From Sulfurimonas sp. (GTDB lineage: Bacteria > Campylobacterota > Campylobacteria > Campylobacterales > Sulfurimonadaceae), in assembly GCF_026196735.1 (NCBI RefSeq), contig NZ_JAPHUF010000003.1, positions 1 through 64,000 of the forward strand: 64,000 nt of DNA, in the 5' to 3' direction. A model generated the notes under the pieces. That model worked only from the letters and a program-made list of their open reading frames with translations, was not told the DNA's origin and made no database searches. Shown here piece by piece: positions 1 to 64,000 of the stretch. Position 1 is the first letter of the stretch. Each line of letters opens with the position of its first letter. Made by a program: the position numbers and the translations under genes.

Positions 1-65
1 AATTAGCAAGCCTAATCACCCAAATACTGATATTCACTAATATCTAAAGTATTTTATTTCTCCTT

Positions 66-98
66 CTAAAACAGATCTTTACCGTTGATCTGTTTTAG
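66..98. terminator. 12-bp hairpin upstream of dnaG
   Basis: A perfect 12-bp inverted repeat (CTAAAACAGATC at 66-77, GATCTGTTTTAG at 87-98) with a 9-nt loop. The inner ACAGATC/GATCTGT stem has an A-run on its left and TTTT on its right, so it could terminate transcription in either direction, probably of a gene left of the window. The U-run is short. The rest of positions 1-140 shows no gene. Confidence 0.5.
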
Positions 99-143
99 TA
101 ATATTCATCTTCAAATCCAAACTCTCTTTAACTAACTTTTTTG

Positions 144-149
144 TATAAT
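144..149 (+). promoter_or_regulatory. -10 box of dnaG, probably giving a leaderless mRNA
   Basis: A perfect TATAAT ends 6 nt before the ATG at 156, and no Shine-Dalgarno sequence precedes that ATG. Initiation about 7 nt after the box would start the transcript at or next to the start codon. Sequence reading only; no mapped start site. Confidence 0.5.
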
Positions 150-155
150 AATTTT

Positions 156-1808
156 ATGATTACCCCAGATTCCATAGAAGCCTTAAAGGCGCGTCTTGAT
201 GTTGTTGATGTTATAGGCTCTTATTTGGAGTTGAAGAAATCCGGTGCAAATTATAAAGCGCCATGTCCTTTTCATGATGAAAAATCTGCTTCTTTTGTAG
301 TGAGTCCTTCAAAGCAGATATATCACTGTTTTGGTTGCGGTGTTGGCGGTGACAGCATTAAGTTTATTATGGAATATGAAAAATTAAACTATCCAGAAGC
401 ATTGGAAAAACTAGCTGCAAACTATAACTTTTCACTCTCTTATACAGATAACAAACATAACAAACCTCGTTCACAACTTATGGATAAAGTAAATGAGTGG
501 TATCAAAACCTGCTTACCTCACAACCTACAGCTTTAGCATATATAAAAGAGCGCGGTATCTATGAGAGTTCAGTTGAAAAATTTGGCATTGGCTACGCAC
601 CTGATTCGAATGCAACTATAAATTATATAAAAGCTCAGCTTTTTAATATGAGTGAAGCGCTAGAAACAGGGATTGTTGGATATGACGGTGGAAGAAATTT
701 TGCCAGATTTATTGAGCGTATTACATTTCCGATTCACTCTGCTAATGGAACTGTTGTAGGTTTTGGCGGTAGGACAATTACCGGGCATCAGGCAAAGTAT
801 GTAAACTCTCCAGAGACTCCGTTTTTCAATAAATCTCGTCTGCTATATGCTTACCATCATGCAAAACAGGCAGTTCATAAAACAAAAGAGATAATCATAA
901 CAGAAGGCTACCTTGATGTTATCATGCTTCATCAAGCCGGTTTTACAAATGCAGTCGCAACTCTTGGTACAGCACTAACACCAGAACACCTGCCTCTGCT
1001 TAGAAAAGGTGAGCCAAAAGTTATAATGGCTTATGATGGGGATAAAGCCGGGCGAGCAGCAGCACTTAAGGCATCAAGACTGCTAAGTGCGGGTGGCTTT
1101 GATGGCGGTGTTGTTATATTTGGAGATGGTTTAGACCCTGCAGATATGGTAAATAAAGGTGCTGTTGAAGAGTTGGCTGCAATGTTCAGGACAGCACAGC
1201 CATTTATAGAGTTTGTTCTTGATGAAATTATATCGCTTTACAATCTCTCTGATCCAAAAGCTAAAGAGGCATGTATGCAAGATGCCATTGGCTATCTCAA
1301 AACTCTATCGCCTATACTTCAAGAGAAGTATAAGTCATATCTTGCTTCACGGCTTGGAATTAGTCCTTCGTTTGTAAGACTAACAAACCAAACTAACACT
1401 AACCAAAACAGTCCTGTAAATGACCTTAGTCGCCATAGAGACATGTGGGAACTTAGTCTCATCAAGACGGTGTTGGAAAAGCCCCACCTTATAGATCAGA
1501 TGCTCGATGTGTTAGATCCGTCACTTTTACAATTTCACTCATATGAATTCAACTTGGCACTTCAAGGAAAGTTTGATGAGCCTCAACTAATGGCAATATC
1601 AGTTGATGAGCAGATAAAGCCCTTAAAAGATGAACAAGCACTAAAAAATGAACTCATAACTTTTTTAACAAAACATTATGAGAGAGAATTAAAGAAAGTA
1701 AATATGCAAAATGATATCTCTTTTGAAGAAAAAGCATTTTATATTCGTAAGTTTCGTGGTAAAATTGCCACTTTAAAACGAGGGGAGCTTGTAGCTTTTA
1801 AAGGCTAA
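156..1808 (+). CDS. dnaG: DNA primase DnaG
   Basis: DnaG makes the RNA primers for lagging-strand replication and works with the DnaB helicase. The 550-residue protein starts MITPDSIEAL and has the N-terminal CHCC zinc-binding domain (C37, H40, C58, C61), followed by the catalytic core and a Toprim domain (EGYLDV near residue 250, AYDGDKAGR about 45 residues later). The C-terminal helicase-interaction part is weakly conserved, as usual. The ATG at 156 is preferred over the TTG at 141 because conserved primase sequence begins there. The gene has its own -10 box very close to the ATG. It converges with the gene ending at 1822. Confidence 0.97.
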   Translation: MITPDSIEALKARLDVVDVIGSYLELKKSGANYKAPCPFHDEKSASFVVSPSKQIYHCFGCGVGGDSIKFIMEYEKLNYPEALEKLAANYNFSLSYTDNKHNKPRSQLMDKVNEWYQNLLTSQPTALAYIKERGIYESSVEKFGIGYAPDSNATINYIKAQLFNMSEALETGIVGYDGGRNFARFIERITFPIHSANGTVVGFGGRTITGHQAKYVNSPETPFFNKSRLLYAYHHAKQAVHKTKEIIITEGYLDVIMLHQAGFTNAVATLGTALTPEHLPLLRKGEPKVIMAYDGDKAGRAAALKASRLLSAGGFDGGVVIFGDGLDPADMVNKGAVEELAAMFRTAQPFIEFVLDEIISLYNLSDPKAKEACMQDAIGYLKTLSPILQEKYKSYLASRLGISPSFVRLTNQTNTNQNSPVNDLSRHRDMWELSLIKTVLEKPHLIDQMLDVLDPSLLQFHSYEFNLALQGKFDEPQLMAISVDEQIKPLKDEQALKNELITFLTKHYERELKKVNMQNDISFEEKAFYIRKFRGKIATLKRGELVAFKG

Positions 1809-1821
1809 GCTTTTTTACATG

Positions 1822-2553
1822 TTATGATTCAGGAGCTTCTTTTGGCTTAAGAGCTTTGATGTTTATTTTTCTTCCAACTTTTTTTGGAGCACCATATTTT
1901 TCTTTTGGAGTTCCGTCGTAACGATGGTTTCTCTCTCCACTTTTTCCTGAAAACAATGCTTTTCCATTTTCATCTTTTCCTAGAAATTTGTTTTGACCTT
2001 TGTCTTTTTTCTCCCACTGCTTAGCTTTGTCACCTGAGGCTTTCTCTCTTTTTGGTTTATCAAACTTAGGTTTTTCTTCATATATTTTTTTAAACTCATA
2101 CTCTTTTGGTTTTTCTATAGGCTTTTGAGCTATTTTTAATTTTTGGTCCTCTTCATACTCAAAACCTTCAATAATTTCTTGTTTAATTACTCTTTTTAAA
2201 ACAGTTTCAATAGGATATAGCTTTTTTTGTTCTTTAGCATCAAGTAAAATAAGTGCCATCTCTGTTGCACAAAAGAGTCTGTTTATATATAAAGCCGGAG
2301 TTGCCGGTAAATCATAACTGATTAGTATCTCAAAACTTTTTGTTAAATCTTTTAGTTCACCATCACTTAAAATAGTTACATTCTCTTCTGAAACAGCTTC
2401 TTTTATAACATCAAGAGAGTTTGCTCTGACAACAAGTATTTGTTTATCGCTATATTTAGTGATAAGCAGGTTTAATAAGGAGAGTTTTTTATCGATAGGA
2501 CATGGATGTACGAGGTGTTTGTTGTGTTTTATAGTAATTTGTTTTGCTGACAT
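1822..2553 (-). CDS. Degenerate DEAD-box helicase C-terminal domain protein with basic tail
   Basis: A 243-residue protein with no P-loop and no DEAD motif. Residues about 35-145 resemble the second RecA domain of RhlE-type helicases: ISYDLPATPALYINRLF parallels the [17 protein letters not shown] stretch of the RhlE at 4808-6079, but the arginine finger motif (HRIGRTGR) is lost. The segment after it (YPIETVLKRVIKQEIIEGF) parallels the RhlE segment [18 protein letters not shown]. The last 90 residues are Lys/Arg/Gly rich and probably bind RNA. ATP hydrolysis is unlikely. An RNA-binding or ribosome-assembly accessory role is inference. It lies just downstream of the R-M pair on the same strand. 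Confidence 0.6.
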   Translation of the reverse strand: MSAKQITIKHNKHLVHPCPIDKKLSLLNLLITKYSDKQILVVRANSLDVIKEAVSEENVTILSDGELKDLTKSFEILISYDLPATPALYINRLFCATEMALILLDAKEQKKLYPIETVLKRVIKQEIIEGFEYEEDQKLKIAQKPIEKPKEYEFKKIYEEKPKFDKPKREKASGDKAKQWEKKDKGQNKFLGKDENGKALFSGKSGERNHRYDGTPKEKYGAPKKVGRKINIKALKPKEAPES

Positions 2554-2588
2554 GAAGAAGCCTGATGATTTATTTTTGAAAGTATACT

Positions 2589-3809
2589 CTATGTTGCCAT
2601 ATATCTTGCTTTGTTATCGAACTTGTTTGTCAATGGCGAAGCTAAAGTTTCAAGTTTTTGCTTTATGCTCTTGTCCTTTTTCAACAATTTTTTATCTGTT
2701 TGTAAATGCTGTTTAATAGAATTTTTTAAGGCTATTGATAAAAATGTAGGTACGGCATTTCCTATCTGTAAATTTTTTGAACTTCTTGAACCATAAAAAA
2801 TATAATTATCTGGAAAACATTGTATTCTCGCCCCTTCTCTTGTTGTTAAAGGTCTTGGTGCTTTTGGATGAATACATCTTGATGAGGATGGAGTACTTAA
2901 ATTTCTTGTAATTGTTGGTGCTGGTCTTTCCCACCATAATCTACAATATGTATTTTTAAATCCACTTGTTGGTCGTAATTCTTCTGGTGCATCTTGTGGT
3001 GTTCCACCATCAGGTAAACACTCCATAAGTTTTACTAATTTATCATTATTTTTTGGTGCATTATGATCCATTAGTTTTTCGGGAGCATTATCTCTCATTA
3101 GCTTTTGAAATTCATTATTGGGTTTACTGCTATATTCAACACTCTCTTCATTGCTTTTGATAAATGGTAAATCACTTATTGCTTCTGATAACGATAAATA
3201 TGGTTTTAAATTTTGGTTTAAAATATTATTATCATCTAAGTCGCAATGAGTTTTATTTGGATATTCAAAATCTTTATTTAATTTTGTACCGATTATTATT
3301 ACTCTTTCTCTAATTTGCGGTACACCATAATCTGCTGAGTTTAAAACCTCATATTTAACTTTGTATCCTAATGACTCAAAAAGAGATAGAATTGTTTTTA
3401 ACAACTCACCTTTTTGCATTGATAAAAGTCCTTTAACATTTTCAAATAAAAATACTTTAGGATTTAACTCTTTTAAAACTCTATAATATTCTTGGAATAG
3501 TTGACCTCTTGGGTCGTCAATCAATCTTTTTCCAACAGTTGAAAATGCTTGACAAGGTGGTCCACCAACTATTAAATCAATATCACCTTTTTTAATTTGT
3601 AAATCTTCTGTAAGATTTTTAAGCCCAAAATCTTTTATATCGCAATTATACATTTTTATATGTGGATGATTTAATGAATATGCTTTAGCCATATCAGGTA
3701 AAAGTTCATTTCCTGCTACTATTTCAAAGTTATCATCGTGAGCAAAACCGTAGCTAAGCCCACCAACTCCAGCAAATAAATCTAAAACTTTAAATTTTTT
3801 GTTCATCAT
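2589..3809 (-). CDS. DNA cytosine-5 methyltransferase (type II R-M)
   Basis: A C5-cytosine methyltransferase of 406 residues. Motif I is DLFAGVGGLSYGF near the N-terminus, motif IV is GGPPCQAFSTVG with the catalytic Cys, motif VI is ENVKGLL, motif VIII is QIRERVIIIG, and motif X is LQIGNAVP. The target-recognition region lies roughly between residues 210 and 310. It follows the putative endonuclease gene by 2 nt in the same direction, so the two form a type II restriction-modification unit. The recognition site cannot be read from sequence. The last 45 residues, after motif X, are a basic extension. Confidence 0.93.
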   Translation of the reverse strand: MMNKKFKVLDLFAGVGGLSYGFAHDDNFEIVAGNELLPDMAKAYSLNHPHIKMYNCDIKDFGLKNLTEDLQIKKGDIDLIVGGPPCQAFSTVGKRLIDDPRGQLFQEYYRVLKELNPKVFLFENVKGLLSMQKGELLKTILSLFESLGYKVKYEVLNSADYGVPQIRERVIIIGTKLNKDFEYPNKTHCDLDDNNILNQNLKPYLSLSEAISDLPFIKSNEESVEYSSKPNNEFQKLMRDNAPEKLMDHNAPKNNDKLVKLMECLPDGGTPQDAPEELRPTSGFKNTYCRLWWERPAPTITRNLSTPSSSRCIHPKAPRPLTTREGARIQCFPDNYIFYGSRSSKNLQIGNAVPTFLSIALKNSIKQHLQTDKKLLKKDKSIKQKLETLASPLTNKFDNKARYMAT

Positions 3810-3811
3810 TG

Positions 3812-4597
3812 TTAATCTACAAATATGTCATCTAATGAAGGTGGATTTTCAGTTAGTTTCCAAGTAAAATAATTTTGGTCTATATTAAAAACTGTTTGAC
3901 CTTCCATTTGTTGTCTAGTAATCCAATTTATATTATCATCTTCTATTTCATCTAGTTTAATAAATGCTACTTGCCCATTAAATAAATCAAAATGAATTGC
4001 TAATGAGGATACTCCATTAGTTTCAAAAATTCTTTTTGCTTCTAAAACTTTATGTTGTTTAATATCATTTACACCAACAAATCCAGACTGTACTTCAATT
4101 CTTAGTTTATTCCCATCTGCTAGTGCTATTTCTAAATCTGCTGTGGGCGTTCTTTTAAATGATTCAATATTTACCAAATCATCATCACCAATCAAAGAGA
4201 TATCTTCAAGATTAACTTTAAATATTTCACTCAGCGCTTTAAGAAAATAATTTGAAATAATATATCCCCTCATCCATGAAAAATATACTTGTTCTGGTCT
4301 TCTTCCTTGATTATTTAATCTTTGTATAATGTTATTATTTTTTAGTTTGTTAAAAACAAATTCTACATTATCAGTACAAAACTCATCTATTTCTAGTATG
4401 TTAATATTTTTTGAAACTAAAGAATTTATTTTCCTAATTATTTCAACTAGCCTAGTATTTAATAAGTTTATATAATCATAATTGACAGTTGGTATTATGT
4501 CTTTTCCGGCAAAAAAACTTTTTACATCACCTTGGTTTGTAAAACCTAATTCTTTTCTATATTCTTTGAAATATTGTGTTGTTATTAAGGTGCGCAT
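3812..4597 (-). CDS. Putative type II restriction endonuclease
   Basis: An unrecognised 261-residue protein, called an endonuclease because it is tightly paired with the C5 methyltransferase. A PD-(D/E)XK-like core is visible around residues 150-172: TADLEIA, then KLRIEVQSG, giving D...E-x-Q with Gln in place of the usual Lys, a variant known among restriction enzymes. It starts MRTLITTQYF. No family name can be given. It could instead be another methylase partner, but the position and core argue for restriction. The gene is divergent from rhlE, with 210 nt between them. Confidence 0.6.
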   Translation of the reverse strand: MRTLITTQYFKEYRKELGFTNQGDVKSFFAGKDIIPTVNYDYINLLNTRLVEIIRKINSLVSKNINILEIDEFCTDNVEFVFNKLKNNNIIQRLNNQGRRPEQVYFSWMRGYIISNYFLKALSEIFKVNLEDISLIGDDDLVNIESFKRTPTADLEIALADGNKLRIEVQSGFVGVNDIKQHKVLEAKRIFETNGVSSLAIHFDLFNGQVAFIKLDEIEDDNINWITRQQMEGQTVFNIDQNYFTWKLTENPPSLDDIFVD

Positions 4598-4677
4598 TTT
4601 ATTACTAATCCTTTTAATATTTACGATTTTATCTAAAATTTGCTATTGGTTTTATAAATTCTAAGAATATATAAAGC

Positions 4678-4708
4678 TTGACATTTCGTTATCAGATAAC
4701 TCTTTATT
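4678..4708 (+). promoter_or_regulatory. Promoter-like TTGACA with 13-bp palindrome in the spacer
   Basis: A perfect TTGACA (4678-4683) is followed by the palindrome GTTATCaGATAAC (4688-4700) and an AT-rich TTTATT near 4703. The palindrome looks like an operator placed between -35 and -10. It sits in the 210-nt divergent gap between the restriction gene and rhlE, which otherwise holds no gene. Confidence 0.35.
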
Positions 4709-4772
4709 CAATGGTCACTTTATGCATTAATTATTAAATACAGCATTTAATGACAGAGTGTTACTTAAATTG

Positions 4773-4781
4773 TGCTATTAT
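4773..4781 (+). promoter_or_regulatory. Extended -10 box of rhlE
   Basis: TGC-TATTAT at 4773-4781 forms an extended -10 element. It is 26 nt before the rhlE ATG at 4808, which has an AGGA ribosome-binding site at 4799-4802. Confidence 0.4.
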
Positions 4782-4807
4782 GAAACAATATTAAAACTAG
4801 GAACTAT

Positions 4808-6079
4808 ATGTCATTTAAAGCATTAGGATTGTCAGATCCACTATTAAAAGCTATCAGAGAACAAGGTTATGATACGCCAACACCCATTCAAGCTCAAGCA
4901 ATACCGGCAATATTACAAAGAAGAGATTTATTAGCCGGTGCCCAAACAGGTACAGGTAAGACAGCAGGTTTTACTCTGCCGCTTTTAGAACTACTTTCTC
5001 GAGCAAAACCTACAAAAGGCAAACATCAAGTAAAAGCACTTATACTTACTCCAACAAGAGAGTTGGCTGCTCAAGTCGGTGAAAGTGTTGCACTTTACGG
5101 AAAACATATGCCGTTTAAATCAACTGTAATATTTGGAGGGGTAAAAATCAATCCTCAGATTACACAGCTTCGAAAAGGAGTAGATATTATTGTCGCAACA
5201 CCTGGACGATTGCTAGACCACATGTCACAAAAAACGGTCGACTTAAAACATGTTGATTTTCTTATTCTTGATGAAGCAGACAGAATGTTAGATATGGGCT
5301 TTATTAACGATATTAGAAAAATACTTGAAGTTCTGCCAAAACAAAAACAGACACTGCTTTTTTCTGCAACATACTCAGATGAGATTAAAAAATTATCAGA
5401 CCGTTTGCTAAACTCTCCGGCTCTAATAGAAGTTGCTCGTCGTAACACTTCAAGCGAGATAGTAAAACAGGCAGTTTATCATGTTGATAAAACTCGAAAA
5501 CGGGAGTTACTTGCACATCTAATAAATGAGGGTAAATGGAAGCAGGTACTTGTTTTTACAAGAACAAAGCATATGGCGAACCGTTTATCGGGTCAACTCG
5601 AATCAAATGGAATCGCTGCGGTTGCGATACATGGTAACAAAAGTCAAAATGCTAGAACAAAGGCATTAGCTGATTTTAAAAAAGGCGAAGTGCGCGTACT
5701 TGTTGCTACAGATATTGCAGCAAGAGGTATAGATATAGACCAGCTTCCACATGTCATAAATTATGAGCTTCCAAATGTTAGTGAAGATTATGTACACCGT
5801 ATCGGTAGAACAGGTCGTGCAGGTAACGAAGGTGAAGCAATATCGCTGGTTTGTGTAGATGAACATGAATATCTGGTCAATATAGAGAAGCTAATCAAAA
5901 AAGATATTCCCAAAGTCTGGTTAAAAGGTTTTAAGCCTGATCCTTCCATAAAAGCAGAAGCTATAAATCAAGGCGGCGGTAGAGGTGCTAAAGGCTCAAA
6001 TTCTAGAAATAGACCAAGAAATAAGCCAGTCGGGAACTCATCTGGCGGCTCGGGAAAAAACTCTTTTGGCAGAAGATGA
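4808..6079 (+). CDS. rhlE: DEAD-box ATP-dependent RNA helicase RhlE
   Basis: A 423-residue DEAD-box RNA helicase acting in RNA remodelling, ribosome maturation or RNA decay. It has the Q motif ([12 protein letters not shown]), Walker A (AQTGTGKT), Ia (PTRELAAQ), GG, TPGRLLD, DEAD ([12 protein letters not shown]), SAT, and the helicase-C motifs [11 protein letters not shown] and [10 protein letters not shown]. The C-terminal 50 residues are Gly/Arg/Asn/Ser rich with RGG-like spacing, typical of RhlE. It has its own promoter and is transcribed away from the R-M pair. Its helicase-C half has a degenerate counterpart at 1822-2553. Confidence 0.95.
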
Positions 6080-6090
6080 AATAAGTAGTG

Positions 6091-6096
6091 TATAAT
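6091..6096 (+). promoter_or_regulatory. -10 box for the PP-loop gene
   Basis: TG-TATAAT lies 38 nt before the ATG at 6135, which has a good AAGGAAC ribosome-binding site. It starts 11 nt after the rhlE stop, so the next gene probably has its own transcript. Confidence 0.45.
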
Positions 6097-6134
6097 TCTA
6101 TAATTGAAATTATTAATATTGGTAAGGAACGAAG

Positions 6135-7112
6135 ATGAAAGCAGTTGCACTATTTAGTGGTGGATTAGACTCAACTTTAGCGATGAAGCTTATAATAGAC
6201 CAAGGCATAGATGTTTTGGCGGTAAATATCAATACAGGCTTTGGTAGTACAAAAGATAGACTAGACCATATGCAAAATATGTGTGATCAAGTTGGCGCAG
6301 AGTTGAGAATTATAGATATTCAGAGTGAATTCTTACAAGAAGTCTTGTTTGACCCAAAACATGGCTATGGTAAAAACTTCAATCCATGTATAGATTGTCA
6401 TGCGAAAATGTTTGCAGTTGCAAAAAGAATTATGCAAGCCGAAGGGGCTTCATTTTTGGTGAGTGGTGAAGTGCTTGGACAGCGCCCAATGAGCCAAAAC
6501 AAAGATGCATTGCAAACTGTACTAAACGAGAGCAATTGTGATGGACTTCTTCTTCGCCCAATGTCTGCAAAATTATTAGCACCGACTATTGCTGAGCAAA
6601 ATGGCTGGGTAGATAGAGAAAAACTAGAAGGTATTTCCGGTAGAAGTCGTGACAGACAGTTGGAGTTAGCAAAAGAAATAGGGCTTGAAGATTTTGAAAG
6701 TCCTGGTGGAGGATGTCTTTTGACTGATGAAAACTTTGCTAAAAAGATGAATGATTTTATTAAACATGATAAGTTTGAAGTAAAAGATATACCACTTATG
6801 AAATTTGGTCGTCATTTGCGTTTGAGTGATGGAGCTAAGCTAGTTGTAGGCAGAAATCAAGAAGAAAATGGTTACTTGCAAAATATAAATAATGACAAAT
6901 ATTATCATCTTAAAACCATAGGTCTTCCAGGTCCGCATGCCATGCTTAGTAAAAATGCAAGCCAAGCAGATAAAGAGTTGGCAGCGAAAATAGTCCTTAC
7001 ATATTGTAAAGCAAAAGATGACAAAACCTACACAATATCATTTGACGGAGATGAGGTTCAGGGCTCGCCATTTGCTTCAAGAGAAGATATACAGCCATAT
7101 ACAATAATGTAA
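6135..7112 (+). CDS. PP-loop ATP-pyrophosphatase, tRNA sulfurtransferase-like, with NFACT-R-like C-terminus
   Basis: A 325-residue protein of the adenine-nucleotide alpha-hydrolase class. The PP-loop SGGLDST is at residues 9-15. A CIDC pair is at 85-88, and a further Cys follows the GGGC motif near residue 195, the layout of MnmA/ThiI-like tRNA thiolation enzymes, in which ATP activates a base and a Cys carries sulfur. The C-terminal part (LPGPHAMLSKNASQ and following) resembles the NFACT-R RNA-binding domain (DUF814 type). The combination suggests a tRNA-modifying enzyme. The exact base is unknown, and automatic annotation may name it after argininosuccinate synthase or ThiI. Confidence 0.75.
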   Translation: MKAVALFSGGLDSTLAMKLIIDQGIDVLAVNINTGFGSTKDRLDHMQNMCDQVGAELRIIDIQSEFLQEVLFDPKHGYGKNFNPCIDCHAKMFAVAKRIMQAEGASFLVSGEVLGQRPMSQNKDALQTVLNESNCDGLLLRPMSAKLLAPTIAEQNGWVDREKLEGISGRSRDRQLELAKEIGLEDFESPGGGCLLTDENFAKKMNDFIKHDKFEVKDIPLMKFGRHLRLSDGAKLVVGRNQEENGYLQNINNDKYYHLKTIGLPGPHAMLSKNASQADKELAAKIVLTYCKAKDDKTYTISFDGDEVQGSPFASREDIQPYTIM

Positions 7113-7172
7113 AATTTATGATTTTATATTTTTTAGATATACTTTGTGTAACTTAAAAACATGAGGTGACAT

Positions 7173-7592
7173 ATGGCTGGTGTACATTTTGGGTTTGATA
7201 ATTTCAAACAACTTCTTGATTTAAATATTGGTATTACACAGAGACTTGATGAAAATCGTGCGGAGAGTTTTACTCTATTGTATTGTGATTTCTCTGTTGT
7301 TAAAGAAGAAATTATAAAAAGTTCTCTTGAGCAAGTCCTTAGAACTTCTGATTCTATTGTTAACAGTGGCTCGGATTATTTTTTTGTACTTCCTTACACT
7401 GATAAGTATGGTGCAGCAATTGTAAAAAACATGTTTGTAGAGTTTTTTGCCAAAGAGTTAGACTCTTATATGGTAAGCTACCCAAGAGACGGCGAGACAA
7501 CAGAAGACTTAGTTGAAGAGTTGGCAGATATTGTTAGTGCAACATATAAAAATGATTTAACTTGCTTAAATAATATTGTTCAGTATAAATAA
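7173..7592 (+). CDS. Small GGDEF-like protein, probably inactive
   Basis: A 139-residue soluble protein with no named family recognised. The central part has the rhythm of a GGDEF domain: a YCDF strand, then RTSDSIVNSGSDYFFVLPYT, where SGSDYF stands in the place of GG(D/E)EF. The Gly-Gly pair is missing, so diguanylate cyclase activity is unlikely. Preceded by a GAGGTGAC ribosome-binding site. It may be a c-di-GMP or protein interaction module. It is immediately upstream of the flagellar operon but separated from it by a convergent small gene. Confidence 0.6.
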   Translation: MAGVHFGFDNFKQLLDLNIGITQRLDENRAESFTLLYCDFSVVKEEIIKSSLEQVLRTSDSIVNSGSDYFFVLPYTDKYGAAIVKNMFVEFFAKELDSYMVSYPRDGETTEDLVEELADIVSATYKNDLTCLNNIVQYK

Positions 7593-7594
7593 GC

Positions 7595-7831
7595 TTAATA
7601 ATTTCGAGTTCTTTTATAGAACTCGACAGCTTCTGATATCTTCTGCTCCTTATAAACTTTTTTATCACATACCTGTCTGCATTTTATTTTCACATTTTTA
7701 GCAGCTTGTACATTTTCTTTACCAACTTTTGTATCATATGCCGATGTATCAAAATAGTTTGGTTTTTTTGACTCAAAAGGACTGAGAGCTAGTGCTAGTG
7801 CCGGCAGTAATAAAATAAATGCTTTCATCAT
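7595..7831 (-). CDS. Small exported protein with a Cys pair
   Basis: A 78-residue protein with a clear N-terminal signal peptide (MMKAFILLLPALALALS) and a lysine-rich mature part containing KCRQVCDKK, a CxxxC pair. It is probably periplasmic. No family is recognised. The ATG could be the first or second Met. It lies convergent to the GGDEF-like gene, with 2 nt between the stops, and divergent from fliK. Confidence 0.55.
   Translation of the reverse strand: MMKAFILLLPALALALSPFESKKPNYFDTSAYDTKVGKENVQAAKNVKIKCRQVCDKKVYKEQKISEAVEFYKRTRNY
7605..7625. terminator. Hairpin at convergent gene ends
   Basis: CGAGTTC (7605-7611) and GAACTCG (7619-7625) form a 7-bp stem with a 7-nt A/T loop. It overlaps the last codons of the minus-strand gene and lies just after the plus-strand stop, so it may serve the plus strand. 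There is no strong U-run. Confidence 0.4.
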
Positions 7832-7868
7832 TGTCAGTATATCGGTAATTATTAAATATATTTAATCT

Positions 7869-7886
7869 ATGGTACGAAATATGCTT
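7869..7886 (+). promoter_or_regulatory. Sigma-54 promoter of fliK-flgD-flgE operon
   Basis: TGGTACGAAATATGCTTT has GG at 7871-7872 and GC at 7883-7884, with exactly 10 nt between, matching the -24/-12 sigma-54 consensus. It is about 48 nt upstream of the fliK GTG. Sigma-54 control of mid-class hook genes is established in Campylobacter and Helicobacter. Confidence 0.8.
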
Positions 7887-7931
7887 TTATTGTTAAAATC
7901 CCTTTATAAAAAAGGCAAAAAGGAGTAAACA

Positions 7932-9611
7932 GTGATTTCATTAGATATGAAAAGTGAAACTAAAACTAGTTCTTCTTCACCTCTAAGTTTGTCAACTCCA
8001 AGTGATAAGCCAACACTCTCATTCTCAGAACTTTTAAAAGGTGTGAGCGATAAGAAAAATGATAAAGTTATTCAAAACGGTTCATTAATTTTATCTTTGG
8101 ACACTAAAGAGAGGGTTGTTAAAGATTCAAACTCTATTTCCAAGAGTGATTCACTTCTCTCTTTGTTAAAAAACGAAGAGAGGTTAGTTCCAAAAAGTTT
8201 AGAAGAACCATTAGAATTGAATCCAAAAATAACTTCCACATTGACTACCAAAGAGATGAAAGTATTAATTTCTGAAGCAAAAGATTATCTCAAAGGTAAA
8301 ATAGAAAATAGTGATGATTTCAAAAAATCACAAATAAAAGAGCTTCCAAAAACTCTTAAAGGTTTAGTAGAGGTTGCTAAAACATTTGGTATAGATATCA
8401 GTAAAATAAGCTTAGAAGAAGTGAAGGCTCATGCGCAAGTTAAACCTCAAGCAGATATAGTAAAAAATGCAGAAGTTAAGACAAATTCTACATCAGAGCT
8501 AAGAGAAGTTGCTCAAGATAAAAAAGTACCAGCTTCTGAAGTGAAAGAAGCTGCTCTAGATAAAAAAGTTGTGGCTCCTGAGGTGAAAGAAGCTGCTCAA
8601 GATAAAAAAGTGACAGCTCCTGAAATGAAAGAAGCTGCTCAAGATAAAAAATTTGCAGCTCCAGAGATAAAAGAAGTTGCTCAAGATAAAAAAGTGGCAG
8701 TTTCTGAGCCAAAAGAAATAAAAGCACAAACCCAACAGGTAGCAGATAAAATAAAAACTGCTCCAGCCTTTCAGCCAGAACAGTTAAAAGAGATAAAAAA
8801 TGATGAGAAGTTTATTCAAGTTCAAAAAGAGGTAAAAGCAACACCACTTTTTAAGGCTCACACGGCAGTAGAGCACACCACTACAGAGCAGATAGTTCAA
8901 GTTAAGGCCAGCAATACATTAAAAGTAGAGCAAAAAACACCAAAAGACAAGGCTGACGAGACGCTCAAGCTTCTTCTTCGCGGTGAAAAACCGTCAATGA
9001 GCAATCCTTCATTAACAGCAGATTTTTCGGTTGCAACTGCTAAAGTTATTGCTACAACTGCAGCTTCTGATGCTGCAAAATCACTAGAGACATTGCTGCA
9101 TGGTGATTCTTCGTCTGAAAGTGGTGTATCATCAACAAAAGCAGAAGCATTGACAACCCACAAAGCTGATAGTTTTGAAGTTAAACTAAATGAAGCAAAA
9201 CAGATGATTAAGTATCTCTCTAATGATGTAAAAACTGCTATTGAGGATTATAAATCTCCATTCACTAGAATAAAAGTTCAGTTAAATCCACAAAAACTTG
9301 GAGAAGTTGATCTGACTATAGTTCAAAGAGGTAAAAATCTACATGTGAATATTAGCTCTAACAACACAGCTGTAAATACTTTGGCGATGAATGCTAATGA
9401 ATTGAGAGTACAGTTAAACAATAGTGGAATAAATAATGCTACATTAAACTTTAGCGACAATGCTCAAAATAACCAAAATACTCAACAACAACAACAGCAA
9501 AGTCGACAAAATGAGAGACAAGCTAACGAAGAGTATAGCTATTTTGATAAAGAAGAGACAAACGAAGAAGTGTTAAGTTCACTTGAAATCGTAGTCCCTC
9601 AATACGGATAA
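7932..9611 (+). CDS. fliK: Flagellar hook-length control protein FliK
   Basis: FliK measures hook length and switches export specificity of the flagellar type III apparatus. The 559-residue protein has a long low-complexity N-terminal and central region, rich in Lys/Glu/Ser, and the conserved C-terminal Flg_hook domain (about residues 420-510: RIKVQLNPQKLGEVDLTI and following). A Gln-rich stretch lies near the end. It starts at a GTG with AAGGAG 6 nt upstream. Residues about 192-261 are five tandem 14-residue repeats. It is followed 10 nt later by flgD, and the operon is read from a sigma-54 promoter. Confidence 0.9.
   Translation: MISLDMKSETKTSSSSPLSLSTPSDKPTLSFSELLKGVSDKKNDKVIQNGSLILSLDTKERVVKDSNSISKSDSLLSLLKNEERLVPKSLEEPLELNPKITSTLTTKEMKVLISEAKDYLKGKIENSDDFKKSQIKELPKTLKGLVEVAKTFGIDISKISLEEVKAHAQVKPQADIVKNAEVKTNSTSELREVAQDKKVPASEVKEAALDKKVVAPEVKEAAQDKKVTAPEMKEAAQDKKFAAPEIKEVAQDKKVAVSEPKEIKAQTQQVADKIKTAPAFQPEQLKEIKNDEKFIQVQKEVKATPLFKAHTAVEHTTTEQIVQVKASNTLKVEQKTPKDKADETLKLLLRGEKPSMSNPSLTADFSVATAKVIATTAASDAAKSLETLLHGDSSSESGVSSTKAEALTTHKADSFEVKLNEAKQMIKYLSNDVKTAIEDYKSPFTRIKVQLNPQKLGEVDLTIVQRGKNLHVNISSNNTAVNTLAMNANELRVQLNNSGINNATLNFSDNAQNNQNTQQQQQQSRQNERQANEEYSYFDKEETNEEVLSSLEIVVPQYG
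8505..8714 (+). repeat. Five 42-bp tandem repeats inside fliK
   Basis: Five units of 42 bp encode 14-residue repeats of the type EAAQDKKVTAPEMK. The middle copies are the most alike at DNA level, suggesting recent duplication; the outer ones have diverged. Such repeats can change the length of the FliK ruler region. Confidence 0.85.
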
Positions 9612-9621
9612 AGGATTTCCA

Positions 9622-10287
9622 ATGGCAATTACATCAATAGGTGAGAATGCAGCCTTATATGCAGAACCGGTAGTAGACACATCAGTAAAAGATAAAACTT
9701 CGTTAAGTTCAGATGATTTTATGACTTTGCTATTAGCGCAGTTGCAACACCAAGATCCTACAGAACCGACAGATACAGAGCAGATATTGACTCAAACTTC
9801 ACAGCTTGCATCATTAGAAGCTACTGATAAAACAAATATAGCACTAGAAGAGTTAGCAGCTTCACTAGCGGCATCAAATGACTTTTCTACAATTTCGGCT
9901 ATTGGTAAGACGGCTGATTTAGGCAGTAATGCTATTATGTTAGACGAAGGTGCCACAAGCACATTTGAAGTTTACTTCCCATCTGATATCGAATCAGGTA
10001 CCTTAGAGATATTGGATAGTAACGGAGCTATTATTCAAACTATGGATGTTGGTACAAATCCATCCGGTGTGTATCAATTTGAATGGGACGGACTTGATGC
10101 TTCTGGAACAATGGCAGATAGTGGTGTATACTATATTACTTCAAGTTATAGAGATCCTGAAGGCAATAATCTAACTACAAGAATGGGTGCTTATCCAATA
10201 GAATCTGTAAGATTTGAAAACGGTGAAACACTTGTAAAAGTTGGTTCAAGTTATATACCTTTAGAGAATATTGTAGAAGTATATTAA
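9622..10287 (+). CDS. flgD: Flagellar hook assembly scaffold FlgD
   Basis: FlgD forms the temporary cap on which hook subunits polymerise. The 221-residue protein has the conserved N-terminal export and cap region (SSDDFMTLLLAQLQHQDPTEP at about residues 28-48), then a FlgD Ig-like/tudor-like C-terminal part containing GVYQFEWDGLDASG. It has a GGATTT-type ribosome-binding site and sits between fliK and a flgE paralogue, 10 to 12 nt from each, in one operon. Confidence 0.95.
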   Translation: MAITSIGENAALYAEPVVDTSVKDKTSLSSDDFMTLLLAQLQHQDPTEPTDTEQILTQTSQLASLEATDKTNIALEELAASLAASNDFSTISAIGKTADLGSNAIMLDEGATSTFEVYFPSDIESGTLEILDSNGAIIQTMDVGTNPSGVYQFEWDGLDASGTMADSGVYYITSSYRDPEGNNLTTRMGAYPIESVRFENGETLVKVGSSYIPLENIVEVY

Positions 10288-10299
10288 AAAGGCCATATT

Positions 10300-11667
10300 A
10301 TGATGACTCAAGCTTTTTATACGGGACTTAGTGGTTTAAAATCCAGTTCTCAAGCTATTGATGTTATCTCTGATAATTTAGCTAACACCGCTACTATAGG
10401 ATACCGTGGGTATTCAGCAGAATTTTCAAATATGTTTGAAGAAGCTATAAATACCAACACAAAATTATCAACTGACAATAGTAGTATAGGTGTTGGTACG
10501 AAAGTTAATAGCATTGCTATGAATGAATCACAGGGCATATTACAGATTAGTGATAGAAGTACAGATATAGCTATTTTAGGAGATGGATGGTTTGGTGTGC
10601 AAGCCGGAAGTGATCCAGTATATACTCGTGATGGAAGTTTTAATTTTGATGTAAATAGAGATTTAGTTACTCAAGATGGTTATTATGTGCTCGGAACTAT
10701 GGGAACAAACATGAATAACGGAGAAATAATACCTGAGTATGATGCTGATGGTAATTTAGCAAATCCTTCAGTACAGTTAGGGAATATAGATTCTCAAGAA
10801 AAACTTCGCTTCCCAAGTGAATTGACTTATCCAGCATTACCAACAACTAAAGCAACATTTGGTGGAAATCTAAGTTTCACAGAAGATGAAATTGCTCACG
10901 ATGAAGCTGCTTTAGCTGAAATTGCTGCTAATATAATTGACCCAAATGATGAGATTGCTTTAGATAGAGCCTCTCTCAGCATGAGTTCTCTTGTTATTGC
11001 TCAAGATGGTACAAAAAATAAACTAAGATTAGGCTTTACAAAGGTAGAACCTCAAGTTGCACCTGGTTCTCAATGGAATGTTATCGCTACGGTAGAGAGT
11101 ATAGATGGTGAAAATATTTATTCGACTCAGACAGGTGTTGTTAGCTTTGATGAGATTGGTGCACAGATTTCAAATACTCTTACATCAATAGACAACCAAG
11201 GCACATCGGTTGAGATAGATTTAGGTACAGAGTTTAGTGGTATTATTGCTTCTTCTGGCTCACAATTTTCTTCATCAAGTTCAGCAAATGGGCTAGAATC
11301 CGGTGACTTATTTGGATATGATATAAATAAAAACGGAGAAGTAGTTGCTACTTTTTCAAATGGTATGCAAAGTAATGTTGGTACTATAGCGGTATATCAT
11401 TTTCCTAATGACAGAGGATTAGAGAGAATAAGTGGAGCAAGATTTGTTGAGACTCCAAATAGTGGAGAGGCTATGTTTTTCCAAGATGAAAACGGAAACA
11501 ATATTCTTGGTACAGATTTAATCAACTTTAAACTTGAAAGTTCGAATGTAGATATGACTGTTGGATTAACCGATCTTATTATTATGCAAAGATCATATGA
11601 TGCAAATTCAAAATCTATCACTACTGCTGACGAAATGCTGAAAAAAGCATTGGATATGGATGCTTAA
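10300..11667 (+). CDS. flgE: Flagellar hook protein FlgE paralogue (short form)
   Basis: A 455-residue hook/rod family protein. The N-terminal domain (FYTGLSGLKSSSQAIDVISDNLANTATIGYRG) and the C-terminal domain (SNVDMTVGLTDLIIMQRSYDANSKSITTADEML) form the coiled-coil D0 core of axial proteins. It corresponds in position to the FlgE copy next to flgD in Campylobacter jejuni, while the larger copy at 11929 is likely the main hook subunit. It could be a hook-base or minor hook protein. It is the last gene of the sigma-54 operon fliK-flgD-flgE. Confidence 0.88.
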   Translation: MMTQAFYTGLSGLKSSSQAIDVISDNLANTATIGYRGYSAEFSNMFEEAINTNTKLSTDNSSIGVGTKVNSIAMNESQGILQISDRSTDIAILGDGWFGVQAGSDPVYTRDGSFNFDVNRDLVTQDGYYVLGTMGTNMNNGEIIPEYDADGNLANPSVQLGNIDSQEKLRFPSELTYPALPTTKATFGGNLSFTEDEIAHDEAALAEIAANIIDPNDEIALDRASLSMSSLVIAQDGTKNKLRLGFTKVEPQVAPGSQWNVIATVESIDGENIYSTQTGVVSFDEIGAQISNTLTSIDNQGTSVEIDLGTEFSGIIASSGSQFSSSSSANGLESGDLFGYDINKNGEVVATFSNGMQSNVGTIAVYHFPNDRGLERISGARFVETPNSGEAMFFQDENGNNILGTDLINFKLESSNVDMTVGLTDLIIMQRSYDANSKSITTADEMLKKALDMDA

Positions 11668-11742
11668 CCCTTAAGCATCTGTCTATATTTTATCAATAAT
11701 TAAAAATCAACAAAACACTCATACTATAAAACACTATAAAAG

Positions 11743-11760
11743 TTGGAACAAAATATGCTT
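11743..11760 (+). promoter_or_regulatory. Sigma-54 promoter of the long flgE
   Basis: TTGGAACAAAATATGCTT has GG at 11745-11746 and GC at 11757-11758 with 10 nt between, a good -24/-12 match and nearly the same as the fliK promoter. Transcription should start near 11770, leaving a leader of about 160 nt before flgE. Confidence 0.8.
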
Positions 11761-11793
11761 CGTATAATATACTAAGTAAAAATACTATTGTGT

Positions 11794-11858
11794 AAGTCCC
11801 TTTGTATTAATCCCTTTTTGGGGAGAGAGACTGAGAATTAGTGTAGACAAAAGGACTT
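11794..11858 (+). other. Stem-loop in the flgE leader RNA
   Basis: AAGTCCCTTTGT (11794-11805) pairs with ACAAAAGGACTT (11847-11858) with one mismatch, enclosing a second small hairpin TCCC-TTTTT-GGGA. Both lie between the sigma-54 promoter and the flgE start. A regulatory role is inferred from position only. Confidence 0.5.
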
Positions 11859-11928
11859 GTTTCTTAGTCGTCATAAATATTGAAAATGATTTCTATCAGA
11901 GTTTATGAAATAAAATAAAGGATATAAG

Positions 11929-14091
11929 ATGTTAAAATCACTATATGCCGGGGTATCCGGACTTCAGTCACATCAAATAGCAATGGATGTAGAGTCAAAT
12001 AATATAGCAAATGTTAACACGGTAGGTTTTAAGTATTCTCGTGCTAACTTCTCAGATCTTTTAGCTCAAACAAGGTCAATTGCAACAGCTCCTCAAGGTG
12101 AACTTGGTGGTAAAAATGCTGTTCAAGTCGGACTTGGTTCAACTGTTAGTTCAATGACAACAATTCATTCTCAGGGTTCAATCCAAAATTCTGATAAAAA
12201 TACAGATGTTGCGATTCAAGGAGACGGATTTTTTATAGTCTCTCCTGATGGCGGTAATAGTTACAAGTACACTCGTGCCGGAGACTTTAAGTTTGATGCA
12301 TCTGGAAATTTTGTTGACAATAATGGTTTTATTGTTCAAGGTTGGGTTAGAGATAATGAAACTGGAAAAGTTGATGCAACTGCACCGATTGAAAACATTA
12401 ACATACCACCGGGACTAACAACTCCAGCAAGTCCTACTACTGAAGTTGCTCTAAAAGCAAACCTTAATGCCGGAACAATAATTGAGAGTTTTTCTCCAGC
12501 TTATGAAGTTTCTAGTGGATCTACCGGAGCTACACCGGCTATAGATGAAAATGGAAACCCTATTGCATCTGGAGATTTGGGTGTGATGTTTAATGATGTA
12601 GGTGAAGGTTTTTCTCTTCAAGATGATCAAGGTATATGGGCTTCATTTACAAATGCTACTTATAGTAATATTCTTGATACAATACCAGCCGGTGCCACAA
12701 CTTTAGATATCAGTTTTACATTAGATGATGGTAGCACTCAAGCCGTAACTTATACTGGTTTAGCCGGTGCTACGGATATACAAAATGCCAATGGAATGGT
12801 GTCAGCTATCAATGCTCAGACAGGAGTAACAGGTGTAAGAGCAGAAGTTTTACTAGATGGTGGTGGACTTCCATATATCTCTTTAGAAAATAATAATACT
12901 AGCTCTTTTGCATCTCATAATATTAACCTTACAGTTGGTGCTACTGATACTTCAGGTGCTTTTGGAGCACCTGCAGCAACAGTTACTGATATTACTGCTT
13001 ATAGATATCAGTATGACCCGGTAGGAGCAGATGATGGTTCTGGCGGTGCTGATGCCCCAAAAACATTCAGAACAATCAATGGGCTTAGAAATCAATTGGA
13101 GATTCAAGCAAGAGCTGATGGTGGTGCTACAAGTAATATAGAGATATCGGTAAATGAACAGGGTAAACTAGAGATATCCAATGAAGCAGCTGCCGGTCTT
13201 CCTGCTGATGATTATGATATAAATCTTGCAATAACCGGAATAACAAGTTCAAATACACCGGGAGCTCCAGCTGAAAATCAGCGTTTTACAAGAAATATGG
13301 AAGCATTAAACTCTGTGCTCACAGCAGGTAGTACAGCTAAAGCATTTTCTCAATCTTTTAATGCAGCAACGCACTCAAGCTCTATAGATATTTTTGATTC
13401 ACTTGGTTCAAAGCATACTCTTAGAATGGAGTTTAGAAAGACAGATGTTGATATAGCAACCGGTACTACTTGGGATATGAAAATCAGTGTGCCGCCTCCA
13501 GCTACAATCGGTGGTACTCCGGTAGCTAGTGAGCAGACAGGACAAATTACTTTTAATAGTGATGGTTCATTGTCTGGTTTTAATCCTCCAAACATATCAT
13601 TTACCGGTAACAATGGTTCTGCTGCAGAACAACAAGTAAGCCTTAATTTTGGTACTGGAGGTCTTTTTGACGGTATGACAAGTTTTGACTCTAGAAGTTC
13701 TACTTCTGGAATCTCTCAAGATGGTTTTACCGGTGGTGATTTAGTTGGTATTAGAATCGATCAGAGTGGTACTGTAGTTGGTTCATTTAGTAATGGTCGT
13801 TCTTTTGGACTAGCTCAAGTTGGTATGGCTAAGTTTACCAATAATGAAGGTCTTACAACTGAAGGTGGTAGTGTGTATGTTCAAACTGCCAATTCAGGTG
13901 ATCCAATCATTGGTTCGGCGGCGACATCCGGGCGTGGATTTATCCAAAGTTCAGCACTTGAAGCTTCAAATGTTGACTTGTCTCGTTCACTGACTCAGCT
14001 TATTATTATTCAAAGAGGCTATCAGGCAAATGGTAAAACAATTACTACTTCTGATACACTTCTTGAGACATTAATCGGTCTTAAAAGATAG
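11929..14091 (+). CDS. flgE: Flagellar hook protein FlgE (main hook subunit)
   Basis: A 720-residue hook protein. It has the N-terminal D0/D1 signature (SLYAGVSGLQSHQIAMDVESNNIANVNTVGFK) and the matching C-terminal segment (SNVDLSRSLTQLIIIQRGYQANGKTITTSDTLLETLIGLKR). The middle is a large, Gly/Ala/Thr/Ser-rich surface domain, making it far longer than enteric FlgE (about 400 residues), as is usual for Campylobacterota hooks. It has its own sigma-54 promoter and a structured leader of about 160 nt, with a ribosome-binding site (AAAGGAT) before the ATG. Confidence 0.93.
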   Translation: MLKSLYAGVSGLQSHQIAMDVESNNIANVNTVGFKYSRANFSDLLAQTRSIATAPQGELGGKNAVQVGLGSTVSSMTTIHSQGSIQNSDKNTDVAIQGDGFFIVSPDGGNSYKYTRAGDFKFDASGNFVDNNGFIVQGWVRDNETGKVDATAPIENINIPPGLTTPASPTTEVALKANLNAGTIIESFSPAYEVSSGSTGATPAIDENGNPIASGDLGVMFNDVGEGFSLQDDQGIWASFTNATYSNILDTIPAGATTLDISFTLDDGSTQAVTYTGLAGATDIQNANGMVSAINAQTGVTGVRAEVLLDGGGLPYISLENNNTSSFASHNINLTVGATDTSGAFGAPAATVTDITAYRYQYDPVGADDGSGGADAPKTFRTINGLRNQLEIQARADGGATSNIEISVNEQGKLEISNEAAAGLPADDYDINLAITGITSSNTPGAPAENQRFTRNMEALNSVLTAGSTAKAFSQSFNAATHSSSIDIFDSLGSKHTLRMEFRKTDVDIATGTTWDMKISVPPPATIGGTPVASEQTGQITFNSDGSLSGFNPPNISFTGNNGSAAEQQVSLNFGTGGLFDGMTSFDSRSSTSGISQDGFTGGDLVGIRIDQSGTVVGSFSNGRSFGLAQVGMAKFTNNEGLTTEGGSVYVQTANSGDPIIGSAATSGRGFIQSSALEASNVDLSRSLTQLIIIQRGYQANGKTITTSDTLLETLIGLKR

Positions 14092-14095
14092 ATGA

Positions 14096-14117
14096 TTACC
14101 ACGCTTTAGCGTGGTAA
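14096..14117 (+). terminator. Hairpin after flgE
   Basis: A perfect 10-bp inverted repeat TTACCACGCT-tt-AGCGTGGTAA directly after the flgE stop. It is strong but is followed by CAAACAATTTTG rather than a clean U-run. It is probably a terminator or an RNA-stabilising 3' end. Confidence 0.55.
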
Positions 14118-14130
14118 CAAACAATTTTGA

Positions 14131-14136
14131 TATAAT
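14131..14136 (+). promoter_or_regulatory. -10 box of purT
   Basis: TATAAT, preceded by TTTTGA, is 28 nt upstream of the purT ATG at 14165. It lies after the flgE hairpin. Confidence 0.45.
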
Positions 14137-14164
14137 TCCTCTAATAATTTTAGTAGGAATAAAA

Positions 14165-15328
14165 ATGCAATTCTCCGCTCCCCTTAAATCAAACTCAAAA
14201 AAAATAATGTTACTAGGTTCAGGCGAACTAGGTAAAGAAGTGGCTATAGAAGCTCAGAGATTAGGTCTTGAAGTCATAGCAGTTGACAGGTATCAAAATG
14301 CACCTGCTCACCATGTTGCTCACCGTTCATATGTCGTAGACATGCAGGATAAAAACGCTCTTTTAGAGATTATTTATCGTGAAAAGCCTGACTATATTCT
14401 GCCTGAAATAGAAGCTATAAGTATCGATGCTCTTTTTGCGGCAGAAGATAAGGGTTATAATGTTATACCAAATGCCAGCGCCGTTAGTAAGACTATGAAT
14501 AGAAAAAACATTCGTACTTTTGCAGCGGAAGTGCTTGGGCTCAAAACCGGACCATATGAGTTTGTTACAACTGAAGATGGATTAAAAAGTGCAGCTGAGC
14601 GTATGGGTTTTCCTTGTGTTATCAAGCCTGTTATGAGTTCTTCCGGTCATGGACAGAGTGTTGCAAAAAGTGCTGATGACATTGCTGCGTCTTGGGAAAT
14701 AGCTAAAGAAGCTCGCGGTGATGCTAGTGAGTTAATCGTTGAAGCCTTTGTGGACTTTGACTATGAGATAACAATGTTGACAGCCAGAAACGGCAAAGAG
14801 ACGGTTTTTTGTGAGCCTATAGGTCATGAGCAAAGAGATGGTGATTATGTTTTCTCATGGCAGCCAATGCAGATGAGTGATGTTGCAAAACAAAAATCAC
14901 AAGAGATGGCTAAAGCTATCACTGATGGTCTTGGCGGTCGCGGTCTTTTTGGTGTTGAGCTTTTCATAAAAGGCGATGAGGTTTATTTCTCTGAAGTTTC
15001 ACCTCGTCCGCACGATACGGGAATGGTAACGCTTATCACTCAGAGCCAGAGTGAGTTTGCGCTTCACTTGCGTGCAGTTCTTGGTCTTCCATTGGGATTT
15101 ACATTTTATGGAGATGGTGCTTCTGCAGCATTTAAGTCCGAAGTTCACAACTATGCGCCTGTTGTTGCCGTAGATGATTCTCTATTTACTGATAACAGTT
15201 TTGTAAGAGTTTTTTCTAAACCAGAAGCACATAAAGGCAGACGACTTGCTGTTGCTCTTGTGTTTGATGAAGTTGAAAAAGCATTAGAGCAATCAAGAGA
15301 ATTGATTACTAAAATAAAAGATTGTTAA
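14165..15328 (+). CDS. purT: Formate-dependent GAR transformylase PurT
   Basis: PurT is an ATP-grasp enzyme that forms formylglycinamide ribonucleotide from GAR, formate and ATP in purine synthesis. The 387-residue protein begins [30 protein letters not shown], of which [10 protein letters not shown] is the nucleotide-binding signature. Other family features are [31 protein letters not shown] and [16 protein letters not shown]. The ATG at 14165 is chosen over an upstream in-frame start at 14111, which would lie inside the hairpin after flgE. The next gene starts 1 nt after its stop. Confidence 0.95.
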
Positions 15329-15329
15329 A

Positions 15330-16253
15330 ATGAAAATAGTTCTGCTTGATGCCTTAACTTTTGGCGAGACCGACCTAAGTGGCTTTGATTCTTTAGGTAA
15401 TGTTGAGATCTTTGAGACAACATCTCCAGAGCAAACGCAAGATAGAATTGCTAACGCAGATGTAGTTGTTACTAACAAAGTTGTTATAACCGATGTGCAC
15501 ATGTCAAACACACCGACTCTAAAACTTATCTGTGTTGCTGCTACGGGGATGAACAATGTTGATTTAGAAGCTGCAAAATCTCGTGGAATCCAAGTGAAAA
15601 ATGTAGCTGGTTATTCAACCGATTCGGTTATTCAGCACACATTCTCAATGCTGTTTTATTTGATGGGGCACTCAAGATATTATGATGAGTATGTAAAAGA
15701 CGGCTCATATTCCAGAAGTCCTATTTTCACAGATGTGTCAAAACCATTTTTTGAAATAAAAGGTAAAAAATGGGGAATTATAGGTCTTGGTGCTATTGGT
15801 CGTGGAGTTGCAAATATAGCCAAAGCATTTGGTGCAGAAGTCTGTTACTACTCTACAAGCGGAATAAATAGAACTGATGATTATCAGAGAGTGACTATAG
15901 ATGAATTACTGAAGAGTTGCGATATTATTACAATTCATGCACCTCTAAATGACAAAACAAATAATCTTTTAGATTATGAACAACTGTTAACTTGTAAAGA
16001 TGCAAGTATTGTTTTAAACCTTGGACGCGGCGGTATCATCAATGAAGAGGCTGTTGCCAAGATAGTTGATGAGAAAAATATTTACTTTGGTTTAGATGTT
16101 TTAACATGTGAGCCTATGAGAGAAAATCATCCACTTCTAAGTGTAAAAAACAGAGATAATTTATATATTACACCCCATATTGCTTGGACATCTGTTGAAG
16201 CAAGAGATAAGCTCATTACTTCTGTAATAGAGAATATAACATCGCTGAAATAG
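15330..16253 (+). CDS. D-isomer 2-hydroxyacid dehydrogenase
   Basis: A 307-residue NAD-dependent oxidoreductase of the D-2-hydroxyacid dehydrogenase family (glycerate/lactate type). The NAD-binding fold shows GKKWGIIGLGAIGRGVA, and the active-site residues are seen in NLGRGGIINEE (Arg), LDVLTCEPM (Glu) and ITPHIAW (His). The substrate cannot be told from sequence; hydroxypyruvate or glycerate is plausible. It is closely coupled to purT (1-nt gap), and its last 13 bases overlap the likely start of the YqaA-like gene. Confidence 0.88.
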   Translation: MKIVLLDALTFGETDLSGFDSLGNVEIFETTSPEQTQDRIANADVVVTNKVVITDVHMSNTPTLKLICVAATGMNNVDLEAAKSRGIQVKNVAGYSTDSVIQHTFSMLFYLMGHSRYYDEYVKDGSYSRSPIFTDVSKPFFEIKGKKWGIIGLGAIGRGVANIAKAFGAEVCYYSTSGINRTDDYQRVTIDELLKSCDIITIHAPLNDKTNNLLDYEQLLTCKDASIVLNLGRGGIINEEAVAKIVDEKNIYFGLDVLTCEPMRENHPLLSVKNRDNLYITPHIAWTSVEARDKLITSVIENITSLK

Positions 16254-16645
16254 CACTTTTTTTCACGGCATTTTTAGCTGCGACTATTCTTCCATTTAGT
16301 TCTGAAGTTGCATTTGTAGCAGCTTTAGCTAATGATATGCCAAAATACACGGCTCTGATTTTTGCTTCAAGCGGAAATATTTTAGCGATTATTCTCAACT
16401 ATTGGCTCGGTTACTGGCTTTATGAAAAAACAAAAACAAAACTTTTTAAATCCAAGATAGGCACAAAAGCATATGGTTATGGACACAACTATGGATATTA
16501 TGCACTGTTACTCTCATGGCTTCCAGTCATCGGTGATCCACTAACACTTGTAGCAGGTCTTGTTAGGCTTAACTTTCTTTGGTTTGTTTTAATCGCGGGT
16601 TCTTTGAGAATAATAAGGTATTACTTTTTAACTCTTATGTTATAA
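16241..16645 (+). CDS. YqaA/DedA-like inner-membrane protein with no standard start codon
   Basis: The reading frame is open from 16211 to 16645 and encodes a small membrane protein (AEIALFFTAFLAATILPFSSE, then VAFVAALAND) with four or so hydrophobic segments and a conserved GDPLT motif, typical of YqaA-family SNARE-associated-like proteins. Family proteins begin near this ALFFTAFLAATILP stretch. No ATG, GTG or TTG lies in frame before 16337, and starting at 16337 would remove the first membrane segment and the conserved LPFSSE motif. An ATC at 16241 with GAGAA 6 nt upstream is the best placed start; ATA at 16250 is the alternative. The function is unknown, possibly lipid transport or membrane homeostasis. 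Confidence 0.6.
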   Translation: MAEIALFFTAFLAATILPFSSEVAFVAALANDMPKYTALIFASSGNILAIILNYWLGYWLYEKTKTKLFKSKIGTKAYGYGHNYGYYALLLSWLPVIGDPLTLVAGLVRLNFLWFVLIAGSLRIIRYYFLTLML

Positions 16646-16646
16646 T
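16641..16646 (+). promoter_or_regulatory. -10 box for kinase-fumarate reductase-like operon
   Basis: TGT-TATAAT overlaps the stop codon of the YqaA-like gene and lies 28 nt before the kinase ATG at 16675. Confidence 0.4.
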
Positions 16647-16674
16647 CCATCACTAATATATCAATGGTTGTCTT

Positions 16675-17658
16675 ATGAAATATGTATTTCTTGTTTTATT
16701 AACTTTTCTACCTCTTTATGCGACACAAGAGCCTTTAGAAAAAAACTTTAAATATATTTACGAGGGTATATTTTTATTAATCTTTGTGCTAGTAGCACTA
16801 TTTTACAGGCAACAAATTTTAAAAAATAAAAATAGAGAATTGGAAGTCTTAAAAAATGAATTGATGAGTTTAAATCAAACCTTAGAGTCTAAAATCTCAG
16901 ATGCAGTGCAAGAGGCACATAAAAAAGATGCTTACCTTGTTCATAAATCCCGTTTGCTCCAGATGGGCGAAGTTATGAGCATGGTTGCACATCAATGGAA
17001 GCAACCCCTTAGCTCAATTTCAGCAACACAAATATCTATATTGTTAGCATTAGAACTAGAAAGTTATGATTTTGACGACAAAACACAAAGAGATAATTTT
17101 TTAAGGTTTTTAAAGAGTAAGCTTGATAAAATTGGACTGTACACTCAAAACTTAAGTCAAATAATATCTGACTTTAGCGACTACTATAAACCAAATAAAG
17201 ATGCAGCAATTTTACCCATAAACAAGGTTATTGCAAAAGCATACGGTATCATAGAGGATAGTTTAAATTCAAGTGATATACATGTAGTCTTAAGTTTAGG
17301 TTCTAGCAAAGAGTTGAATTTGCATGAAAATGAGTTTATGCAGGTAATTTTAAATATTTTAAATAATGCTAAAGAGCAATTTGCTAAATGTGATGTAGAA
17401 AATGCAGAAATACTGATAAGCAGTTATGATAAAGACGATATGGCTGTTTTAGAGATAAGTAATAATGCAGGGCAAATTGATGATGATATAATAGACCATA
17501 TATTTGAACCATATTTTTCTACAAAACTAAAAGAAAACGGAACAGGATTGGGACTACACATGGCAAAAAATATTATAGAAGAGCATCATAGGGGCAGCAT
17601 CAAAGTTGTCAATACAGATGATGGTGTTAAATTTATTATAAAATGCGAGGCAATATGA
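16675..17658 (+). CDS. Membrane-bound sensor histidine kinase
   Basis: A 327-residue histidine kinase. It has an N-terminal signal or membrane segment, a second membrane helix around residues 30-45, a coiled coil, the H-box MSMVAHQWKQPLSSIS, the N-box NILNNAKEQF and the G-box NGTGLGLHMAK. The HQWKQPL variant is common in Campylobacterota. There is almost no periplasmic sensor domain and no receiver domain, and no response regulator gene is nearby, so the partner is unknown. Its stop overlaps the start of the flavoprotein gene (ATGA), so the two are translationally coupled. Confidence 0.9.
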   Translation: MKYVFLVLLTFLPLYATQEPLEKNFKYIYEGIFLLIFVLVALFYRQQILKNKNRELEVLKNELMSLNQTLESKISDAVQEAHKKDAYLVHKSRLLQMGEVMSMVAHQWKQPLSSISATQISILLALELESYDFDDKTQRDNFLRFLKSKLDKIGLYTQNLSQIISDFSDYYKPNKDAAILPINKVIAKAYGIIEDSLNSSDIHVVLSLGSSKELNLHENEFMQVILNILNNAKEQFAKCDVENAEILISSYDKDDMAVLEISNNAGQIDDDIIDHIFEPYFSTKLKENGTGLGLHMAKNIIEEHHRGSIKVVNTDDGVKFIIKCEAI

Positions 17659-19262
17659 GCAGAGTAATTATTGTAGGAGCAGGTGGGGCAGGTTTAGTAG
17701 CCGCAATCAATGCTCATGAAAATGGCGCAAAGGTCACGATACTTACAAAGGATTATCCAACAAGAAGTCAAACATGTATGGCACAAGGCGGTATAAATGC
17801 GGCGCTCTCAAACGCTGGAGAAGATAGCGTTGAAGCACACATTCAAAATACCCTAAAATCTGCTCATTCAATTGCGGATGAGGATGCAGTTAGGTTTATG
17901 TGCGAGAGTGCTCCTGATGCAGTCAGATGGCTTGATAGCATAGGTGTGCCATTTAGCAGAACCACAGAATCTAAAATCGCTCAAAGAACACTTGGTGGTG
18001 CTTCTGCTCCCCGCGCCTGCTATGCACAAGACTATACAGGTTTAAAAATTCTTCATACGCTTTATGACAGATGTCTTTCTCTTGGCATTGAGATTTTAAA
18101 TGAAAAATATCTTTTAGAGTGCATAACAGATAAGGACAGTAATGGCAAAACTTATGTTTGCGGTGTTAGTGTTTTAGATAAAAGAAGCGGAGAAGTGGAA
18201 GTTTATGAAGCAAGAAGTGTCATAATGGCAACCGGCGGATATAGCAGGATTTATCATACTCACTCAACAAATGCAGTTGGAAGCAGCGGTGATGGTATTG
18301 CTGCAGCACTAAGAGCGGGGGCAAGAGTCAGCGATATGGAGTTTGTGCAGTTTCATCCGACTGCTATGAAAAACTCTGCAATTTTAATCTCAGAGAGTGC
18401 CAGAGGTGCTGGAGGATATCTGCTAAATTCAAAAGGTGAGCGTTTTACAAATGAGTTAGCTCCTCGTGATGAGGTAGCTCGGGCAATAGACGATGAGATG
18501 CTAAAGGGTGAAGATATTTTTTTAGATATTCGTCATCTTGGAGAGGAGTTTATAAATGAAGAGCTGCCACAAGAGAGAAAGTTAGCCAAACTTTATGAAA
18601 GTGTTGATCCTGTGCATGACTTAATCCCTATAAAACCGGTTGCTCACTATACGATGGGCGGAATAGAGGTAGATGAGAACTCCAAAACAAGTATAGAGGG
18701 TCTGTATGCTGCTGGTGAATGTGCAAACCATAAGGTTCATGGAGCAAATCGTCTTGGTGGAAACTCACTTTTGGAGTTGATAGTATTTGGGAAACAAGCC
18801 GGAGAGGCTGCCGCAAAACATGCAAAAAAAAGTGAAATAAATTTAAATAAAGATATACATGTAAAAGATATCAATAATTTTATTATTGATGTAAAAAACT
18901 ATATAAACGAAGTAGATTTTTATCAAAAACGAGAATTTTTAGGTGATATGTTTTATCTACATGTAGGAATAAAAAGAGAAAAAGAAAATCTTGAGTCTTT
19001 ACTAAAAGATGTGACAAAACTGCTAGAAAACCTACCGATGATGGGTGTTAGTGACAAATCAAAAATTTATAATTCCAATCTGATAGAGTTTTTGGAGTTT
19101 AAAAATATGTTAGAGCTAAGCCAGCTGGTTGTAATCGGTGCAATTGCAAGACAAGAGAGCCGAGGAGCACATTTTCGAGTTGATAAGCCAAACGAAAATG
19201 ATGAACTTTTTAAAGCACATAGTGTAATTGATAAAAATGGGAATGTAAGCTATGAAGATTAA
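17655..19262 (+). CDS. SdhA/FrdA-family flavoprotein, probably non-covalent FAD
   Basis: A 535-residue flavoprotein of the succinate dehydrogenase/fumarate reductase/L-aspartate oxidase family. It has the Rossmann motif VIIVGAGGAGLVAAINAHENG, the QFHPTAM stretch, the active-site segment with RGAGGYLLNSKGERF, HYTMGGI, and ANRLGGNSLLELIVFGKQAG. In E. coli SdhA and FrdA a His in RSHT binds FAD covalently; here the segment reads RSQT, so FAD is probably not covalently bound, as in NadB and in methanogen thiol:fumarate reductase TfrA. The start MSRVIIVG overlaps the kinase stop. The iron-sulfur subunit follows with an 11-nt overlap. No membrane anchor gene is present. Confidence 0.82.
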   Translation: MSRVIIVGAGGAGLVAAINAHENGAKVTILTKDYPTRSQTCMAQGGINAALSNAGEDSVEAHIQNTLKSAHSIADEDAVRFMCESAPDAVRWLDSIGVPFSRTTESKIAQRTLGGASAPRACYAQDYTGLKILHTLYDRCLSLGIEILNEKYLLECITDKDSNGKTYVCGVSVLDKRSGEVEVYEARSVIMATGGYSRIYHTHSTNAVGSSGDGIAAALRAGARVSDMEFVQFHPTAMKNSAILISESARGAGGYLLNSKGERFTNELAPRDEVARAIDDEMLKGEDIFLDIRHLGEEFINEELPQERKLAKLYESVDPVHDLIPIKPVAHYTMGGIEVDENSKTSIEGLYAAGECANHKVHGANRLGGNSLLELIVFGKQAGEAAAKHAKKSEINLNKDIHVKDINNFIIDVKNYINEVDFYQKREFLGDMFYLHVGIKREKENLESLLKDVTKLLENLPMMGVSDKSKIYNSNLIEFLEFKNMLELSQLVVIGAIARQESRGAHFRVDKPNENDELFKAHSVIDKNGNVSYED

Positions 19263-19947
19263 AATTCAAAGAGAAACTCTTGTTGAGTATGAAGTTGAGT
19301 CAAAAGATAGAACTTTACTAGAAGTTTTAAATGAGATAAAAACGACACAAGACCCGTCACTCACATATTCAAGTGGCTGTAGAAGCAGTGTTTGCGGAAG
19401 TTGCTCTGTGAGAGTTAACAGCAAAGAAGTTTTGGCATGTGCTTATCATGCAAAGGACAGCGATTTAATAGAACCTATGAGAAACAGCGAAGTGATACGC
19501 GATTTGGTTGTAAATATGGACAGGGCTTATGGGTTTAATGCAAAGGCTAAAGCTTGGCAGAGTTCATTGTCTCAAGATGTTTTACTAACTCCCGAGGATG
19601 AGAAAATCAATGAAGTTCAGAGTGACTGCATATTGTGTGGTTCATGTTATAGTGCCTGCCCTGTTTATGCTGTAAACGAGGAATTTCTTGGACCGTTTTC
19701 ACTAACAAGAGTTTGGAGATATGTTAGTGACAAAAGAGAAGAAAACCCTAAAGATAAAATTGACACCATACAAACAAACGGTGTATGGGACTGTACTCTT
19801 TGTAATGAATGTACGCTTGTGTGTCCGCAGGATATTTCAAGTAAGGCAGATATAGAAAAGCTTCGCGGACGAAGTTCTATGGCTGGATATATGGACCCAA
19901 ATTTTGCTAATTTTGGTGCTGGTTTTGATGGAAGTCCAACTTTTTAA
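19252..19947 (+). CDS. Iron-sulfur subunit, SdhB/FrdB/TfrB-like
   Basis: A 231-residue electron-transfer subunit. A plant-type [2Fe-2S] domain is shown by CRSSVCGSCSVRV and the later LACAY cysteine. The C-terminal part has two full CxxCxxCxxxCP motifs (CILCGSCYSACP and CTLCNECTLVCP). In ordinary SdhB the second of these lacks one Cys and binds [3Fe-4S]; here all four are present, so two [4Fe-4S] clusters are likely. There is no CCG domain and no SdhC/SdhE gene follows, so the electron partner is unknown. Fumarate reductase is as likely as succinate dehydrogenase. Confidence 0.85.
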   Translation: MKIKIQRETLVEYEVESKDRTLLEVLNEIKTTQDPSLTYSSGCRSSVCGSCSVRVNSKEVLACAYHAKDSDLIEPMRNSEVIRDLVVNMDRAYGFNAKAKAWQSSLSQDVLLTPEDEKINEVQSDCILCGSCYSACPVYAVNEEFLGPFSLTRVWRYVSDKREENPKDKIDTIQTNGVWDCTLCNECTLVCPQDISSKADIEKLRGRSSMAGYMDPNFANFGAGFDGSPTF

Positions 19948-19972
19948 AACAACTAACACATTTCAAATATGT

Positions 19973-19978
19973 TATAAT
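19973..19978 (+). promoter_or_regulatory. -10 box of yajQ
   Basis: TGT-TATAAT is 29 nt upstream of the yajQ ATG at 20008, in the 60-nt gap after the iron-sulfur gene. Confidence 0.45.
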
Positions 19979-20007
19979 CTGCAATAATTGTTATAAAGGG
20001 TTGACAG

Positions 20008-20505
20008 ATGGCAAAAGAACATTCATTTGATATTAGTGCAAAAATAGATATGCAAAACTTCAAAAATGCTATAAATATGGTAGATAAAGAGGTTGCTAAT
20101 CGTTACGACTTCAAGGGAACTGCTTATGAAGTAAACTACAATGAAAAAGCTAAAACTTTAGTTTTGATAGCATCCAGCGATAACAAGCTTGACGCATTAA
20201 AAGATATTGTAGTGGCAAAGTTTTTAAAACAAGGACTAAGCTCTAAAGTTTTAGAAGAACTAAAAGTAGAAGACTCTAGCGGGAATAATAGAAAAGTGAC
20301 TTTTAAAGTCGTTGATTATATAGAGTCTAAAGAAGCTAAAAAAATAACTGCTGAAATAAAAAAGATGAAGTTAAAAGTAAATGCCCAAATTGAGGGAGAT
20401 GCCATAAGAGTAAAAGGTGCAAAGCTTGATGATTTACAAAAAGTAATGAAAATGGTAAGAGAAGCAGAGTGGGATGCTCCACTTGTTTTTGAAAATATGA
20501 GATAG
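20008..20505 (+). CDS. yajQ: YajQ family nucleotide-binding protein
   Basis: A 165-residue YajQ (UPF0234) protein. It starts with the conserved EHSFDISAKIDMQNFKNAI, then NRYDFKG, and ends with RVKGAKLDDLQKVM. Family members have two ferredoxin-like folds; some bind c-di-GMP or RNA. Its role here is not established. It is followed 14 nt later by the HTH coiled-coil gene, probably as a two-gene unit. Confidence 0.95.
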   Translation: MAKEHSFDISAKIDMQNFKNAINMVDKEVANRYDFKGTAYEVNYNEKAKTLVLIASSDNKLDALKDIVVAKFLKQGLSSKVLEELKVEDSSGNNRKVTFKVVDYIESKEAKKITAEIKKMKLKVNAQIEGDAIRVKGAKLDDLQKVMKMVREAEWDAPLVFENMR

Positions 20506-20519
20506 GGGGGAATAGTCAC

Positions 20520-21167
20520 ATGTCAAAATTAACAGTCACAGACGCTGCTCAAATGCTTGGTGTGTCAAAAGAAGCTATACACAATCGTGTACGACGAGGT
20601 TCTTTAAAGAGTGTGGTTGAAAATGGCGTCAAGATGGTTATACTTGATGGCAAAGATAGTTCTAAAGCATCATCTAAAAGAGTAACTAAAAAAGCTATTT
20701 CACCGGTTGATGACAGATACTATAAACTTTTAGAAGAGCAAAATGCCAAACTTCAGCAAAAAATAGAAACTCTTGAAAGTGAGACAAGAACACTTAGAGA
20801 CCAAAAAGAGCAGATGTTAATTGATGAGAGAAAAAAGATAGAACAGATCTATAAAGACAAAGATGAGCAGTTAAAAAATATACTAAACGCAATATCTTCA
20901 AAGTTTATGCTAAATGCTCCAGATGATGCTTTAGATATTAAAGAAGAGTTAGTTGAAGCAGAAATAGAAGAACCACAGCAATATCAAGACAGTGGATTGA
21001 TCTCTTTAAATAAGTATATAAAAACCAGAGAGTTTTCAAAGAAAAAATCTTCTAAGATAAAAGAAAAGTTTAAAAAGAGAGCAGACACTGACGCTAGGAT
21101 TATTACGATTGGAAAAAAGTATTATATAGATTTAGAAAAGTACGACTATAGTGATTTATCGCTGTAA
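20520..21167 (+). CDS. HTH DNA-binding protein with coiled coil
   Basis: A 215-residue protein. Residues 4-45 are a helix-turn-helix of the excisionase/MerR-like type (LTVTDAAQMLGVSKEAIHNRVRRG). A coiled coil follows (about residues 65-125: many Glu/Lys/Gln heptads), and the C-terminal part is lysine-rich and ends in DLEKYDYSDLSL. It is likely a dimeric DNA-binding protein. No family name is known to me. A GGGGGGAAT ribosome-binding site precedes the ATG. Confidence 0.65.
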   Translation: MSKLTVTDAAQMLGVSKEAIHNRVRRGSLKSVVENGVKMVILDGKDSSKASSKRVTKKAISPVDDRYYKLLEEQNAKLQQKIETLESETRTLRDQKEQMLIDERKKIEQIYKDKDEQLKNILNAISSKFMLNAPDDALDIKEELVEAEIEEPQQYQDSGLISLNKYIKTREFSKKKSSKIKEKFKKRADTDARIITIGKKYYIDLEKYDYSDLSL

Positions 21168-21233
21168 ATCCGCATATAAAATAGATTTTATCATTAATTG
21201 ATTAAAAATAAGGTAGAATCGCATCTTCTAAAT

Positions 21234-21321
21234 GGTCTCGTGTCCGAGTGGCCGATGGTGCATCCTTGGAAAGGATGTGTAGATAACTCTACCGAGAGTT
21301 CGAATCTCTCCGAGACCACCA
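21234..21321 (+). tRNA. tRNA-Ser (GGA)
   Basis: The acceptor stem is GGTCTCG (21234-21240) with CGAGACC (21311-21317), and CCA is encoded at 21319-21321. The anticodon stem CATCC/GGATG encloses loop TTGGAAA, with anticodon GGA at 21268-21270. There is a long variable arm as expected for serine, and the T arm is GAGAG-TTCGAAT-CTCTC. The discriminator base is A, whereas bacterial tRNA-Ser usually has G. A -10-like TAGAAT lies at 21214-21219. Confidence 0.95.
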
Positions 21322-21413
21322 TTTCTTACTTTAACCTTTATTTCAATATTTAGAATTTTTTTTAGTCCCTTCAGGATTCTTAGAAGTTTTAATAAATTTT
21401 ATGAATACTAAGC

Positions 21414-21419
21414 TATAAT
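21414..21419 (+). promoter_or_regulatory. -10 box for membrane protein gene
   Basis: TATAAT is 24 nt upstream of the ATG at 21444. Confidence 0.35.
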
Positions 21420-21443
21420 ATCTGAAAAAGTTGTAACAAATAG

Positions 21444-21911
21444 ATGGAAACAGAATTAATTATTAAATCTATTATGGGGTTAATTGCAGTTTTAGCAATT
21501 CTAGTGTTTTTCCTATTTTTAGAACCAAATAAAAAGTCTCAAAAGAAATCTAACAAACAAAAAACAGCAGATGAAAATAAAGTAAAAACAGAAGTCAAAA
21601 GTACAATTACAAATACTGATTTGAACCATCTGCTAAGCATTATTAAAAACAAAAAATCATCAACAGAACTTTTAGGCGAAGCTCTTGATATGGTTATAAA
21701 ATATCATGGAAGAGTTCACACGAAACTCGGTCTTAGGTCTCATCCTGATTTTGATATTTATATGGGTATTATTTTTACAGCATGTAGACATCCAAATATA
21801 ACCAAAGATTTAATTATCAAGTTTGATAAAGAACTTACAAGATTAAATCCGGAGTATAAACAGGATATCAACGAAGCTCTTACAAAAGGGTTGACATCCA
21901 GAAGAGTATAA
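21444..21911 (+). CDS. Single-pass membrane protein of unknown function
   Basis: A 155-residue protein. Residues about 7-27 form one membrane helix (IIKSIMGLIAVLAILVFFLF), then a Lys/Gln/Thr-rich linker to about residue 60, then a helical cytoplasmic domain with VIKYHGRVHTKLGLRSHPDFDIYMGIIF. No family is recognised. It converges with lapD, 9 nt between stops. Confidence 0.6.
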   Translation: METELIIKSIMGLIAVLAILVFFLFLEPNKKSQKKSNKQKTADENKVKTEVKSTITNTDLNHLLSIIKNKKSSTELLGEALDMVIKYHGRVHTKLGLRSHPDFDIYMGIIFTACRHPNITKDLIIKFDKELTRLNPEYKQDINEALTKGLTSRRV

Positions 21912-21920
21912 ACTAGTAAG

Positions 21921-23849
21921 CTAGCTTTGTATCTCTATCATCTCAGTCACTAGCCCTTGAACTATATGAATACCTCTTTCTTCTAACTTTTGTAGAGTTT
22001 GCATATCCATAACACCGACAGATATAAGTGAAATTCCTACTGTATCTGTTATCAATCTAAGAGCTGAAAGTGATTGGTCTGTTTGAGTCAAAAAGTAGCT
22101 ACTTTCACCTTTGATATAAACAGGTCTTAAGTCTTGTAAATATTGATAATCTTCACTCTCACCAATAAACTCAAATACACCAACATCAATATTGTACATT
22201 TTAAATAGCTCTTTATATTCCATAATATGTTTAGAGTCTTGACGGACAAGTCTATCTGGCATCTCTATGATTAATTTAAATGGAAGAGTAGCAGCATTGG
22301 CGCGAAGAAGTTCACTGATGTCCTCAAAGGTGCCTTCATGCTCTAGATACTCATAAGGTAGTCTTAGAGAGTAGGTTGAAGCACTCAAAAGCATGTCAGG
22401 AATTTTAAATAACATATTTACAACATTTTTGTATATGTCATTGCTTAGTCCTGATTGAATTGCCGGTGCCATAAACTGGGCATAACTATATGATGTGTTT
22501 TTGTCAAGAGTTAGATTTATGCTTAGTACATGATTAGCTAGTTTTTTAGATTTGGTATCTACAACAGGCCAAGATACAAAGCTAAACCTATTTTTTTCAA
22601 TTGCATTATTTATTATAAGTTTCCATGCTTCTTTACCCATAACTTCAACACTGTCTTCAGCTTTTTCAAGATGTATGTTTGATGGATGGAATTTTGCTTG
22701 AGCAAGAGAGTTGTCTGAACGAGAAAATAGTTGTGAGATGGTATCTCTATGGCTATACTCATAAAGACCAAGAGATATAAAGATTTCGTTAGTGTTTAAC
22801 TCATTTTGAATGATTTTTTGTTCAACAGAGTCGTAAATCTTTTTTGCCAACTCTAACGCATTTTCTTTTGAACAATCAGGCAGAAGCATCGAGAATTCTG
22901 TTCCATTCATTCTAGCAACTATACAGTTAGTAAATACTTTGGAGTTATCTCTAAATATATCCGCAATGTCTAGAAGAAGTTTGTCCGCATTTTGATGACC
23001 AAGTTTTTCGTTAGCCTGCATCATCCCGCTGATAGCAATAAGTATATTTATTCCGCCTTTTGAAGGTGCATCTACTTTTAAATACTCAGGAAGCCTGTCT
23101 ATAAGGTATTTACGATTTCTAAGTCCTGTATTTTTGTCTATGTACTCTAACTCTTTATGTGCTTTTAGCTCTTTATTGCCTTTATCAAACATAGCTTTGA
23201 CTTTTGAGACCATGTTGTTCATTCCCAAAACGACATCTCTAAACTCTGTTGTATAAGGGATGTTGTCTTGAATTATAAACTCGTTTCTTATTACGGCAGC
23301 TGCTTGTTTTTGTACTTCTTTTAGTGGTTTTAAAACAGCATGTAAAAGCAAGTTAAGAATAATAAGACCTATAACAGAAATGAGGGCAAAAGATATTAGA
23401 AGGCTCTTTAAAATTGAGTATAGCTGTTTATATGCATAAGTTGTGTCACTTTGAACACTAAGTATTCCAACTTGACTCCAGCCGGCTGATACATTTGCTC
23501 GTGCAATTGGTGCTTCAATTTCAATCATATTTAAAAACCATGATGGAATATCAATGATTTCGCTTTCAGTCTTTCTCTCATAAAGAGTGATGTTCTCAAC
23601 ATCAACAAGAGTGATTTCTCGGTAGTATCCACTGTCAAAGTTTGCATTAATCATGGTTGACATCATTGATATGTCACCGTTTGCATTTCCAAGTGAAAGG
23701 CTAAGTGAAGTTGCTGAATTTTTGGCATCTTCATAGAGTCTGTCTTGAACAGACTTGTTTGCACTTTGAAAGTTTAGGGTTAAAACAGTTGCCAGTATAA
23801 TAAGTAAAAAGATTGATAGCATAATGGCTATTTGTTTAAAGAGAGTCAT
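21921..23849 (-). CDS. lapD: LapD-like c-di-GMP receptor with degenerate GGDEF and EAL domains
   Basis: LapD is an inner-membrane receptor that, when bound to c-di-GMP, holds the periplasmic protease LapG so that a surface adhesin stays attached. The 642-residue protein has a membrane helix at residues 8-25, a periplasmic LapD/MoxY-like domain with the LapD-typical GWSQVGILSV, a second helix near 150-170, HAMP, a GGDEF-like domain where the motif reads NGTEF, and an EAL-like domain in which the EAL motif is lost. Both catalytic domains look inactive, as expected for LapD. It overlaps lapG by 4 nt. No adhesin or type I secretion gene is in the window. Confidence 0.88.
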   Translation of the reverse strand: MTLFKQIAIMLSIFLLIILATVLTLNFQSANKSVQDRLYEDAKNSATSLSLSLGNANGDISMMSTMINANFDSGYYREITLVDVENITLYERKTESEIIDIPSWFLNMIEIEAPIARANVSAGWSQVGILSVQSDTTYAYKQLYSILKSLLISFALISVIGLIILNLLLHAVLKPLKEVQKQAAAVIRNEFIIQDNIPYTTEFRDVVLGMNNMVSKVKAMFDKGNKELKAHKELEYIDKNTGLRNRKYLIDRLPEYLKVDAPSKGGINILIAISGMMQANEKLGHQNADKLLLDIADIFRDNSKVFTNCIVARMNGTEFSMLLPDCSKENALELAKKIYDSVEQKIIQNELNTNEIFISLGLYEYSHRDTISQLFSRSDNSLAQAKFHPSNIHLEKAEDSVEVMGKEAWKLIINNAIEKNRFSFVSWPVVDTKSKKLANHVLSINLTLDKNTSYSYAQFMAPAIQSGLSNDIYKNVVNMLFKIPDMLLSASTYSLRLPYEYLEHEGTFEDISELLRANAATLPFKLIIEMPDRLVRQDSKHIMEYKELFKMYNIDVGVFEFIGESEDYQYLQDLRPVYIKGESSYFLTQTDQSLSALRLITDTVGISLISVGVMDMQTLQKLEERGIHIVQGLVTEMIEIQS

Positions 23850-24463
23850 ATTTTTTTCCTTTGCATGTTGAGTTGTAGTTCATCCCATTTTTTATGGGTT
23901 TTTTGTTTTTCACCAGTTTTAAGTACTTCGCCATTAAAATGATAGATCGGAATAAGATCTTTTCTTTTTGATGCCGGAAAAATCTTACGATTGTTGTTAT
24001 CTAAAATAAGTGGCTCACTTTTGGGTGTTTTAAAGTAGGTTAAAACCATGTGAGGTGCTTTGAATTTTGTAGAGCGTACATATGTAAAAAATAGTTTTTC
24101 AGGTGCAATACCGAGATATTTAAGAGCAAAATATTTACTGATAACATAATCTTCGCAATCGCCTTTGTCTTTTCCCAAGAACTCCCAAGGCGTTGCCCAG
24201 TAGTCGCTTTTGTTGTAGACTTTTAAGTCCGAAGAGTACTTGACTTCATTAAAAAATCTATTAACTGCTTCAAGTTTTGCCAAATCATCTTTATCTCTCA
24301 CTTCATCTAGCATTTGCTGAAGAAACAAAAATCTTTTTTTTGCAAATATTTTATATTTTTTGTCAATTCGATCCAGTAGTTTTTCATCTACATACGGTTC
24401 ATTTGCCCAAGCAGTATTTATTAAAAACAGTGATAGTAATATAGGCACAACTGATTTAAACAT
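23846..24463 (-). CDS. lapG: LapG-like periplasmic transglutaminase-like cysteine protease
   Basis: A 205-residue exported protease of the BTLCP (DUF920) family. A signal peptide (MFKSVVPILLSLFLINTAWA) is followed by the catalytic triad Cys in GDCEDYVISKY, His in APHMVLTYF and Asp in LILDNNNR. LapG cuts the N-terminal retention part of RTX-type adhesins to release biofilm. Its substrate should be encoded elsewhere and should carry a di-alanine cleavage site. The gene is coupled to lapD. A TATAAT 6 nt upstream of its ATG suggests a leaderless transcript. Confidence 0.9.
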   Translation of the reverse strand: MFKSVVPILLSLFLINTAWANEPYVDEKLLDRIDKKYKIFAKKRFLFLQQMLDEVRDKDDLAKLEAVNRFFNEVKYSSDLKVYNKSDYWATPWEFLGKDKGDCEDYVISKYFALKYLGIAPEKLFFTYVRSTKFKAPHMVLTYFKTPKSEPLILDNNNRKIFPASKRKDLIPIYHFNGEVLKTGEKQKTHKKWDELQLNMQRKKI

Positions 24464-24469
24464 AGAGTG

Positions 24470-24475
24470 ATTATA
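24470..24475 (-). promoter_or_regulatory. -10 box of lapG-lapD, leaderless type
   Basis: On the minus strand TATAAT is followed by CACTCT and then ATG, a 6-nt spacing. No Shine-Dalgarno sequence fits between. Confidence 0.5.
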
Positions 24476-24492
24476 TCTAAAAATTTCTGATA

Positions 24493-25995
24493 TTATTGCT
24501 GTCTTTTGTTAAATCCAGATGTTCCATGTTTATTATCTACATGTAAGTCTTTGGCATATGGTTTTAAGTAACTTGGAACCGCCCGTCCTTTTAACTTCAT
24601 CATATCCTCAAGCATCTCTTTTGCTACCATTTGGGCAGACAAATCTTTGATTTCACAAAGATATGTGAAAAGTAGTTCTCCAAGTCTCATAAGCGAGATT
24701 TTGTATGTTGAATCAGTTTGAGTGTAGGTCCATATGCTAAAGGCATAAAAATTTTCAAACACACTTTGCTGTTGCCAGATTAGCTTTACACTTTGCTTGA
24801 AATTACCGCTATTGTAAGTTAAATCCCAAAACCTTGAGAACCTTTTCATTATTTGAATATCATTAAAACTAAGCTGAGAATTTTTTAAAATATCATAAGG
24901 CGGGATGTCGCTGTAAACCATGCCAAATTCTATATCGTGCCTGTTTATATAGGTTCCTGAGAGTTTTTTCAGTATGCCTATTTGTATCTCACAACTGCTC
25001 AAAGAGACCAGTTCATCAAGATTTGCTCCAAAACTCTGCAGAGATTCCCCAGGAAGACCGACAATCAAATCAAGATGTATATGAGCTTCGGTTTCTTGTT
25101 CTAAAAACCTTATATTTTCTTTAATTTTATCAAGTTTTAGTTGCCTTGATATGTTGTTTGCTATTTCAAGGTTAAGTGTCTGTATCCCAATTTCGAGTTG
25201 AAGTGCGCCATGAGGAAATTGTGCGATTTTTTCTTTTATGGAGTCGGGAAAATGGTCGGGTATAACTTCAAAATGTGCAAAATAAGGAGGTTTTTTTGCC
25301 AAAAAGAAGTCCAAAAGTTTATTTGCAGTTTTCATATTTAGATTGAAAGTCCTGTCTATAAACTTGAAGTTTCTAGCACCTCTCATCCAAAGTACCTCAA
25401 ACTCTTTTAAAAGCTCATCAAGATTAAAGGCTCTAACTTTTTCATCCATTGAAGATAGACAAAATTCACACTCAAAAGGGCAGCCTCTGGAAGCTTCTAC
25501 ATAGAGATAGCGGTTTTTTATATCATCATCCGTATAGTATTTGTAGGGAAGTTTTACATTTTTCAATGAGGGCATACTCATTTTAATTATTTTATCTTGA
25601 GGCTTGTTATTGTTTAAAATATTTTTGCATAAGTTATAAAAAGCCAAATCTCCTTCACCCTGAATTATATAATCAGCACTCTTTAGATTTACACGAAAAG
25701 GTTCATGTGAGACCTCAGGACCGCCTAAGACAATTGTTGTCTCTGGAGAGACTTTTTTTATAATGTGAATAAGTTCACTTACCTCTGTCACATTCCATAT
25801 ATATACGCCTATACCTATAATATTTGGGGAATTCTTTAGTAGTTTTTCTGCTACAGACTGCAAGGCATCGTTTATACTAAACTCTATAATCTCTGCATCA
25901 TCTTGTAGCTCTTTTAAGTTCGCATATAAATACCTAAGTGCTATTGAAGTGTGTGTAAATCTTGAATTAAGTGTGGTTAAGATGATTTTTTGCAT
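24493..25995 (-). CDS. B12-binding-domain radical SAM protein
   Basis: A 500-residue class B-type radical SAM enzyme. The N-terminal 140 residues form a cobalamin-binding-like Rossmann domain (IGIGVYIWN, VLGGPEVSHEP, IIQGEGD). The radical SAM cluster motif is RGCPFECEFCLSS (CxxxCxxC). A DUF4080-type C-terminal region follows. The DxHxxG cobalamin ligand motif is not clear, so B12 use is uncertain. The reaction is unknown; family members modify tRNA, lipids or small molecules. It is transcribed alone, with a structured 155-nt gap upstream. Confidence 0.85.
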   Translation of the reverse strand: MQKIILTTLNSRFTHTSIALRYLYANLKELQDDAEIIEFSINDALQSVAEKLLKNSPNIIGIGVYIWNVTEVSELIHIIKKVSPETTIVLGGPEVSHEPFRVNLKSADYIIQGEGDLAFYNLCKNILNNNKPQDKIIKMSMPSLKNVKLPYKYYTDDDIKNRYLYVEASRGCPFECEFCLSSMDEKVRAFNLDELLKEFEVLWMRGARNFKFIDRTFNLNMKTANKLLDFFLAKKPPYFAHFEVIPDHFPDSIKEKIAQFPHGALQLEIGIQTLNLEIANNISRQLKLDKIKENIRFLEQETEAHIHLDLIVGLPGESLQSFGANLDELVSLSSCEIQIGILKKLSGTYINRHDIEFGMVYSDIPPYDILKNSQLSFNDIQIMKRFSRFWDLTYNSGNFKQSVKLIWQQQSVFENFYAFSIWTYTQTDSTYKISLMRLGELLFTYLCEIKDLSAQMVAKEMLEDMMKLKGRAVPSYLKPYAKDLHVDNKHGTSGFNKRQQ

Positions 25996-26011
25996 GGTGG
26001 AAGTTTAGCAT

Positions 26012-26113
26012 AATTATCCAGGCCAAAAAAAGGGGAAAGACCGGATAATTAAATAATTTATAGGAAGTATAAATCTCTACTTATGAAAGGGGGTTAAACA
26101 TAATCGAGATTTA
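26012..26113 (-). other. Two long inverted repeats in the gap between MCP and radical SAM genes
   Basis: AATTATCC (26012-26019) pairs with GGATAATT (26043-26050), extended by GG/CC across a bulge. TAAATCTC (26070-26077) pairs with GAGATTTA (26106-26113), with AAAGGGGGTTAAAC in its loop. The gap has no coding capacity. It may be a terminator, a 5' leader or a small RNA; sequence alone cannot decide. Confidence 0.4.
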
Positions 26114-26150
26114 AAATTATATTAAATATAAGCTAATAATAAGTAAATAG

Positions 26151-27578
26151 CTAAGCTTCTGCTATCATGTTATCAAGTTGTTTAAATAATTCGCTTGATG
26201 CATCTTCCATATTTTTAAAGTTATTTACAATTACTTCTACATTTTCACTTTTAAAAGTAGAGTTGTTTTCTATAAATTGCAAGTTATTAAATACAGAGCT
26301 GTGGACTTTTTGATGAGGAATATCAATAGCTTTATATGCTTCTGTATGCCCAAAATATTTTTTCCCATCAGTGATATACCATTTTCCAGTCTTACAGTGT
26401 GTATGATCGTTATATACATATGACTCTTTAGAGTCAATTATAGATGAGTATGCTTCGATTTTATAGAGTACAAGCTCTACTTTTATTGATGTTACCATAA
26501 GTCTATTTTGTATTTTTTGCGATATATCGGCTGAGTGTTCGGCTGATGAGTTTAATTGGGTAAATGTATTTTTAAATTCATTAATAATTTCATTTGAAGT
26601 TTGTGCTATTTCAGAAATATTGTCAGAATTAGTACGAATTTCATTTGACTCTTGTTGAAGTGTTGATATTGTAATCTCTATCTCATTTGTAGCTTTTGCA
26701 GTTCTCTCAGCTAGTTTTCTAACTTCATCAGCAACAACAGCAAAGCCCCTACCGTGTTCACCGGCTCTTGCTGCCTCAATAGCAGCATTTAGCGCAAGTA
26801 GGTTTGTCTGATCTGCAATATCTTTAATAAGCCCAACGATTACAGAAATTTCACTTGAACGATGTTCTAGACTTACTATAGCCTCATGAGAAGATGAGAT
26901 AAGCTCAACAAGAGTGTCGAATTTTTCACTTATATCTCTTACTTCTTCTAAACTTTTAGCTGATTGAGCAGCTGTTATTTTTGATACATCAGCAATGGTA
27001 TTTGAATCATTTTGAGCAAGTATGATGTCATTGTGAATAGTTTCAAAACCGCTACTGGCTCCATCACTAAGATTGTTGAGCTTTTGTGATAATTCGCCTT
27101 TAACTTTTGAGGAGTAGCCCTCAGCTATATAGCCCATAATTTCATTTAACTCTTTTGAAGTGCTATGGAAGCTGCCGTGTAATCCTGATGGGTATGTAAG
27201 TCTGTAGCTTTTGCCCACAGAAGCAGATTTTATGGATGTTTGCACATCTCTCATAAATGCTTCGAGCTGATCTAGTGCGTCGTTTAAGCTCCAGGCAAAA
27301 GATGATTCTATGGAGTTGTTATCTGGTATATATGTTACACGACCTTCTAGTTTTCCTTGCGCCACATCTTTTAAAACATTAATCATTGACTTGTATGTAG
27401 GAGATTTTATTTCATTTTCATTATCCGTTTGGATAAATATTGAAGCAAATAAAACTAAAAATAGTAAACCACTAAGAGCATAGTTTGAAGTAATTAGCCC
27501 GTAGATAGCTACAAGTAAAACTGTGATAAAAAGCATACTGCTTTGTCTATTTTTGAAGAGAGATGATAAATTCATCAT
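26151..27578 (-). CDS. Methyl-accepting chemotaxis-type receptor with CZB-like C-terminus
   Basis: A 475-residue chemoreceptor anchored by two short N-terminal helices (residues about 14-48) without a periplasmic sensor domain. A HAMP-like region and the signalling hairpin tip [39 protein letters not shown] (in parts) are intact. The C-terminal 120 residues resemble the CZB zinc-binding domain: CKTGKWY and HQKVH are present, but the first zinc His is replaced (KIEAY). The PAS protein gene immediately upstream overlaps it by 32 nt, the arrangement of the Campylobacter CetA/CetB energy-taxis pair, so it probably receives its signal from that protein. Confidence 0.88.
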
Positions 27579-28032
27579 AGCTTACTCCTTTATCTTCTAG
27601 TATGTCTGTTAAAATTTTAAATGAGGCGTCAACTCCCTCGTTATTTTCAATTTCTACCATCTTTTTGTACAGAGGTATGATAGCTTCAAGTGCTTTTGGG
27701 TTAGGCTTTCTTCTAACTGAGTAGTAACCGATTATTTTGCCGTTGTTGTCAAAAGAAGGAGTTACATTTGTAAAGACCCAGTAGTGATTGTTATTTTTAG
27801 TTTTGTTAACAACATATGCAAAAACCTCTTCTTTTTTAGCAATCATGTCCCATAAATATCTAAAAACAGCTTTTGGCATATCAGGATGTCGTACAATGCT
27901 GTGAGGCTTACCAAGGAGCTCCTCCTCAGTATATTCTGCCATATCCATAAATATTTTGTTGCAGTAAGTAATTTTACCTTTTGTATCTGTTTTAGATACG
28001 ATGAAATCATTCTCAGCCATGTTTTTTAGCAT
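27547..28032 (-). CDS. PAS domain taxis sensor, CetB/Aer-like
   Basis: A 161-residue cytosolic protein with one PAS domain. The core reads [49 protein letters not shown] and YSVRRKPN, very like the FAD-binding PAS of Aer and CetB. It is likely to sense redox state and signal to the adjacent receptor. The ATG at 28032 is preferred to a TTG one codon before, with AAAGG 8 nt upstream. The C-terminal 50 residues are helical. Confidence 0.85.
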
Positions 28033-28166
28033 CAAAAATACCTTTCTCTATAATATTTTACATGTCCTTGAATTGTACCTAAATATTGTCAAAATATTGT
28101 CATATTTTTTGAAAATTTAAAACTTTTTAAAAAAAAAGTGAGTACGCTTCTTGTAACTAAATTCGC

Positions 28167-28172
28167 TATAAT
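28167..28172 (+). promoter_or_regulatory. -10 box of MFS gene, leaderless type
   Basis: GC-TATAAT ends 5 nt before the ATG at 28178, and there is no ribosome-binding site. Confidence 0.5.
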
Positions 28173-28177
28173 GGCGC

Positions 28178-29290
28178 ATGTCAATACTATTATCAATTTT
28201 TTATTTTTTTTACTTTTCAATCATCGGTGTATACATCATCTTCATGCCAAAAGTTTTGGCAATGGTCGGGTATTCTGCGAGTGAGATAGGTATCATCTTT
28301 GCCGCTGCTCCGCTGGTGCGTTTTTTAGTTCCTTTTGCTTTTATAAAGGGGTTAAAAATAAATATACATACATTTAACATGTCACTACTCATAATGTGTA
28401 TCAGCGCTATAGCTTTTTATTTCTCTTTAGACAATTTTTACAAGTTGCTTTTTTCAAATATAGGACTTGGAATAGGGCTTAGTTTGGTCTTGCCTTATGT
28501 TGAACTAATCTCTTTGAAGTACCTAGGTCAAGAGAGATACGGAAAGATTAGACTCTTTGGTTCGGTTGGTTTTATCTTGGTGGCACTTGTGTTGGTGAAA
28601 TTTTTGAGCTCACCGGAGATCGCACTTAATTATCTTTTAGTCTTAACTTTTACAACCTCTATAACAGCTTTTGTTATAGCCAGAAAAGCAGATGCAATTT
28701 TAGATAGAAGTGAAGACGCCCAAAATGATATAAATATATTGGCTGATTGGAAACTATGGGCTGGACTAACTCTTATGCAGGTTAGTTTTGGTTCTTTTTA
28801 CAACTTTTTTACCATCTATGAGACAGACCATGGTATCAGCTTGGATATGACAATATATCTTTGGACTTTTGGTGTTGTTGTCGAGATATTTATGCTCTTT
28901 TTTCAAGGAGCACTTCTTCGTAGAAATTTACTCCTAATACTTCAGTTTACTACTTTTGTTACTGCTATTAGATGGTATTTGCTTTTTTTGTTTCCAGAGA
29001 ATCTAGGAGTGCTGTTTTTTACCCAAACTATTCATGCGTTTAGTTTTGCACTTTTTCACTCTGCTGCTATTAGTTATCTGTACCATCTTTATAAACATAA
29101 ATCTTTGGCACAGCAGTTTTTCTCAGGTATAACTTACGGACTTGGGGCATTTATGGGAGCATTGATTGCAGGATATGTGTATGAGTTGTATCCAAAGTAC
29201 CTATTTTTAAGTGCGACATTTATCGCACTAATGTCATTTTACTCTCTGTACTTATGGGGTCAAAAGTTAAAAACAAAAGATGTTGTTTGA
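28178..29290 (+). CDS. MFS transporter, HcaT/LacY-like
   Basis: A 370-residue major facilitator with about 12 membrane helices in two halves. KYLGQERYGKIRLFGSVGFI is the signature of the HcaT-like group (MFS_1_like) of proton symporters. The substrate is unknown. The 3' end overlaps the convergent DUF481 gene by 31 nt. It has its own leaderless-type promoter. Confidence 0.88.
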   Translation: MSILLSIFYFFYFSIIGVYIIFMPKVLAMVGYSASEIGIIFAAAPLVRFLVPFAFIKGLKINIHTFNMSLLIMCISAIAFYFSLDNFYKLLFSNIGLGIGLSLVLPYVELISLKYLGQERYGKIRLFGSVGFILVALVLVKFLSSPEIALNYLLVLTFTTSITAFVIARKADAILDRSEDAQNDINILADWKLWAGLTLMQVSFGSFYNFFTIYETDHGISLDMTIYLWTFGVVVEIFMLFFQGALLRRNLLLILQFTTFVTAIRWYLLFLFPENLGVLFFTQTIHAFSFALFHSAAISYLYHLYKHKSLAQQFFSGITYGLGAFMGALIAGYVYELYPKYLFLSATFIALMSFYSLYLWGQKLKTKDVV

Positions 29291-30015
29291 ACAAAGTCTG
29301 ATTTTTCAACGCCTACAGGCGGTTTGGAATCTACATTCCATGAGGCATTAAATTTTAAGTACAACTCTTCAAAGATGTTGAGTTTTAGCTCAAGCTCACT
29401 AGATTGAACATAATCGCTAAAATCATTTGTTTTGGGTTGATAATACAGTGTACATGAAAATGATGCTTTATTGTTAAAGCCGATGCTGTAAGCAAGGTAT
29501 GAATTCAACCTTGTATTATCTTCTGCCGGGTCTATCAGTGGATTTGTATATCTTATGCCTTCATAAAAACCGCCAAAGCCTGCATAACCTTTGCCTTTTT
29601 CTTGGCTGTTAAATATTTTGTATCTTAAACCTGCTCCACCTAAAACTCTGCTTTTGATATTTCTAAAATCATCATTCTCAAGTTGTCCAAACAGCTCATA
29701 TCTTAGGTTTTCATTATCTGTTAGTGCATGTATATATCTGACATGTGAAAAAGCTTTGTTGGTGTCTTCTACTCCATTGGATTTGCCATACTCGCCGGAT
29801 AACTCTCCCCACATTACATAACTTGAGTTTTCATCGTAAGTTGCTCTTATGGATGCTTTATAGTTGTCTTTGTCTGTATTGCCTCTTTTAGTTTCAAGAC
29901 CTGCTTCGACTTCCGCAGATAGTCCGGGTTTTGCGCCTATCTCTACCGGAGCGATAGATACTAGAGCAAAAAGATACTGTGTTGTTATTAGTGTGATTAG
30001 TATTAGTAATTTCAT
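29260..30015 (-). CDS. DUF481-family outer-membrane beta-barrel protein
   Basis: A 251-residue protein with a signal peptide (MKLLILITLITTQYLFA) and alternating beta-strand sequence ending in aromatic FVFNF, typical of an outer-membrane barrel. The pattern GLETKRGNTDKDNYKASIRATY matches DUF481 (YdiY-like) proteins, whose function is unknown. It is adjacent to a second DUF481 gene on the same strand, 41 nt apart. Confidence 0.75.
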   Translation of the reverse strand: MKLLILITLITTQYLFALVSIAPVEIGAKPGLSAEVEAGLETKRGNTDKDNYKASIRATYDENSSYVMWGELSGEYGKSNGVEDTNKAFSHVRYIHALTDNENLRYELFGQLENDDFRNIKSRVLGGAGLRYKIFNSQEKGKGYAGFGGFYEGIRYTNPLIDPAEDNTRLNSYLAYSIGFNNKASFSCTLYYQPKTNDFSDYVQSSELELKLNIFEELYLKFNASWNVDSKPPVGVEKSDFVQTTSFVFNF

Positions 30016-30056
30016 GGTTGAAATCTTACCAATATATCACACAAAAAACAAGCTCA

Positions 30057-30935
30057 TTAGTAGTCTATGATTAGATTAAAAGTAAAAGTTTTGTCAGTGG
30101 AGGTTTTGCCGTCTGCCGGCTTATTTATGTAATCTACCTGATAACCGACACCTGCAGAGAATATATCTGATAGTTTGCTTGAAAGTGTGGTCTTTGAGTA
30201 AGCAAAATAATTATCCATATCTGAAAATTCTGCTCTGTAACTAAGTGTTTCATTGAACTTTAAATTATCAAAAATTTGCCAATCATATACAACTTTAGCT
30301 CTATATGATGCGTAGCTTTTAGTATCTCCGTCATTATTGCTTATGCTTCCGGCAGGGTATGGATATGTAACAGCATTGCCTAGTCCATCATGATATGTGT
30401 CTTCAATAGCATCCACGGAGTAAAGAACATTTCCTTCAAGAGAAAGTTTGTGATTTTTTTCTTGTATAGCCTTATATTTGGCACCTGGACCGGTATAAAG
30501 CTGGTATTCGTAACCGGAGAATTTATCTTCTTTGTATCCGACTAAATATACAAAAGCCAATCTTTTTGTAAACTTGTAGTTATAACTAAGCTCACTTAGC
30601 AATTTATTTTTATTTTCTAAATCATCTTCTGTACCATACTGCATAAGTAAAGATAGTTCAAGAGAATGTTTTCTCCAATTCTTTTTTATGCTTGCATCCA
30701 GATTTAGTGTCTCAGTGTTTGTATTACCTGAAGTAGTGATATATCCAAGCTCAGTATGTGTCACAAATCCTTTTTCGTCTGCATCTTTTGGCAGCTGAGC
30801 ATGCAGTTTTTTTAGACTCTCGTTTAGTGCTTTTATTTGTGCTTTTACATCATCCATTTCTTGTCTGATTTGCTCTTCATCCGCCGCCACAACAAGGGAG
30901 CTTACAAGTAAAGCACCAAGTATGATTTTCTTCAT
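30057..30935 (-). CDS. DUF481-family outer-membrane protein with N-terminal coiled coil
   Basis: A 292-residue exported protein. After the signal peptide (cut near VVAADEE) comes a short coiled coil (residues 20-50), then a beta barrel starting FVTHTELGYITTSGNTNTETL, a DUF481 signature, and ending FTFNLIIDY. It is probably an outer-membrane protein of unknown role. It follows the MscS gene by 9 nt, so channel and barrel are probably co-transcribed. Confidence 0.82.
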   Translation of the reverse strand: MKKIILGALLVSSLVVAADEEQIRQEMDDVKAQIKALNESLKKLHAQLPKDADEKGFVTHTELGYITTSGNTNTETLNLDASIKKNWRKHSLELSLLMQYGTEDDLENKNKLLSELSYNYKFTKRLAFVYLVGYKEDKFSGYEYQLYTGPGAKYKAIQEKNHKLSLEGNVLYSVDAIEDTYHDGLGNAVTYPYPAGSISNNDGDTKSYASYRAKVVYDWQIFDNLKFNETLSYRAEFSDMDNYFAYSKTTLSSKLSDIFSAGVGYQVDYINKPADGKTSTDKTFTFNLIIDY

Positions 30936-30944
30936 TTTTTTCCT

Positions 30945-31763
30945 TTAAGATTCCGTTTTATCTGTGTGAATATCCATCTGAGGGTAAGGGATTGAGATAC
31001 CTTTTTCATCAAATGTAAGTTTTACTTTTTCTAACATGTCAAAATGTACATCCCAGTAATCATCAGCTTTTACCCATGCACGAAATGTAAAGTTAACACT
31101 GCTATCGCCAAGTTCACCAACGGCAACAAGTGGAGCCGGTTCCTCTAGTATTCTCTCATCATCTTTTATGATTTGCATCAGAGTCTCTTTTGCAAGTTTA
31201 AGGTCATCATCATAGCCTATGCCAAAAACATGCTCAACACGACGCATTGTCCTTTGCGAAAAATTTGTTATATTTCCACCGATGATAGATGAGTTTGGAA
31301 CAATGATTATCCGTTTGTCAACGGGTTCTATGATAGTGGAGAAAAGGTTTACATCTTTTACTGTTCCGGTAGTTCCCGCAGCTTCTATAACATCTCCAAC
31401 TTTAAATGGGCGAAAAATGATTATTAAAACTGCTGCTCCTATGTTTGAGAGAGAATCTTTTAGTGCTAAACCAATGGCAAGTGAAGCAGCACCAAAAACA
31501 GCTAGAAAAGATGTTGTATTTATGCCCAAAGTATTTAATGAGGCCAAAATAACCATAATCAATAGTAAAAAGTAGATAATACTTTCTAAAAACTCTGCTA
31601 AAGTCTCATCAACTTTCGCTTTGTGCATAACTTTTTTTGAAAATTTTGTAATCTTTTTAACGAACAACTTTCCAATAAAGAAGATAATCAAAGCGGCTAT
31701 AATCTTTAAACCATACTCGCTTGTATATGTTATAGCCATGTCTGTATATTTCGAAAAGTCCAT
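30945..31763 (-). CDS. Small-conductance mechanosensitive channel (MscS family)
   Basis: A 272-residue MscS-type channel that opens on osmotic downshock. Three membrane helices precede the pore motif (AAVLIIIFRPFKVGDVIEAAGTTGTV, in two parts), followed by the beta domain with NSSIIGGNITNFSQR. The length is close to that of E. coli MscS (286). It is the first gene of a likely operon with a DUF481 protein. Confidence 0.95.
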   Translation of the reverse strand: MDFSKYTDMAITYTSEYGLKIIAALIIFFIGKLFVKKITKFSKKVMHKAKVDETLAEFLESIIYFLLLIMVILASLNTLGINTTSFLAVFGAASLAIGLALKDSLSNIGAAVLIIIFRPFKVGDVIEAAGTTGTVKDVNLFSTIIEPVDKRIIIVPNSSIIGGNITNFSQRTMRRVEHVFGIGYDDDLKLAKETLMQIIKDDERILEEPAPLVAVGELGDSSVNFTFRAWVKADDYWDVHFDMLEKVKLTFDEKGISIPYPQMDIHTDKTES

Positions 31764-31790
31764 TTTTAACCTTTTAGAAAATTTTTAAAA

Positions 31791-32135
31791 TTATACACCA
31801 AGCTGATTTATATCTAACTTGTCTTTAATCTTTTCTACATGTAAAATAAGAAAATGATACTCCGATAAGTGTTCTGAGTTTATTTTGTGAACAAGAGGTT
31901 TGTATTTTAGGTAAGTATTCCAAACTTTTTTAGCACTCTCTGCCCGACCTTTTTTTATAAGTTCAAAGCAGACAGCAGCATTGATAAAGCCTTTTAAAAG
32001 TTTAATCTCATCGGACTCTTCAAATCTTCTAGGAAACCAGATAGCTTCCAAGCTCTCATGTGCATCGTAAAATCTATCTTCATCTAGCTCTTGTATAAAA
32101 TCTTTTAGATGCTGCTTGTGTTGGCTAGAGCTCAT
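31791..32135 (-). CDS. DUF309 domain protein
   Basis: A 114-residue helical protein with the DUF309 signature FYDAHESLEAIWFPRR and LLKGFINAAVCFELIKKGR. Function unknown. It overlaps the rhodanese-like gene upstream by 11 nt. Confidence 0.8.
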   Translation of the reverse strand: MSSSQHKQHLKDFIQELDEDRFYDAHESLEAIWFPRRFEESDEIKLLKGFINAAVCFELIKKGRAESAKKVWNTYLKYKPLVHKINSEHLSEYHFLILHVEKIKDKLDINQLGV

Positions 32136-32439
32136 CGGTTACCATCATATTTTTTCTCCAATAACCTCTGCCGCCTTTTAAAGAGATGCAGACATGGTTT
32201 GGAAATTTTTCTCTATATTCATCAAGTCTGTTTAGTGTTGCTTTTCCGCTATCGCAGTAAAAAACAAAGACACTACCCTCTGGCTCGTTTTTTAGCTCGT
32301 AAGGGTTGTAGACTACAGTGTCAGCTTTTTCTATAGGAGATAAAATCGTGTCAACAAGTATGACCTTTATTCCATCTTCTTCAAGCTTTTTTTTGTTTTG
32401 TAAAAACTCTTTTTGAGTCCATTCTTTTGGGTACTTCAT
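32125..32439 (-). CDS. Rhodanese-like single-domain protein
   Basis: A 104-residue protein ending in a rhodanese-type fold: VFVFYCDSGKATLNRL contains the active-site loop Cys (CDSGKAT), and SLKGGRGYWR matches the usual L.GG...W segment. It could carry sulfur as a persulfide. The N-terminal strand is atypical. It is paired with the DUF309 gene. Confidence 0.65.
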   Translation of the reverse strand: MKYPKEWTQKEFLQNKKKLEEDGIKVILVDTILSPIEKADTVVYNPYELKNEPEGSVFVFYCDSGKATLNRLDEYREKFPNHVCISLKGGRGYWRKNMMVTDEL

Positions 32440-32474
32440 AACAATAATTATATAAGAAATTAATTAGCTTTGCT

Positions 32475-33215
32475 TTAAACTTTTTTAGACTTAAGCAAAA
32501 CTATACTTGAACTAAGAAGAGCACCAAAAAAGACTATGGTGTAACCCGTAGGCAAGTCAAAATAGTACGAAACAACTATAGCAACAATGCTAAAAAACCA
32601 CCCAAAATAAAAACTAGATAAAAGAGGTCTCTTTAACTCAAGTGATAAAGCAATAAAAGCGGGTGCTATAAGTAGTACAAAAACAACTAATACTCCGGCA
32701 AGCTGAACAGATGATGTCACAGTTAGAGCTAACAAAGAGAAAAACACTAACTCTTTTATAAAACCTGTTAGTTTTGGATAAATCTTGTAAAGCGCTAAAG
32801 CTATAAAGGCATAGATGATAGCACTTTTTGCAACATCCCAAGGCGGCGTAAAGAGTATGTCGCTTGCTAACAGAGACTTGAAATGTTCCATTCCCTCTGC
32901 AGAATGTGAAAGAACCATCATTATTCCACTTGCACCTAGTACATATAAAAGACCTATAAATGCTTCAAGTTTGATGTTTCTTTGTGAAGCAACAGCTATA
33001 AGCAGAGCACTCAAAAGAGCAAAGGCAAGCGTTAATAGATAAAAATACTCTTCATGAAAATAACCTAAACTAACCGCAGAGCCAAGCGCAGCAAATTGCG
33101 CAATGGCTAAGTCTGTAAAGATGATTCCTCTTTTTAAGATACCCATTCCAAACCAAGAGTGCATCATAACCAAGATAACAACTAACGCTATAGGAGTTAG
33201 CAGAATATCTATCAT
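32475..33215 (-). CDS. znuB: Zinc/manganese ABC transporter permease (ZnuB-like)
   Basis: A 246-residue permease of the ABC-3 family with about seven membrane helices. The motif FTDLAIAQFAALGSA matches ZnuB/MntB proteins. It overlaps the binding protein gene by 4 nt. No ATPase gene is adjacent on either side. Confidence 0.88.
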   Translation of the reverse strand: MIDILLTPIALVVILVMMHSWFGMGILKRGIIFTDLAIAQFAALGSAVSLGYFHEEYFYLLTLAFALLSALLIAVASQRNIKLEAFIGLLYVLGASGIMMVLSHSAEGMEHFKSLLASDILFTPPWDVAKSAIIYAFIALALYKIYPKLTGFIKELVFFSLLALTVTSSVQLAGVLVVFVLLIAPAFIALSLELKRPLLSSFYFGWFFSIVAIVVSYYFDLPTGYTIVFFGALLSSSIVLLKSKKV

Positions 33216-34081
33216 TTAATAGCTCCTGTTAGATACTCAAAAAGAGATATCAAGTCTTCTGTATTATCCAGTGACCCAATATCATGAGGCATTAATATAA
33301 CAGGAATATCTGTTTTTGACGAAATATATTCAGCCGTTTTTGTTGAGTGATAAACATCATGCAAGATACAGCAAGGCTTCTGCTCTTTTATAAGTTTTAT
33401 AAGACTTATAGTGTGTTTTGACGATGGTGGAATCCCAGGTAATGGTTCTATTGTAGCTATACTTTCTAATCCGTAAGATTTGTTAAAATAGGCTAGATTA
33501 TTATGAAACTGAATAACTTTCAAACCTTTTTTACTAAGCATTTTTTCATTCCACATGTCAATCTTTTTATTCCACATGTCAAAAAAATCTATATAGTTTT
33601 TTTCATAAAAGTCTTGGTTTTTTGCATCCATAGATATTAAATACTCTTTGATAACATTAGCCAAAATCAGAATATTTTTTGGATCAAGATGAAAGTGTGG
33701 ATTTCCATCAGGATGCAGGTCCCCTCCAGAGCGGTCAACACTTTGAGGCTTATCTATCATGGTCACATGGTTTGAGAGATTTAAAAATGTTGCGGCATTT
33801 ATGTTTGTTTTTGGGTTAGCTGCTCTTTTTATAAGCGGAGGCAACCAACCAATCTCTAGCTGTCCTCCATTCATTATCAAACCGTCGGCATTTCTGACTT
33901 TTGATATAAGAGATGGACGCGGAACCACAAAGTGTGGGTCCCAATTTCCTTTTGCAAGTACAACAGTCTCTACCTTATCAGCACCGATACTTTTTGTAAG
34001 AGCACCGATATATGGGTAACTTACTGCTATATTTAGGTTTGCAAAAAGTGTAAGCGGTAAAAGGAGTAGTAAAAATCTCAT
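33212..34081 (-). CDS. znuA: Periplasmic zinc-binding protein (ZnuA-like)
   Basis: A 289-residue cluster A-I solute-binding protein with a signal peptide (MRFLLLLLPLTLFA). Metal ligands are visible as His in NWDPHFV, HFHLDP, the later HNNL and the Asp in HDIGSLD. The His-rich acidic loop of many ZnuA proteins is reduced to GGDLHPDGNPHFH. Zinc is the likely metal because of the neighbours, a His-rich outer-membrane protein and a putative zinc chaperone. Confidence 0.88.
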   Translation of the reverse strand: MRFLLLLLPLTLFANLNIAVSYPYIGALTKSIGADKVETVVLAKGNWDPHFVVPRPSLISKVRNADGLIMNGGQLEIGWLPPLIKRAANPKTNINAATFLNLSNHVTMIDKPQSVDRSGGDLHPDGNPHFHLDPKNILILANVIKEYLISMDAKNQDFYEKNYIDFFDMWNKKIDMWNEKMLSKKGLKVIQFHNNLAYFNKSYGLESIATIEPLPGIPPSSKHTISLIKLIKEQKPCCILHDVYHSTKTAEYISSKTDIPVILMPHDIGSLDNTEDLISLFEYLTGAIK

Positions 34082-34090
34082 GCCATTCTC

Positions 34091-35533
34091 CTAAAACGAA
34101 TGAGCGCCGTGAGCACCAATAGAAAAGTTTGCCTGAAGTATAATAGTATCTATTTTTTCTCTCATGCCATCTTCATTATAGAGTGCTTCATTACGGTTGT
34201 ATTGAAGTCTGAATTTTGCAAATTCACTTGTTCTGTACTCTATCATTGTAGAGTATTTATTTAAGTCGGTTGGTTTATTTAGGTCTATGCCATTTGCAGC
34301 TACATCATTTTTGTAGATTGTGTCATATCTGGCACCTATTTTCCAATTTTTGTCTATTGCGTAAATCAACTGAGTGTAGAGTCCGGCTTGTTCTTTTGTT
34401 AAATTTGGGCTGCTTACAACAGCTCCTGTGCCATCAAGATTGTACTGTACGCCATCCATATCTCTCATCAACCATTCACTTTGCCAAGTCAAAAAACTGT
34501 ATGAATCGAAGTAGTGTTTTATAGTTAAATCAGCTCCATATAGTACAGAGTCAGCACTAAATACATGAGGCCCATCTTCATCATCGCTATGGTCAATTCT
34601 TGAGGTTCCATTTGCATAAGAGAGACCACCTAAAACAGTTGTATCTTCAATATCAAAAGATGTTTTTGCATAAGCCACAAATAGTGATGGAGCGCGAGAA
34701 CCTTTTGCAATAGGATCTTGGGCGTCACCTATAGTAGCGTTACCAAACATCTGCTCATTTTCCCCTTGTAAGACTTCTGCACCAAGCATTAAGTAATTTT
34801 TTGTAGGAGCTGTCCACTGAAGTTGAAGTCCTTTTTCGTTTAAGCCATGCATTCCTAAAAAGCTCTCATAAACTAAAGGCATATCAGCAAAATCCCAAGC
34901 ATGGTGATGCTGTTCATTTAAATATCCAAAATTTGAGTTAAATTTTCCGCCCTTTACCCTTGTTCCATATCCAAGAGCCGTTGATGTAAAAAATAACTCC
35001 TCTATCTCAACACCATGTTCTGAGAAGTGAAATATACCATCCATAGTAAAAAATGGGTCAACTGCACTTGATAACACTAATTCAGCATAGTTAAGATTAA
35101 ATCCGTTACTTGCATTATAAGTCGAATGCGAATCTCCATCATGTGAGTGAGAACCAAGCAGTCCGTGAGCTACACCCGGAACTTCCAGATGAGCAGCTTC
35201 GTCATCTTTTTTACTTCTGCTTACATAAGAAGTATCCATTATAAGTGAAATATCTGGCATATATTGAGACTGCATAAATGTTGCATTTTTAGTCTCACTT
35301 GCTTGCTTTTTTTGCACAGCATTCTCTTGATGATTATGCGCTGTTTTAATATCAAGTTTTTGTATATAATTTTGTTCATTTGAAGCATCAGCCTGCTCAA
35401 GCTTTTGTATTTTTTTTAGTAGTTTTTCTATCATCAGCTGCTGTTTGTCCATCTGTGCTTTTAACTGCTCTAAATCTGTGTCAGCTAAAAGAAATGAAGA
35501 CGCAACTAATGATAAGCATATTAGCTTTTTCAT
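34091..35533 (-). CDS. Zinc-associated outer-membrane porin-like protein
   Basis: A 480-residue exported protein. A signal peptide (MKKLICLSLVASSFLLA) is followed by a coiled coil (residues 20-50), a His-rich segment (GLLGSHSHDGDSHS; later NEQHHHAWDFADMP) and a long beta barrel ending IGAHGAHSF. It is upstream of znuA and znuB in the same direction, 9 nt from znuA, and likely moves zinc across the outer membrane. It is not a TonB receptor: no TonB box or plug is seen. Confidence 0.75.
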   Translation of the reverse strand: MKKLICLSLVASSFLLADTDLEQLKAQMDKQQLMIEKLLKKIQKLEQADASNEQNYIQKLDIKTAHNHQENAVQKKQASETKNATFMQSQYMPDISLIMDTSYVSRSKKDDEAAHLEVPGVAHGLLGSHSHDGDSHSTYNASNGFNLNYAELVLSSAVDPFFTMDGIFHFSEHGVEIEELFFTSTALGYGTRVKGGKFNSNFGYLNEQHHHAWDFADMPLVYESFLGMHGLNEKGLQLQWTAPTKNYLMLGAEVLQGENEQMFGNATIGDAQDPIAKGSRAPSLFVAYAKTSFDIEDTTVLGGLSYANGTSRIDHSDDEDGPHVFSADSVLYGADLTIKHYFDSYSFLTWQSEWLMRDMDGVQYNLDGTGAVVSSPNLTKEQAGLYTQLIYAIDKNWKIGARYDTIYKNDVAANGIDLNKPTDLNKYSTMIEYRTSEFAKFRLQYNRNEALYNEDGMREKIDTIILQANFSIGAHGAHSF

Positions 35534-35555
35534 AGTTTTATCCTATATATATTTA

Positions 35556-35640
35556 TAACGCTTAATGAGCAAGAGCCCATCAAGCTACGCTTGCCGCTAT
35601 GGCACTAAAGCTTGACGCTGTTGCGTCAGAAGTTATTTGT
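35556..35640 (-). other. Multi-hairpin intergenic element before the zinc porin gene
   Basis: Outer arms ATAAC (35555-35559) and GTTAT enclose TCAAGCT (35580-35586) paired with AGCTTGA (35609-35615), an inner TGCC/GGCA pair, and the hairpin GACGC-TGTT-GCGTC (35614-35627) which competes with it. It lies between the putative chaperone gene and the porin gene. It may be an RNA switch, processing site or dispersed repeat. Confidence 0.45.
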
Positions 35641-35661
35641 ATGAGTGTTTTTATTGGGTAG

Positions 35662-35931
35662 TTAGGAAACTAAAGGAGGTGCGCGGTTCTGGTTGGATTT
35701 GTTTTTGACATGTAGATTTGAGATTTGAGAATTTTGTAAAATATCTTCAAAGTGAAAAACTTCAACATTTTTAGAGTTATCAATGATATCAACAGAAGTT
35801 AGTTTGTCATTAACATGATAAACCAGACATGCCGATGAGTCATCATCATGTGTAATATGCTCCAGCTCATGGATTGCTGAGAGGCTTGTAGCAATAACAA
35901 AAAATATTGATAAGAGTATTCTTAGTTTCAT
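35662..35931 (-). CDS. Small exported His/Cys protein, putative zinc chaperone
   Basis: An 89-residue protein with a signal peptide (MKLRILLSIFFVIATSLS) and the motif HELEHITHDDDSSACLVYH, which resembles the small periplasmic zinc chaperone-type proteins found beside zinc ABC uptake genes. It is the first gene of the cluster chaperone-porin-znuA-znuB. The -10 box (TAAAAT) ends 7 nt before the ATG. Confidence 0.65.
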   Translation of the reverse strand: MKLRILLSIFFVIATSLSAIHELEHITHDDDSSACLVYHVNDKLTSVDIIDNSKNVEVFHFEDILQNSQISNLHVKNKSNQNRAPPLVS

Positions 35932-35938
35932 AAGTGCA

Positions 35939-35944
35939 ATTTTA
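35939..35944 (-). promoter_or_regulatory. -10 box of zinc chaperone gene, leaderless type
   Basis: On the minus strand GC-TAAAAT is followed by TGCACTT and ATG. No Shine-Dalgarno sequence is present. It is back to back with the helicase promoter. Confidence 0.4.
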
Positions 35945-35968
35945 GCATATTTTGTTTTTGTTTTAGGC

Positions 35969-35974
35969 TACAAT
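35969..35974 (+). promoter_or_regulatory. -10 box of Suv3-like helicase gene, leaderless type
   Basis: GGC-TACAAT ends 5 nt before the ATG at 35980, without a ribosome-binding site. Confidence 0.45.
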
Positions 35975-35979
35975 AGCAT

Positions 35980-38817
35980 ATGTCAAAGAAAAATAAAAAA
36001 AATACTAAAATAAACCAAAAAATAAGAAAATATTTTGATGACGATCCTTTCGATGTCGGCATAGAAAGAGTAAGCTCTGATACACTAAGTGAACTCTTCG
36101 CAACTCTTGGAATATATGATGTTGAACACAAAAAAGATGTGCTCGTAAAAACAGTTAGAATGTTGTGGAGTGAAGCGGATAGCGACTTTCGTCAAGATAT
36201 TTTAAACTTTTTTGCTTCAAATGGTGAGATTTACAGATCAAATACTCCAAAACAGCCAAATTTAGATAGAGAAGACAAGATAGATATGCTGCTTCAAGAG
36301 TTAAAGGTAACTCACGATGAAGCTGTCTTACTGCATGAAGCCTTCCATGACATAAGAAGCAAAAAGATAACCATTGAGAAGATGGAGTCTAAACTTCGCC
36401 ATATTCGCTTTGAGCTGAAAAAAGAGAGACTTCAAAAGGCACTTGAGGGTGTTTTTGATATAGATGATTCTTTAGAGTTTAACGCTTCTGTTCACTATGT
36501 ACTTTATGCTCAAAGCTTTCACAAGATACTGACATTAAACACTAAAGTATATAACTATGAATACCTTCAAGATACAGATGAAGATATACTCATAGCCGAG
36601 ATATCAGAAGAAAAAGATAAAGTTGTAAAGGCAAAACAGGCTGAGATAAACAATTTTATAAAAAATTTGCCAAAAAAACATAAATACCTGACTCAAAAAG
36701 AGATAGTTGCTTCACTGCGTGCTTCACCTCCAAAAACAAAGGTCTCTTATCCTCTTATTAAAGAGAGTATTTTAAGCAGTATTATAGAGGGAGAGCTTGG
36801 GTCTGTTGAGTTAGAGCTTCATGACGAGGAACTTTTGATTCGATTGGAGCAAAAGTGTAAACTTCCACATGTAGATAAAACGCAAGATTATATTTTAGAG
36901 TTACATGTAGAGCTGAATTCTCTGCTAGAGGATATTTGGAAGTCAAAAGAGCTTGATTTTTGTGAAGTTATAGATGAATCAAAAAAAGAGCATGAAGAGC
37001 AGTTTTACCGTGATTTAAATGATGTGGTTGAAGAGTGTGGAAAATATGCAGCCCTACTTCATTTAAGTGATGAGGAGCTACATCTAAAAGTTTACAATGT
37101 CTTACTTGATTTGCTTCCTTTTTCTTTAGCAATTACACCAAAAATACTTAGAAAAACCGTAAAAAGATTTATAGATGAAACTCGCGATGAGATAATCAAG
37201 ATGCAAAGACAGGCGCTTCTAGCAAGAACGATACGAGACTTTAAAAATCTGTTTCCTCAAGCTAGAAGTATGAGAAGAAAACTCATCCTTCATATAGGTC
37301 CTACAAACAGCGGTAAAACATATCAGGCAATGCAAAAACTTAGAAATGCAGATACCGGTTACTATTTAGCTCCACTAAGACTTTTAGCACTTGAGGGTTA
37401 CGAAGAGTTAAAAGAAAATAACATTGAGGCTTCTCTTATAACAGGTGAAGAGCAGATTCTGGATGAAAATGCGACTCATATAAGCTCTACGATTGAGATG
37501 ATTAATTTTGAAGTTGATGTCGATGTATGTGTAATCGATGAAGTACAGATGATAGATGACCGTGATCGTGGCTGGGCATGGGCAAATGCCATCATCGGAG
37601 CACCTGCGAGTGAAGTCATAATGACTGGCTCGTCAAACTCAAAAGAGGCTATCATAGCCTTAGCCGAGTACCTTGGTGAAGAGCTTGAAATCGTAGAGTT
37701 TGAGAGAAAAAATCCCTTGACCCTCCTAGAGTCTTCTACAGATATAAAAAATGTCCAAGAGGGAACGGCAATAATCGCCTTTAGCAGAAAAGATGTACTA
37801 AAACTAAAGCAAAAATTCTCACGAGATTTCAGCGTAAGTGTTGTTTACGGAAACCTTTCTCCCGAAGTCAGACGCGAAGAAGCTAAAAAATTTCGCTCAG
37901 GCGAAACACAGATACTTGTTGCAACTGATGCCATCGCGATGGGAATGAATCTGCCAATAAAAACTATACTCTTCTCAGCTGCTGAAAAATTTGACGGTGT
38001 AACCCAAAGAAGTCTGCTCTCGAGTGAAATTCATCAAATCTCAGGACGCGCAGGACGATATGGTCTTCATGAAGAGGGCTTCGTAGGAGCTTTAAGTTCT
38101 GATGTTTTAAATATTGTGAAAAAGAATTTTCGCAAAGAGGCACACACTATAAATATTCCTTTTAAAGTTATGGCAAATCTTGAACATATAAAACTTGTTG
38201 GAAATATTTTAGAAGAGAGCTCTTTGAGTGAGATTTTAAAGTTTTTTGGGAAAAATATGGAGTTTAACGGTCCATTTATTGCATCAAATCTTGATGACAT
38301 GTTAGAAGCTGCTTTGATAGTTGACATGTACGATTTGGATATAGCTACAAAGTATCATTTAGCATGTGCTCCATTGACTCTGAAATCACCATATATTATA
38401 GGAGCATTTGAGAGTTATTTGATTGCACTAGAAAAGAAGATGCCCATCCCATATGTTACACCGACTCTCAATGGAGTTTATGCGCAGACATCGGTTGAGC
38501 TTTTGCGTGCTGAAGATATGGTAAAGGAGATTTCACTCTATCTTTGGCTTGGCTACAGGTTTAAAGAGTATTTTCCAGATGCACATAAAGCCCGTGTAGC
38601 AAGGGGAGTTTTAAACAAATATATAGAGGAGTCTCTACATCAAGGTCAACTCGCTTCCGTGTGCAGATTATGTCACGCGCCTCTGCCTATAAACACACAA
38701 TATAGTATCTGTCAATCATGCTTTAAAAAGCATTATACGACTAGGGGTTTAAGAGAAAGACGAAGAGAGGATAGAGGCAGAGGGGATAAAAATAAAAAAG
38801 ACAGAAGAAAATCCTAG
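35980..38817 (+). CDS. Suv3-like RNA helicase with large N-terminal extension
   Basis: A 945-residue superfamily 2 helicase. The first 430 residues are a helical, charged region without a recognised domain. The core follows: Walker A IGPTNSGKTYQAM, YYLAPLRLLALEGYE, the DEVQ box VIDEVQMIDDRDRGWAW, TGSS, VVYGNLSPEVRREEAKKF, ATDAIAMGMNLP and QISGRAGRYG, which are typical of Suv3 RNA helicases. The C-terminus carries a four-Cys zinc finger (CRLCHAPLP ... CQSCF) and a basic tail. Mitochondrial Suv3 works with RNase II/PNPase-type nucleases; a role in RNA turnover is inferred. Confidence 0.9.
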   Translation: MSKKNKKNTKINQKIRKYFDDDPFDVGIERVSSDTLSELFATLGIYDVEHKKDVLVKTVRMLWSEADSDFRQDILNFFASNGEIYRSNTPKQPNLDREDKIDMLLQELKVTHDEAVLLHEAFHDIRSKKITIEKMESKLRHIRFELKKERLQKALEGVFDIDDSLEFNASVHYVLYAQSFHKILTLNTKVYNYEYLQDTDEDILIAEISEEKDKVVKAKQAEINNFIKNLPKKHKYLTQKEIVASLRASPPKTKVSYPLIKESILSSIIEGELGSVELELHDEELLIRLEQKCKLPHVDKTQDYILELHVELNSLLEDIWKSKELDFCEVIDESKKEHEEQFYRDLNDVVEECGKYAALLHLSDEELHLKVYNVLLDLLPFSLAITPKILRKTVKRFIDETRDEIIKMQRQALLARTIRDFKNLFPQARSMRRKLILHIGPTNSGKTYQAMQKLRNADTGYYLAPLRLLALEGYEELKENNIEASLITGEEQILDENATHISSTIEMINFEVDVDVCVIDEVQMIDDRDRGWAWANAIIGAPASEVIMTGSSNSKEAIIALAEYLGEELEIVEFERKNPLTLLESSTDIKNVQEGTAIIAFSRKDVLKLKQKFSRDFSVSVVYGNLSPEVRREEAKKFRSGETQILVATDAIAMGMNLPIKTILFSAAEKFDGVTQRSLLSSEIHQISGRAGRYGLHEEGFVGALSSDVLNIVKKNFRKEAHTINIPFKVMANLEHIKLVGNILEESSLSEILKFFGKNMEFNGPFIASNLDDMLEAALIVDMYDLDIATKYHLACAPLTLKSPYIIGAFESYLIALEKKMPIPYVTPTLNGVYAQTSVELLRAEDMVKEISLYLWLGYRFKEYFPDAHKARVARGVLNKYIEESLHQGQLASVCRLCHAPLPINTQYSICQSCFKKHYTTRGLRERRREDRGRGDKNKKDRRKS

Positions 38818-38820
38818 CTC

Positions 38821-39876
38821 TTACATGGTATACATGATTAGTTCTATCGCTTCTAAAAGCTCTTTATTGGTGTTTTTGTTTGTGTAGGCATAAGCCAGTG
38901 CCGCGCCGGCTCCAACACCCTCTTTAGCTTCTCCCTCATCATACTTTTTTAGTATAGGAATTTCTGCATTTGCAAATGAAAAACTTGTGTGCAAAGCATG
39001 TGGAGTGTAGCTAAGAAGTGATAACAGATGTTTTATATCTGAATTTTCATCGTTTGCAACCCAAGATGTAGTAGCAAGTGTAATATTGTCACTTTTAACT
39101 CTCATAAGCACATCTTCTCTCAGGGCATCTGCTACTAGCAGACATGCAGCCATCTGTGTTCCGCCAGCTAAAACTATATGAAATCTTCGTGAAGCCTCAA
39201 GCAAAAAACCTGCACAAAATATAAGCATATTATCGCTCACAATTGATAGTTTTTCAAACCTGCTCATCTCGCTGCTTATTAGTGAAAGTGCTTTTTCAAC
39301 TGTTTTGCTTTTTATGTCATCAGGAGAGTTTAAAAAACTGGATGAGAAGTCATTTTTACACTCATAGCCAAGTGCCAAAGCGGTAGCTGCTGCCGTAGTT
39401 GTCCCACTAGGAACACACTCTGCTAGTATAAGGTAATTTCCCTTTAACTCATAGCTTTTTCCTGCCTTCATTCCCTTTTCAAAGAGACTTTTTGCGTCTA
39501 TATTCGCCCCTGTTGCAATAGAGTCAGATGGTAAAATTCCAAAACTTTGACATGTAGAGTTTTGAGGAGATTTACTAAGTCCTAAGTCTAAGATTTCTAT
39601 GGAGCTAAAAGGAGTTAAGTTATGTACTGCTCTTGTTATGATAGCCGGCGAAGGAACACCGGTTGGAGTCTCTGCAAGTTCGCTTAAAGAGAAGACTTTT
39701 TGATTTGTTATAAACTCTGCGTCAAGTGTTGGAGTGAGGTAGATTTTGCCAGGTATTCCAGCTTGAGTTATACCCTTAATCTCACAAGTTTTTGTAACAG
39801 AAGCTGCAAGTAAAAAGTCCGCTTTTCCTGTTGGGATGGTGTCTGGTTCGTTTGTAAATATGTTATATGTTTTCAA
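38821..39876 (-). CDS. cobT: Nicotinate-nucleotide:lower-ligand-base phosphoribosyltransferase, TIGR00303-type CobT
   Basis: A 351-residue CobT-related protein of the archaeal/Campylobacterota type. It makes the alpha-ribotide of the lower ligand base for cobamides. Signatures are VPSGTTTAAATALALGYE and VLAGGTQMAACLLVADAL. The start is a TTG with GGAG 9 nt upstream, overlapping cobC by 14 nt. It is the last gene of the cobU-cobS-cobC-cobT unit and ends 3 nt from the convergent helicase stop. Confidence 0.85.
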   Translation of the reverse strand: MKTYNIFTNEPDTIPTGKADFLLAASVTKTCEIKGITQAGIPGKIYLTPTLDAEFITNQKVFSLSELAETPTGVPSPAIITRAVHNLTPFSSIEILDLGLSKSPQNSTCQSFGILPSDSIATGANIDAKSLFEKGMKAGKSYELKGNYLILAECVPSGTTTAAATALALGYECKNDFSSSFLNSPDDIKSKTVEKALSLISSEMSRFEKLSIVSDNMLIFCAGFLLEASRRFHIVLAGGTQMAACLLVADALREDVLMRVKSDNITLATTSWVANDENSDIKHLLSLLSYTPHALHTSFSFANAEIPILKKYDEGEAKEGVGAGAALAYAYTNKNTNKELLEAIELIMYTM

Positions 39877-40399
39877 TTATAAAATCTCCATAATCTATTT
39901 TAATTTTAAAAGCTTCTTCAAGCGAAATATTTTTTTTAAGAGTAAGAAGAGTTCGTATTACTCCAGCGTGAGTAACAACAAGAATATGCTCTTTTTTTAG
40001 CGATGGCAAATAAGCTGTGAAAAACTTTTTTACTCTTTGTTTATACTCTTCATAAGGTTCGCCGTCAAGCGCTTGTATCCATTGCAAAAAGTCTATATAC
40101 TCTATCTCGCCCTTGGCAATTATTTCATCAAAACTTAGCCCTTCATGCCTTCCCCACGACTTCTCTCTGAGTTTGTCTGTGTAGATTGCATCATTGACAT
40201 GTAAGGAGTGTTTTAGAGTCTCTTTTGCGCGAGGCAAATCCGAGCAAAAAACAGCATCAAACTCTTGAGAATCTAGTTTTTTTGCTAACTCTTTCGCTTG
40301 ATTCTTTCCATTTTCAGATAGACCTATATTATTGTGCCCGTTATAACAGCCTATGAACTCTTTTTCAACTTCGCTGTGTCGAACAAGTGTTACTCTCAT
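39863..40399 (-). CDS. cobC: Histidine phosphatase, probable alpha-ribazole phosphatase CobC
   Basis: A 178-residue phosphoglycerate-mutase-like phosphatase with LVRHSEVE (catalytic Arg-His), FCSDLPRAKET, REKSWGRHEG and VVTHAGVIRTLL (second His). Alpha-ribazole phosphatase removes the 5'-phosphate in cobamide lower-ligand assembly; the neighbours cobS and cobT support this over other phosphatases. It overlaps cobS by 4 nt. Confidence 0.88.
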   Translation of the reverse strand: MRVTLVRHSEVEKEFIGCYNGHNNIGLSENGKNQAKELAKKLDSQEFDAVFCSDLPRAKETLKHSLHVNDAIYTDKLREKSWGRHEGLSFDEIIAKGEIEYIDFLQWIQALDGEPYEEYKQRVKKFFTAYLPSLKKEHILVVTHAGVIRTLLTLKKNISLEEAFKIKIDYGDFIIENI

Positions 40400-41139
40400 G
40401 CAAGCAGACCAAAGAGAACAACATTTAGCAACAGCAATTCTGTTACCTCAATTGTAAAACCGTAGATATCTCCTGTAAATCCGCCATATCTCTTTATAAA
40501 AAAGTGTTTTATAACAAACAAGACTAACAAAGAACTAACAAGCAGCAAAAAAGCGTTAAATATAAAAGCTATGATAGCGGAGTAGATTATCGCCCATGTG
40601 AGTTGTGATTTTGTAAACTCCTGCTTTGCTAAAGTCGCCATACCGTTTGGATTGATATAAGGGTAAAGATATATTGCTAAAACTGCGTTTAGTCTTGAGA
40701 GCATCAAGATGGTCGGAAGTAAATAGAGCAACTCTTCATAATCTGTAAGAAATAGAGATACAGATGAGGCTTTGAAAATTAAAAAAACCACACTTATTAT
40801 CATACCCATTCCGCCGACATGTGAGTCTTTCATAACCTCTAAGGCTCTATCTTTATGGACATAAAGCCCATCTATCGTGTCACTAAATCCATCAAGATGA
40901 AGCGCACCCGTTAGCAATACCCAAAGAGTAAAAATAATGATGCACAAGTGAGCTGATGAAATCTGCGGGCTTAAAAATGTATAAACAGCCCATAAAATAC
41001 CGCCGAGGATAAAGCCTACAAGAGGGTAAAACATAACGGCATAACCGTTGATGCCTTTATAGAAATCATGTACTTTAAAAAAGGGAACAGTTGTCAGCAT
41101 TGATACTGCAAGCGCAAAACCTTTAAATATATCTTTCAT
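40396..41139 (-). CDS. cobS: Adenosylcobinamide-GDP ribazoletransferase CobS
   Basis: An integral membrane enzyme of 247 residues that joins adenosylcobinamide-GDP to alpha-ribazole (phosphate). The signatures LLTGALHLDGFSDTIDGLYVHKDRALEVMKDSHVGGMGMI (in parts) and GGFTGDIYG are present, with about seven membrane helices. It overlaps both neighbouring genes by 4 nt. Confidence 0.96.
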   Translation of the reverse strand: MKDIFKGFALAVSMLTTVPFFKVHDFYKGINGYAVMFYPLVGFILGGILWAVYTFLSPQISSAHLCIIIFTLWVLLTGALHLDGFSDTIDGLYVHKDRALEVMKDSHVGGMGMIISVVFLIFKASSVSLFLTDYEELLYLLPTILMLSRLNAVLAIYLYPYINPNGMATLAKQEFTKSQLTWAIIYSAIIAFIFNAFLLLVSSLLVLFVIKHFFIKRYGGFTGDIYGFTIEVTELLLLNVVLFGLLA

Positions 41140-41639
41140 TTTATTCTCGTTGATATACCTGCAATAGTATGATAGACTTCTTCACATCTGCTTGCTATAA
41201 GTTGAGAGAGTTTTCCGCTGATATCTACAAACTCACGGGAGAGTTTATTATCTGGAATTATTCCCGTTCCGACATCATTTAAAACAAAAACCACACTTTT
41301 ATCAAGTTCTAAAACAGCCTCTAGTTCATTTGCCATATCATCAAAACAAAAGCCGTGATAAAGCATATTGTTTATCCACATGCTTACACACTCTACTAAA
41401 ACTGTGCTTTGACATGTAGAAATGCTTTCATAAAGTTTTAAAGGCTCTTCAAGGGTTATAAACCTGTCTTGTCTAGATTTTTTATGCTCATCAATTCTTA
41501 TTTGCATACCCTCATCGATAAACTCCGTAGTTGCTAAGTAGATAGGCTTTGTTGTAGAGTTATTGAGTGCATAATTTTGGGCATTAAAAGACTTCCCGCT
41601 TTTGATACCGCCGATAAAAAGAGTTTTTTTTCTTTTCAT
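41136..41639 (-). CDS. cobU: Adenosylcobinamide kinase/guanylyltransferase CobU
   Basis: A 167-residue bifunctional enzyme that phosphorylates adenosylcobinamide and adds GMP. The P-loop reads FIGGIKSGKSFNAQ; further markers are RIDEHKKSRQDRFITLEEP (guanylyl acceptor His), VLVECVSMWINNML and NDVGTGIIPDNKLSREFVDISG. It starts the nucleotide-loop group and follows the diguanylate cyclase gene by 3 nt. Confidence 0.95.
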   Translation of the reverse strand: MKRKKTLFIGGIKSGKSFNAQNYALNNSTTKPIYLATTEFIDEGMQIRIDEHKKSRQDRFITLEEPLKLYESISTCQSTVLVECVSMWINNMLYHGFCFDDMANELEAVLELDKSVVFVLNDVGTGIIPDNKLSREFVDISGKLSQLIASRCEEVYHTIAGISTRIK

Positions 41640-41642
41640 GCT

Positions 41643-43571
41643 CTAACACTCTTGAGATACGAGCTGATTTCGTCCGGCATCTTTAGCACGATAAAGCAGT
41701 TCATCAACACGCTGAAGTATTGCGTCTTCATCCATAATGCATGGAGCAGTCATATTTAAAAGTCCCAATGAAATCGTTACTACATCTGAACACTCACTGT
41801 CTTTATGTTCTATTTGAAGATCCTCTACTGCTTTGATTAGTATCGAAGAAAAAGCAATCGCTTCTTCATTGTTTTTCATATCCGAGTAAATAACCATAAA
41901 CTCTTCTCCCCCAACTCTAAAGAGGTAGTCACTAGGGCGCTGAAGCTTCTCAGAGATTTGTGAAACAACTTTTTGTAAGACTTCATCACCTTTTATATGT
42001 CCATATGTGTCATTATATTTTTTAAAGTAGTCTATATCAATCATAGCGATACATAGCATACTCTCTTGTCGTTTTGCACGCTTGATTTCTTTGGTAAATA
42101 TTTGGTTGAAAAAACGGCGGTTGTAAGCACCGGTCAATTCATCTTTTATAGATATCTCTTCGATTCGTTTTTGATCGGTTATATTTTCTCTAATCGCCGT
42201 AAAACCTGCAATCTCATCGTTTTTTATTATTGGCGCTACATGATTTTTGACCCAATATACATCCCCGTTTTTGCCAATATTTTTCATTTCGCCTGTCCAG
42301 CTTTCGCCTTTTAAAATACTATCCCACATCTCTTTATAGAGGGTTACCGGGGTATCAGGGCTTTTTAAAATACGGTGATTTACTCCTATGAGCTCATCTT
42401 TAGAGTAGCCTGTTAGTTTACTAAATGCACTACTGACATCAGTAATATTTCCATCCAAATCAGTACTTGACATATAAACATATTTGTCAATAATATCTAG
42501 CTGCGTCTCTAAGTCATCTTTGAATACATTCAACTCTTCATGCAATCTTATCGGATAGCGCGAAAGAGCCATTGAAATAGGTAAAGATATGATTAATATT
42601 ATTACACCCATAACTATAAGATAATCTATTATATTTTTAGTATATTCCAAAATCTTTTCTGTTTTTTCTTCAAGGACAATCTTTAAACCTTCCCCATTTT
42701 TAATAATGCTAGATATATCAAAAGTGAAGTGTTCTTTTTTGTACAACAGATTTAAAATAAAATTATCATTATGAGTCTTTGTTGTATATCTGATATTTTT
42801 CGTATTTTCAAGATATCGCGTCCACTCATATTTTTCGTGGTTTTTAAAATTGCTGGTAAGAATATGAGAGTCTTTGTCTATGATGGCTACATTGAAAAGT
42901 TCTGACTCTATAATTTCATTTAAAATATCTTCCATAAAAATATTTATTATCAAAATACCTTTAAATTCATTGTTAACATAAAATGGCTTAGCAACGCGCA
43001 TAGTTGGGATGATTGGCTTTACTATCTTTCCATATTCCTCATTTAAATCTATCTTTGAAAACCAAATTTCATTTTTGCCAATTTTTTTGATCTCTTCAAA
43101 ATAGTACCTGTCTGACTTGTTTTGCAGAGATTTTTTACCTACTGAGTATGGTGAATAACCAATAGCTTCTCTCTCAACTCTGACAGCCTCATGCCCATGC
43201 TTATCAATAAATCTAAATTGCATAATATTAGGATCTGCATAAGCTATAGTCATCATTATTTCTGCGATGTGACTTTTTTCATGCTTATTTTCTTTTGTAT
43301 CGTTTTGTAAAAAAGTCTCAAATTCTGAAATTCTAGAGACAGCCGTAATATAATTTTCAAAATTACTAGTTTGTGTATATATATAGTTTTGTTTGTAGGC
43401 AAGAATATTTTTTGCTGAGGTGTCAAACTCTTTATGTATTGCATTTAGTTGGTAATTGACGCCTACAAACCCTGAGATAATAGAAATAATTAAACCAATA
43501 GAAATAAATAATATTACAAGAACAAGACGGTAGTGATACTTACTGTCTTTGAAAATCAGTTTATTTAGCAA
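41643..43571 (-). CDS. Cache-PAS-GGDEF diguanylate cyclase
   Basis: A 642-residue membrane-bound c-di-GMP synthase. The first helix is at residues 18-38, then a periplasmic Cache-type sensor to about 310, a second helix, a PAS domain (TDLDGNITDVSSAFSKLTGYS) and a GGDEF domain with intact GGEEF and an RxxD inhibitory site five residues before it (RPSDYLFRVGGEEF). It should be active and product-inhibited. The start is a TTG behind GGGGC. It lies inside the cobamide operon between cobQ and cobU. Confidence 0.92.
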   Translation of the reverse strand: MLNKLIFKDSKYHYRLVLVILFISIGLIISIISGFVGVNYQLNAIHKEFDTSAKNILAYKQNYIYTQTSNFENYITAVSRISEFETFLQNDTKENKHEKSHIAEIMMTIAYADPNIMQFRFIDKHGHEAVRVEREAIGYSPYSVGKKSLQNKSDRYYFEEIKKIGKNEIWFSKIDLNEEYGKIVKPIIPTMRVAKPFYVNNEFKGILIINIFMEDILNEIIESELFNVAIIDKDSHILTSNFKNHEKYEWTRYLENTKNIRYTTKTHNDNFILNLLYKKEHFTFDISSIIKNGEGLKIVLEEKTEKILEYTKNIIDYLIVMGVIILIISLPISMALSRYPIRLHEELNVFKDDLETQLDIIDKYVYMSSTDLDGNITDVSSAFSKLTGYSKDELIGVNHRILKSPDTPVTLYKEMWDSILKGESWTGEMKNIGKNGDVYWVKNHVAPIIKNDEIAGFTAIRENITDQKRIEEISIKDELTGAYNRRFFNQIFTKEIKRAKRQESMLCIAMIDIDYFKKYNDTYGHIKGDEVLQKVVSQISEKLQRPSDYLFRVGGEEFMVIYSDMKNNEEAIAFSSILIKAVEDLQIEHKDSECSDVVTISLGLLNMTAPCIMDEDAILQRVDELLYRAKDAGRNQLVSQEC

Positions 43572-43633
43572 ATCTGCCCCTTGAATATTAAAAAATATTT
43601 ATATTATATATAAATAAGTTTAATTCTAAAATA

Positions 43634-45019
43634 TTACTCATGCAACTTTTTTTCTATAAAATCCATATCTATATGTTTGCTCACATGCTTGGCGAAGTTT
43701 TTGATGGCTTTTGCTTTGTACTTTTTGAAGTTGTAACCCTTGTATTTTGGGTTAATTTTTGAGAAAAGATGATGACGAATCTCGTCTGAATCAAAAAGCC
43801 CGTGAACAAATGTCCCGTAGAAATTTTTTCTTTTTTTAGACCTTTTTTCAGCAAATTCGTTGTGTATTTCGTAGCCATCGACCATATGACCAAAAAGATT
43901 GTAAGTACCTTTTTGAACTATTTTCTCTTTAGCAAAGATTACTTCACCTTTTATGCGTCCAAAACCTGCTATTTCTTTTTGTTCAGACTCAATTTCCAAA
44001 GGGTCAAGAATCATCTCAAACATCATCTCATAACCGCCACAAATTGCTACTATTTTTTGCTCTTTTGAACTAAGTTTTTCTTCAAAACCTCTCTCTCTTA
44101 ACCATGCCAAATCATCTACGACCCTTTTGCTTCCGGGTAAAACCACCAAATCACATGTTGACATGTCACTTGCGTTTGAGATGAAAGACAGCTCAACTTC
44201 TTCGTCTACAACAAGAGGCTCAAAATCTGTAAAGTTACTGATGTGTGGAAGTTTAATAACTCCAACTTTTATTAGAGCATTTGTTGTGTTTTGGATATAG
44301 TTCATCATAGAAGCACTATCTTCAAAACCAAGGTTAAAAGGCTTAAATGGCACAACGCCTAAAACATTTATGCCAAATCTCTCTTCTATGATCTGCACGC
44401 CTTCATCAAAAAGTGACATGTCACCTTGAAACTTGTTGACAATGACACCTATGACATTTTCTCTTAACTTGGGCGGAAGTAGTCTGTAAACACCGTAAAT
44501 GGAAGCAAAAACACCGCCTCTTTGTATATCTGCAACTAAGATGATTTTTGTGTTAAACTCATCTGCAATGTAAATGTTTGAGAGGTCTTTGTGCATCAAG
44601 TTAAGTTCAACAGGACTTCCGGCTCCCTCTGCAACCACACATTCATATTCATTGCGAAGTTTTTTAAAGGCTTTTTTAACATGTGGTTTTAAAGTGTCAA
44701 TATCACGATAATATTCAAGCACATCTTTGTTGCCTACGCTTTTGCCGTTGAGAATCATATGCGCTTGTGAATTTCCGCCTGACTTTAAAAGAATAGGGTT
44801 CATATCTGTAGTTGTCTTTAGACCAATTGCTTCTGCGGCAAAGTGTTGAGGTATAGCTATCTCCCCGCCACTGTCAGCTACTTGAGAATTGTTAGATACA
44901 TTTTGAGCTTTAAATGGCGCCACTTTTATGCCACGCTGATGCAAAAGATAAGTTATTGCAAAAGAAAGTGTTGATTTTCCAGCGTCAGAGCTTGTTCCGA
45001 AAATGCTAAGTGAGTTCAT
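43634..45019 (-). CDS. cobQ: Cobyric acid synthase CobQ
   Basis: A 461-residue glutamine amidotransferase that amidates the corrin ring side chains. The N-terminal P-loop-like synthetase domain reads FGTSSDAGKSTLSFAITYLLHQRG, with FKAQNVSNNS and the later AEGAGSPVELNL; the C-terminal GATase domain has VVLPGSKRV, the catalytic Cys in ICGGYEMM and the His in GTFVHGLFD. Its presence means the strain handles cobyrinate-level intermediates, not only cobinamide. Three 41-bp inverted repeats lie directly upstream. Confidence 0.95.
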   Translation of the reverse strand: MNSLSIFGTSSDAGKSTLSFAITYLLHQRGIKVAPFKAQNVSNNSQVADSGGEIAIPQHFAAEAIGLKTTTDMNPILLKSGGNSQAHMILNGKSVGNKDVLEYYRDIDTLKPHVKKAFKKLRNEYECVVAEGAGSPVELNLMHKDLSNIYIADEFNTKIILVADIQRGGVFASIYGVYRLLPPKLRENVIGVIVNKFQGDMSLFDEGVQIIEERFGINVLGVVPFKPFNLGFEDSASMMNYIQNTTNALIKVGVIKLPHISNFTDFEPLVVDEEVELSFISNASDMSTCDLVVLPGSKRVVDDLAWLRERGFEEKLSSKEQKIVAICGGYEMMFEMILDPLEIESEQKEIAGFGRIKGEVIFAKEKIVQKGTYNLFGHMVDGYEIHNEFAEKRSKKRKNFYGTFVHGLFDSDEIRHHLFSKINPKYKGYNFKKYKAKAIKNFAKHVSKHIDMDFIEKKLHE

Positions 45020-45039
45020 TTGTTTTTGTTGCCTTTTTA

Positions 45040-45162
45040 GCTATGTTAAATTTTTTTAGTTTTTTTAACATATCACTAAAGCTATGTTAAGATTTTATAA
45101 TTTTTTTAACATAGCTTTTTTCTATGTTAAACTATATGCCTTTTTGTAACATAGCAAATAGT
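45040..45162. repeat. Three 41-bp tandem units, each an inverted repeat GCTATGTTAA / TTAACATAGC
   Basis: Half-sites alternate in orientation at 45040, 45065, 45081, 45106, 45122 and 45146, with a period of 41 (40) bp. Each unit can fold into a hairpin with a T-rich loop. The last half-site overlaps the codons for Ala-Met-Leu-Gln at the C-terminal end of the fic gene. Possible roles are terminator array, operator or recombination site. Confidence 0.8.
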
Positions 45163-46199
45163 TGAGAGTTAATAAAATATTTACTATTTTTTATTTGAAT
45201 GCTTTTCATTATTTCAAGATGCTCTAATTCTTTTAAATATTTTGATGCTGTTTGCCTAGTAATACCCAATTTATCAACCAAAAAATCAATTTTTGTGTAG
45301 GGATGCATAAATAAGATTTCTATCAAATCTTTACTATAAATTTTAGGTAGTTTCTCTTTTACCTCATCTGTTGTTTTTTCCATAAGGTTGTTTATACCTT
45401 CCACCAAGTTTATAGTCTCAATTGAAGTCTGCTCAACTCCATCAAGCATATATAAAATCCATTCTTCTAAAGCATCTTTAGTTCTAACTTCTTGAAGCAG
45501 TCTGTAATAATCATTTTTGTTTTTAATAATGTAACGACTTAAGTACAAGATGGGAATATCTAATAAACCTTTTAAGATGAGATACAAGATATTTATAATC
45601 CTGCCAGTTCTCCCATTTCCATCATAAAAAGGGTGGATACTTTCAAACTGATAGTGAATAATCGCCATATTCACAAGCGGGTCATTGTCATTTGGCTCGT
45701 TAATAAACTTTTCAAGATTGTCTAAAAGATTTTGAATAGTTTCATAATTTTGCGGTGGAGTAAAGACTACTTCTCCGGTCTGTGCATTTTTAAGATTTGT
45801 ACCACTTTGACATCTAACACCAGCACCATTTTGCTCTAGTTCTTCCTGAATTTTTACTATGTATTTTTTTAGAAGGAGGTGATTCTCTTTAACTAAGTCA
45901 AACCCCTTTAAAAGAGCAAAAGAGTAATTTTGCACCTCTTTAGCTTCATTAGTTATATTCGAAATGTCAATACTTGCACGGTAAAGCTCATCATGAGTAG
46001 TGATAATATTTTCAATCTCACTACTGTCTTTAGCCTCTTGCAAAACCAAAGAGTTTATCAAAATAGCTTGGTTAGGAATAATTTTGGCAACACCGTTTAG
46101 CTTCGCCAAAGCCCTATTTGCAGAGATGGTTTTTTTTAAGACTTTTATTGTTTCTATGGTTTGCGGTATGGGTAAGTTTTTTGGGATAAACTCTGTCAT
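45132..46199 (-). CDS. Fic family protein, class II (self-inhibited), with C-terminal wHTH
   Basis: A 355-residue Fic protein that probably transfers AMP to target proteins. The catalytic motif is HPFYDGNGRTGR (His189). The N-terminal inhibitory motif SxxxEN is visible as SSEIEN (residues 59-64), which marks class II Fic proteins whose activity is blocked in cis. The last 75 residues form a winged helix (KIDFLVDKLGITRQTASKYLKEL), so it may bind DNA, perhaps the adjacent repeats. It overlaps the RhuM-HNH gene by 4 nt. Confidence 0.9.
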   Translation of the reverse strand: MTEFIPKNLPIPQTIETIKVLKKTISANRALAKLNGVAKIIPNQAILINSLVLQEAKDSSEIENIITTHDELYRASIDISNITNEAKEVQNYSFALLKGFDLVKENHLLLKKYIVKIQEELEQNGAGVRCQSGTNLKNAQTGEVVFTPPQNYETIQNLLDNLEKFINEPNDNDPLVNMAIIHYQFESIHPFYDGNGRTGRIINILYLILKGLLDIPILYLSRYIIKNKNDYYRLLQEVRTKDALEEWILYMLDGVEQTSIETINLVEGINNLMEKTTDEVKEKLPKIYSKDLIEILFMHPYTKIDFLVDKLGITRQTASKYLKELEHLEIMKSIQIKNSKYFINSQLFAMLQKGI

Positions 46200-47194
46200 A
46201 ATAGTTTTAGCTCCTCTGAGATATCTTTTATTAATTTACTAAGTGGTCGCTTGTTTATGTCATTATCGTTAACATAACCACATGTTACGAGTCTAAGTAA
46301 GTCTTCACGATTTTTAAAAAGTGTTCCTTCGTATTTTTGCATCAGCTCATCGAGGTAACTATCGTTGTAGATTTCTCTTTTTTGAAGTAATTCAGCGATT
46401 ATATCTTTATGCTCATCATATAGATTTTTTAAGTTAAATACTTCTATATGTTTTTCTACTTTTTCTTTATTATTTATAGCTTCAATATCAAATATTACCC
46501 TTTTAGAATCTAAAAAATCTATTTTTTCATTTTTTGTTATTGATTTTATACCCTTATATTTAAACTTTGCACTATCATTAAAACTTTCAGTGTATGGGTA
46601 AAAGATATTTTCTTTTTTTGATGATTTTCTCTGGTTACATGTAGAGCAACTAGGAACTAAGTTATATAAGCTAACTGCAAGATATGGATAATCTTTTTTG
46701 TCAAAAAAATGGTCAATACTTTGGTAAATTCTTCTCTCGCTTGTACGAATAGAACGAACACGCTCAAGTAGCTCTTTGAAGTAGTCTTTACCAAAGTATT
46801 GACCATTTTTAAGTCTATCATCATCCATGGCAAAACCTTTAATGATAAACTCTTTTAAGGTGTTTGTTGCCCAGATACGAAACTGTGTGGCTTCTTTAGA
46901 GTTGATTCTGTAGCCTACGGCTATAATCATGTCAAGATTATAATATATTATCTCTCTTTGTACTTCTCTATTACCTTCCTTTTGAACATGTGCAATATTT
47001 GCACATGTTGAATTATCAAGCTCCTCATCAGATAGAATATTTTTAATATGTTTTGTAACAACCGTTCTGTCAACACCAAAAAGGGTAGCTAATTGCTTTT
47101 GTGATAACCAGAATGTTTCATCTTTATAAATTATGTCAACATTTATATTTGTTAGAGGTGTTTTATAAAAGATTATTTTATTTCTCTTTATCAT
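46196..47194 (-). CDS. RhuM-HNH chimeric protein
   Basis: A 332-residue protein made of two halves. Residues 1-155 are the N-terminal part of a RhuM protein (WLSQKQLATLFGVDRTVVTKHI, GYRINSKEATQFRIWATNTL, LLERVRSIRTSERRIYQ). Residues about 157-195 (IDHFFDKKDYPYLAVSLYNL, then VPSCSTCNQRKSSK) are the second part of an HNH nuclease, followed by an HNH-protein-type C-terminus (NREDLLRLVTCGYVNDNDINKRP). The HNH catalytic DH and N are present but the first zinc Cys pair is absent. It may be a functional fusion or the scar of a deletion joining two genes. Confidence 0.75.
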   Translation of the reverse strand: MIKRNKIIFYKTPLTNINVDIIYKDETFWLSQKQLATLFGVDRTVVTKHIKNILSDEELDNSTCANIAHVQKEGNREVQREIIYYNLDMIIAVGYRINSKEATQFRIWATNTLKEFIIKGFAMDDDRLKNGQYFGKDYFKELLERVRSIRTSERRIYQSIDHFFDKKDYPYLAVSLYNLVPSCSTCNQRKSSKKENIFYPYTESFNDSAKFKYKGIKSITKNEKIDFLDSKRVIFDIEAINNKEKVEKHIEVFNLKNLYDEHKDIIAELLQKREIYNDSYLDELMQKYEGTLFKNREDLLRLVTCGYVNDNDINKRPLSKLIKDISEELKLL

Positions 47195-47230
47195 GTTGAT
47201 TTTCCTAATTATTCTTTTATTTTTCCGATT

Positions 47231-47293
47231 TTAGCAAAAAGAAGTTGTATATTTTGCTGAAAAATCTATGATCTCATTTGCACTGCGCTTCAT
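47231..47293 (-). pseudogene. Truncated partner of the RHH antitoxin (20 codons)
   Basis: An ATG overlaps the antitoxin stop (TGATG) and opens a frame of 20 residues beginning MKRSANEIIDFSAK before a stop. The overlap is the usual toxin-antitoxin coupling, so this is likely the remaining 5' end of a toxin gene. The family is not identifiable. Confidence 0.35.
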
Positions 47294-47508
47294 CAAAGAT
47301 CTATACCGTCCCAAAAGTCTTCATATGTCAGATTTGTCATCGCATTTTCATTTTCTAAGTTTTTCTCTAGTAGTTTTTTTTGCTCTTTTTCAAAGTATTC
47401 TTCAAGGGCTTCGTTCATTATAGTGCTAAAATCTTTTTTGAGTATCTCGCTAAAGTTCTCTAGGTTCTCAAGGTTGTCACTGCTAAGTGTAAAGTTTCGT
47501 TTTTGCAT
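47293..47508 (-). CDS. Ribbon-helix-helix-type antitoxin, orphan
   Basis: A 71-residue protein with an N-terminal RHH-like segment (KRNFTLSSDNLENLENFSEILKKDFSTIMNEALEEY) and an acidic C-terminal tail ending YEDFWDGIDL, the layout of CopG-like antitoxins whose tail binds a toxin. The expected toxin gene downstream is only 20 codons long, so it seems to be an orphan. Confidence 0.6.
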   Translation of the reverse strand: MQKRNFTLSSDNLENLENFSEILKKDFSTIMNEALEEYFEKEQKKLLEKNLENENAMTNLTYEDFWDGIDL

Positions 47509-47532
47509 AGTTAATATTGTACCTAAATGTAT

Positions 47533-47955
47533 CTATTTTAAATGGCAGTTTTTCATGATTTTTTTCCAATCAAGGTCGAAGGTTTTTTTTACATATGCTT
47601 TGTGATGGGGAACGGTGCATTTTGAGCAGTCTTGATGAATCACACCATTGTTTGCAAATTTGCTTCCGTTATTTATATCGCATTTACTGAGTATAGTATA
47701 TTCGTTATATTTTCCGACGCCTTCATCGTTAAATCTAAAATGCGGACATGCACAAAGATAGCAGTTTAGTTTTTCCATGTCATGACACTTTACAGGCTCT
47801 TTATACAGAGGACAAAAATCATTTTCTTCTTTTACCATGTTGTCAAAGTCAAAATACTCTATTATTTCATCTTCACTCAAACCGCGTGCCAACAGCTTAT
47901 CTACAATTTTTTTATGTTTGTTCGCATGTTCATTAAACCATTCTATGTAACTCAT
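47533..47955 (-). CDS. Cysteine-rich small domain protein of the corrinoid locus
   Basis: A 140-residue cytosolic protein. A helical N-terminus (residues 1-45) is followed by a Cys-rich domain: FCPLY, KLNCYLCACPHFRF, SKCDIN and DCSKCTVPHH. This matches the zf-like Cys-rich small domain (PF04071 type), which is often encoded or fused with cobamide biosynthesis genes in methanogens. It probably binds a metal or an iron-sulfur cluster. It overlaps btuC by 4 nt, so it is coupled to corrinoid uptake. Confidence 0.75.
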   Translation of the reverse strand: MSYIEWFNEHANKHKKIVDKLLARGLSEDEIIEYFDFDNMVKEENDFCPLYKEPVKCHDMEKLNCYLCACPHFRFNDEGVGKYNEYTILSKCDINNGSKFANNGVIHQDCSKCTVPHHKAYVKKTFDLDWKKIMKNCHLK

Positions 47956-48917
47956 CGTTTGCTCCTGCTTATGATTAAATATATAAAAAATGGACCACCA
48001 ATAAGGGCTGTTACAATGCCTATAGGAAGTTCACTTTGAGTCTGTAATCCTCTTGTTATAGTATCGCAAAGCACTAAAAACAGTCCACCAAACAGAGCTG
48101 TTTTTATAATGCGTTTGCTTAGTGTGCTTGGGTAGATTTTTGAAACTATATGAGGCACTATAAGCCCTATGAAACCGATAGGACCGCTTATGCTGACAAG
48201 TGTTCCAATTCCAAAAGAGGAGACTATCAAAAGCAGAAGTGTAATCTTTTTTGTATCAACTCCTTTAAGTTTTGCACTCTCATCAGAAATGCTTAAAAGT
48301 TGAAGTTCAAACCTGTACATGTAAACAGTCAAAAGAATAAAAAAAGCGATAATTCCAAGGGCAATAGGATTCTGCCAGCCAATAACAGATAGCGAGCCCA
48401 TGGTAAAACGGATAAGCATATCGTTTTGCATAGTGTCACCAAGATAAAAGATAATCATCAACGCAGAAGTGTAAAAAAGTGAAAGTGCGATTCCTAAAAG
48501 CAGGAGAGATTCTTGTTGAGAACTTTTTAAAAACTGCGATAGATATATAAGCAAAAAAACTGTAAATATTGCTCCCAAAAAGCCAAAAACACTTATGGCC
48601 GCTATACCAAAGAGCAGACTTCCAAGTCCTAGTTTTATGGCGATTCCTGCACCCAAAACTGCACCGCTTGATATTCCCAAAGTGTAGGGAGTCATGAGAG
48701 CATTTCTAAAAAGAGTTTGAAACAAAAGACCGCTTATAGAGAGGATAACTCCTGCAAAAAATGCAAATAAAACTCGTGGAACCCGCAAGTCAAAAAAGAT
48801 AGTCGAGCTTAGATGACTGGCATTAAATATATCTTCTACATGTAGAGAAACAGCGCCGATAAATGGCGAAATAATCAAGACGCTAAAAAGTAGTGACCAA
48901 ATGATAAGCTTACTCAT
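47952..48917 (-). CDS. btuC: Corrinoid/iron ABC transporter permease BtuC-like
   Basis: A 321-residue FecCD-family permease with about ten membrane helices. Typical segments are LRVPRVLFAFFAGVILSISG, TPYTLGISSGAVLGAGIAI and ISGPIGFIGLIVPHI. The ATG at 48917 (MSKLIIW) is preferred over a TTG at 48938. It overlaps the end of btuD. Corrinoid rather than siderophore is chosen because btuB, btuF and cob genes surround it. Confidence 0.9.
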   Translation of the reverse strand: MSKLIIWSLLFSVLIISPFIGAVSLHVEDIFNASHLSSTIFFDLRVPRVLFAFFAGVILSISGLLFQTLFRNALMTPYTLGISSGAVLGAGIAIKLGLGSLLFGIAAISVFGFLGAIFTVFLLIYLSQFLKSSQQESLLLLGIALSLFYTSALMIIFYLGDTMQNDMLIRFTMGSLSVIGWQNPIALGIIAFFILLTVYMYRFELQLLSISDESAKLKGVDTKKITLLLLIVSSFGIGTLVSISGPIGFIGLIVPHIVSKIYPSTLSKRIIKTALFGGLFLVLCDTITRGLQTQSELPIGIVTALIGGPFFIYLIISRSKR

Positions 48918-49635
48918 ATTTAACTGCCAATGATTCAAATTTAACTCCGTAGAGTTCTTCTAAAGTGCTGTTGTTAAAAAAGTCATCCCCGTAGAGTTTT
49001 GCTTTTGCTTCTTTTATAAAAAGAACATGATTTTGGACATAAGAAGCAAGGTTTAAATCATGAGTAATCAGTATGACTTGGTGGTAATCTTTGAGACCCT
49101 TGATGTGCTGTGCAATTATTTTAGAGTTGTGCGGGTCGAGGTTTGCGGTTGGCTCATCAAAGATGATTATTTTACTCTGCTGGGCAAGTGCTTGAGCGAT
49201 GAGTGTTAACTGTTGTTCTCCCGAGCTAAGAGAGCTTAGTGTATGTTTTTTCAGGTGTTGTATTTTTAAAAACTCTAAAGTATTTTGTACAATTTTTTTA
49301 TCTCTGTTTGAGTACTCAAAAAAGCTTTTTTTGTAAGGAAATCTGCCAAGAAGAACAAACTCTTCTACAGTTATGTAGATATCGTAGAGTTCAAGTTTTG
49401 CAGGGATATACGAGATGCTTTTTGCCTTGTTTAAAAGTGAAAGCTCTTTGATGTTTTTGGAGTTTATGCTTATCTCTCCCTCAAACTCTATGAGATTGCA
49501 GATAGCTTTTGCAAGTGTACTTTTGCCAGAACCGTTTGCTCCGAGAATACTTAAATGATTTGTGATTTTTATGTTTACATCTTGTAAAATGAGTTTGTCA
49601 TCATATCTGCATGTAAGATTTTTTAACTCAATCAT
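48910..49635 (-). CDS. btuD: Corrinoid ABC transporter ATPase BtuD-like
   Basis: A 241-residue ABC ATPase: Walker A LGANGSGKSTLAKAI, signature LSSGEQQL, Walker B IIFDEPTANLDP and the switch His in LITHDLNLA. It powers the BtuC permease encoded just downstream. Its start lies 8 nt after the hsdR stop, so the R-M operon was placed directly before it. Confidence 0.92.
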   Translation of the reverse strand: MIELKNLTCRYDDKLILQDVNIKITNHLSILGANGSGKSTLAKAICNLIEFEGEISINSKNIKELSLLNKAKSISYIPAKLELYDIYITVEEFVLLGRFPYKKSFFEYSNRDKKIVQNTLEFLKIQHLKKHTLSSLSSGEQQLTLIAQALAQQSKIIIFDEPTANLDPHNSKIIAQHIKGLKDYHQVILITHDLNLASYVQNHVLFIKEAKAKLYGDDFFNNSTLEELYGVKFESLAVKYE

Positions 49636-49643
49636 CTCTGTTT

Positions 49644-52013
49644 TTACGCCACTTTTTGCATGTACAGATATTTTTGAAACTCAATAAACAGCGAACTAAT
49701 GCCTGCAACATCTCCTAAGATCTCTTTTGCATCTTCTAAAGACTGGTATTTGTTCGTAAGTAAAATCGGGAGTTTTTCTTGTGCCAGTTCTTCTACTCCT
49801 GTTTCAATGTACTGAGTCAGTACAAACTCAATAAACTCTTTTTGCTTGTCGTTAAGGAGTGCCAAAATTGTTTGTTTCGCGTCATTTACTCTTGCTTGTC
49901 TGCTTATCGGTTTTACATCGCTGTTAAAAACATATTCCAAAACATCAAACAAGTCACTTTGCTCTGCATTTACAAGTTTTTTCAGAGTATTAAGCTCCTC
50001 TTTGCCAAATCCTGCTTCATCGAGTTTTTGGAGTAAAGTTTTTCTAGTGAGCGGATGACTCCAAAGCTCTCGTAACTCCTCTTCGTTGGCAAAAAAGTTA
50101 GGTAGTTCTCCAAAAAGGTTTTGCAAGAACTCTTCGGCAGAAATCGGTTTACCATCGGCACTCCAAAAAGAAGTAGCCATCATGTGTTGTATTTCAAGCT
50201 CTTTGCCGTTTTTAAGCTTTACTTTCACTTTCTTTTTACAGACACATGGTTTTTGTCCACATTTTTGACAAAGCTGAGGCGGTTTTGGTGGAGTTGGTGG
50301 AACTTTTTCACAAATACAAGGTTTCTCATTGCATTTACTACACGCTTCTTCTTCAACAGGTTCCCCATCCCACTCAGGGTCTGAAAATCTCTGGTAAGCA
50401 TCTACAAAATCATAAATCGTAAAAAACTCTTTGCCATCATATAGCCTTGTTCCACGACCTACTATCTGTTTAAACTCTATTATCTGATTTACTGGGCGCA
50501 TAAGCACGATATTTCGTATATTTCTCGCATCTACTCCGGTTGAGAGTTTTTGTGAAGTTGTTAAAACAGTCGGTATAAGTTTTTCATTGTCTTGAAACTC
50601 TCTTAAAAACTGTTCTCCTATTTCACCGTCGTTGGCTGTCACTCTTACACAGTAGTTGGTGTCTCTGCTACTCTTTTTATTTTGGTTTACAAGGTCACGA
50701 ACCAAAGCAGCATGTTCTTGTGTGGCACAGAAAATGATGGTTTTTTCATTTTCATTTGCCTCATTCATAAAAATTTTTACTCTCTCGTTTTCTCTTGCGA
50801 TTATCTCAATGCTCTTGTTGAAATCTTCCTCTTTGTAGAGTTTTCCCTCTTCAATCTCACCCTCTATGATGTTGTCATCGCTGGTAAAAATGTAATCATC
50901 AAGTGTTGTTTTGATACGCTTGACTTTAAAAGGTGTTAAAAATCCGTCGTTGATTCCTTCTTTGAGCGAGTAGATAAAAACAGGCTCTCCAAAATATGCG
51001 TAAGTGTCCACATTGTCTTTGCGTTTTGGTGTAGCTGTAAGCCCGAGTTGAACGGCAGGGGAGAAATACTCTAAAATCGCTCTCCAGTTCCCCTCATCAT
51101 TTGCTCCGCCTCGATGACACTCATCTATAATGATAAAATCAAAGTAGTCTTTTGGGTACTCTCCAAAGTATGGTTCACTCTCTCCCTCTTCGTCAGTTCC
51201 GCTCATAAACGACTGAAAGATGGTAAAAAATATACTTCCATTTGTAGGAACTTTTTTACTCTTTTTTATCTCTTTGGGTTTTATGCGAACCAGTGCATCT
51301 TCTGGAAATGCCATAAAAGAGGAAAAAGCTTGGTCTGCTAGTATATTTCTATCTGCCAAAAACAAGATGCGTGGTCGTCTCTGCCCGTCTCGTTTTAAGT
51401 TCCATCTTGTGTGAAAAAGTTTCCATGCTATTTGAAAAGCGATGGCTGTTTTTCCTGTTCCTGTTGCAAGGGTAAGAAGTATGCGATTTTTGTTTTTTGC
51501 TACGGCTTCGAGTGTGTTTTTTACCGCTAACTCTTGGTAGTAGCGAGGTTGCCAACTTCCACTTTTGCTCTCAAAGGGCACAGAGCTAAATTTATCTCGC
51601 CATTCGTTTTGATCGGAGTAGGTTTTTTCCCAAAGCTCATCAGGTGTTAAAAAGTTCTCTACCAACTCTTCTCTTCCGGTTTTAAGGCAGATGCTATAAA
51701 TCTCTTTTCCGTTTGTGGAGTAGGTGGTCTCAAGTTGAAGTTTTTGTGCATAAAGTTTTGCTTGTGCAACTCCTTCGCCCACATCAAGCAAGCTACTTTT
51801 AGCCTCAACAACAGCGAGTTTAATCCCTTTATAAACCAAAATATAGTCAGCTATAAGCGGTTTAGCACGACCTCCGCCAACCTGAATGCGACCGTCAGTT
51901 ATGCGACAAACATCTCTCTCACGAAGTACTTTAGAATCTTCAATTTCTCCCCAGCCACATGCAAGAAGTTTTGGGTCTATAAGTTCGGCTCTTGTCTCTG
52001 CTTCATTCATCAT
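49644..52013 (-). CDS. hsdR: Type I restriction enzyme HsdR subunit
   Basis: A 789-residue motor and nuclease subunit. The N-terminal nuclease domain shows ADYILVYKG and the PD-(D/E)xK element VVEAKSS. The helicase core has LTLATGTGKTAIAFQ (Walker A), IIDECHRGG, LGLTATPKR and QIVGRGTRLYDG. A Cys-rich insert with two CxxCxxxPCxC units (near residue 570) precedes the C-terminal HsdM-contact domain of the EcoEI type. It is the last gene of hsdM-rhuM-hsdS-hsdR and overlaps hsdS by 4 nt. Confidence 0.93.
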   Translation of the reverse strand: MMNEAETRAELIDPKLLACGWGEIEDSKVLRERDVCRITDGRIQVGGGRAKPLIADYILVYKGIKLAVVEAKSSLLDVGEGVAQAKLYAQKLQLETTYSTNGKEIYSICLKTGREELVENFLTPDELWEKTYSDQNEWRDKFSSVPFESKSGSWQPRYYQELAVKNTLEAVAKNKNRILLTLATGTGKTAIAFQIAWKLFHTRWNLKRDGQRRPRILFLADRNILADQAFSSFMAFPEDALVRIKPKEIKKSKKVPTNGSIFFTIFQSFMSGTDEEGESEPYFGEYPKDYFDFIIIDECHRGGANDEGNWRAILEYFSPAVQLGLTATPKRKDNVDTYAYFGEPVFIYSLKEGINDGFLTPFKVKRIKTTLDDYIFTSDDNIIEGEIEEGKLYKEEDFNKSIEIIARENERVKIFMNEANENEKTIIFCATQEHAALVRDLVNQNKKSSRDTNYCVRVTANDGEIGEQFLREFQDNEKLIPTVLTTSQKLSTGVDARNIRNIVLMRPVNQIIEFKQIVGRGTRLYDGKEFFTIYDFVDAYQRFSDPEWDGEPVEEEACSKCNEKPCICEKVPPTPPKPPQLCQKCGQKPCVCKKKVKVKLKNGKELEIQHMMATSFWSADGKPISAEEFLQNLFGELPNFFANEEELRELWSHPLTRKTLLQKLDEAGFGKEELNTLKKLVNAEQSDLFDVLEYVFNSDVKPISRQARVNDAKQTILALLNDKQKEFIEFVLTQYIETGVEELAQEKLPILLTNKYQSLEDAKEILGDVAGISSLFIEFQKYLYMQKVA

Positions 52014-53182
52014 AACTCTCCGTTAAATGCTTTTTGTAAGATAGATTTTTTTAGTTCGTTTAAGTCTTGGAGTTTTTGTTCGTAGATGGATTCTAGTTTT
52101 TTTGTTTGTTCTGAAAGGGTGTCTAGTTTTTTTACTATTGTTTGTTGGGTTTTTAAAGGTGGATATGGAATAGGTATTTTATTTAATTTAGTTTGATTTA
52201 GCTTAGGTTGAGCCATCCCACTTATAAAATCATCTAAACTTATTGAATTAAGGTATAACTCAACAAATTTTTGACTAATAATATTGTCAAATCTTAAAAC
52301 ATGAGCATGATTATTTACCCAAGTTTTTCCAGAAATAGAAAATGCTATTGGATATTTTCTTACTACAAGATTTGCACCATCTTCAGAGATGCAAAGTAAG
52401 TCTTCATCAAATAAATAATCAGCAACATAGTCAACAATTCCAGATGCTCCATAATAAGGTATTTTGCCTTCGGATCTAATATTCTTTGTTATTGGAATTC
52501 TTTTATTATCTAGATTTTCGGAAATTTCATTCAATGTTTTTTCTTCCCAACCCTCACCTTTATTCTCAAACACGCTTTGCAAATAGCTCTCAAAAAGTTC
52601 TTTTGCATTTTTTAGGTTCAGCTCGGCATTTGCTTTTGCCTTGTCAATGGCAAAAAAAGCCTCATCTAAAATGGCTACTATTTTTTTTTGTTCTTGGAGT
52701 GGTGGAAGTGGAATTTCAAAGTTTTTAAACTTATTCATTGAAACACCTCCAATAATACCAACTAACTCAGAGAAAAATTGTTCTTTAAATGTTTCACTAA
52801 AATAAAAATAATAAGCAAATTTACTATCAATATCTTTGTTTGTTATAAGAGCAAATAATTTATTTCCAAAACATACATCTTGATTTGTAAATCCTATTTT
52901 TTTTCCAGCACTTCCTCCCTCTGCACATATTAAAATTGTATTTTTAGGAGCAATTTTGAAAGTTGATTTATCCTCAAATGGAATTTTAATACCATTGTCA
53001 TAATCAATTTTATTAGTGTAACTAATATCTTTAGTTGCTATGTAATAGTATCCATTTTCAATATTTGTATATTTTTCTTTTTTTACTTTTGCATTAATGC
53101 TGTTACCGTTAAATATCTTTCCTATTTCAGATAATTTCCTAACTTTCCACCCCTCTCTCAAAACTCTATCCACGAGATTCAC
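52010..53182 (-). CDS. hsdS: Type I restriction enzyme specificity subunit HsdS
   Basis: A 390-residue DNA-recognition subunit with two target-recognition domains (about residues 12-150 and 210-350), each followed by a conserved helix: PLPPLQEQKKIVAILDEAF and PYPPLKTQQTIVKKLDTL. The target sequence is bipartite but cannot be read. The start is GTG at 53182 or the better spaced GTG at 53170 (MDRVLREGW). It overlaps the rhuM gene. Confidence 0.92.
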   Translation of the reverse strand: MNLVDRVLREGWKVRKLSEIGKIFNGNSINAKVKKEKYTNIENGYYYIATKDISYTNKIDYDNGIKIPFEDKSTFKIAPKNTILICAEGGSAGKKIGFTNQDVCFGNKLFALITNKDIDSKFAYYFYFSETFKEQFFSELVGIIGGVSMNKFKNFEIPLPPLQEQKKIVAILDEAFFAIDKAKANAELNLKNAKELFESYLQSVFENKGEGWEEKTLNEISENLDNKRIPITKNIRSEGKIPYYGASGIVDYVADYLFDEDLLCISEDGANLVVRKYPIAFSISGKTWVNNHAHVLRFDNIISQKFVELYLNSISLDDFISGMAQPKLNQTKLNKIPIPYPPLKTQQTIVKKLDTLSEQTKKLESIYEQKLQDLNELKKSILQKAFNGEL

Positions 53183-54164
53183 CTAAAAGTTGTTTCAACT
53201 CTTCAAGCTCTTTAAGGTCGGTCTCTTTTGCTTCTTCTATTTTTCTTTTTTTATCAAACTCTGCGTAAATTTCTCTTACTTTTTCTCTCATTATTTCGCT
53301 AGTGATAGAACCATAACCTTTTAGGATTTTTTTGTCGTTAAAATCTAACATCTTGTCTACATTTTCTCTCCAAAAATCCATGGTAATGTCTTGTCTGTTT
53401 TTTACTCTCAGTTCTGCCGTTTCTAAAAAGATAACGACTAAACGGTTAAGTGTGTCTATCTCATCAGCGGTGAGATAGTTTTTCGCTATGAAAATATCTT
53501 GTTTTCTTACAACAGAACCCTGCCAAGAGGTAAGAGCCATGTTTGGTTCATCTTTTGAAGCTCGTGATAGTATCAGCTCTGCGGCAGTTTTGTCGGTCAC
53601 TGCGTAGATAAGTTTGTTTTGAGTCTCGGCAAAAAACATATGAGTTGCTTTGTCTGTTTTGTCATAGTCACTACTAAGAGAAAGCAGATCTCTCACTTTT
53701 TGGTAAAAGCGTTTTTCAGATGCACGAATATCACGGATGCGTTCTAAAAGTTCATCGAAATAGTCAGCTCTTCCGTTAGGATTTTTGAGTCTTTCATCAT
53801 CCATCACAAAACCTTTAACCATGTACTCGCTCAAGTTTTTGTTAGCCCAGATTCTAAACTGTATTCCTCGTTTACTTTGTACTTTAAAACCAATGGCTAA
53901 AATCATCTCTAAAGAGTAATGAGTTACCTTGTAATTTTTGCCATCAGAGGCAGTTGTTAAGTAATCCTTAACAACTGAATTGGCCTCTAATTCTCCATCT
54001 TTTAGGACTTTTGAGATGTGCATACTTATATTTGGAACCGAGGTGTCAAAAAGTTGAGCAATCTGATTTTGGTTCATCCAAACCATGCCGTCTTTTGCAT
54101 AAAGTGCTACAGAAGCTTTACCGTCTACTGTGTTGTAGATGATGATGTTTTGCTCTTGATTCAT
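53166..54164 (-). CDS. RhuM family protein within type I R-M operon
   Basis: A 332-residue RhuM (virulence RhuM) protein. An N-terminal helix-turn-helix-like part reads WMNQNQIAQLFDTSVPNISMHI, followed by IGFKVQSKRGIQFRIWANKNL and LLERIRDIRASEKRFYQKV, and a death-on-curing-like C-terminal region (NYLTADEIDTLNRLVVIFLETAE). It overlaps hsdM by 4 nt and hsdS by 17 nt, so its expression is tied to the R-M genes. Its function is unknown. Its N-terminal half is related to that of the RhuM-HNH chimera at 46196. Confidence 0.88.
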   Translation of the reverse strand: MNQEQNIIIYNTVDGKASVALYAKDGMVWMNQNQIAQLFDTSVPNISMHISKVLKDGELEANSVVKDYLTTASDGKNYKVTHYSLEMILAIGFKVQSKRGIQFRIWANKNLSEYMVKGFVMDDERLKNPNGRADYFDELLERIRDIRASEKRFYQKVRDLLSLSSDYDKTDKATHMFFAETQNKLIYAVTDKTAAELILSRASKDEPNMALTSWQGSVVRKQDIFIAKNYLTADEIDTLNRLVVIFLETAELRVKNRQDITMDFWRENVDKMLDFNDKKILKGYGSITSEIMREKVREIYAEFDKKRKIEEAKETDLKELEELKQLLGESRG

Positions 54165-55612
54165 AACAAACCTCTTATAGTTTTCAAAATCTCTTCACTC
54201 TCTTTATCGAGTTTCGCCATAGCTTTTAAAATTTCATTAGGTTCTCTCAGTGGAGCAACTTCGGGAGTATTTGGATTTTTGGCACTCAAATCATAAGTTG
54301 TTTTGTCAATCTCTTTCATGTCAAGCGTCCAAGAATTTTCACTTTGTTTTTGTGTTTTTTGAAACTCTACAAACTCATTTAAATCTTTTTGGTTTAACGG
54401 ATTTGTTTTTCCTAGATTTCTCTCTAAGTTCAAAGAGTAAAACCACACTTTTTTGGTACTTTCTCCTTTGTCAAAAAATAGCACAACTGTTTTTACCCCA
54501 GCTCCGGTAAAAGTTCCAGCAGGCAGGTCTAAAACTGTATGTAAGTTGCATGAAGTGAGTAACTCTTTTCGTAAAGCTATCGAAGCATTATCTGTATTGC
54601 TTAAAAAAGTGTTTTTTATGACAATTCCCGCTTTTCCGTCTGCTTTTAGTATCTTTATGAAATGTTGCAAAAATAAAGAGGCAGTTTCACCTGTTTTTAT
54701 GGGGAAGTTTTGTTGAACTTCTGCTCTTTCTTTTCCGCCAAAAGGGGGATTTGCCAAAACTACATCATAGCGGTCTTTTTCCTGAATATCTGCAATATTT
54801 TCAGCAAGCGTATTTGTATGTATGATATTTGGCGCTTCGATACCGTGGAGTATCATGTTCATGATGCCGATGATGTAAGCTAAAGACTTTTTCTCTTTGC
54901 CGTAAAAGGTGTTTTTTTGCAGAGTTATTATGTCGTTGGTTGTTAGCTTTTTACTTTTTTTGAGATACTCAAATGCTTCTACTAAAAATCCAGCTGAACC
55001 TACCGCACCGTCATAAATGGTTTCGCCGATTTTAGGATTGACTACTTTTACGATGGTTTTTATAAGAGCTCTTGGTGTGTAGTATTCTCCGCCGTTACGC
55101 CCTGCATTTCCCATGTTTTTGATTTTGCTCTCGTACAAGTGGCTCATTTCATGTTTTTCTACATGTGTTCTAAAGCGAAGCTCGTCAACATAGTTTATTA
55201 CTTCTCTGAGGTTGTAACCGCTTTGAATTCTGTTTTTGAGTTCGCTGAAAATTTCACCGATTTTATACTCGATGGTGTCTGCATTCACAGCATTTGCTTT
55301 AAACTTTTTAAAGTAAGGAAAAAGTTTGTTGTTTACAAAATCACTGAGGTCATCACCGCTGAGAGCATCATGGTCGATTTTGCCGTTTGGTAGCTTTGGA
55401 GTTGCCCAAACACTCCACTGAAACTCTGGTGCGATGATAGTTTGGTAAGTATTGCCGCTTAGTTGAGCTGATGTTTCTTTGTCTTTTTCCAAGTCGTCAA
55501 GGTATTTTAAAAACAAAACCCAAGAAGTTTGCTCAACATAGTCAAGCTCACTTCCGCATCCTGCATCTTTGTGGAGTAGGTCGTCTATATTTTTAAAAGT
55601 TTGTTCAAACAT
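54161..55612 (-). CDS. hsdM: Type I restriction enzyme methylase subunit HsdM
   Basis: A 483-residue N6-adenine methyltransferase subunit. An HsdM N-terminal domain (residues 1-140) is followed by NGGEYYTPRALIKTIV, the SAM motif DGAVGSAGFLVEAF and the catalytic NPPF motif in VVLANPPFGGKER. It is the first gene of the operon, 55 nt after btuF. Methylation also protects the host if HsdR is active. Confidence 0.95.
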   Translation of the reverse strand: MFEQTFKNIDDLLHKDAGCGSELDYVEQTSWVLFLKYLDDLEKDKETSAQLSGNTYQTIIAPEFQWSVWATPKLPNGKIDHDALSGDDLSDFVNNKLFPYFKKFKANAVNADTIEYKIGEIFSELKNRIQSGYNLREVINYVDELRFRTHVEKHEMSHLYESKIKNMGNAGRNGGEYYTPRALIKTIVKVVNPKIGETIYDGAVGSAGFLVEAFEYLKKSKKLTTNDIITLQKNTFYGKEKKSLAYIIGIMNMILHGIEAPNIIHTNTLAENIADIQEKDRYDVVLANPPFGGKERAEVQQNFPIKTGETASLFLQHFIKILKADGKAGIVIKNTFLSNTDNASIALRKELLTSCNLHTVLDLPAGTFTGAGVKTVVLFFDKGESTKKVWFYSLNLERNLGKTNPLNQKDLNEFVEFQKTQKQSENSWTLDMKEIDKTTYDLSAKNPNTPEVAPLREPNEILKAMAKLDKESEEILKTIRGLL

Positions 55613-55667
55613 TATTATTTATCTTTATATTAATTTTATATTGTATTTTAGCACATTATAGTTTGTC

Positions 55668-56480
55668 TTAGTCATTCATTTCCCTGCAAAGTCTTGAGAT
55701 AGTTTGTGCCACTCTATGAGATGGAATGTGCAGATAATCCTCATCGACTATAGATATTTGCTTGTTTTTTGAAGCATTTGTAGGCAGTTGATACCACGCT
55801 TTTAGTGCTTTGTCTACATCTACATGTTTCTCTGTTGCATGTGAGTGCAGGATGATTATCTGCTGAGGATTTAGAGCTATAACATTTTCATAGTTTAAAA
55901 CCGGTTGGGAAGCCATATCACTTGTGTAGGCATTTGTATTTCCACACTCTTTGATTATATCTTCGAAAAATATATTATGACCTGCTATGTAGATGCCGTT
56001 TCGTAAATCTTCATGAAGTCCGTAGACTATCATCACGCTGTGAGGATTTTTATTTTTTGGTGCTTGCAGAAGTGCATTATCTATGTTAGTTGTTAGTTTG
56101 TTAGCAATACTGGTAGAGCCTATCTCTTTAGCGAGTATGTTTATAGATTTTTTTATCTCATCTATAGTCTTTAGATTTAGTTTTAGTGTTTTTATATTGA
56201 AATGTTCGAGTTTGTCTAAAATAGTTTGATTATAAGACTGTGCGACAACTAGCGTCGGTGAAAGTGCTATTATTTTTTCAATATTAGGGCTTTCATAACC
56301 GCCAACAACAGGGAGTTTTTGAGCCTCTTTTGGATAGAGAGAGTAAGCGCTTGTAGCAACAAGGCTATCTCCTTTTTCAAGAGCATAAATTATCTCTGTG
56401 ATGGATGGGCTAAGAGAGATGATTCTCTCGTTAGCACTAAGAGTAAGTACAAAAAGCAGCGCAATAAAAATAGTTTTCAT
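55668..56480 (-). CDS. btuF: Periplasmic corrinoid-binding protein BtuF-like
   Basis: A 270-residue cluster A-II binding protein with a signal peptide (MKTIFIALLFVLTLSA). The BtuF-like core has RIISLSPSITEIIYAL, VVGGYESPNIEKIIALSPTLVVA and IAGHNIFFEDIIKECG. The ATG at 56480 is preferred over the GTG at 56486. It lies between btuB and the R-M operon; its cognate permease and ATPase genes are on the other side of that operon. Confidence 0.9.
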   Translation of the reverse strand: MKTIFIALLFVLTLSANERIISLSPSITEIIYALEKGDSLVATSAYSLYPKEAQKLPVVGGYESPNIEKIIALSPTLVVAQSYNQTILDKLEHFNIKTLKLNLKTIDEIKKSINILAKEIGSTSIANKLTTNIDNALLQAPKNKNPHSVMIVYGLHEDLRNGIYIAGHNIFFEDIIKECGNTNAYTSDMASQPVLNYENVIALNPQQIIILHSHATEKHVDVDKALKAWYQLPTNASKNKQISIVDEDYLHIPSHRVAQTISRLCREMND

Positions 56481-56495
56481 ACTCACCTTATCTCC

Positions 56496-58406
56496 TTAAA
56501 ATTTCAGTGTTAGCCCTGCGATTGCAGTGGTTGTAAAATTTACAGGATATATAGCATCATCTTCTATCCACAAAGCATTTTTCTGGCTAAAGATATTGTT
56601 TATTTTAGCGAAAAGTTTTAAATTATCTTTTGTGTAGCTTATTGAGATATCCGTACTCTTATAGGCATCTTGTTTTTGAGCAAAGTTATTGTTGAAATCA
56701 CTCGCCGCATACGCCTCTGAGCGGTAAACTTGAGTAACTGCGAGAGTAATATTTTTGCTTGGAAGATAATTAAGTGTTGCTTTTATGTTATGGTCTGAGA
56801 CACCCGGTAAATCATTTCCTGAAAAATTTTCGCCATTGTCAATCTCTTTATCTATCTTTGCTTGAACATAGTTATAGTTCAGCACTACATTAAACTCATT
56901 TGTTATTAGCCATTTGTCATAAATATCTAGACCATACTTGTGAGATTTGTCTATATTTGTATTTACTCCGCTCCACGGACCGGTTTTATGATAATAGATT
57001 TCATCTTCTAAATCAACATAAAAAAGAGAAATTTTTAATTTGTTATTAGGTTTGATGTAGTTAAACCCAAGCGTAAAACTATCTGTTTTCATTGGGCTTA
57101 TAAAGCCGTTAAATGTTCCTCCGTAATCAAAAAACCTATCAATATCTGGAGCTTGATATGCATGAGCATAGTTTATAAAAACGGATTTTTCTTTATCAAA
57201 AGTATAGTTATAACCAAGTTCTAGACCATAAAGTGAGTAGTCATCTTTAAGCAATGTTGTTGAGTCTTTATAATCATAGGAAACTTTTTCATATCTGTAG
57301 CCTGCTTTTATGGAGTGCTTGTCAAGCTCTAAATTACCCATAACAAACCCTGCAAAATTCTCTTTGCCCGCTTCATTTGCGTTAGTTGTTCGCTCACCAT
57401 CAAAAGTGTCAATTCCGGCAATAATCATCATATTTTTACTCTCATACTCAAGAGTGGTTTTTGCAGAGTTGTAAACATAGTCTGAGATTGATGAGTAGGT
57501 TATATAGTTAGATTTTTTATCCTCGCGGTTTATGTCGATGTTTAAAGAGAGTTTGTTGTCCAGATAGTAGCTCAAACCTGCGCTTATGGTATCTGTATCA
57601 AACTCTTGTTCAGTCGCACCCCAGTTTGTATCTCCGGCTTGCGAGGGGTCGTCATTATACTCATCAAGTGTCAAATAACTCGCATAAGTGACATCAGTTC
57701 TTGCAAAGGAAACGCCTGCTCTTAGTTCTAAGGCATAAGTGGGAAGATATGTTATGTTTAGTGTACCTGTTTTTAGAGAACTCTCATCTTTGTCACCTTG
57801 GCTGTTTATAGTGCGAGTTCCGTCACTCTTTTGTGCCTCAGCACTTGCCGAGATAGAGAGTTTGTCATCATTGTATCCCAGATAAAAAGAGCCATCAACC
57901 ATGCCGTCTGTACCGCCGTAAAGAGTTATCTCTTTGGAGCTGTTTCGTTTGGTGGTTATATTTATGACACCTGCATTTGCTCCATCTCCGCCAACTACAA
58001 TCCCACTTGATTTTATAATCTCCAAACGCTCTATTGAAGAGGGAGAAATTGCACTTAAAAGAGGTGCAACCATATCTATATTGTTTATTTTTCTGCCATT
58101 TATCGTAATAACTATATTTTGGTATCCATCACCGATACCGTAACCTCTCAAGTCTAGCTTTTGGGAGAATGGATTTCCGTAAGAGGGCATTGTGATAACT
58201 GAAGTCTGTTGGTTTAAAAACTCATAAACATTTTGTACATGAGCATTTTGTATATCTTTTGCCGTGTAAATTTCAACAGCGTCAGTTGACTTCAACTCGT
58301 CTGTTTTTATTGCCGTTGAAGTAATAAGCAGGGGTTCCAGCTCAATGTCCCCAGCAACTAAAATGCTCGAGAAGAGCAACGATAAAAGTATCTTTTTTTT
58401 GTACAT
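56496..58406 (-). CDS. btuB: TonB-dependent corrinoid receptor BtuB-like
   Basis: A 636-residue outer-membrane receptor. Signal peptide, then the plug domain (DAVEIYTAKDIQNAHVQNVYEFL, then DLRGYGIGDGYQNIVITINGRKIN and IERLEIIKSSG), then a 22-strand-like barrel ending FTTTAIAGLTLKF. The length matches BtuB (about 600). Corrinoid specificity is inferred from the neighbours btuF, btuD, btuC and cob genes. Confidence 0.9.
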   Translation of the reverse strand: MYKKKILLSLLFSSILVAGDIELEPLLITSTAIKTDELKSTDAVEIYTAKDIQNAHVQNVYEFLNQQTSVITMPSYGNPFSQKLDLRGYGIGDGYQNIVITINGRKINNIDMVAPLLSAISPSSIERLEIIKSSGIVVGGDGANAGVINITTKRNSSKEITLYGGTDGMVDGSFYLGYNDDKLSISASAEAQKSDGTRTINSQGDKDESSLKTGTLNITYLPTYALELRAGVSFARTDVTYASYLTLDEYNDDPSQAGDTNWGATEQEFDTDTISAGLSYYLDNKLSLNIDINREDKKSNYITYSSISDYVYNSAKTTLEYESKNMMIIAGIDTFDGERTTNANEAGKENFAGFVMGNLELDKHSIKAGYRYEKVSYDYKDSTTLLKDDYSLYGLELGYNYTFDKEKSVFINYAHAYQAPDIDRFFDYGGTFNGFISPMKTDSFTLGFNYIKPNNKLKISLFYVDLEDEIYYHKTGPWSGVNTNIDKSHKYGLDIYDKWLITNEFNVVLNYNYVQAKIDKEIDNGENFSGNDLPGVSDHNIKATLNYLPSKNITLAVTQVYRSEAYAASDFNNNFAQKQDAYKSTDISISYTKDNLKLFAKINNIFSQKNALWIEDDAIYPVNFTTTAIAGLTLKF

Positions 58407-58452
58407 ATTTTATTTCCGTTATATTTATATTTTTGTTGTTTGAGAGAAATAG

Positions 58453-58605
58453 TTATGCTGATGGTGGAGAGTTGTTTGCTATTTTAAGTGGTTTGCCGTC
58501 AAGCGTGCAGACAGATACACTCGCGGCAGAGATTTTTTGTAGTGAAATATAGGCTTGAATTGCTGCTAATGAGAAGTATCTTTTACCAAACCCTTTAGGA
58601 GTCAT
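58453..58605 (-). CDS. Candidate 50-residue protein upstream of btuB
   Basis: A short frame starting MTPKGFGKRYFSLAAIQAY and ending NNSPPSA. It has an AAAGG ribosome-binding site 9 nt before the ATG and a TATAAT at 58633-58638, so it looks expressed and leads the btuB transcript. The middle contains SVCTLDGKPLKI. No family is recognised; it could also be a leader peptide. Confidence 0.45.
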   Translation of the reverse strand: MTPKGFGKRYFSLAAIQAYISLQKISAASVSVCTLDGKPLKIANNSPPSA

Positions 58606-58632
58606 TTATCAAAGCCTTTTTTAAATTTCACA

Positions 58633-58638
58633 ATTATA
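58633..58638 (-). promoter_or_regulatory. -10 box for small ORF and btuB operon
   Basis: TATAAT on the minus strand, 27 nt upstream of the small ORF ATG at 58605. Confidence 0.4.
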
Positions 58639-58652
58639 ACTAAAAAATCAGC

Positions 58653-58658
58653 TAAAAT
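58653..58658 (+). promoter_or_regulatory. -10 box of NFACT gene, leaderless type
   Basis: GC-TAAAAT ends 7 nt before the ATG at 58666, with no ribosome-binding site. Confidence 0.4.
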
Positions 58659-58665
58659 AGTACCT

Positions 58666-59991
58666 ATGAAACTATCACATCTTAAGCAAATAATTACTTA
58701 CCTACAAAATTTTCAAAAAATCTCTGCAATTTACAGAGTAAGCGATACAATAGTAAAGATTGCATTTGACAGAGATGATGAAATTTATTTTGAGATGCAA
58801 CGCTCTAATTCAAGGATGTTTAAGTGTGAATCTTACCCTCGTTCTAAAGTATATAATGCCCCATTTGATGTACTTCTTGCCAAAAGATTTAACCGCGCGA
58901 ACATTCTACATGTAGAACTTCTAAACGGCGATAAGATCATAAGAATCAAAACTTCAATTGCCTCAGCATATAAGGAAGAGATTACTTTTTTGCAGTTTGA
59001 ATTTACGGGAAAATATACAAATGTAATTATCTTGGATGAAGACAATATCGTTCTTGAAGCACTTCGACATGTAGATTTGTTTTCCTCTTTTCGTGAGGTT
59101 AGAGTAGGGCAAAAACTTTTAGATGTTCCACCTGCACCTTTTGTTGCAAAAGACTACCCTATCGATGATGTCGAGCAGTTTTTGTATGATGAGTATGCTA
59201 AAGAGATGGACAGCAAACTCTCTTCACTTAAAAAGCAAAAAATATCTTTTTTAAATAAAAAACTAAAAAAACTGCACAAGTTATACGCTTCGCTTGATGA
59301 TGAGAAACAACTTGCCGAGGAAGCCCAAATATGTCAACATCAAGGAAATCTACTTCTGGCAAATATACATAATATTAAGCCATATCAAAAAGTAGTTGAA
59401 GTAAATGATTATGATGGAGAAGTGGTTAAAATAGAGCTTCACAAGGAGTTTGACTCAGTTTCTGATATGGCAAACTCATTATTTAACAGAAGTAAAAAGG
59501 CAAAACAAAGAGCTTCTCATATGCATCTGGAAAAAAGTTCAATCTCTTCAAAAATAGAGCATATGAAACTTTTTATCCATACGGTTGAAGAGGCAAAAGA
59601 TATAGCAAAAATCCAGCTTCTTTTTCCTAAAAATATTCAAGCGAAGAAAATAAAAGTTAATGATTCTATTGAGACTTTTTGGATAGAGGGTTATAAAGTA
59701 CAGCTTGGTAAAAATGAAAAAGGCAATATTGAACTGCTTCAAAAGGCAAGAGCGAAAGATATCTGGATACATATGAAAGATAGACCATCAGCACATGTGA
59801 TTATCACAACCGACAAACAAAACCTTCCAATGAACATCATAGAGGGAGCTGCAAGACTCTGTGTAGATTTTACAATGTTTAATAAAGACCGCTATTTGGT
59901 CGATTATACTCCTAGGAGAGAAGTGACTATTCAAAATGGTGCAAATGTATTGTATAATAAGTACAAAACAATAGAAATAGATACTAGATGA
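58666..59991 (+). CDS. NFACT family protein (RqcH/FbpA-like)
   Basis: A 441-residue NFACT protein. The N-terminal NFACT-N domain (YRVSDTIVKIAFDRDDEIYFEM, then HVELLNGDKIIRIKT and FEFTGKYTNVIILDE), a coiled coil from about residue 185 to 320, and the C-terminal NFACT-R domain (KARAKDIWIHMKDRPSAHVII) are present. Bacterial RqcH acts in rescue of stalled 50S subunits by adding alanine tails; related FbpA proteins bind fibronectin. At 441 residues it is shorter than Bacillus RqcH (about 570). Confidence 0.9.
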   Translation: MKLSHLKQIITYLQNFQKISAIYRVSDTIVKIAFDRDDEIYFEMQRSNSRMFKCESYPRSKVYNAPFDVLLAKRFNRANILHVELLNGDKIIRIKTSIASAYKEEITFLQFEFTGKYTNVIILDEDNIVLEALRHVDLFSSFREVRVGQKLLDVPPAPFVAKDYPIDDVEQFLYDEYAKEMDSKLSSLKKQKISFLNKKLKKLHKLYASLDDEKQLAEEAQICQHQGNLLLANIHNIKPYQKVVEVNDYDGEVVKIELHKEFDSVSDMANSLFNRSKKAKQRASHMHLEKSSISSKIEHMKLFIHTVEEAKDIAKIQLLFPKNIQAKKIKVNDSIETFWIEGYKVQLGKNEKGNIELLQKARAKDIWIHMKDRPSAHVIITTDKQNLPMNIIEGAARLCVDFTMFNKDRYLVDYTPRREVTIQNGANVLYNKYKTIEIDTR

Positions 59992-60012
59992 ATCTGCATT
60001 GAAGATGCCCTC

Positions 60013-60082
60013 TTCAGTGGGCACAGCGCCCCAAGCGGAATAAAGGGACTCGTTCCTTTATGGGACTATCAGTAGTGGTTCC
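60013..60082 (+). other. Hairpin-rich intergenic segment
   Basis: Three possible stems: TGCCC/GGGCA, ATAAAGG/CCTTTAT and GGGAC/GTTCC with wobble pairs. It could end the NFACT transcript or act as leader of the next gene. Confidence 0.4.
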
Positions 60083-60113
60083 TTCATTTTAGAATAAAAT
60101 TAAGGAGATTGTT

Positions 60114-60425
60114 ATGGCTATTGGTCCAATTGGAAATGTTATCCATGTTAATCAACAAACTGCTAGTGTAGCTTCGGTTGCCAACAGTCATAATAATCGC
60201 GTGGACTTTCAAAATATGGTGGCGCAGGCTGCTGCACAAGAAAAAGATGAAAAAGTTTTAGAAGTTCGTCCCGCAGAAGAAAATCACGAAATTAACCCCG
60301 ATAGAGAGCATGAAAAAAATGGGGCTGATCAAGAGAGTGCCAGAAATAAAAAAAGAGAAAAATCAGACGAAGACGAAATAGAGGAGAGTGAATTTCCTAT
60401 ACACAAGTTAGATATTAAAGTCTGA
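60114..60425 (+). CDS. Small acidic/charged protein of unknown function
   Basis: A 103-residue hydrophilic protein, AIGPIGNVIHVNQQTASVAS at the N-terminus and then a Glu/Lys/Asp-rich half ending KLDIKV. It has a perfect AAGGAG ribosome-binding site. No signal peptide and no domain is recognised; it is probably disordered. Confidence 0.6.
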   Translation: MAIGPIGNVIHVNQQTASVASVANSHNNRVDFQNMVAQAAAQEKDEKVLEVRPAEENHEINPDREHEKNGADQESARNKKREKSDEDEIEESEFPIHKLDIKV

Positions 60426-60430
60426 TTGGC

Positions 60431-60436
60431 TATAAT
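60431..60436 (+). promoter_or_regulatory. -10 box of cdsA-dxr operon
   Basis: A perfect TATAAT, preceded by GC, 105 nt upstream of cdsA. The leader contains two hairpins (60460-60473 and 60489-60516). Confidence 0.5.
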
Positions 60437-60459
60437 GATCCTAATATTTTGCTAATTTC

Positions 60460-60516
60460 TCGCCAAATGGCGAAGCTTTAGTGACTGAATATACTTTGGA
60501 CTTGTTTAAAGTATAT
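60460..60516 (+). other. Two hairpins in the cdsA leader
   Basis: TCGCC-aaat-GGCGA (60460-60473) and ATATACTTT/AAAGTATAT (60489-60497, 60508-60516). They lie between the -10 box and the ribosome-binding site. Function unknown. Confidence 0.45.
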
Positions 60517-60541
60517 GAGATTAAATAGTAAGGTTTGTCAT

Positions 60542-61297
60542 ATGAGTATTTTCACAAGTTCCAAAGAGAGAATAGTAACAGGGCTGGTTCTTGTAGCAGC
60601 GGTGCTTTTTATTGGTTTGATAGACAACTTTTTTCTTATGTGGTTGTTTCTTGGTTTAATATATATTTTAGCCTTTCTTGAAGCACAAAAGCTTTTTGGT
60701 ATAAAGAATGATACTCTTGTATTTTTTGCAGGCGGTGTTTGGCTTTTAGCTGCTTTTTATCCTTATGGTGATGACTTGTTTGTTTTAGCAGGTGTGGCTT
60801 ATGGGGCTGCTGTTGCATACAACAGAGAAATCACTTGGAAAAACTTTCTTCCATTTATCTATCCTACCGCAGGTATGCTTTTTATCTTTACGATGTACCA
60901 AGAGTATGGCGTAATGAGTCTTTTATGGCTTTTAGTTGTTGTAGCACTAACTGATGTCGGGGCTTACGCAGTTGGCAAAAGCATAGGTAAAACACCTTTT
61001 AGTGAAACAAGCCCAAACAAGACTATGGAAGGTGTTGCCGGCGGGATATCTATTGCAACACTTGGCGGTATGTTTGTCGGACTTGGCGTAGTAGATTTAG
61101 GTGTAGCTCTTGTTATATCATTTATGGTCGCAGCAAGTTCTATATTTGGTGATTTGTTTGAGAGTTCATTAAAAAGAAGTGCTGATGTAAAAGATAGTGG
61201 GAATCTGCTTCCGGGGCACGGCGGTGTTCTTGACAGAATTGACGGCTATCTTTTTGGCGCTATTGTAATGCTTGTTCTTCTTAGAGGGTTAGTATAA
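60542..61297 (+). CDS. cdsA: Phosphatidate cytidylyltransferase CdsA
   Basis: A 251-residue integral membrane enzyme that makes CDP-diacylglycerol for phospholipid synthesis. The CDP-alcohol-type signature SFMVAASSIFGDLFESSLKRSADVKDSGNLLPGHGGVLDRIDG is present in the C-terminal half, with about six to eight membrane helices before it. The ATG at 60542 is preferred to the one at 60515, because AAGG precedes it and the conserved sequence starts there. It is followed directly by dxr. Confidence 0.95.
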   Translation: MSIFTSSKERIVTGLVLVAAVLFIGLIDNFFLMWLFLGLIYILAFLEAQKLFGIKNDTLVFFAGGVWLLAAFYPYGDDLFVLAGVAYGAAVAYNREITWKNFLPFIYPTAGMLFIFTMYQEYGVMSLLWLLVVVALTDVGAYAVGKSIGKTPFSETSPNKTMEGVAGGISIATLGGMFVGLGVVDLGVALVISFMVAASSIFGDLFESSLKRSADVKDSGNLLPGHGGVLDRIDGYLFGAIVMLVLLRGLV

Positions 61298-62371
61298 TTG
61301 ATAATATTAGGCTGTACCGGTTCAATAGGTGTAAATACACTCGAAGTTGCTAAAAAGTTCAACATTAATATTGAAGTTTTAGTTGCTGGAAATAACATTG
61401 AACTCCTGAACAAACAGATTTTAGAACATAAGCCAAAGGTTGTTGTTGTAGCCAAGAGTGATGATATCTCTCGTGTTAATCATAACAATGTTTTTCATGG
61501 TGAAGAGTCAATATTAAAAGTCATTGAAGACTCATCAAGCGACTTAGTTGTAAATGCTCTTGTTGGATTTTTAGGGCTTCGTCCTACGCTCACTTCCATT
61601 GCTTGCGGAAAAAAAGTGGCTCTTGCAAATAAAGAATCACTTGTTGCTTGTGGTAGTTTCATGGATATCACTAAAATCCAACCAATTGACTCTGAACACT
61701 TTGGTCTTTGGTACCTTATGCAGGACAGACCTGTTGAGAAGATGATTATTACTGCCAGCGGTGGAGCATTTCGTGATTGGGAAGTCTCAAGATTAGCTAC
61801 TGCAACACTTGCAGATACCCAAAAACATCCAAATTGGTCTATGGGACAAAAAATCACTATAGATTCGGCTACTATGGTCAACAAGATGTTTGAACTTTTA
61901 GAAGCAAGATGGCTTTTTGGGGAGGGCAAATATGATGCGATTATAGAGACAAAGTCGCTTATTCACGCCCTTATAGATTTCAAAGACGGCTCGACTACCG
62001 CACACTTTGCAAATGTAAGTATGCAACTCCCTATAGCCTTTGCGCTTGATGCCAAGATGCAAGAAAATATACTCTCACATGTCGATTTATTAAAAGTCGG
62101 TTCACTTGAATTTCGTGAGATAACTACAGACAGATATCCTATTTGGCAAATAAAAGAAGAACTTCTTAAAAATCCAGCTCGCGGCGCAGTTGTAAATGCT
62201 GCAAATGAAGTGGCTATAGAGAAGTTTATAAACAAAAAGATAGGTTTTATGGATATCAGTAAAATCATCATAGATACTTTTGAAAGATTTACCCAGTTAC
62301 CAAAAAGTATTGATGATGTTTTTGCGCTTGACAGAGAAGTTAGAAATTTTGTAAGAGAGAGCAGAAGATAA
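61298..62371 (+). CDS. dxr: 1-deoxy-D-xylulose 5-phosphate reductoisomerase
   Basis: A 357-residue enzyme that converts DXP to MEP in isoprenoid synthesis. The NADPH-binding motif is GCTGSIGVNTLEVA; others are LANKESLV, PIDSEHFGLW, ITASGGAFRDW, HPNWSMGQKITIDSATMVNK and NAANEVAIEKFI. The start is a TTG immediately after the cdsA stop, with no ATG available upstream, so translation is probably coupled to cdsA. Confidence 0.97.
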   Translation: MIILGCTGSIGVNTLEVAKKFNINIEVLVAGNNIELLNKQILEHKPKVVVVAKSDDISRVNHNNVFHGEESILKVIEDSSSDLVVNALVGFLGLRPTLTSIACGKKVALANKESLVACGSFMDITKIQPIDSEHFGLWYLMQDRPVEKMIITASGGAFRDWEVSRLATATLADTQKHPNWSMGQKITIDSATMVNKMFELLEARWLFGEGKYDAIIETKSLIHALIDFKDGSTTAHFANVSMQLPIAFALDAKMQENILSHVDLLKVGSLEFREITTDRYPIWQIKEELLKNPARGAVVNAANEVAIEKFINKKIGFMDISKIIIDTFERFTQLPKSIDDVFALDREVRNFVRESRR

Positions 62372-62372
62372 T

Positions 62373-63395
62373 ATGATTAATTGGATTATAGATAAGATAA
62401 TTGTCCTGCTTTCAATTTGTACGCCAAAAATGATAATTATTTTTTTTACTATCCTTGCTCTAATTGGATCTATACCTTTGGTTTACTTGTTCAGTGTACT
62501 TTTTGGTGTCGAGTACACAAACTTTTTATTTTCTATTTCTATACTTTTACCGCTTATATTAACTCCATTAACTATCGCAGTTATAATCAGACTTACAAAA
62601 CATTTAAAATATATTAAAATATATCTACAAGATGAGATAGAAAAAAATAAGAAAAAAGATATTATGCTTTTTGAGCAGGCTCGCTTTGCTTTAATGGGTG
62701 AGATGATGGCAAATATTTCTCATCAGTGGAAGCAGCCATTAAATACTATTGGTTTAGCAACTGTAGATGCAAGAATGTCAAAATGTGATGAAACAAACTT
62801 GGAAAAGAACTTTGATATCATAGAGGATAATATAAGTCATTTGGCGATAACAATCAATGATTTTATGTCATTTTTTGATAAAAGAAACAACCTTGAGATT
62901 AGAAAAATTGATAATATTGTAAAAGAGATAAAAAGTATTATCAATACACATATAGCAAACAAAGATATAGAGTTAGAGATAGATATTCAAGAGAGTGCAA
63001 AAGATGTAAAGTTAGCATCATCCATATCTCAGGTAATACTAAACATATTAAATAATTCAATAGATGCTTTTAATGAAGAAATTAAAAATAAAAAAATAAG
63101 TTTGATATTTAGAGTAAAAGATTATGCACTAGAAATCGTATGTATAGACAATGCAAAAGGGATAGAAGCAGAGATAGAAGATAAAATCTTTGACCCATAC
63201 TTTACTACTAAAGATAAATCGCAAGGAACCGGAATAGGACTCTACATGTCAAAGCAGATAGTTCAAAAATTATTTTCCGGGACTATTGAAGTAAACTCCC
63301 AAATTGATACTAAAAAAGAATGCAAAAATAAGACTTGTTTTTACATCACTCTGCCGTTTTCTGATCAATGTGTTTTAAAAGAATCTGAAAAATGA
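62373..63395 (+). CDS. Membrane sensor histidine kinase
   Basis: A 340-residue histidine kinase with two N-terminal membrane helices (residues about 20-40 and 50-72), the H-box MANISHQWKQPLNTIG, the N-box ILNNSIDAF, and GIGLYMSKQI. It is of the same HQWKQPL subtype as the kinase at 16675. There is no periplasmic sensor domain and no receiver nearby. It overlaps the downstream adenine methylase gene by 4 nt. Confidence 0.9.
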   Translation: MINWIIDKIIVLLSICTPKMIIIFFTILALIGSIPLVYLFSVLFGVEYTNFLFSISILLPLILTPLTIAVIIRLTKHLKYIKIYLQDEIEKNKKKDIMLFEQARFALMGEMMANISHQWKQPLNTIGLATVDARMSKCDETNLEKNFDIIEDNISHLAITINDFMSFFDKRNNLEIRKIDNIVKEIKSIINTHIANKDIELEIDIQESAKDVKLASSISQVILNILNNSIDAFNEEIKNKKISLIFRVKDYALEIVCIDNAKGIEAEIEDKIFDPYFTTKDKSQGTGIGLYMSKQIVQKLFSGTIEVNSQIDTKKECKNKTCFYITLPFSDQCVLKESEK

Positions 63396-64000
63396 ACTAT
63401 ATAGGTTCAAAGTTTAGACTCTCTTCTTGGATAAAAGATGAGGTAATAAAAGTAGTCGGTCAAGATTTGTCACAAAAAGTCTTTTGTGATATGTTTGCCG
63501 GAACCGGAATAGTAGGGCGAACATTTAAAAAAGATGTAAAAAAAGTCATCTCTAATGACTTGGAACACTATAGCTTTGTACTCAACAAAAATTACATACA
63601 AAACCATGAAGAGATAGAAGATAAAGTTAAGTATATAAATGAGCTAAATAACCTGCCTTTGGTTGAAGATGGCTTTATATACCAAAACTACTGTTTAGGC
63701 AGCGGAAGCAATAGACAGTACTTTAGTGATTATAATGGTAAAAAGATAGACACAATCAGAAGAAAAATTGCAGAGTGGAGTGAGACTAAAAAGATAAGCA
63801 GTAACTTATACTATTTTTTACTTAGCTCACTTTTGGAGAGTGCTGACAAAGTCGCAAATACAGCTTCTGTATATGAGGCATTTTTAAAAACAATAAAAAA
63901 ACCTGCTTTAAAAGAGTTGGAGCTGCTTCCTGCAAACTTCATCTTAAACAAAAACTCCCATCAAGTCTTTAATGAAGATTCCAATGAGTTGATTAGAAAA
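63392..64000 (+). CDS. D12-class N6-adenine DNA methyltransferase (partial, cut by window end)
   Basis: The first 203 residues of a DNA adenine methylase. It begins MNYIGSKFRLSSWIK, the usual D12-class start, and has the SAM motif FCDMFAGTGIVGRTF. The catalytic DPPY motif should lie beyond the window. It starts by overlap with the kinase stop (ATGA). It could be an orphan methylase or part of an R-M system continuing to the right. Confidence 0.85.
   Translation, partial: MNYIGSKFRLSSWIKDEVIKVVGQDLSQKVFCDMFAGTGIVGRTFKKDVKKVISNDLEHYSFVLNKNYIQNHEEIEDKVKYINELNNLPLVEDGFIYQNYCLGSGSNRQYFSDYNGKKIDTIRRKIAEWSETKKISSNLYYFLLSSLLESADKVANTASVYEAFLKTIKKPALKELELLPANFILNKNSHQVFNEDSNELIRK

Follow-up and report, generated by a model that had tools for sequence, protein, structure and literature searches.

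A chimeric rhuM-hnh reading frame beside fic in Sulfurimonas, probably a fold-back deletion scar in a defence-type gene cluster

Results

Genes and features of the locus

The window, a stretch of 64,000 nucleotides of Sulfurimonas sp. DNA, carries on its minus strand an open reading frame in which the N-terminal half of a RhuM protein is followed by the later part of an HNH nuclease. It lies in a variable interval, with the following features.

47533-47955, minus strand: gene for a zf-like small protein (Pfam zf-like match below cut-off), upstream edge of the variable interval
47293-47508, minus strand: gene for a 71-aa Arc/ribbon-helix-helix-like protein, adjoining rhuM here and in genome G004
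46196-47194, minus strand: chimeric ORF of 332 aa, open throughout, with an in-frame join
46721-47194, minus strand: rhuM-derived half, from the start codon to codon 158 (Pfam, PADLOC and DNA homology)
46787-46810, no strand assigned: inverted-repeat arm within rhuM, at codons KNGQYFGK, which have counterparts in the rhuM genes of relatives
46717-46720, minus strand: 3-4 nt of filler, reading AGTA on this strand, in the gap between the two homology ends
46705-46728, no strand assigned: inverted-repeat arm spanning the junction, a perfect 24-bp match
46199-46716, minus strand: hnh-derived half, residues 161-332 (DNA alignment), with the stop codon at 46196-46198
45132-46199, minus strand: intact class II Fic (SoFic-like) gene (Pfam and PADLOC), overlapping the chimera by 4 nt
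43634-45019, minus strand: gene that we take from its sequence to be cobQ-like, downstream edge of the variable interval, adjoining the variable region in relatives too

A preliminary description of this DNA had proposed a RhuM N-terminal half joined in frame to the later part of an HNH nuclease that keeps DH and N and lacks the first Cys pair, in a gene overlapping a class II fic gene. These points are borne out by the agreement of Pfam, PADLOC and DNA homology on the two halves, by the alignment with intact HNH relatives, and by the 4-nt overlap together with the domains and the N-terminal SSEIEN of the Fic protein. A promoter scan was uninformative, with 15 promoters against 12.6 expected and zero terminators.

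The Fic protein contains Fic_N, Fic and SoFic-like_C domains (Pfam) and matches SoFic in PADLOC (9.6e-119); it scores 402.9 bits against the NCBIfam SoFic equivalog and does not reach the cut-off of 550. Its translation contains HPFYDGNGRTGR and the N-terminal SSEIEN, which we read as motifs fitting class II; a Fic motif, an N-terminal inhibitory motif and a SoFic-like C-terminal domain are found together, as in class II Fic (SoFic) proteins. The 71-aa protein matches the Arc-like repressor family phrog_3180 (1.5e-4) and could be an orphan regulator or antitoxin. Its gene stands apart from rhuM in G030.

The RhuM half

The N-terminal part of the chimera matches PDC-S05 (RhuM) over residues 3-165 (PADLOC, 1.1e-69) and Virulence_RhuM over residues 62-165 (Pfam, 5.4e-45), the latter covering only positions 1-103 of 252, and the full-length RhuM profile (PF13310) is not spanned. 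A Bro-N match reaches 21.2 bits, under the Pfam cut-off of 25.6. By these matches the half is assigned to the RhuM family and carries its predicted Bro-N-like DNA-binding part. Its best identity to RhuM proteins of the genus is 64-66%.

When compared with a full-length relative of the chimera's rhuM, two further RhuM-type genes in the same genome are 42% and 46% identical, and the sole full-length match among them, at 53214-54152, is the 42% one. The intact RhuM at 53166-54164 of the window covers positions 1-250 of the 252 of the Pfam profile. It belongs to a type I restriction operon (49644-55612) with the order hsdM, rhuM, hsdS and hsdR, so that rhuM lies between hsdM and hsdS.

Other arrangements of the RhuM N-terminal domain were also observed. 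A third one in the same genome, on contig C7 (L003, 1426-2301), has a different C-terminal half, and in L141 (5283-6272) the domain is joined to Fic/Doc (Pfam RhuM 2.7e-28, Fic 2.9e-9).

The HNH half and its intact relatives

Residues 151-331 give a strong PDC-M62B match (PADLOC, 3.3e-56). Pfam HNH stays below its cut-off (16.6 against 21.4 bits), as do the NCBIfam PtuB and TIGR02646 retron HNH models, each under its own. Judged by these matches, the HNH parent is the PADLOC candidate PDC-M62B (PtuB/Septu-like). DH, N and CxxCN are kept, as is a conserved C-terminal tail, and the first Cys pair, seen as CPYCNR ahead of the DH strand in intact relatives, is absent. This CPxCNR motif before the DH strand is invariant in all seven aligned intact HNH proteins (C116/C119).

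The intact hnh genes L033-L035, from three genomes of the genus, are 85-86% identical to the chimeric half in amino acids and 82-83% in nucleotides, that is, 17-18% different at the DNA level. Each overlaps by 4 nt the AAA ATPase gene that precedes it, and the ATPases of L034 and L059 match PDC-M62A in PADLOC, with PtuA models ranking behind. In the genome of the window no PDC-M62A was detected, while five of five control genomes were positive, and no hnh 5' half, while four of four were positive; each control set includes one genome that supplied the query itself. Searched with an intact hnh, this genome gives a match at the window site alone, from query residue 137 on. The AAA ATPase partner gene that belongs to PDC-M62 and Septu is thus not found there.

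The last 60 residues or so of PDC-M62B, as seen in L034 (5590-6522), its relatives and the window (46199-46400), are far more conserved than the remainder. Mean amino acid identity is 81% in the tail (36 pairs; nine of 12 rows, the window included) and 39% outside it (28 pairs, eight rows). Three rows without anchor text were left out, and the tails of two or more of these are less conserved. The tail is conserved even though synonymous divergence is high in the majority of the 25 pairs shown, and it may serve to bind an unchanging partner or target.

The junction and its inverted repeat

On the minus strand, homology to rhuM ends in TTTACCAA, at 46720/46721, in three alignments (L139, L140 and L141; genomes G004, G005 and G030), and a fourth (L144) stops earlier, at 46827. 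Homology to hnh starts at 46716 with TTGACCA, as seen in the alignment to intact hnh genes. The AGTA between these ends fits neither parent, except that its first A is shared with the rhuM of L141. Together with this filler, the join (46705-46728) forms a 24-bp inverted repeat without mismatch with rhuM sequence lying 58 nt upstream (46787-46810), a feature that the preliminary description had missed. From a fold-back scar one expects bases foreign to both parents that complete an inverted repeat with parental sequence close by, which is what is seen here. The repeat is the longest perfect one in the window at loops of up to 200, where only one other of at least 14 was found, itself 14 long, and in 60 simulated 64-kb sequences (first-order Markov, loop 20-200) the longest arm was 15.

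For the His of DHFF, the window uses CAT where L033-L035 use CAC. CAT is as expected from copying of the rhuM arm, a detail which is merely suggestive since L007 and L143 share CAT. Both arms are still identical at 24 of 24 positions and the hnh part is 17-18% off its nearest relatives, and by this comparison the scar looks young: the event would be recent relative to the split from L033-L035, unless the hairpin self-corrects.

The locus in other genomes

The zf-like gene has matches in 113 of 135 genomes of the genus, and the interval from it to the cobQ-like gene (47533-47955 to 43634-45019) holds differing defence-type genes across relatives. In G053 (L143) these are an ATPase gene and hnh; in G013 (L142), an ATPase gene, hnh and rhuM, with hnh and rhuM as separate genes; in G004 (L141), a RhuM-Fic fusion, the 71-aa gene and rhuM, the only one of the two parents there; in G030, the 71-aa gene, rhuM, a ParE-like gene and fic; and in G123, a YobI-like NTPase gene and fic. 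G065, where a contig edge intervenes and the zf-like gene was not seen, carries hnh and rhuM.

Among 20 stretches examined, many of them picked for such hits and therefore a biased sample, 12 contain both the zf-like gene and cobQ, and a RhuM, Fic or PDC-M62 match lies between them in six (L138, L139 and L141-L144). L140 has two zf-like genes, and its rhuM is placed outside the nearer one; L146, L147, L148, L154 and L155 have no such match between the two edges, except for a weak ATPase match in L148. The interval looks like a turnover site of defence-type genes in the genus (six of 12 intervals, biased sample).

The left flank of the chimera (the 71-aa gene and rhuM) gives a single alignment to G004 (L141) over 46720-47509, and the right flank (the hnh end overlapping fic) a single alignment to G022 (L145) over 45290-46252, at a different site in G022. 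The full order rhuM, M62A, M62B and fic was found in none of the 20 stretches.

Search for further copies of the junction

The preliminary description had regarded the chimera as the strongest candidate for an undescribed system in the window and proposed its conservation in other genomes as a sign of function. No other rhuM-hnh junction was found among the matches listed for the genus, the family, genome contigs, viruses or plasmids, and a conserved fusion is not seen among them. In the genus, at least 88 of 135 genomes match either half at E 1e-5. In the family, which at 228 genomes includes those of the genus searched before, matches listed at E <= 1e-65 come from six genomes, all of genus Sulfurimonas. 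The best 80 of 160 loci on genome contigs and eight loci on viral contigs were covered, and none of 119 plasmid records reaches 80% coverage of the query; these searches could miss a homologue across the junction if it is weak and distant. Both halves are present in seven of 168 loci, of which four represent the window and the remaining three (L142, and L027 and L152 from one contig) have them as separate adjacent genes; only the four window loci have them in one gene. The titles and abstract openings listed from the open-licence literature yielded no report of a RhuM-HNH fusion.

Three matches that seemed to span the junction were rejected. A 36% match in G113 over residues 51-332 falls on a normal ATPase and HNH pair (L150) and is a forced extension, the RhuM half alone scoring 2.4 bits against its HNH protein. 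The family phrog_10378, matched over residues 66-279, is hit by intact HNH proteins and gives no hit to the RhuM half alone at E 0.1. The match at G034:C51 (residues 4-238, with internal stops) is a RhuM-like ORF (L151) with no hnh match at E 1e-3.

Predicted structure and selection

An AlphaFold model of the chimera (21 sequences) is confident for the RhuM domain only, with block mean pLDDT of 69-93 over residues 21-110. In the model of an intact HNH control (7 sequences), 225 of 311 residues fall below 50, no better than the HNH part of the chimera, and the poor model of that part therefore bears no conclusion on a nuclease fold. Foldseek gave no match at E <= 0.001 among 476. In a sequence search of the PDB, the intact HNH profile found 9n69/9n6b (E 0.001), a distant member of the TIGR02646 family, and a single match at E 0.77, and the chimera a chance-level match only (E 0.032).

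Against the three relatives L033-L035, dN/dS of the hnh part is 0.04-0.05, with dN about 0.07 and dS at least 1.35, near saturation. This low ratio probably mostly predates the fusion; it fits a gene that was functional until recently and says little on present function.

Discussion

We consider it probable, at roughly 85%, that the chimeric ORF is a deletion scar inside a defence-gene cluster, produced by a fold-back template switch. The ancestral order would have been the 71-aa gene, rhuM, PDC-M62A (AAA ATPase), PDC-M62B (HNH), fic and cobQ. During copying of rhuM, the nascent strand ending TTTACCAA would have folded onto the complementary TTGGTAAA 58 nt upstream and copied a few bases, AGTA and perhaps up to the following TTGACCATTTTT, before re-landing on the matching TTGACCA in hnh and going on. 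A single replication error of this kind could delete the 3' half of rhuM, the ATPase gene and the 5' half of hnh, about 2.5 kb as estimated from gene lengths in relatives, and leave one open frame by chance. Work on quasi-palindromes in E. coli reportedly describes fold-back copying that likewise completes an inverted repeat. With the first Cys pair and the ATPase partner lost, nuclease function is unlikely and the chimera is most likely dead as a nuclease; at most it would act as a relic that binds DNA, or lead translation into the intact fic gene.

Some observations sit less easily with a scar. The two flanks of the proposed ancestral order come from different genomes (G004 and G022), rhuM is downstream of hnh, not upstream, in G013 and G065, and the ORF is open and in frame at the join, for which the chance is 1 in 3. 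The hnh part has a low dN/dS, although this probably dates mostly from before the fusion. Moreover, a fusion near the edge of the RhuM domain is not absurd, since RhuM N-terminal domains occur with other effectors such as Fic (L141).

The preliminary description had left the choice between a new effector and a recombination scar, and the break points and the inverted repeat favour the latter, while the absence of a second junction among the matches found tells against a new system. It had also taken a junction confined to this strain, with intact parents at the same locus in relatives, as the outcome that would speak against its candidate; at the level of species representatives the junction is indeed single among the matches listed, and in relatives hnh and rhuM are separate genes at the zf-like/cobQ site. 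A functional new fusion, in which the RhuM domain would aim the HNH half at DNA in a toxin or phage-defence unit with the Fic AMPylase, could draw on the open 332-codon frame overlapping fic, on the retained DH, N and CxxCN, and on the RhuM domain joined to Fic at the same site in L141. We hold it to be very unlikely, as the junction is not seen again among the matches listed, the CPxC pair invariant in seven aligned intact relatives is missing, the ATPase partner is undetectable in the genome and, in retron-Eco7 (PMC11555353), growth arrest is seen with PtuA and PtuB together only and not with PtuB alone. It is also quite unlikely, if not to the same degree, that one fold-back switch gave rise to a newborn gene whose fusion is already in use, be it as a DNA-targeted effector, a competitor that engages a target by way of the highly conserved PDC-M62B tail, or a regulator of the overlapping fic. 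If the fusion were functional in either form, a single replication error could create a new in-frame bacterial effector.

The ORF could instead have been retained for its RhuM N-terminal domain, with repressor- or anti-repressor-like DNA binding and the HNH tail as ballast. The confidently modelled block at residues 21-110 and weak matches to phage anti-repressors obtained with the isolated RhuM half are consistent with this, but no second case was found, and we regard it as unlikely. The join could also have arisen in sequencing or assembly, with intact rhuM, ATPase and hnh genes in the true genome, a view that deserves thought since amplification artefacts are known to produce inverted-repeat joins. 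However, neither the ATPase gene nor the hnh 5' half nor a second hnh is detectable elsewhere in an assembly scored 100% complete, where the sole other full-length RhuM is a 42% relative, and the join appears to be a short filler and not the long shared repeat that assemblers confuse; an artefact of this kind is highly improbable.

The feature is thus real but ordinary, probably a young deletion scar in a defence-type gene cluster whose mechanism is unusually readable. A candidate new defence system is struck off, and in its place stands a near base-level account of how decay of a defence cluster can yield a chimeric gene.

Comparison with known systems places the chimera close to several of them. 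With the RhuM family (PF13310; PDC-S05) it shares residues 1-158, the predicted DNA-binding part, but it has no RhuM C-terminal half. Fusions of RhuM to Fic/Doc, among which Doc fusion is called frequent in PMC3710099, and RhuM in restriction operons resemble it in that a RhuM N-terminal domain is joined to another effector domain; in the chimera the partner is HNH, a combination of which we found no second case. Its C-terminal half is a fragment of PDC-M62B, from a system which overlaps Septu PtuAB; a Bacillus cereus survey gives PDC-M62 for 203 of 244 Septu predictions with a PDC duplicate (PMC11811056). Unlike PDC-M62, the chimera has no first Cys pair, no N-terminal half of the nuclease and no detectable ATPase gene. 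As for the mechanism, template switching at inverted repeats is reported to alter coding genes in yeast (PMC8604942), and quasi-palindrome template-switch mutations, as described there, resemble the present case in that fold-back copying completes an inverted repeat. The difference is that the switch here would also have skipped about 2.5 kb, and so created a gene fusion.
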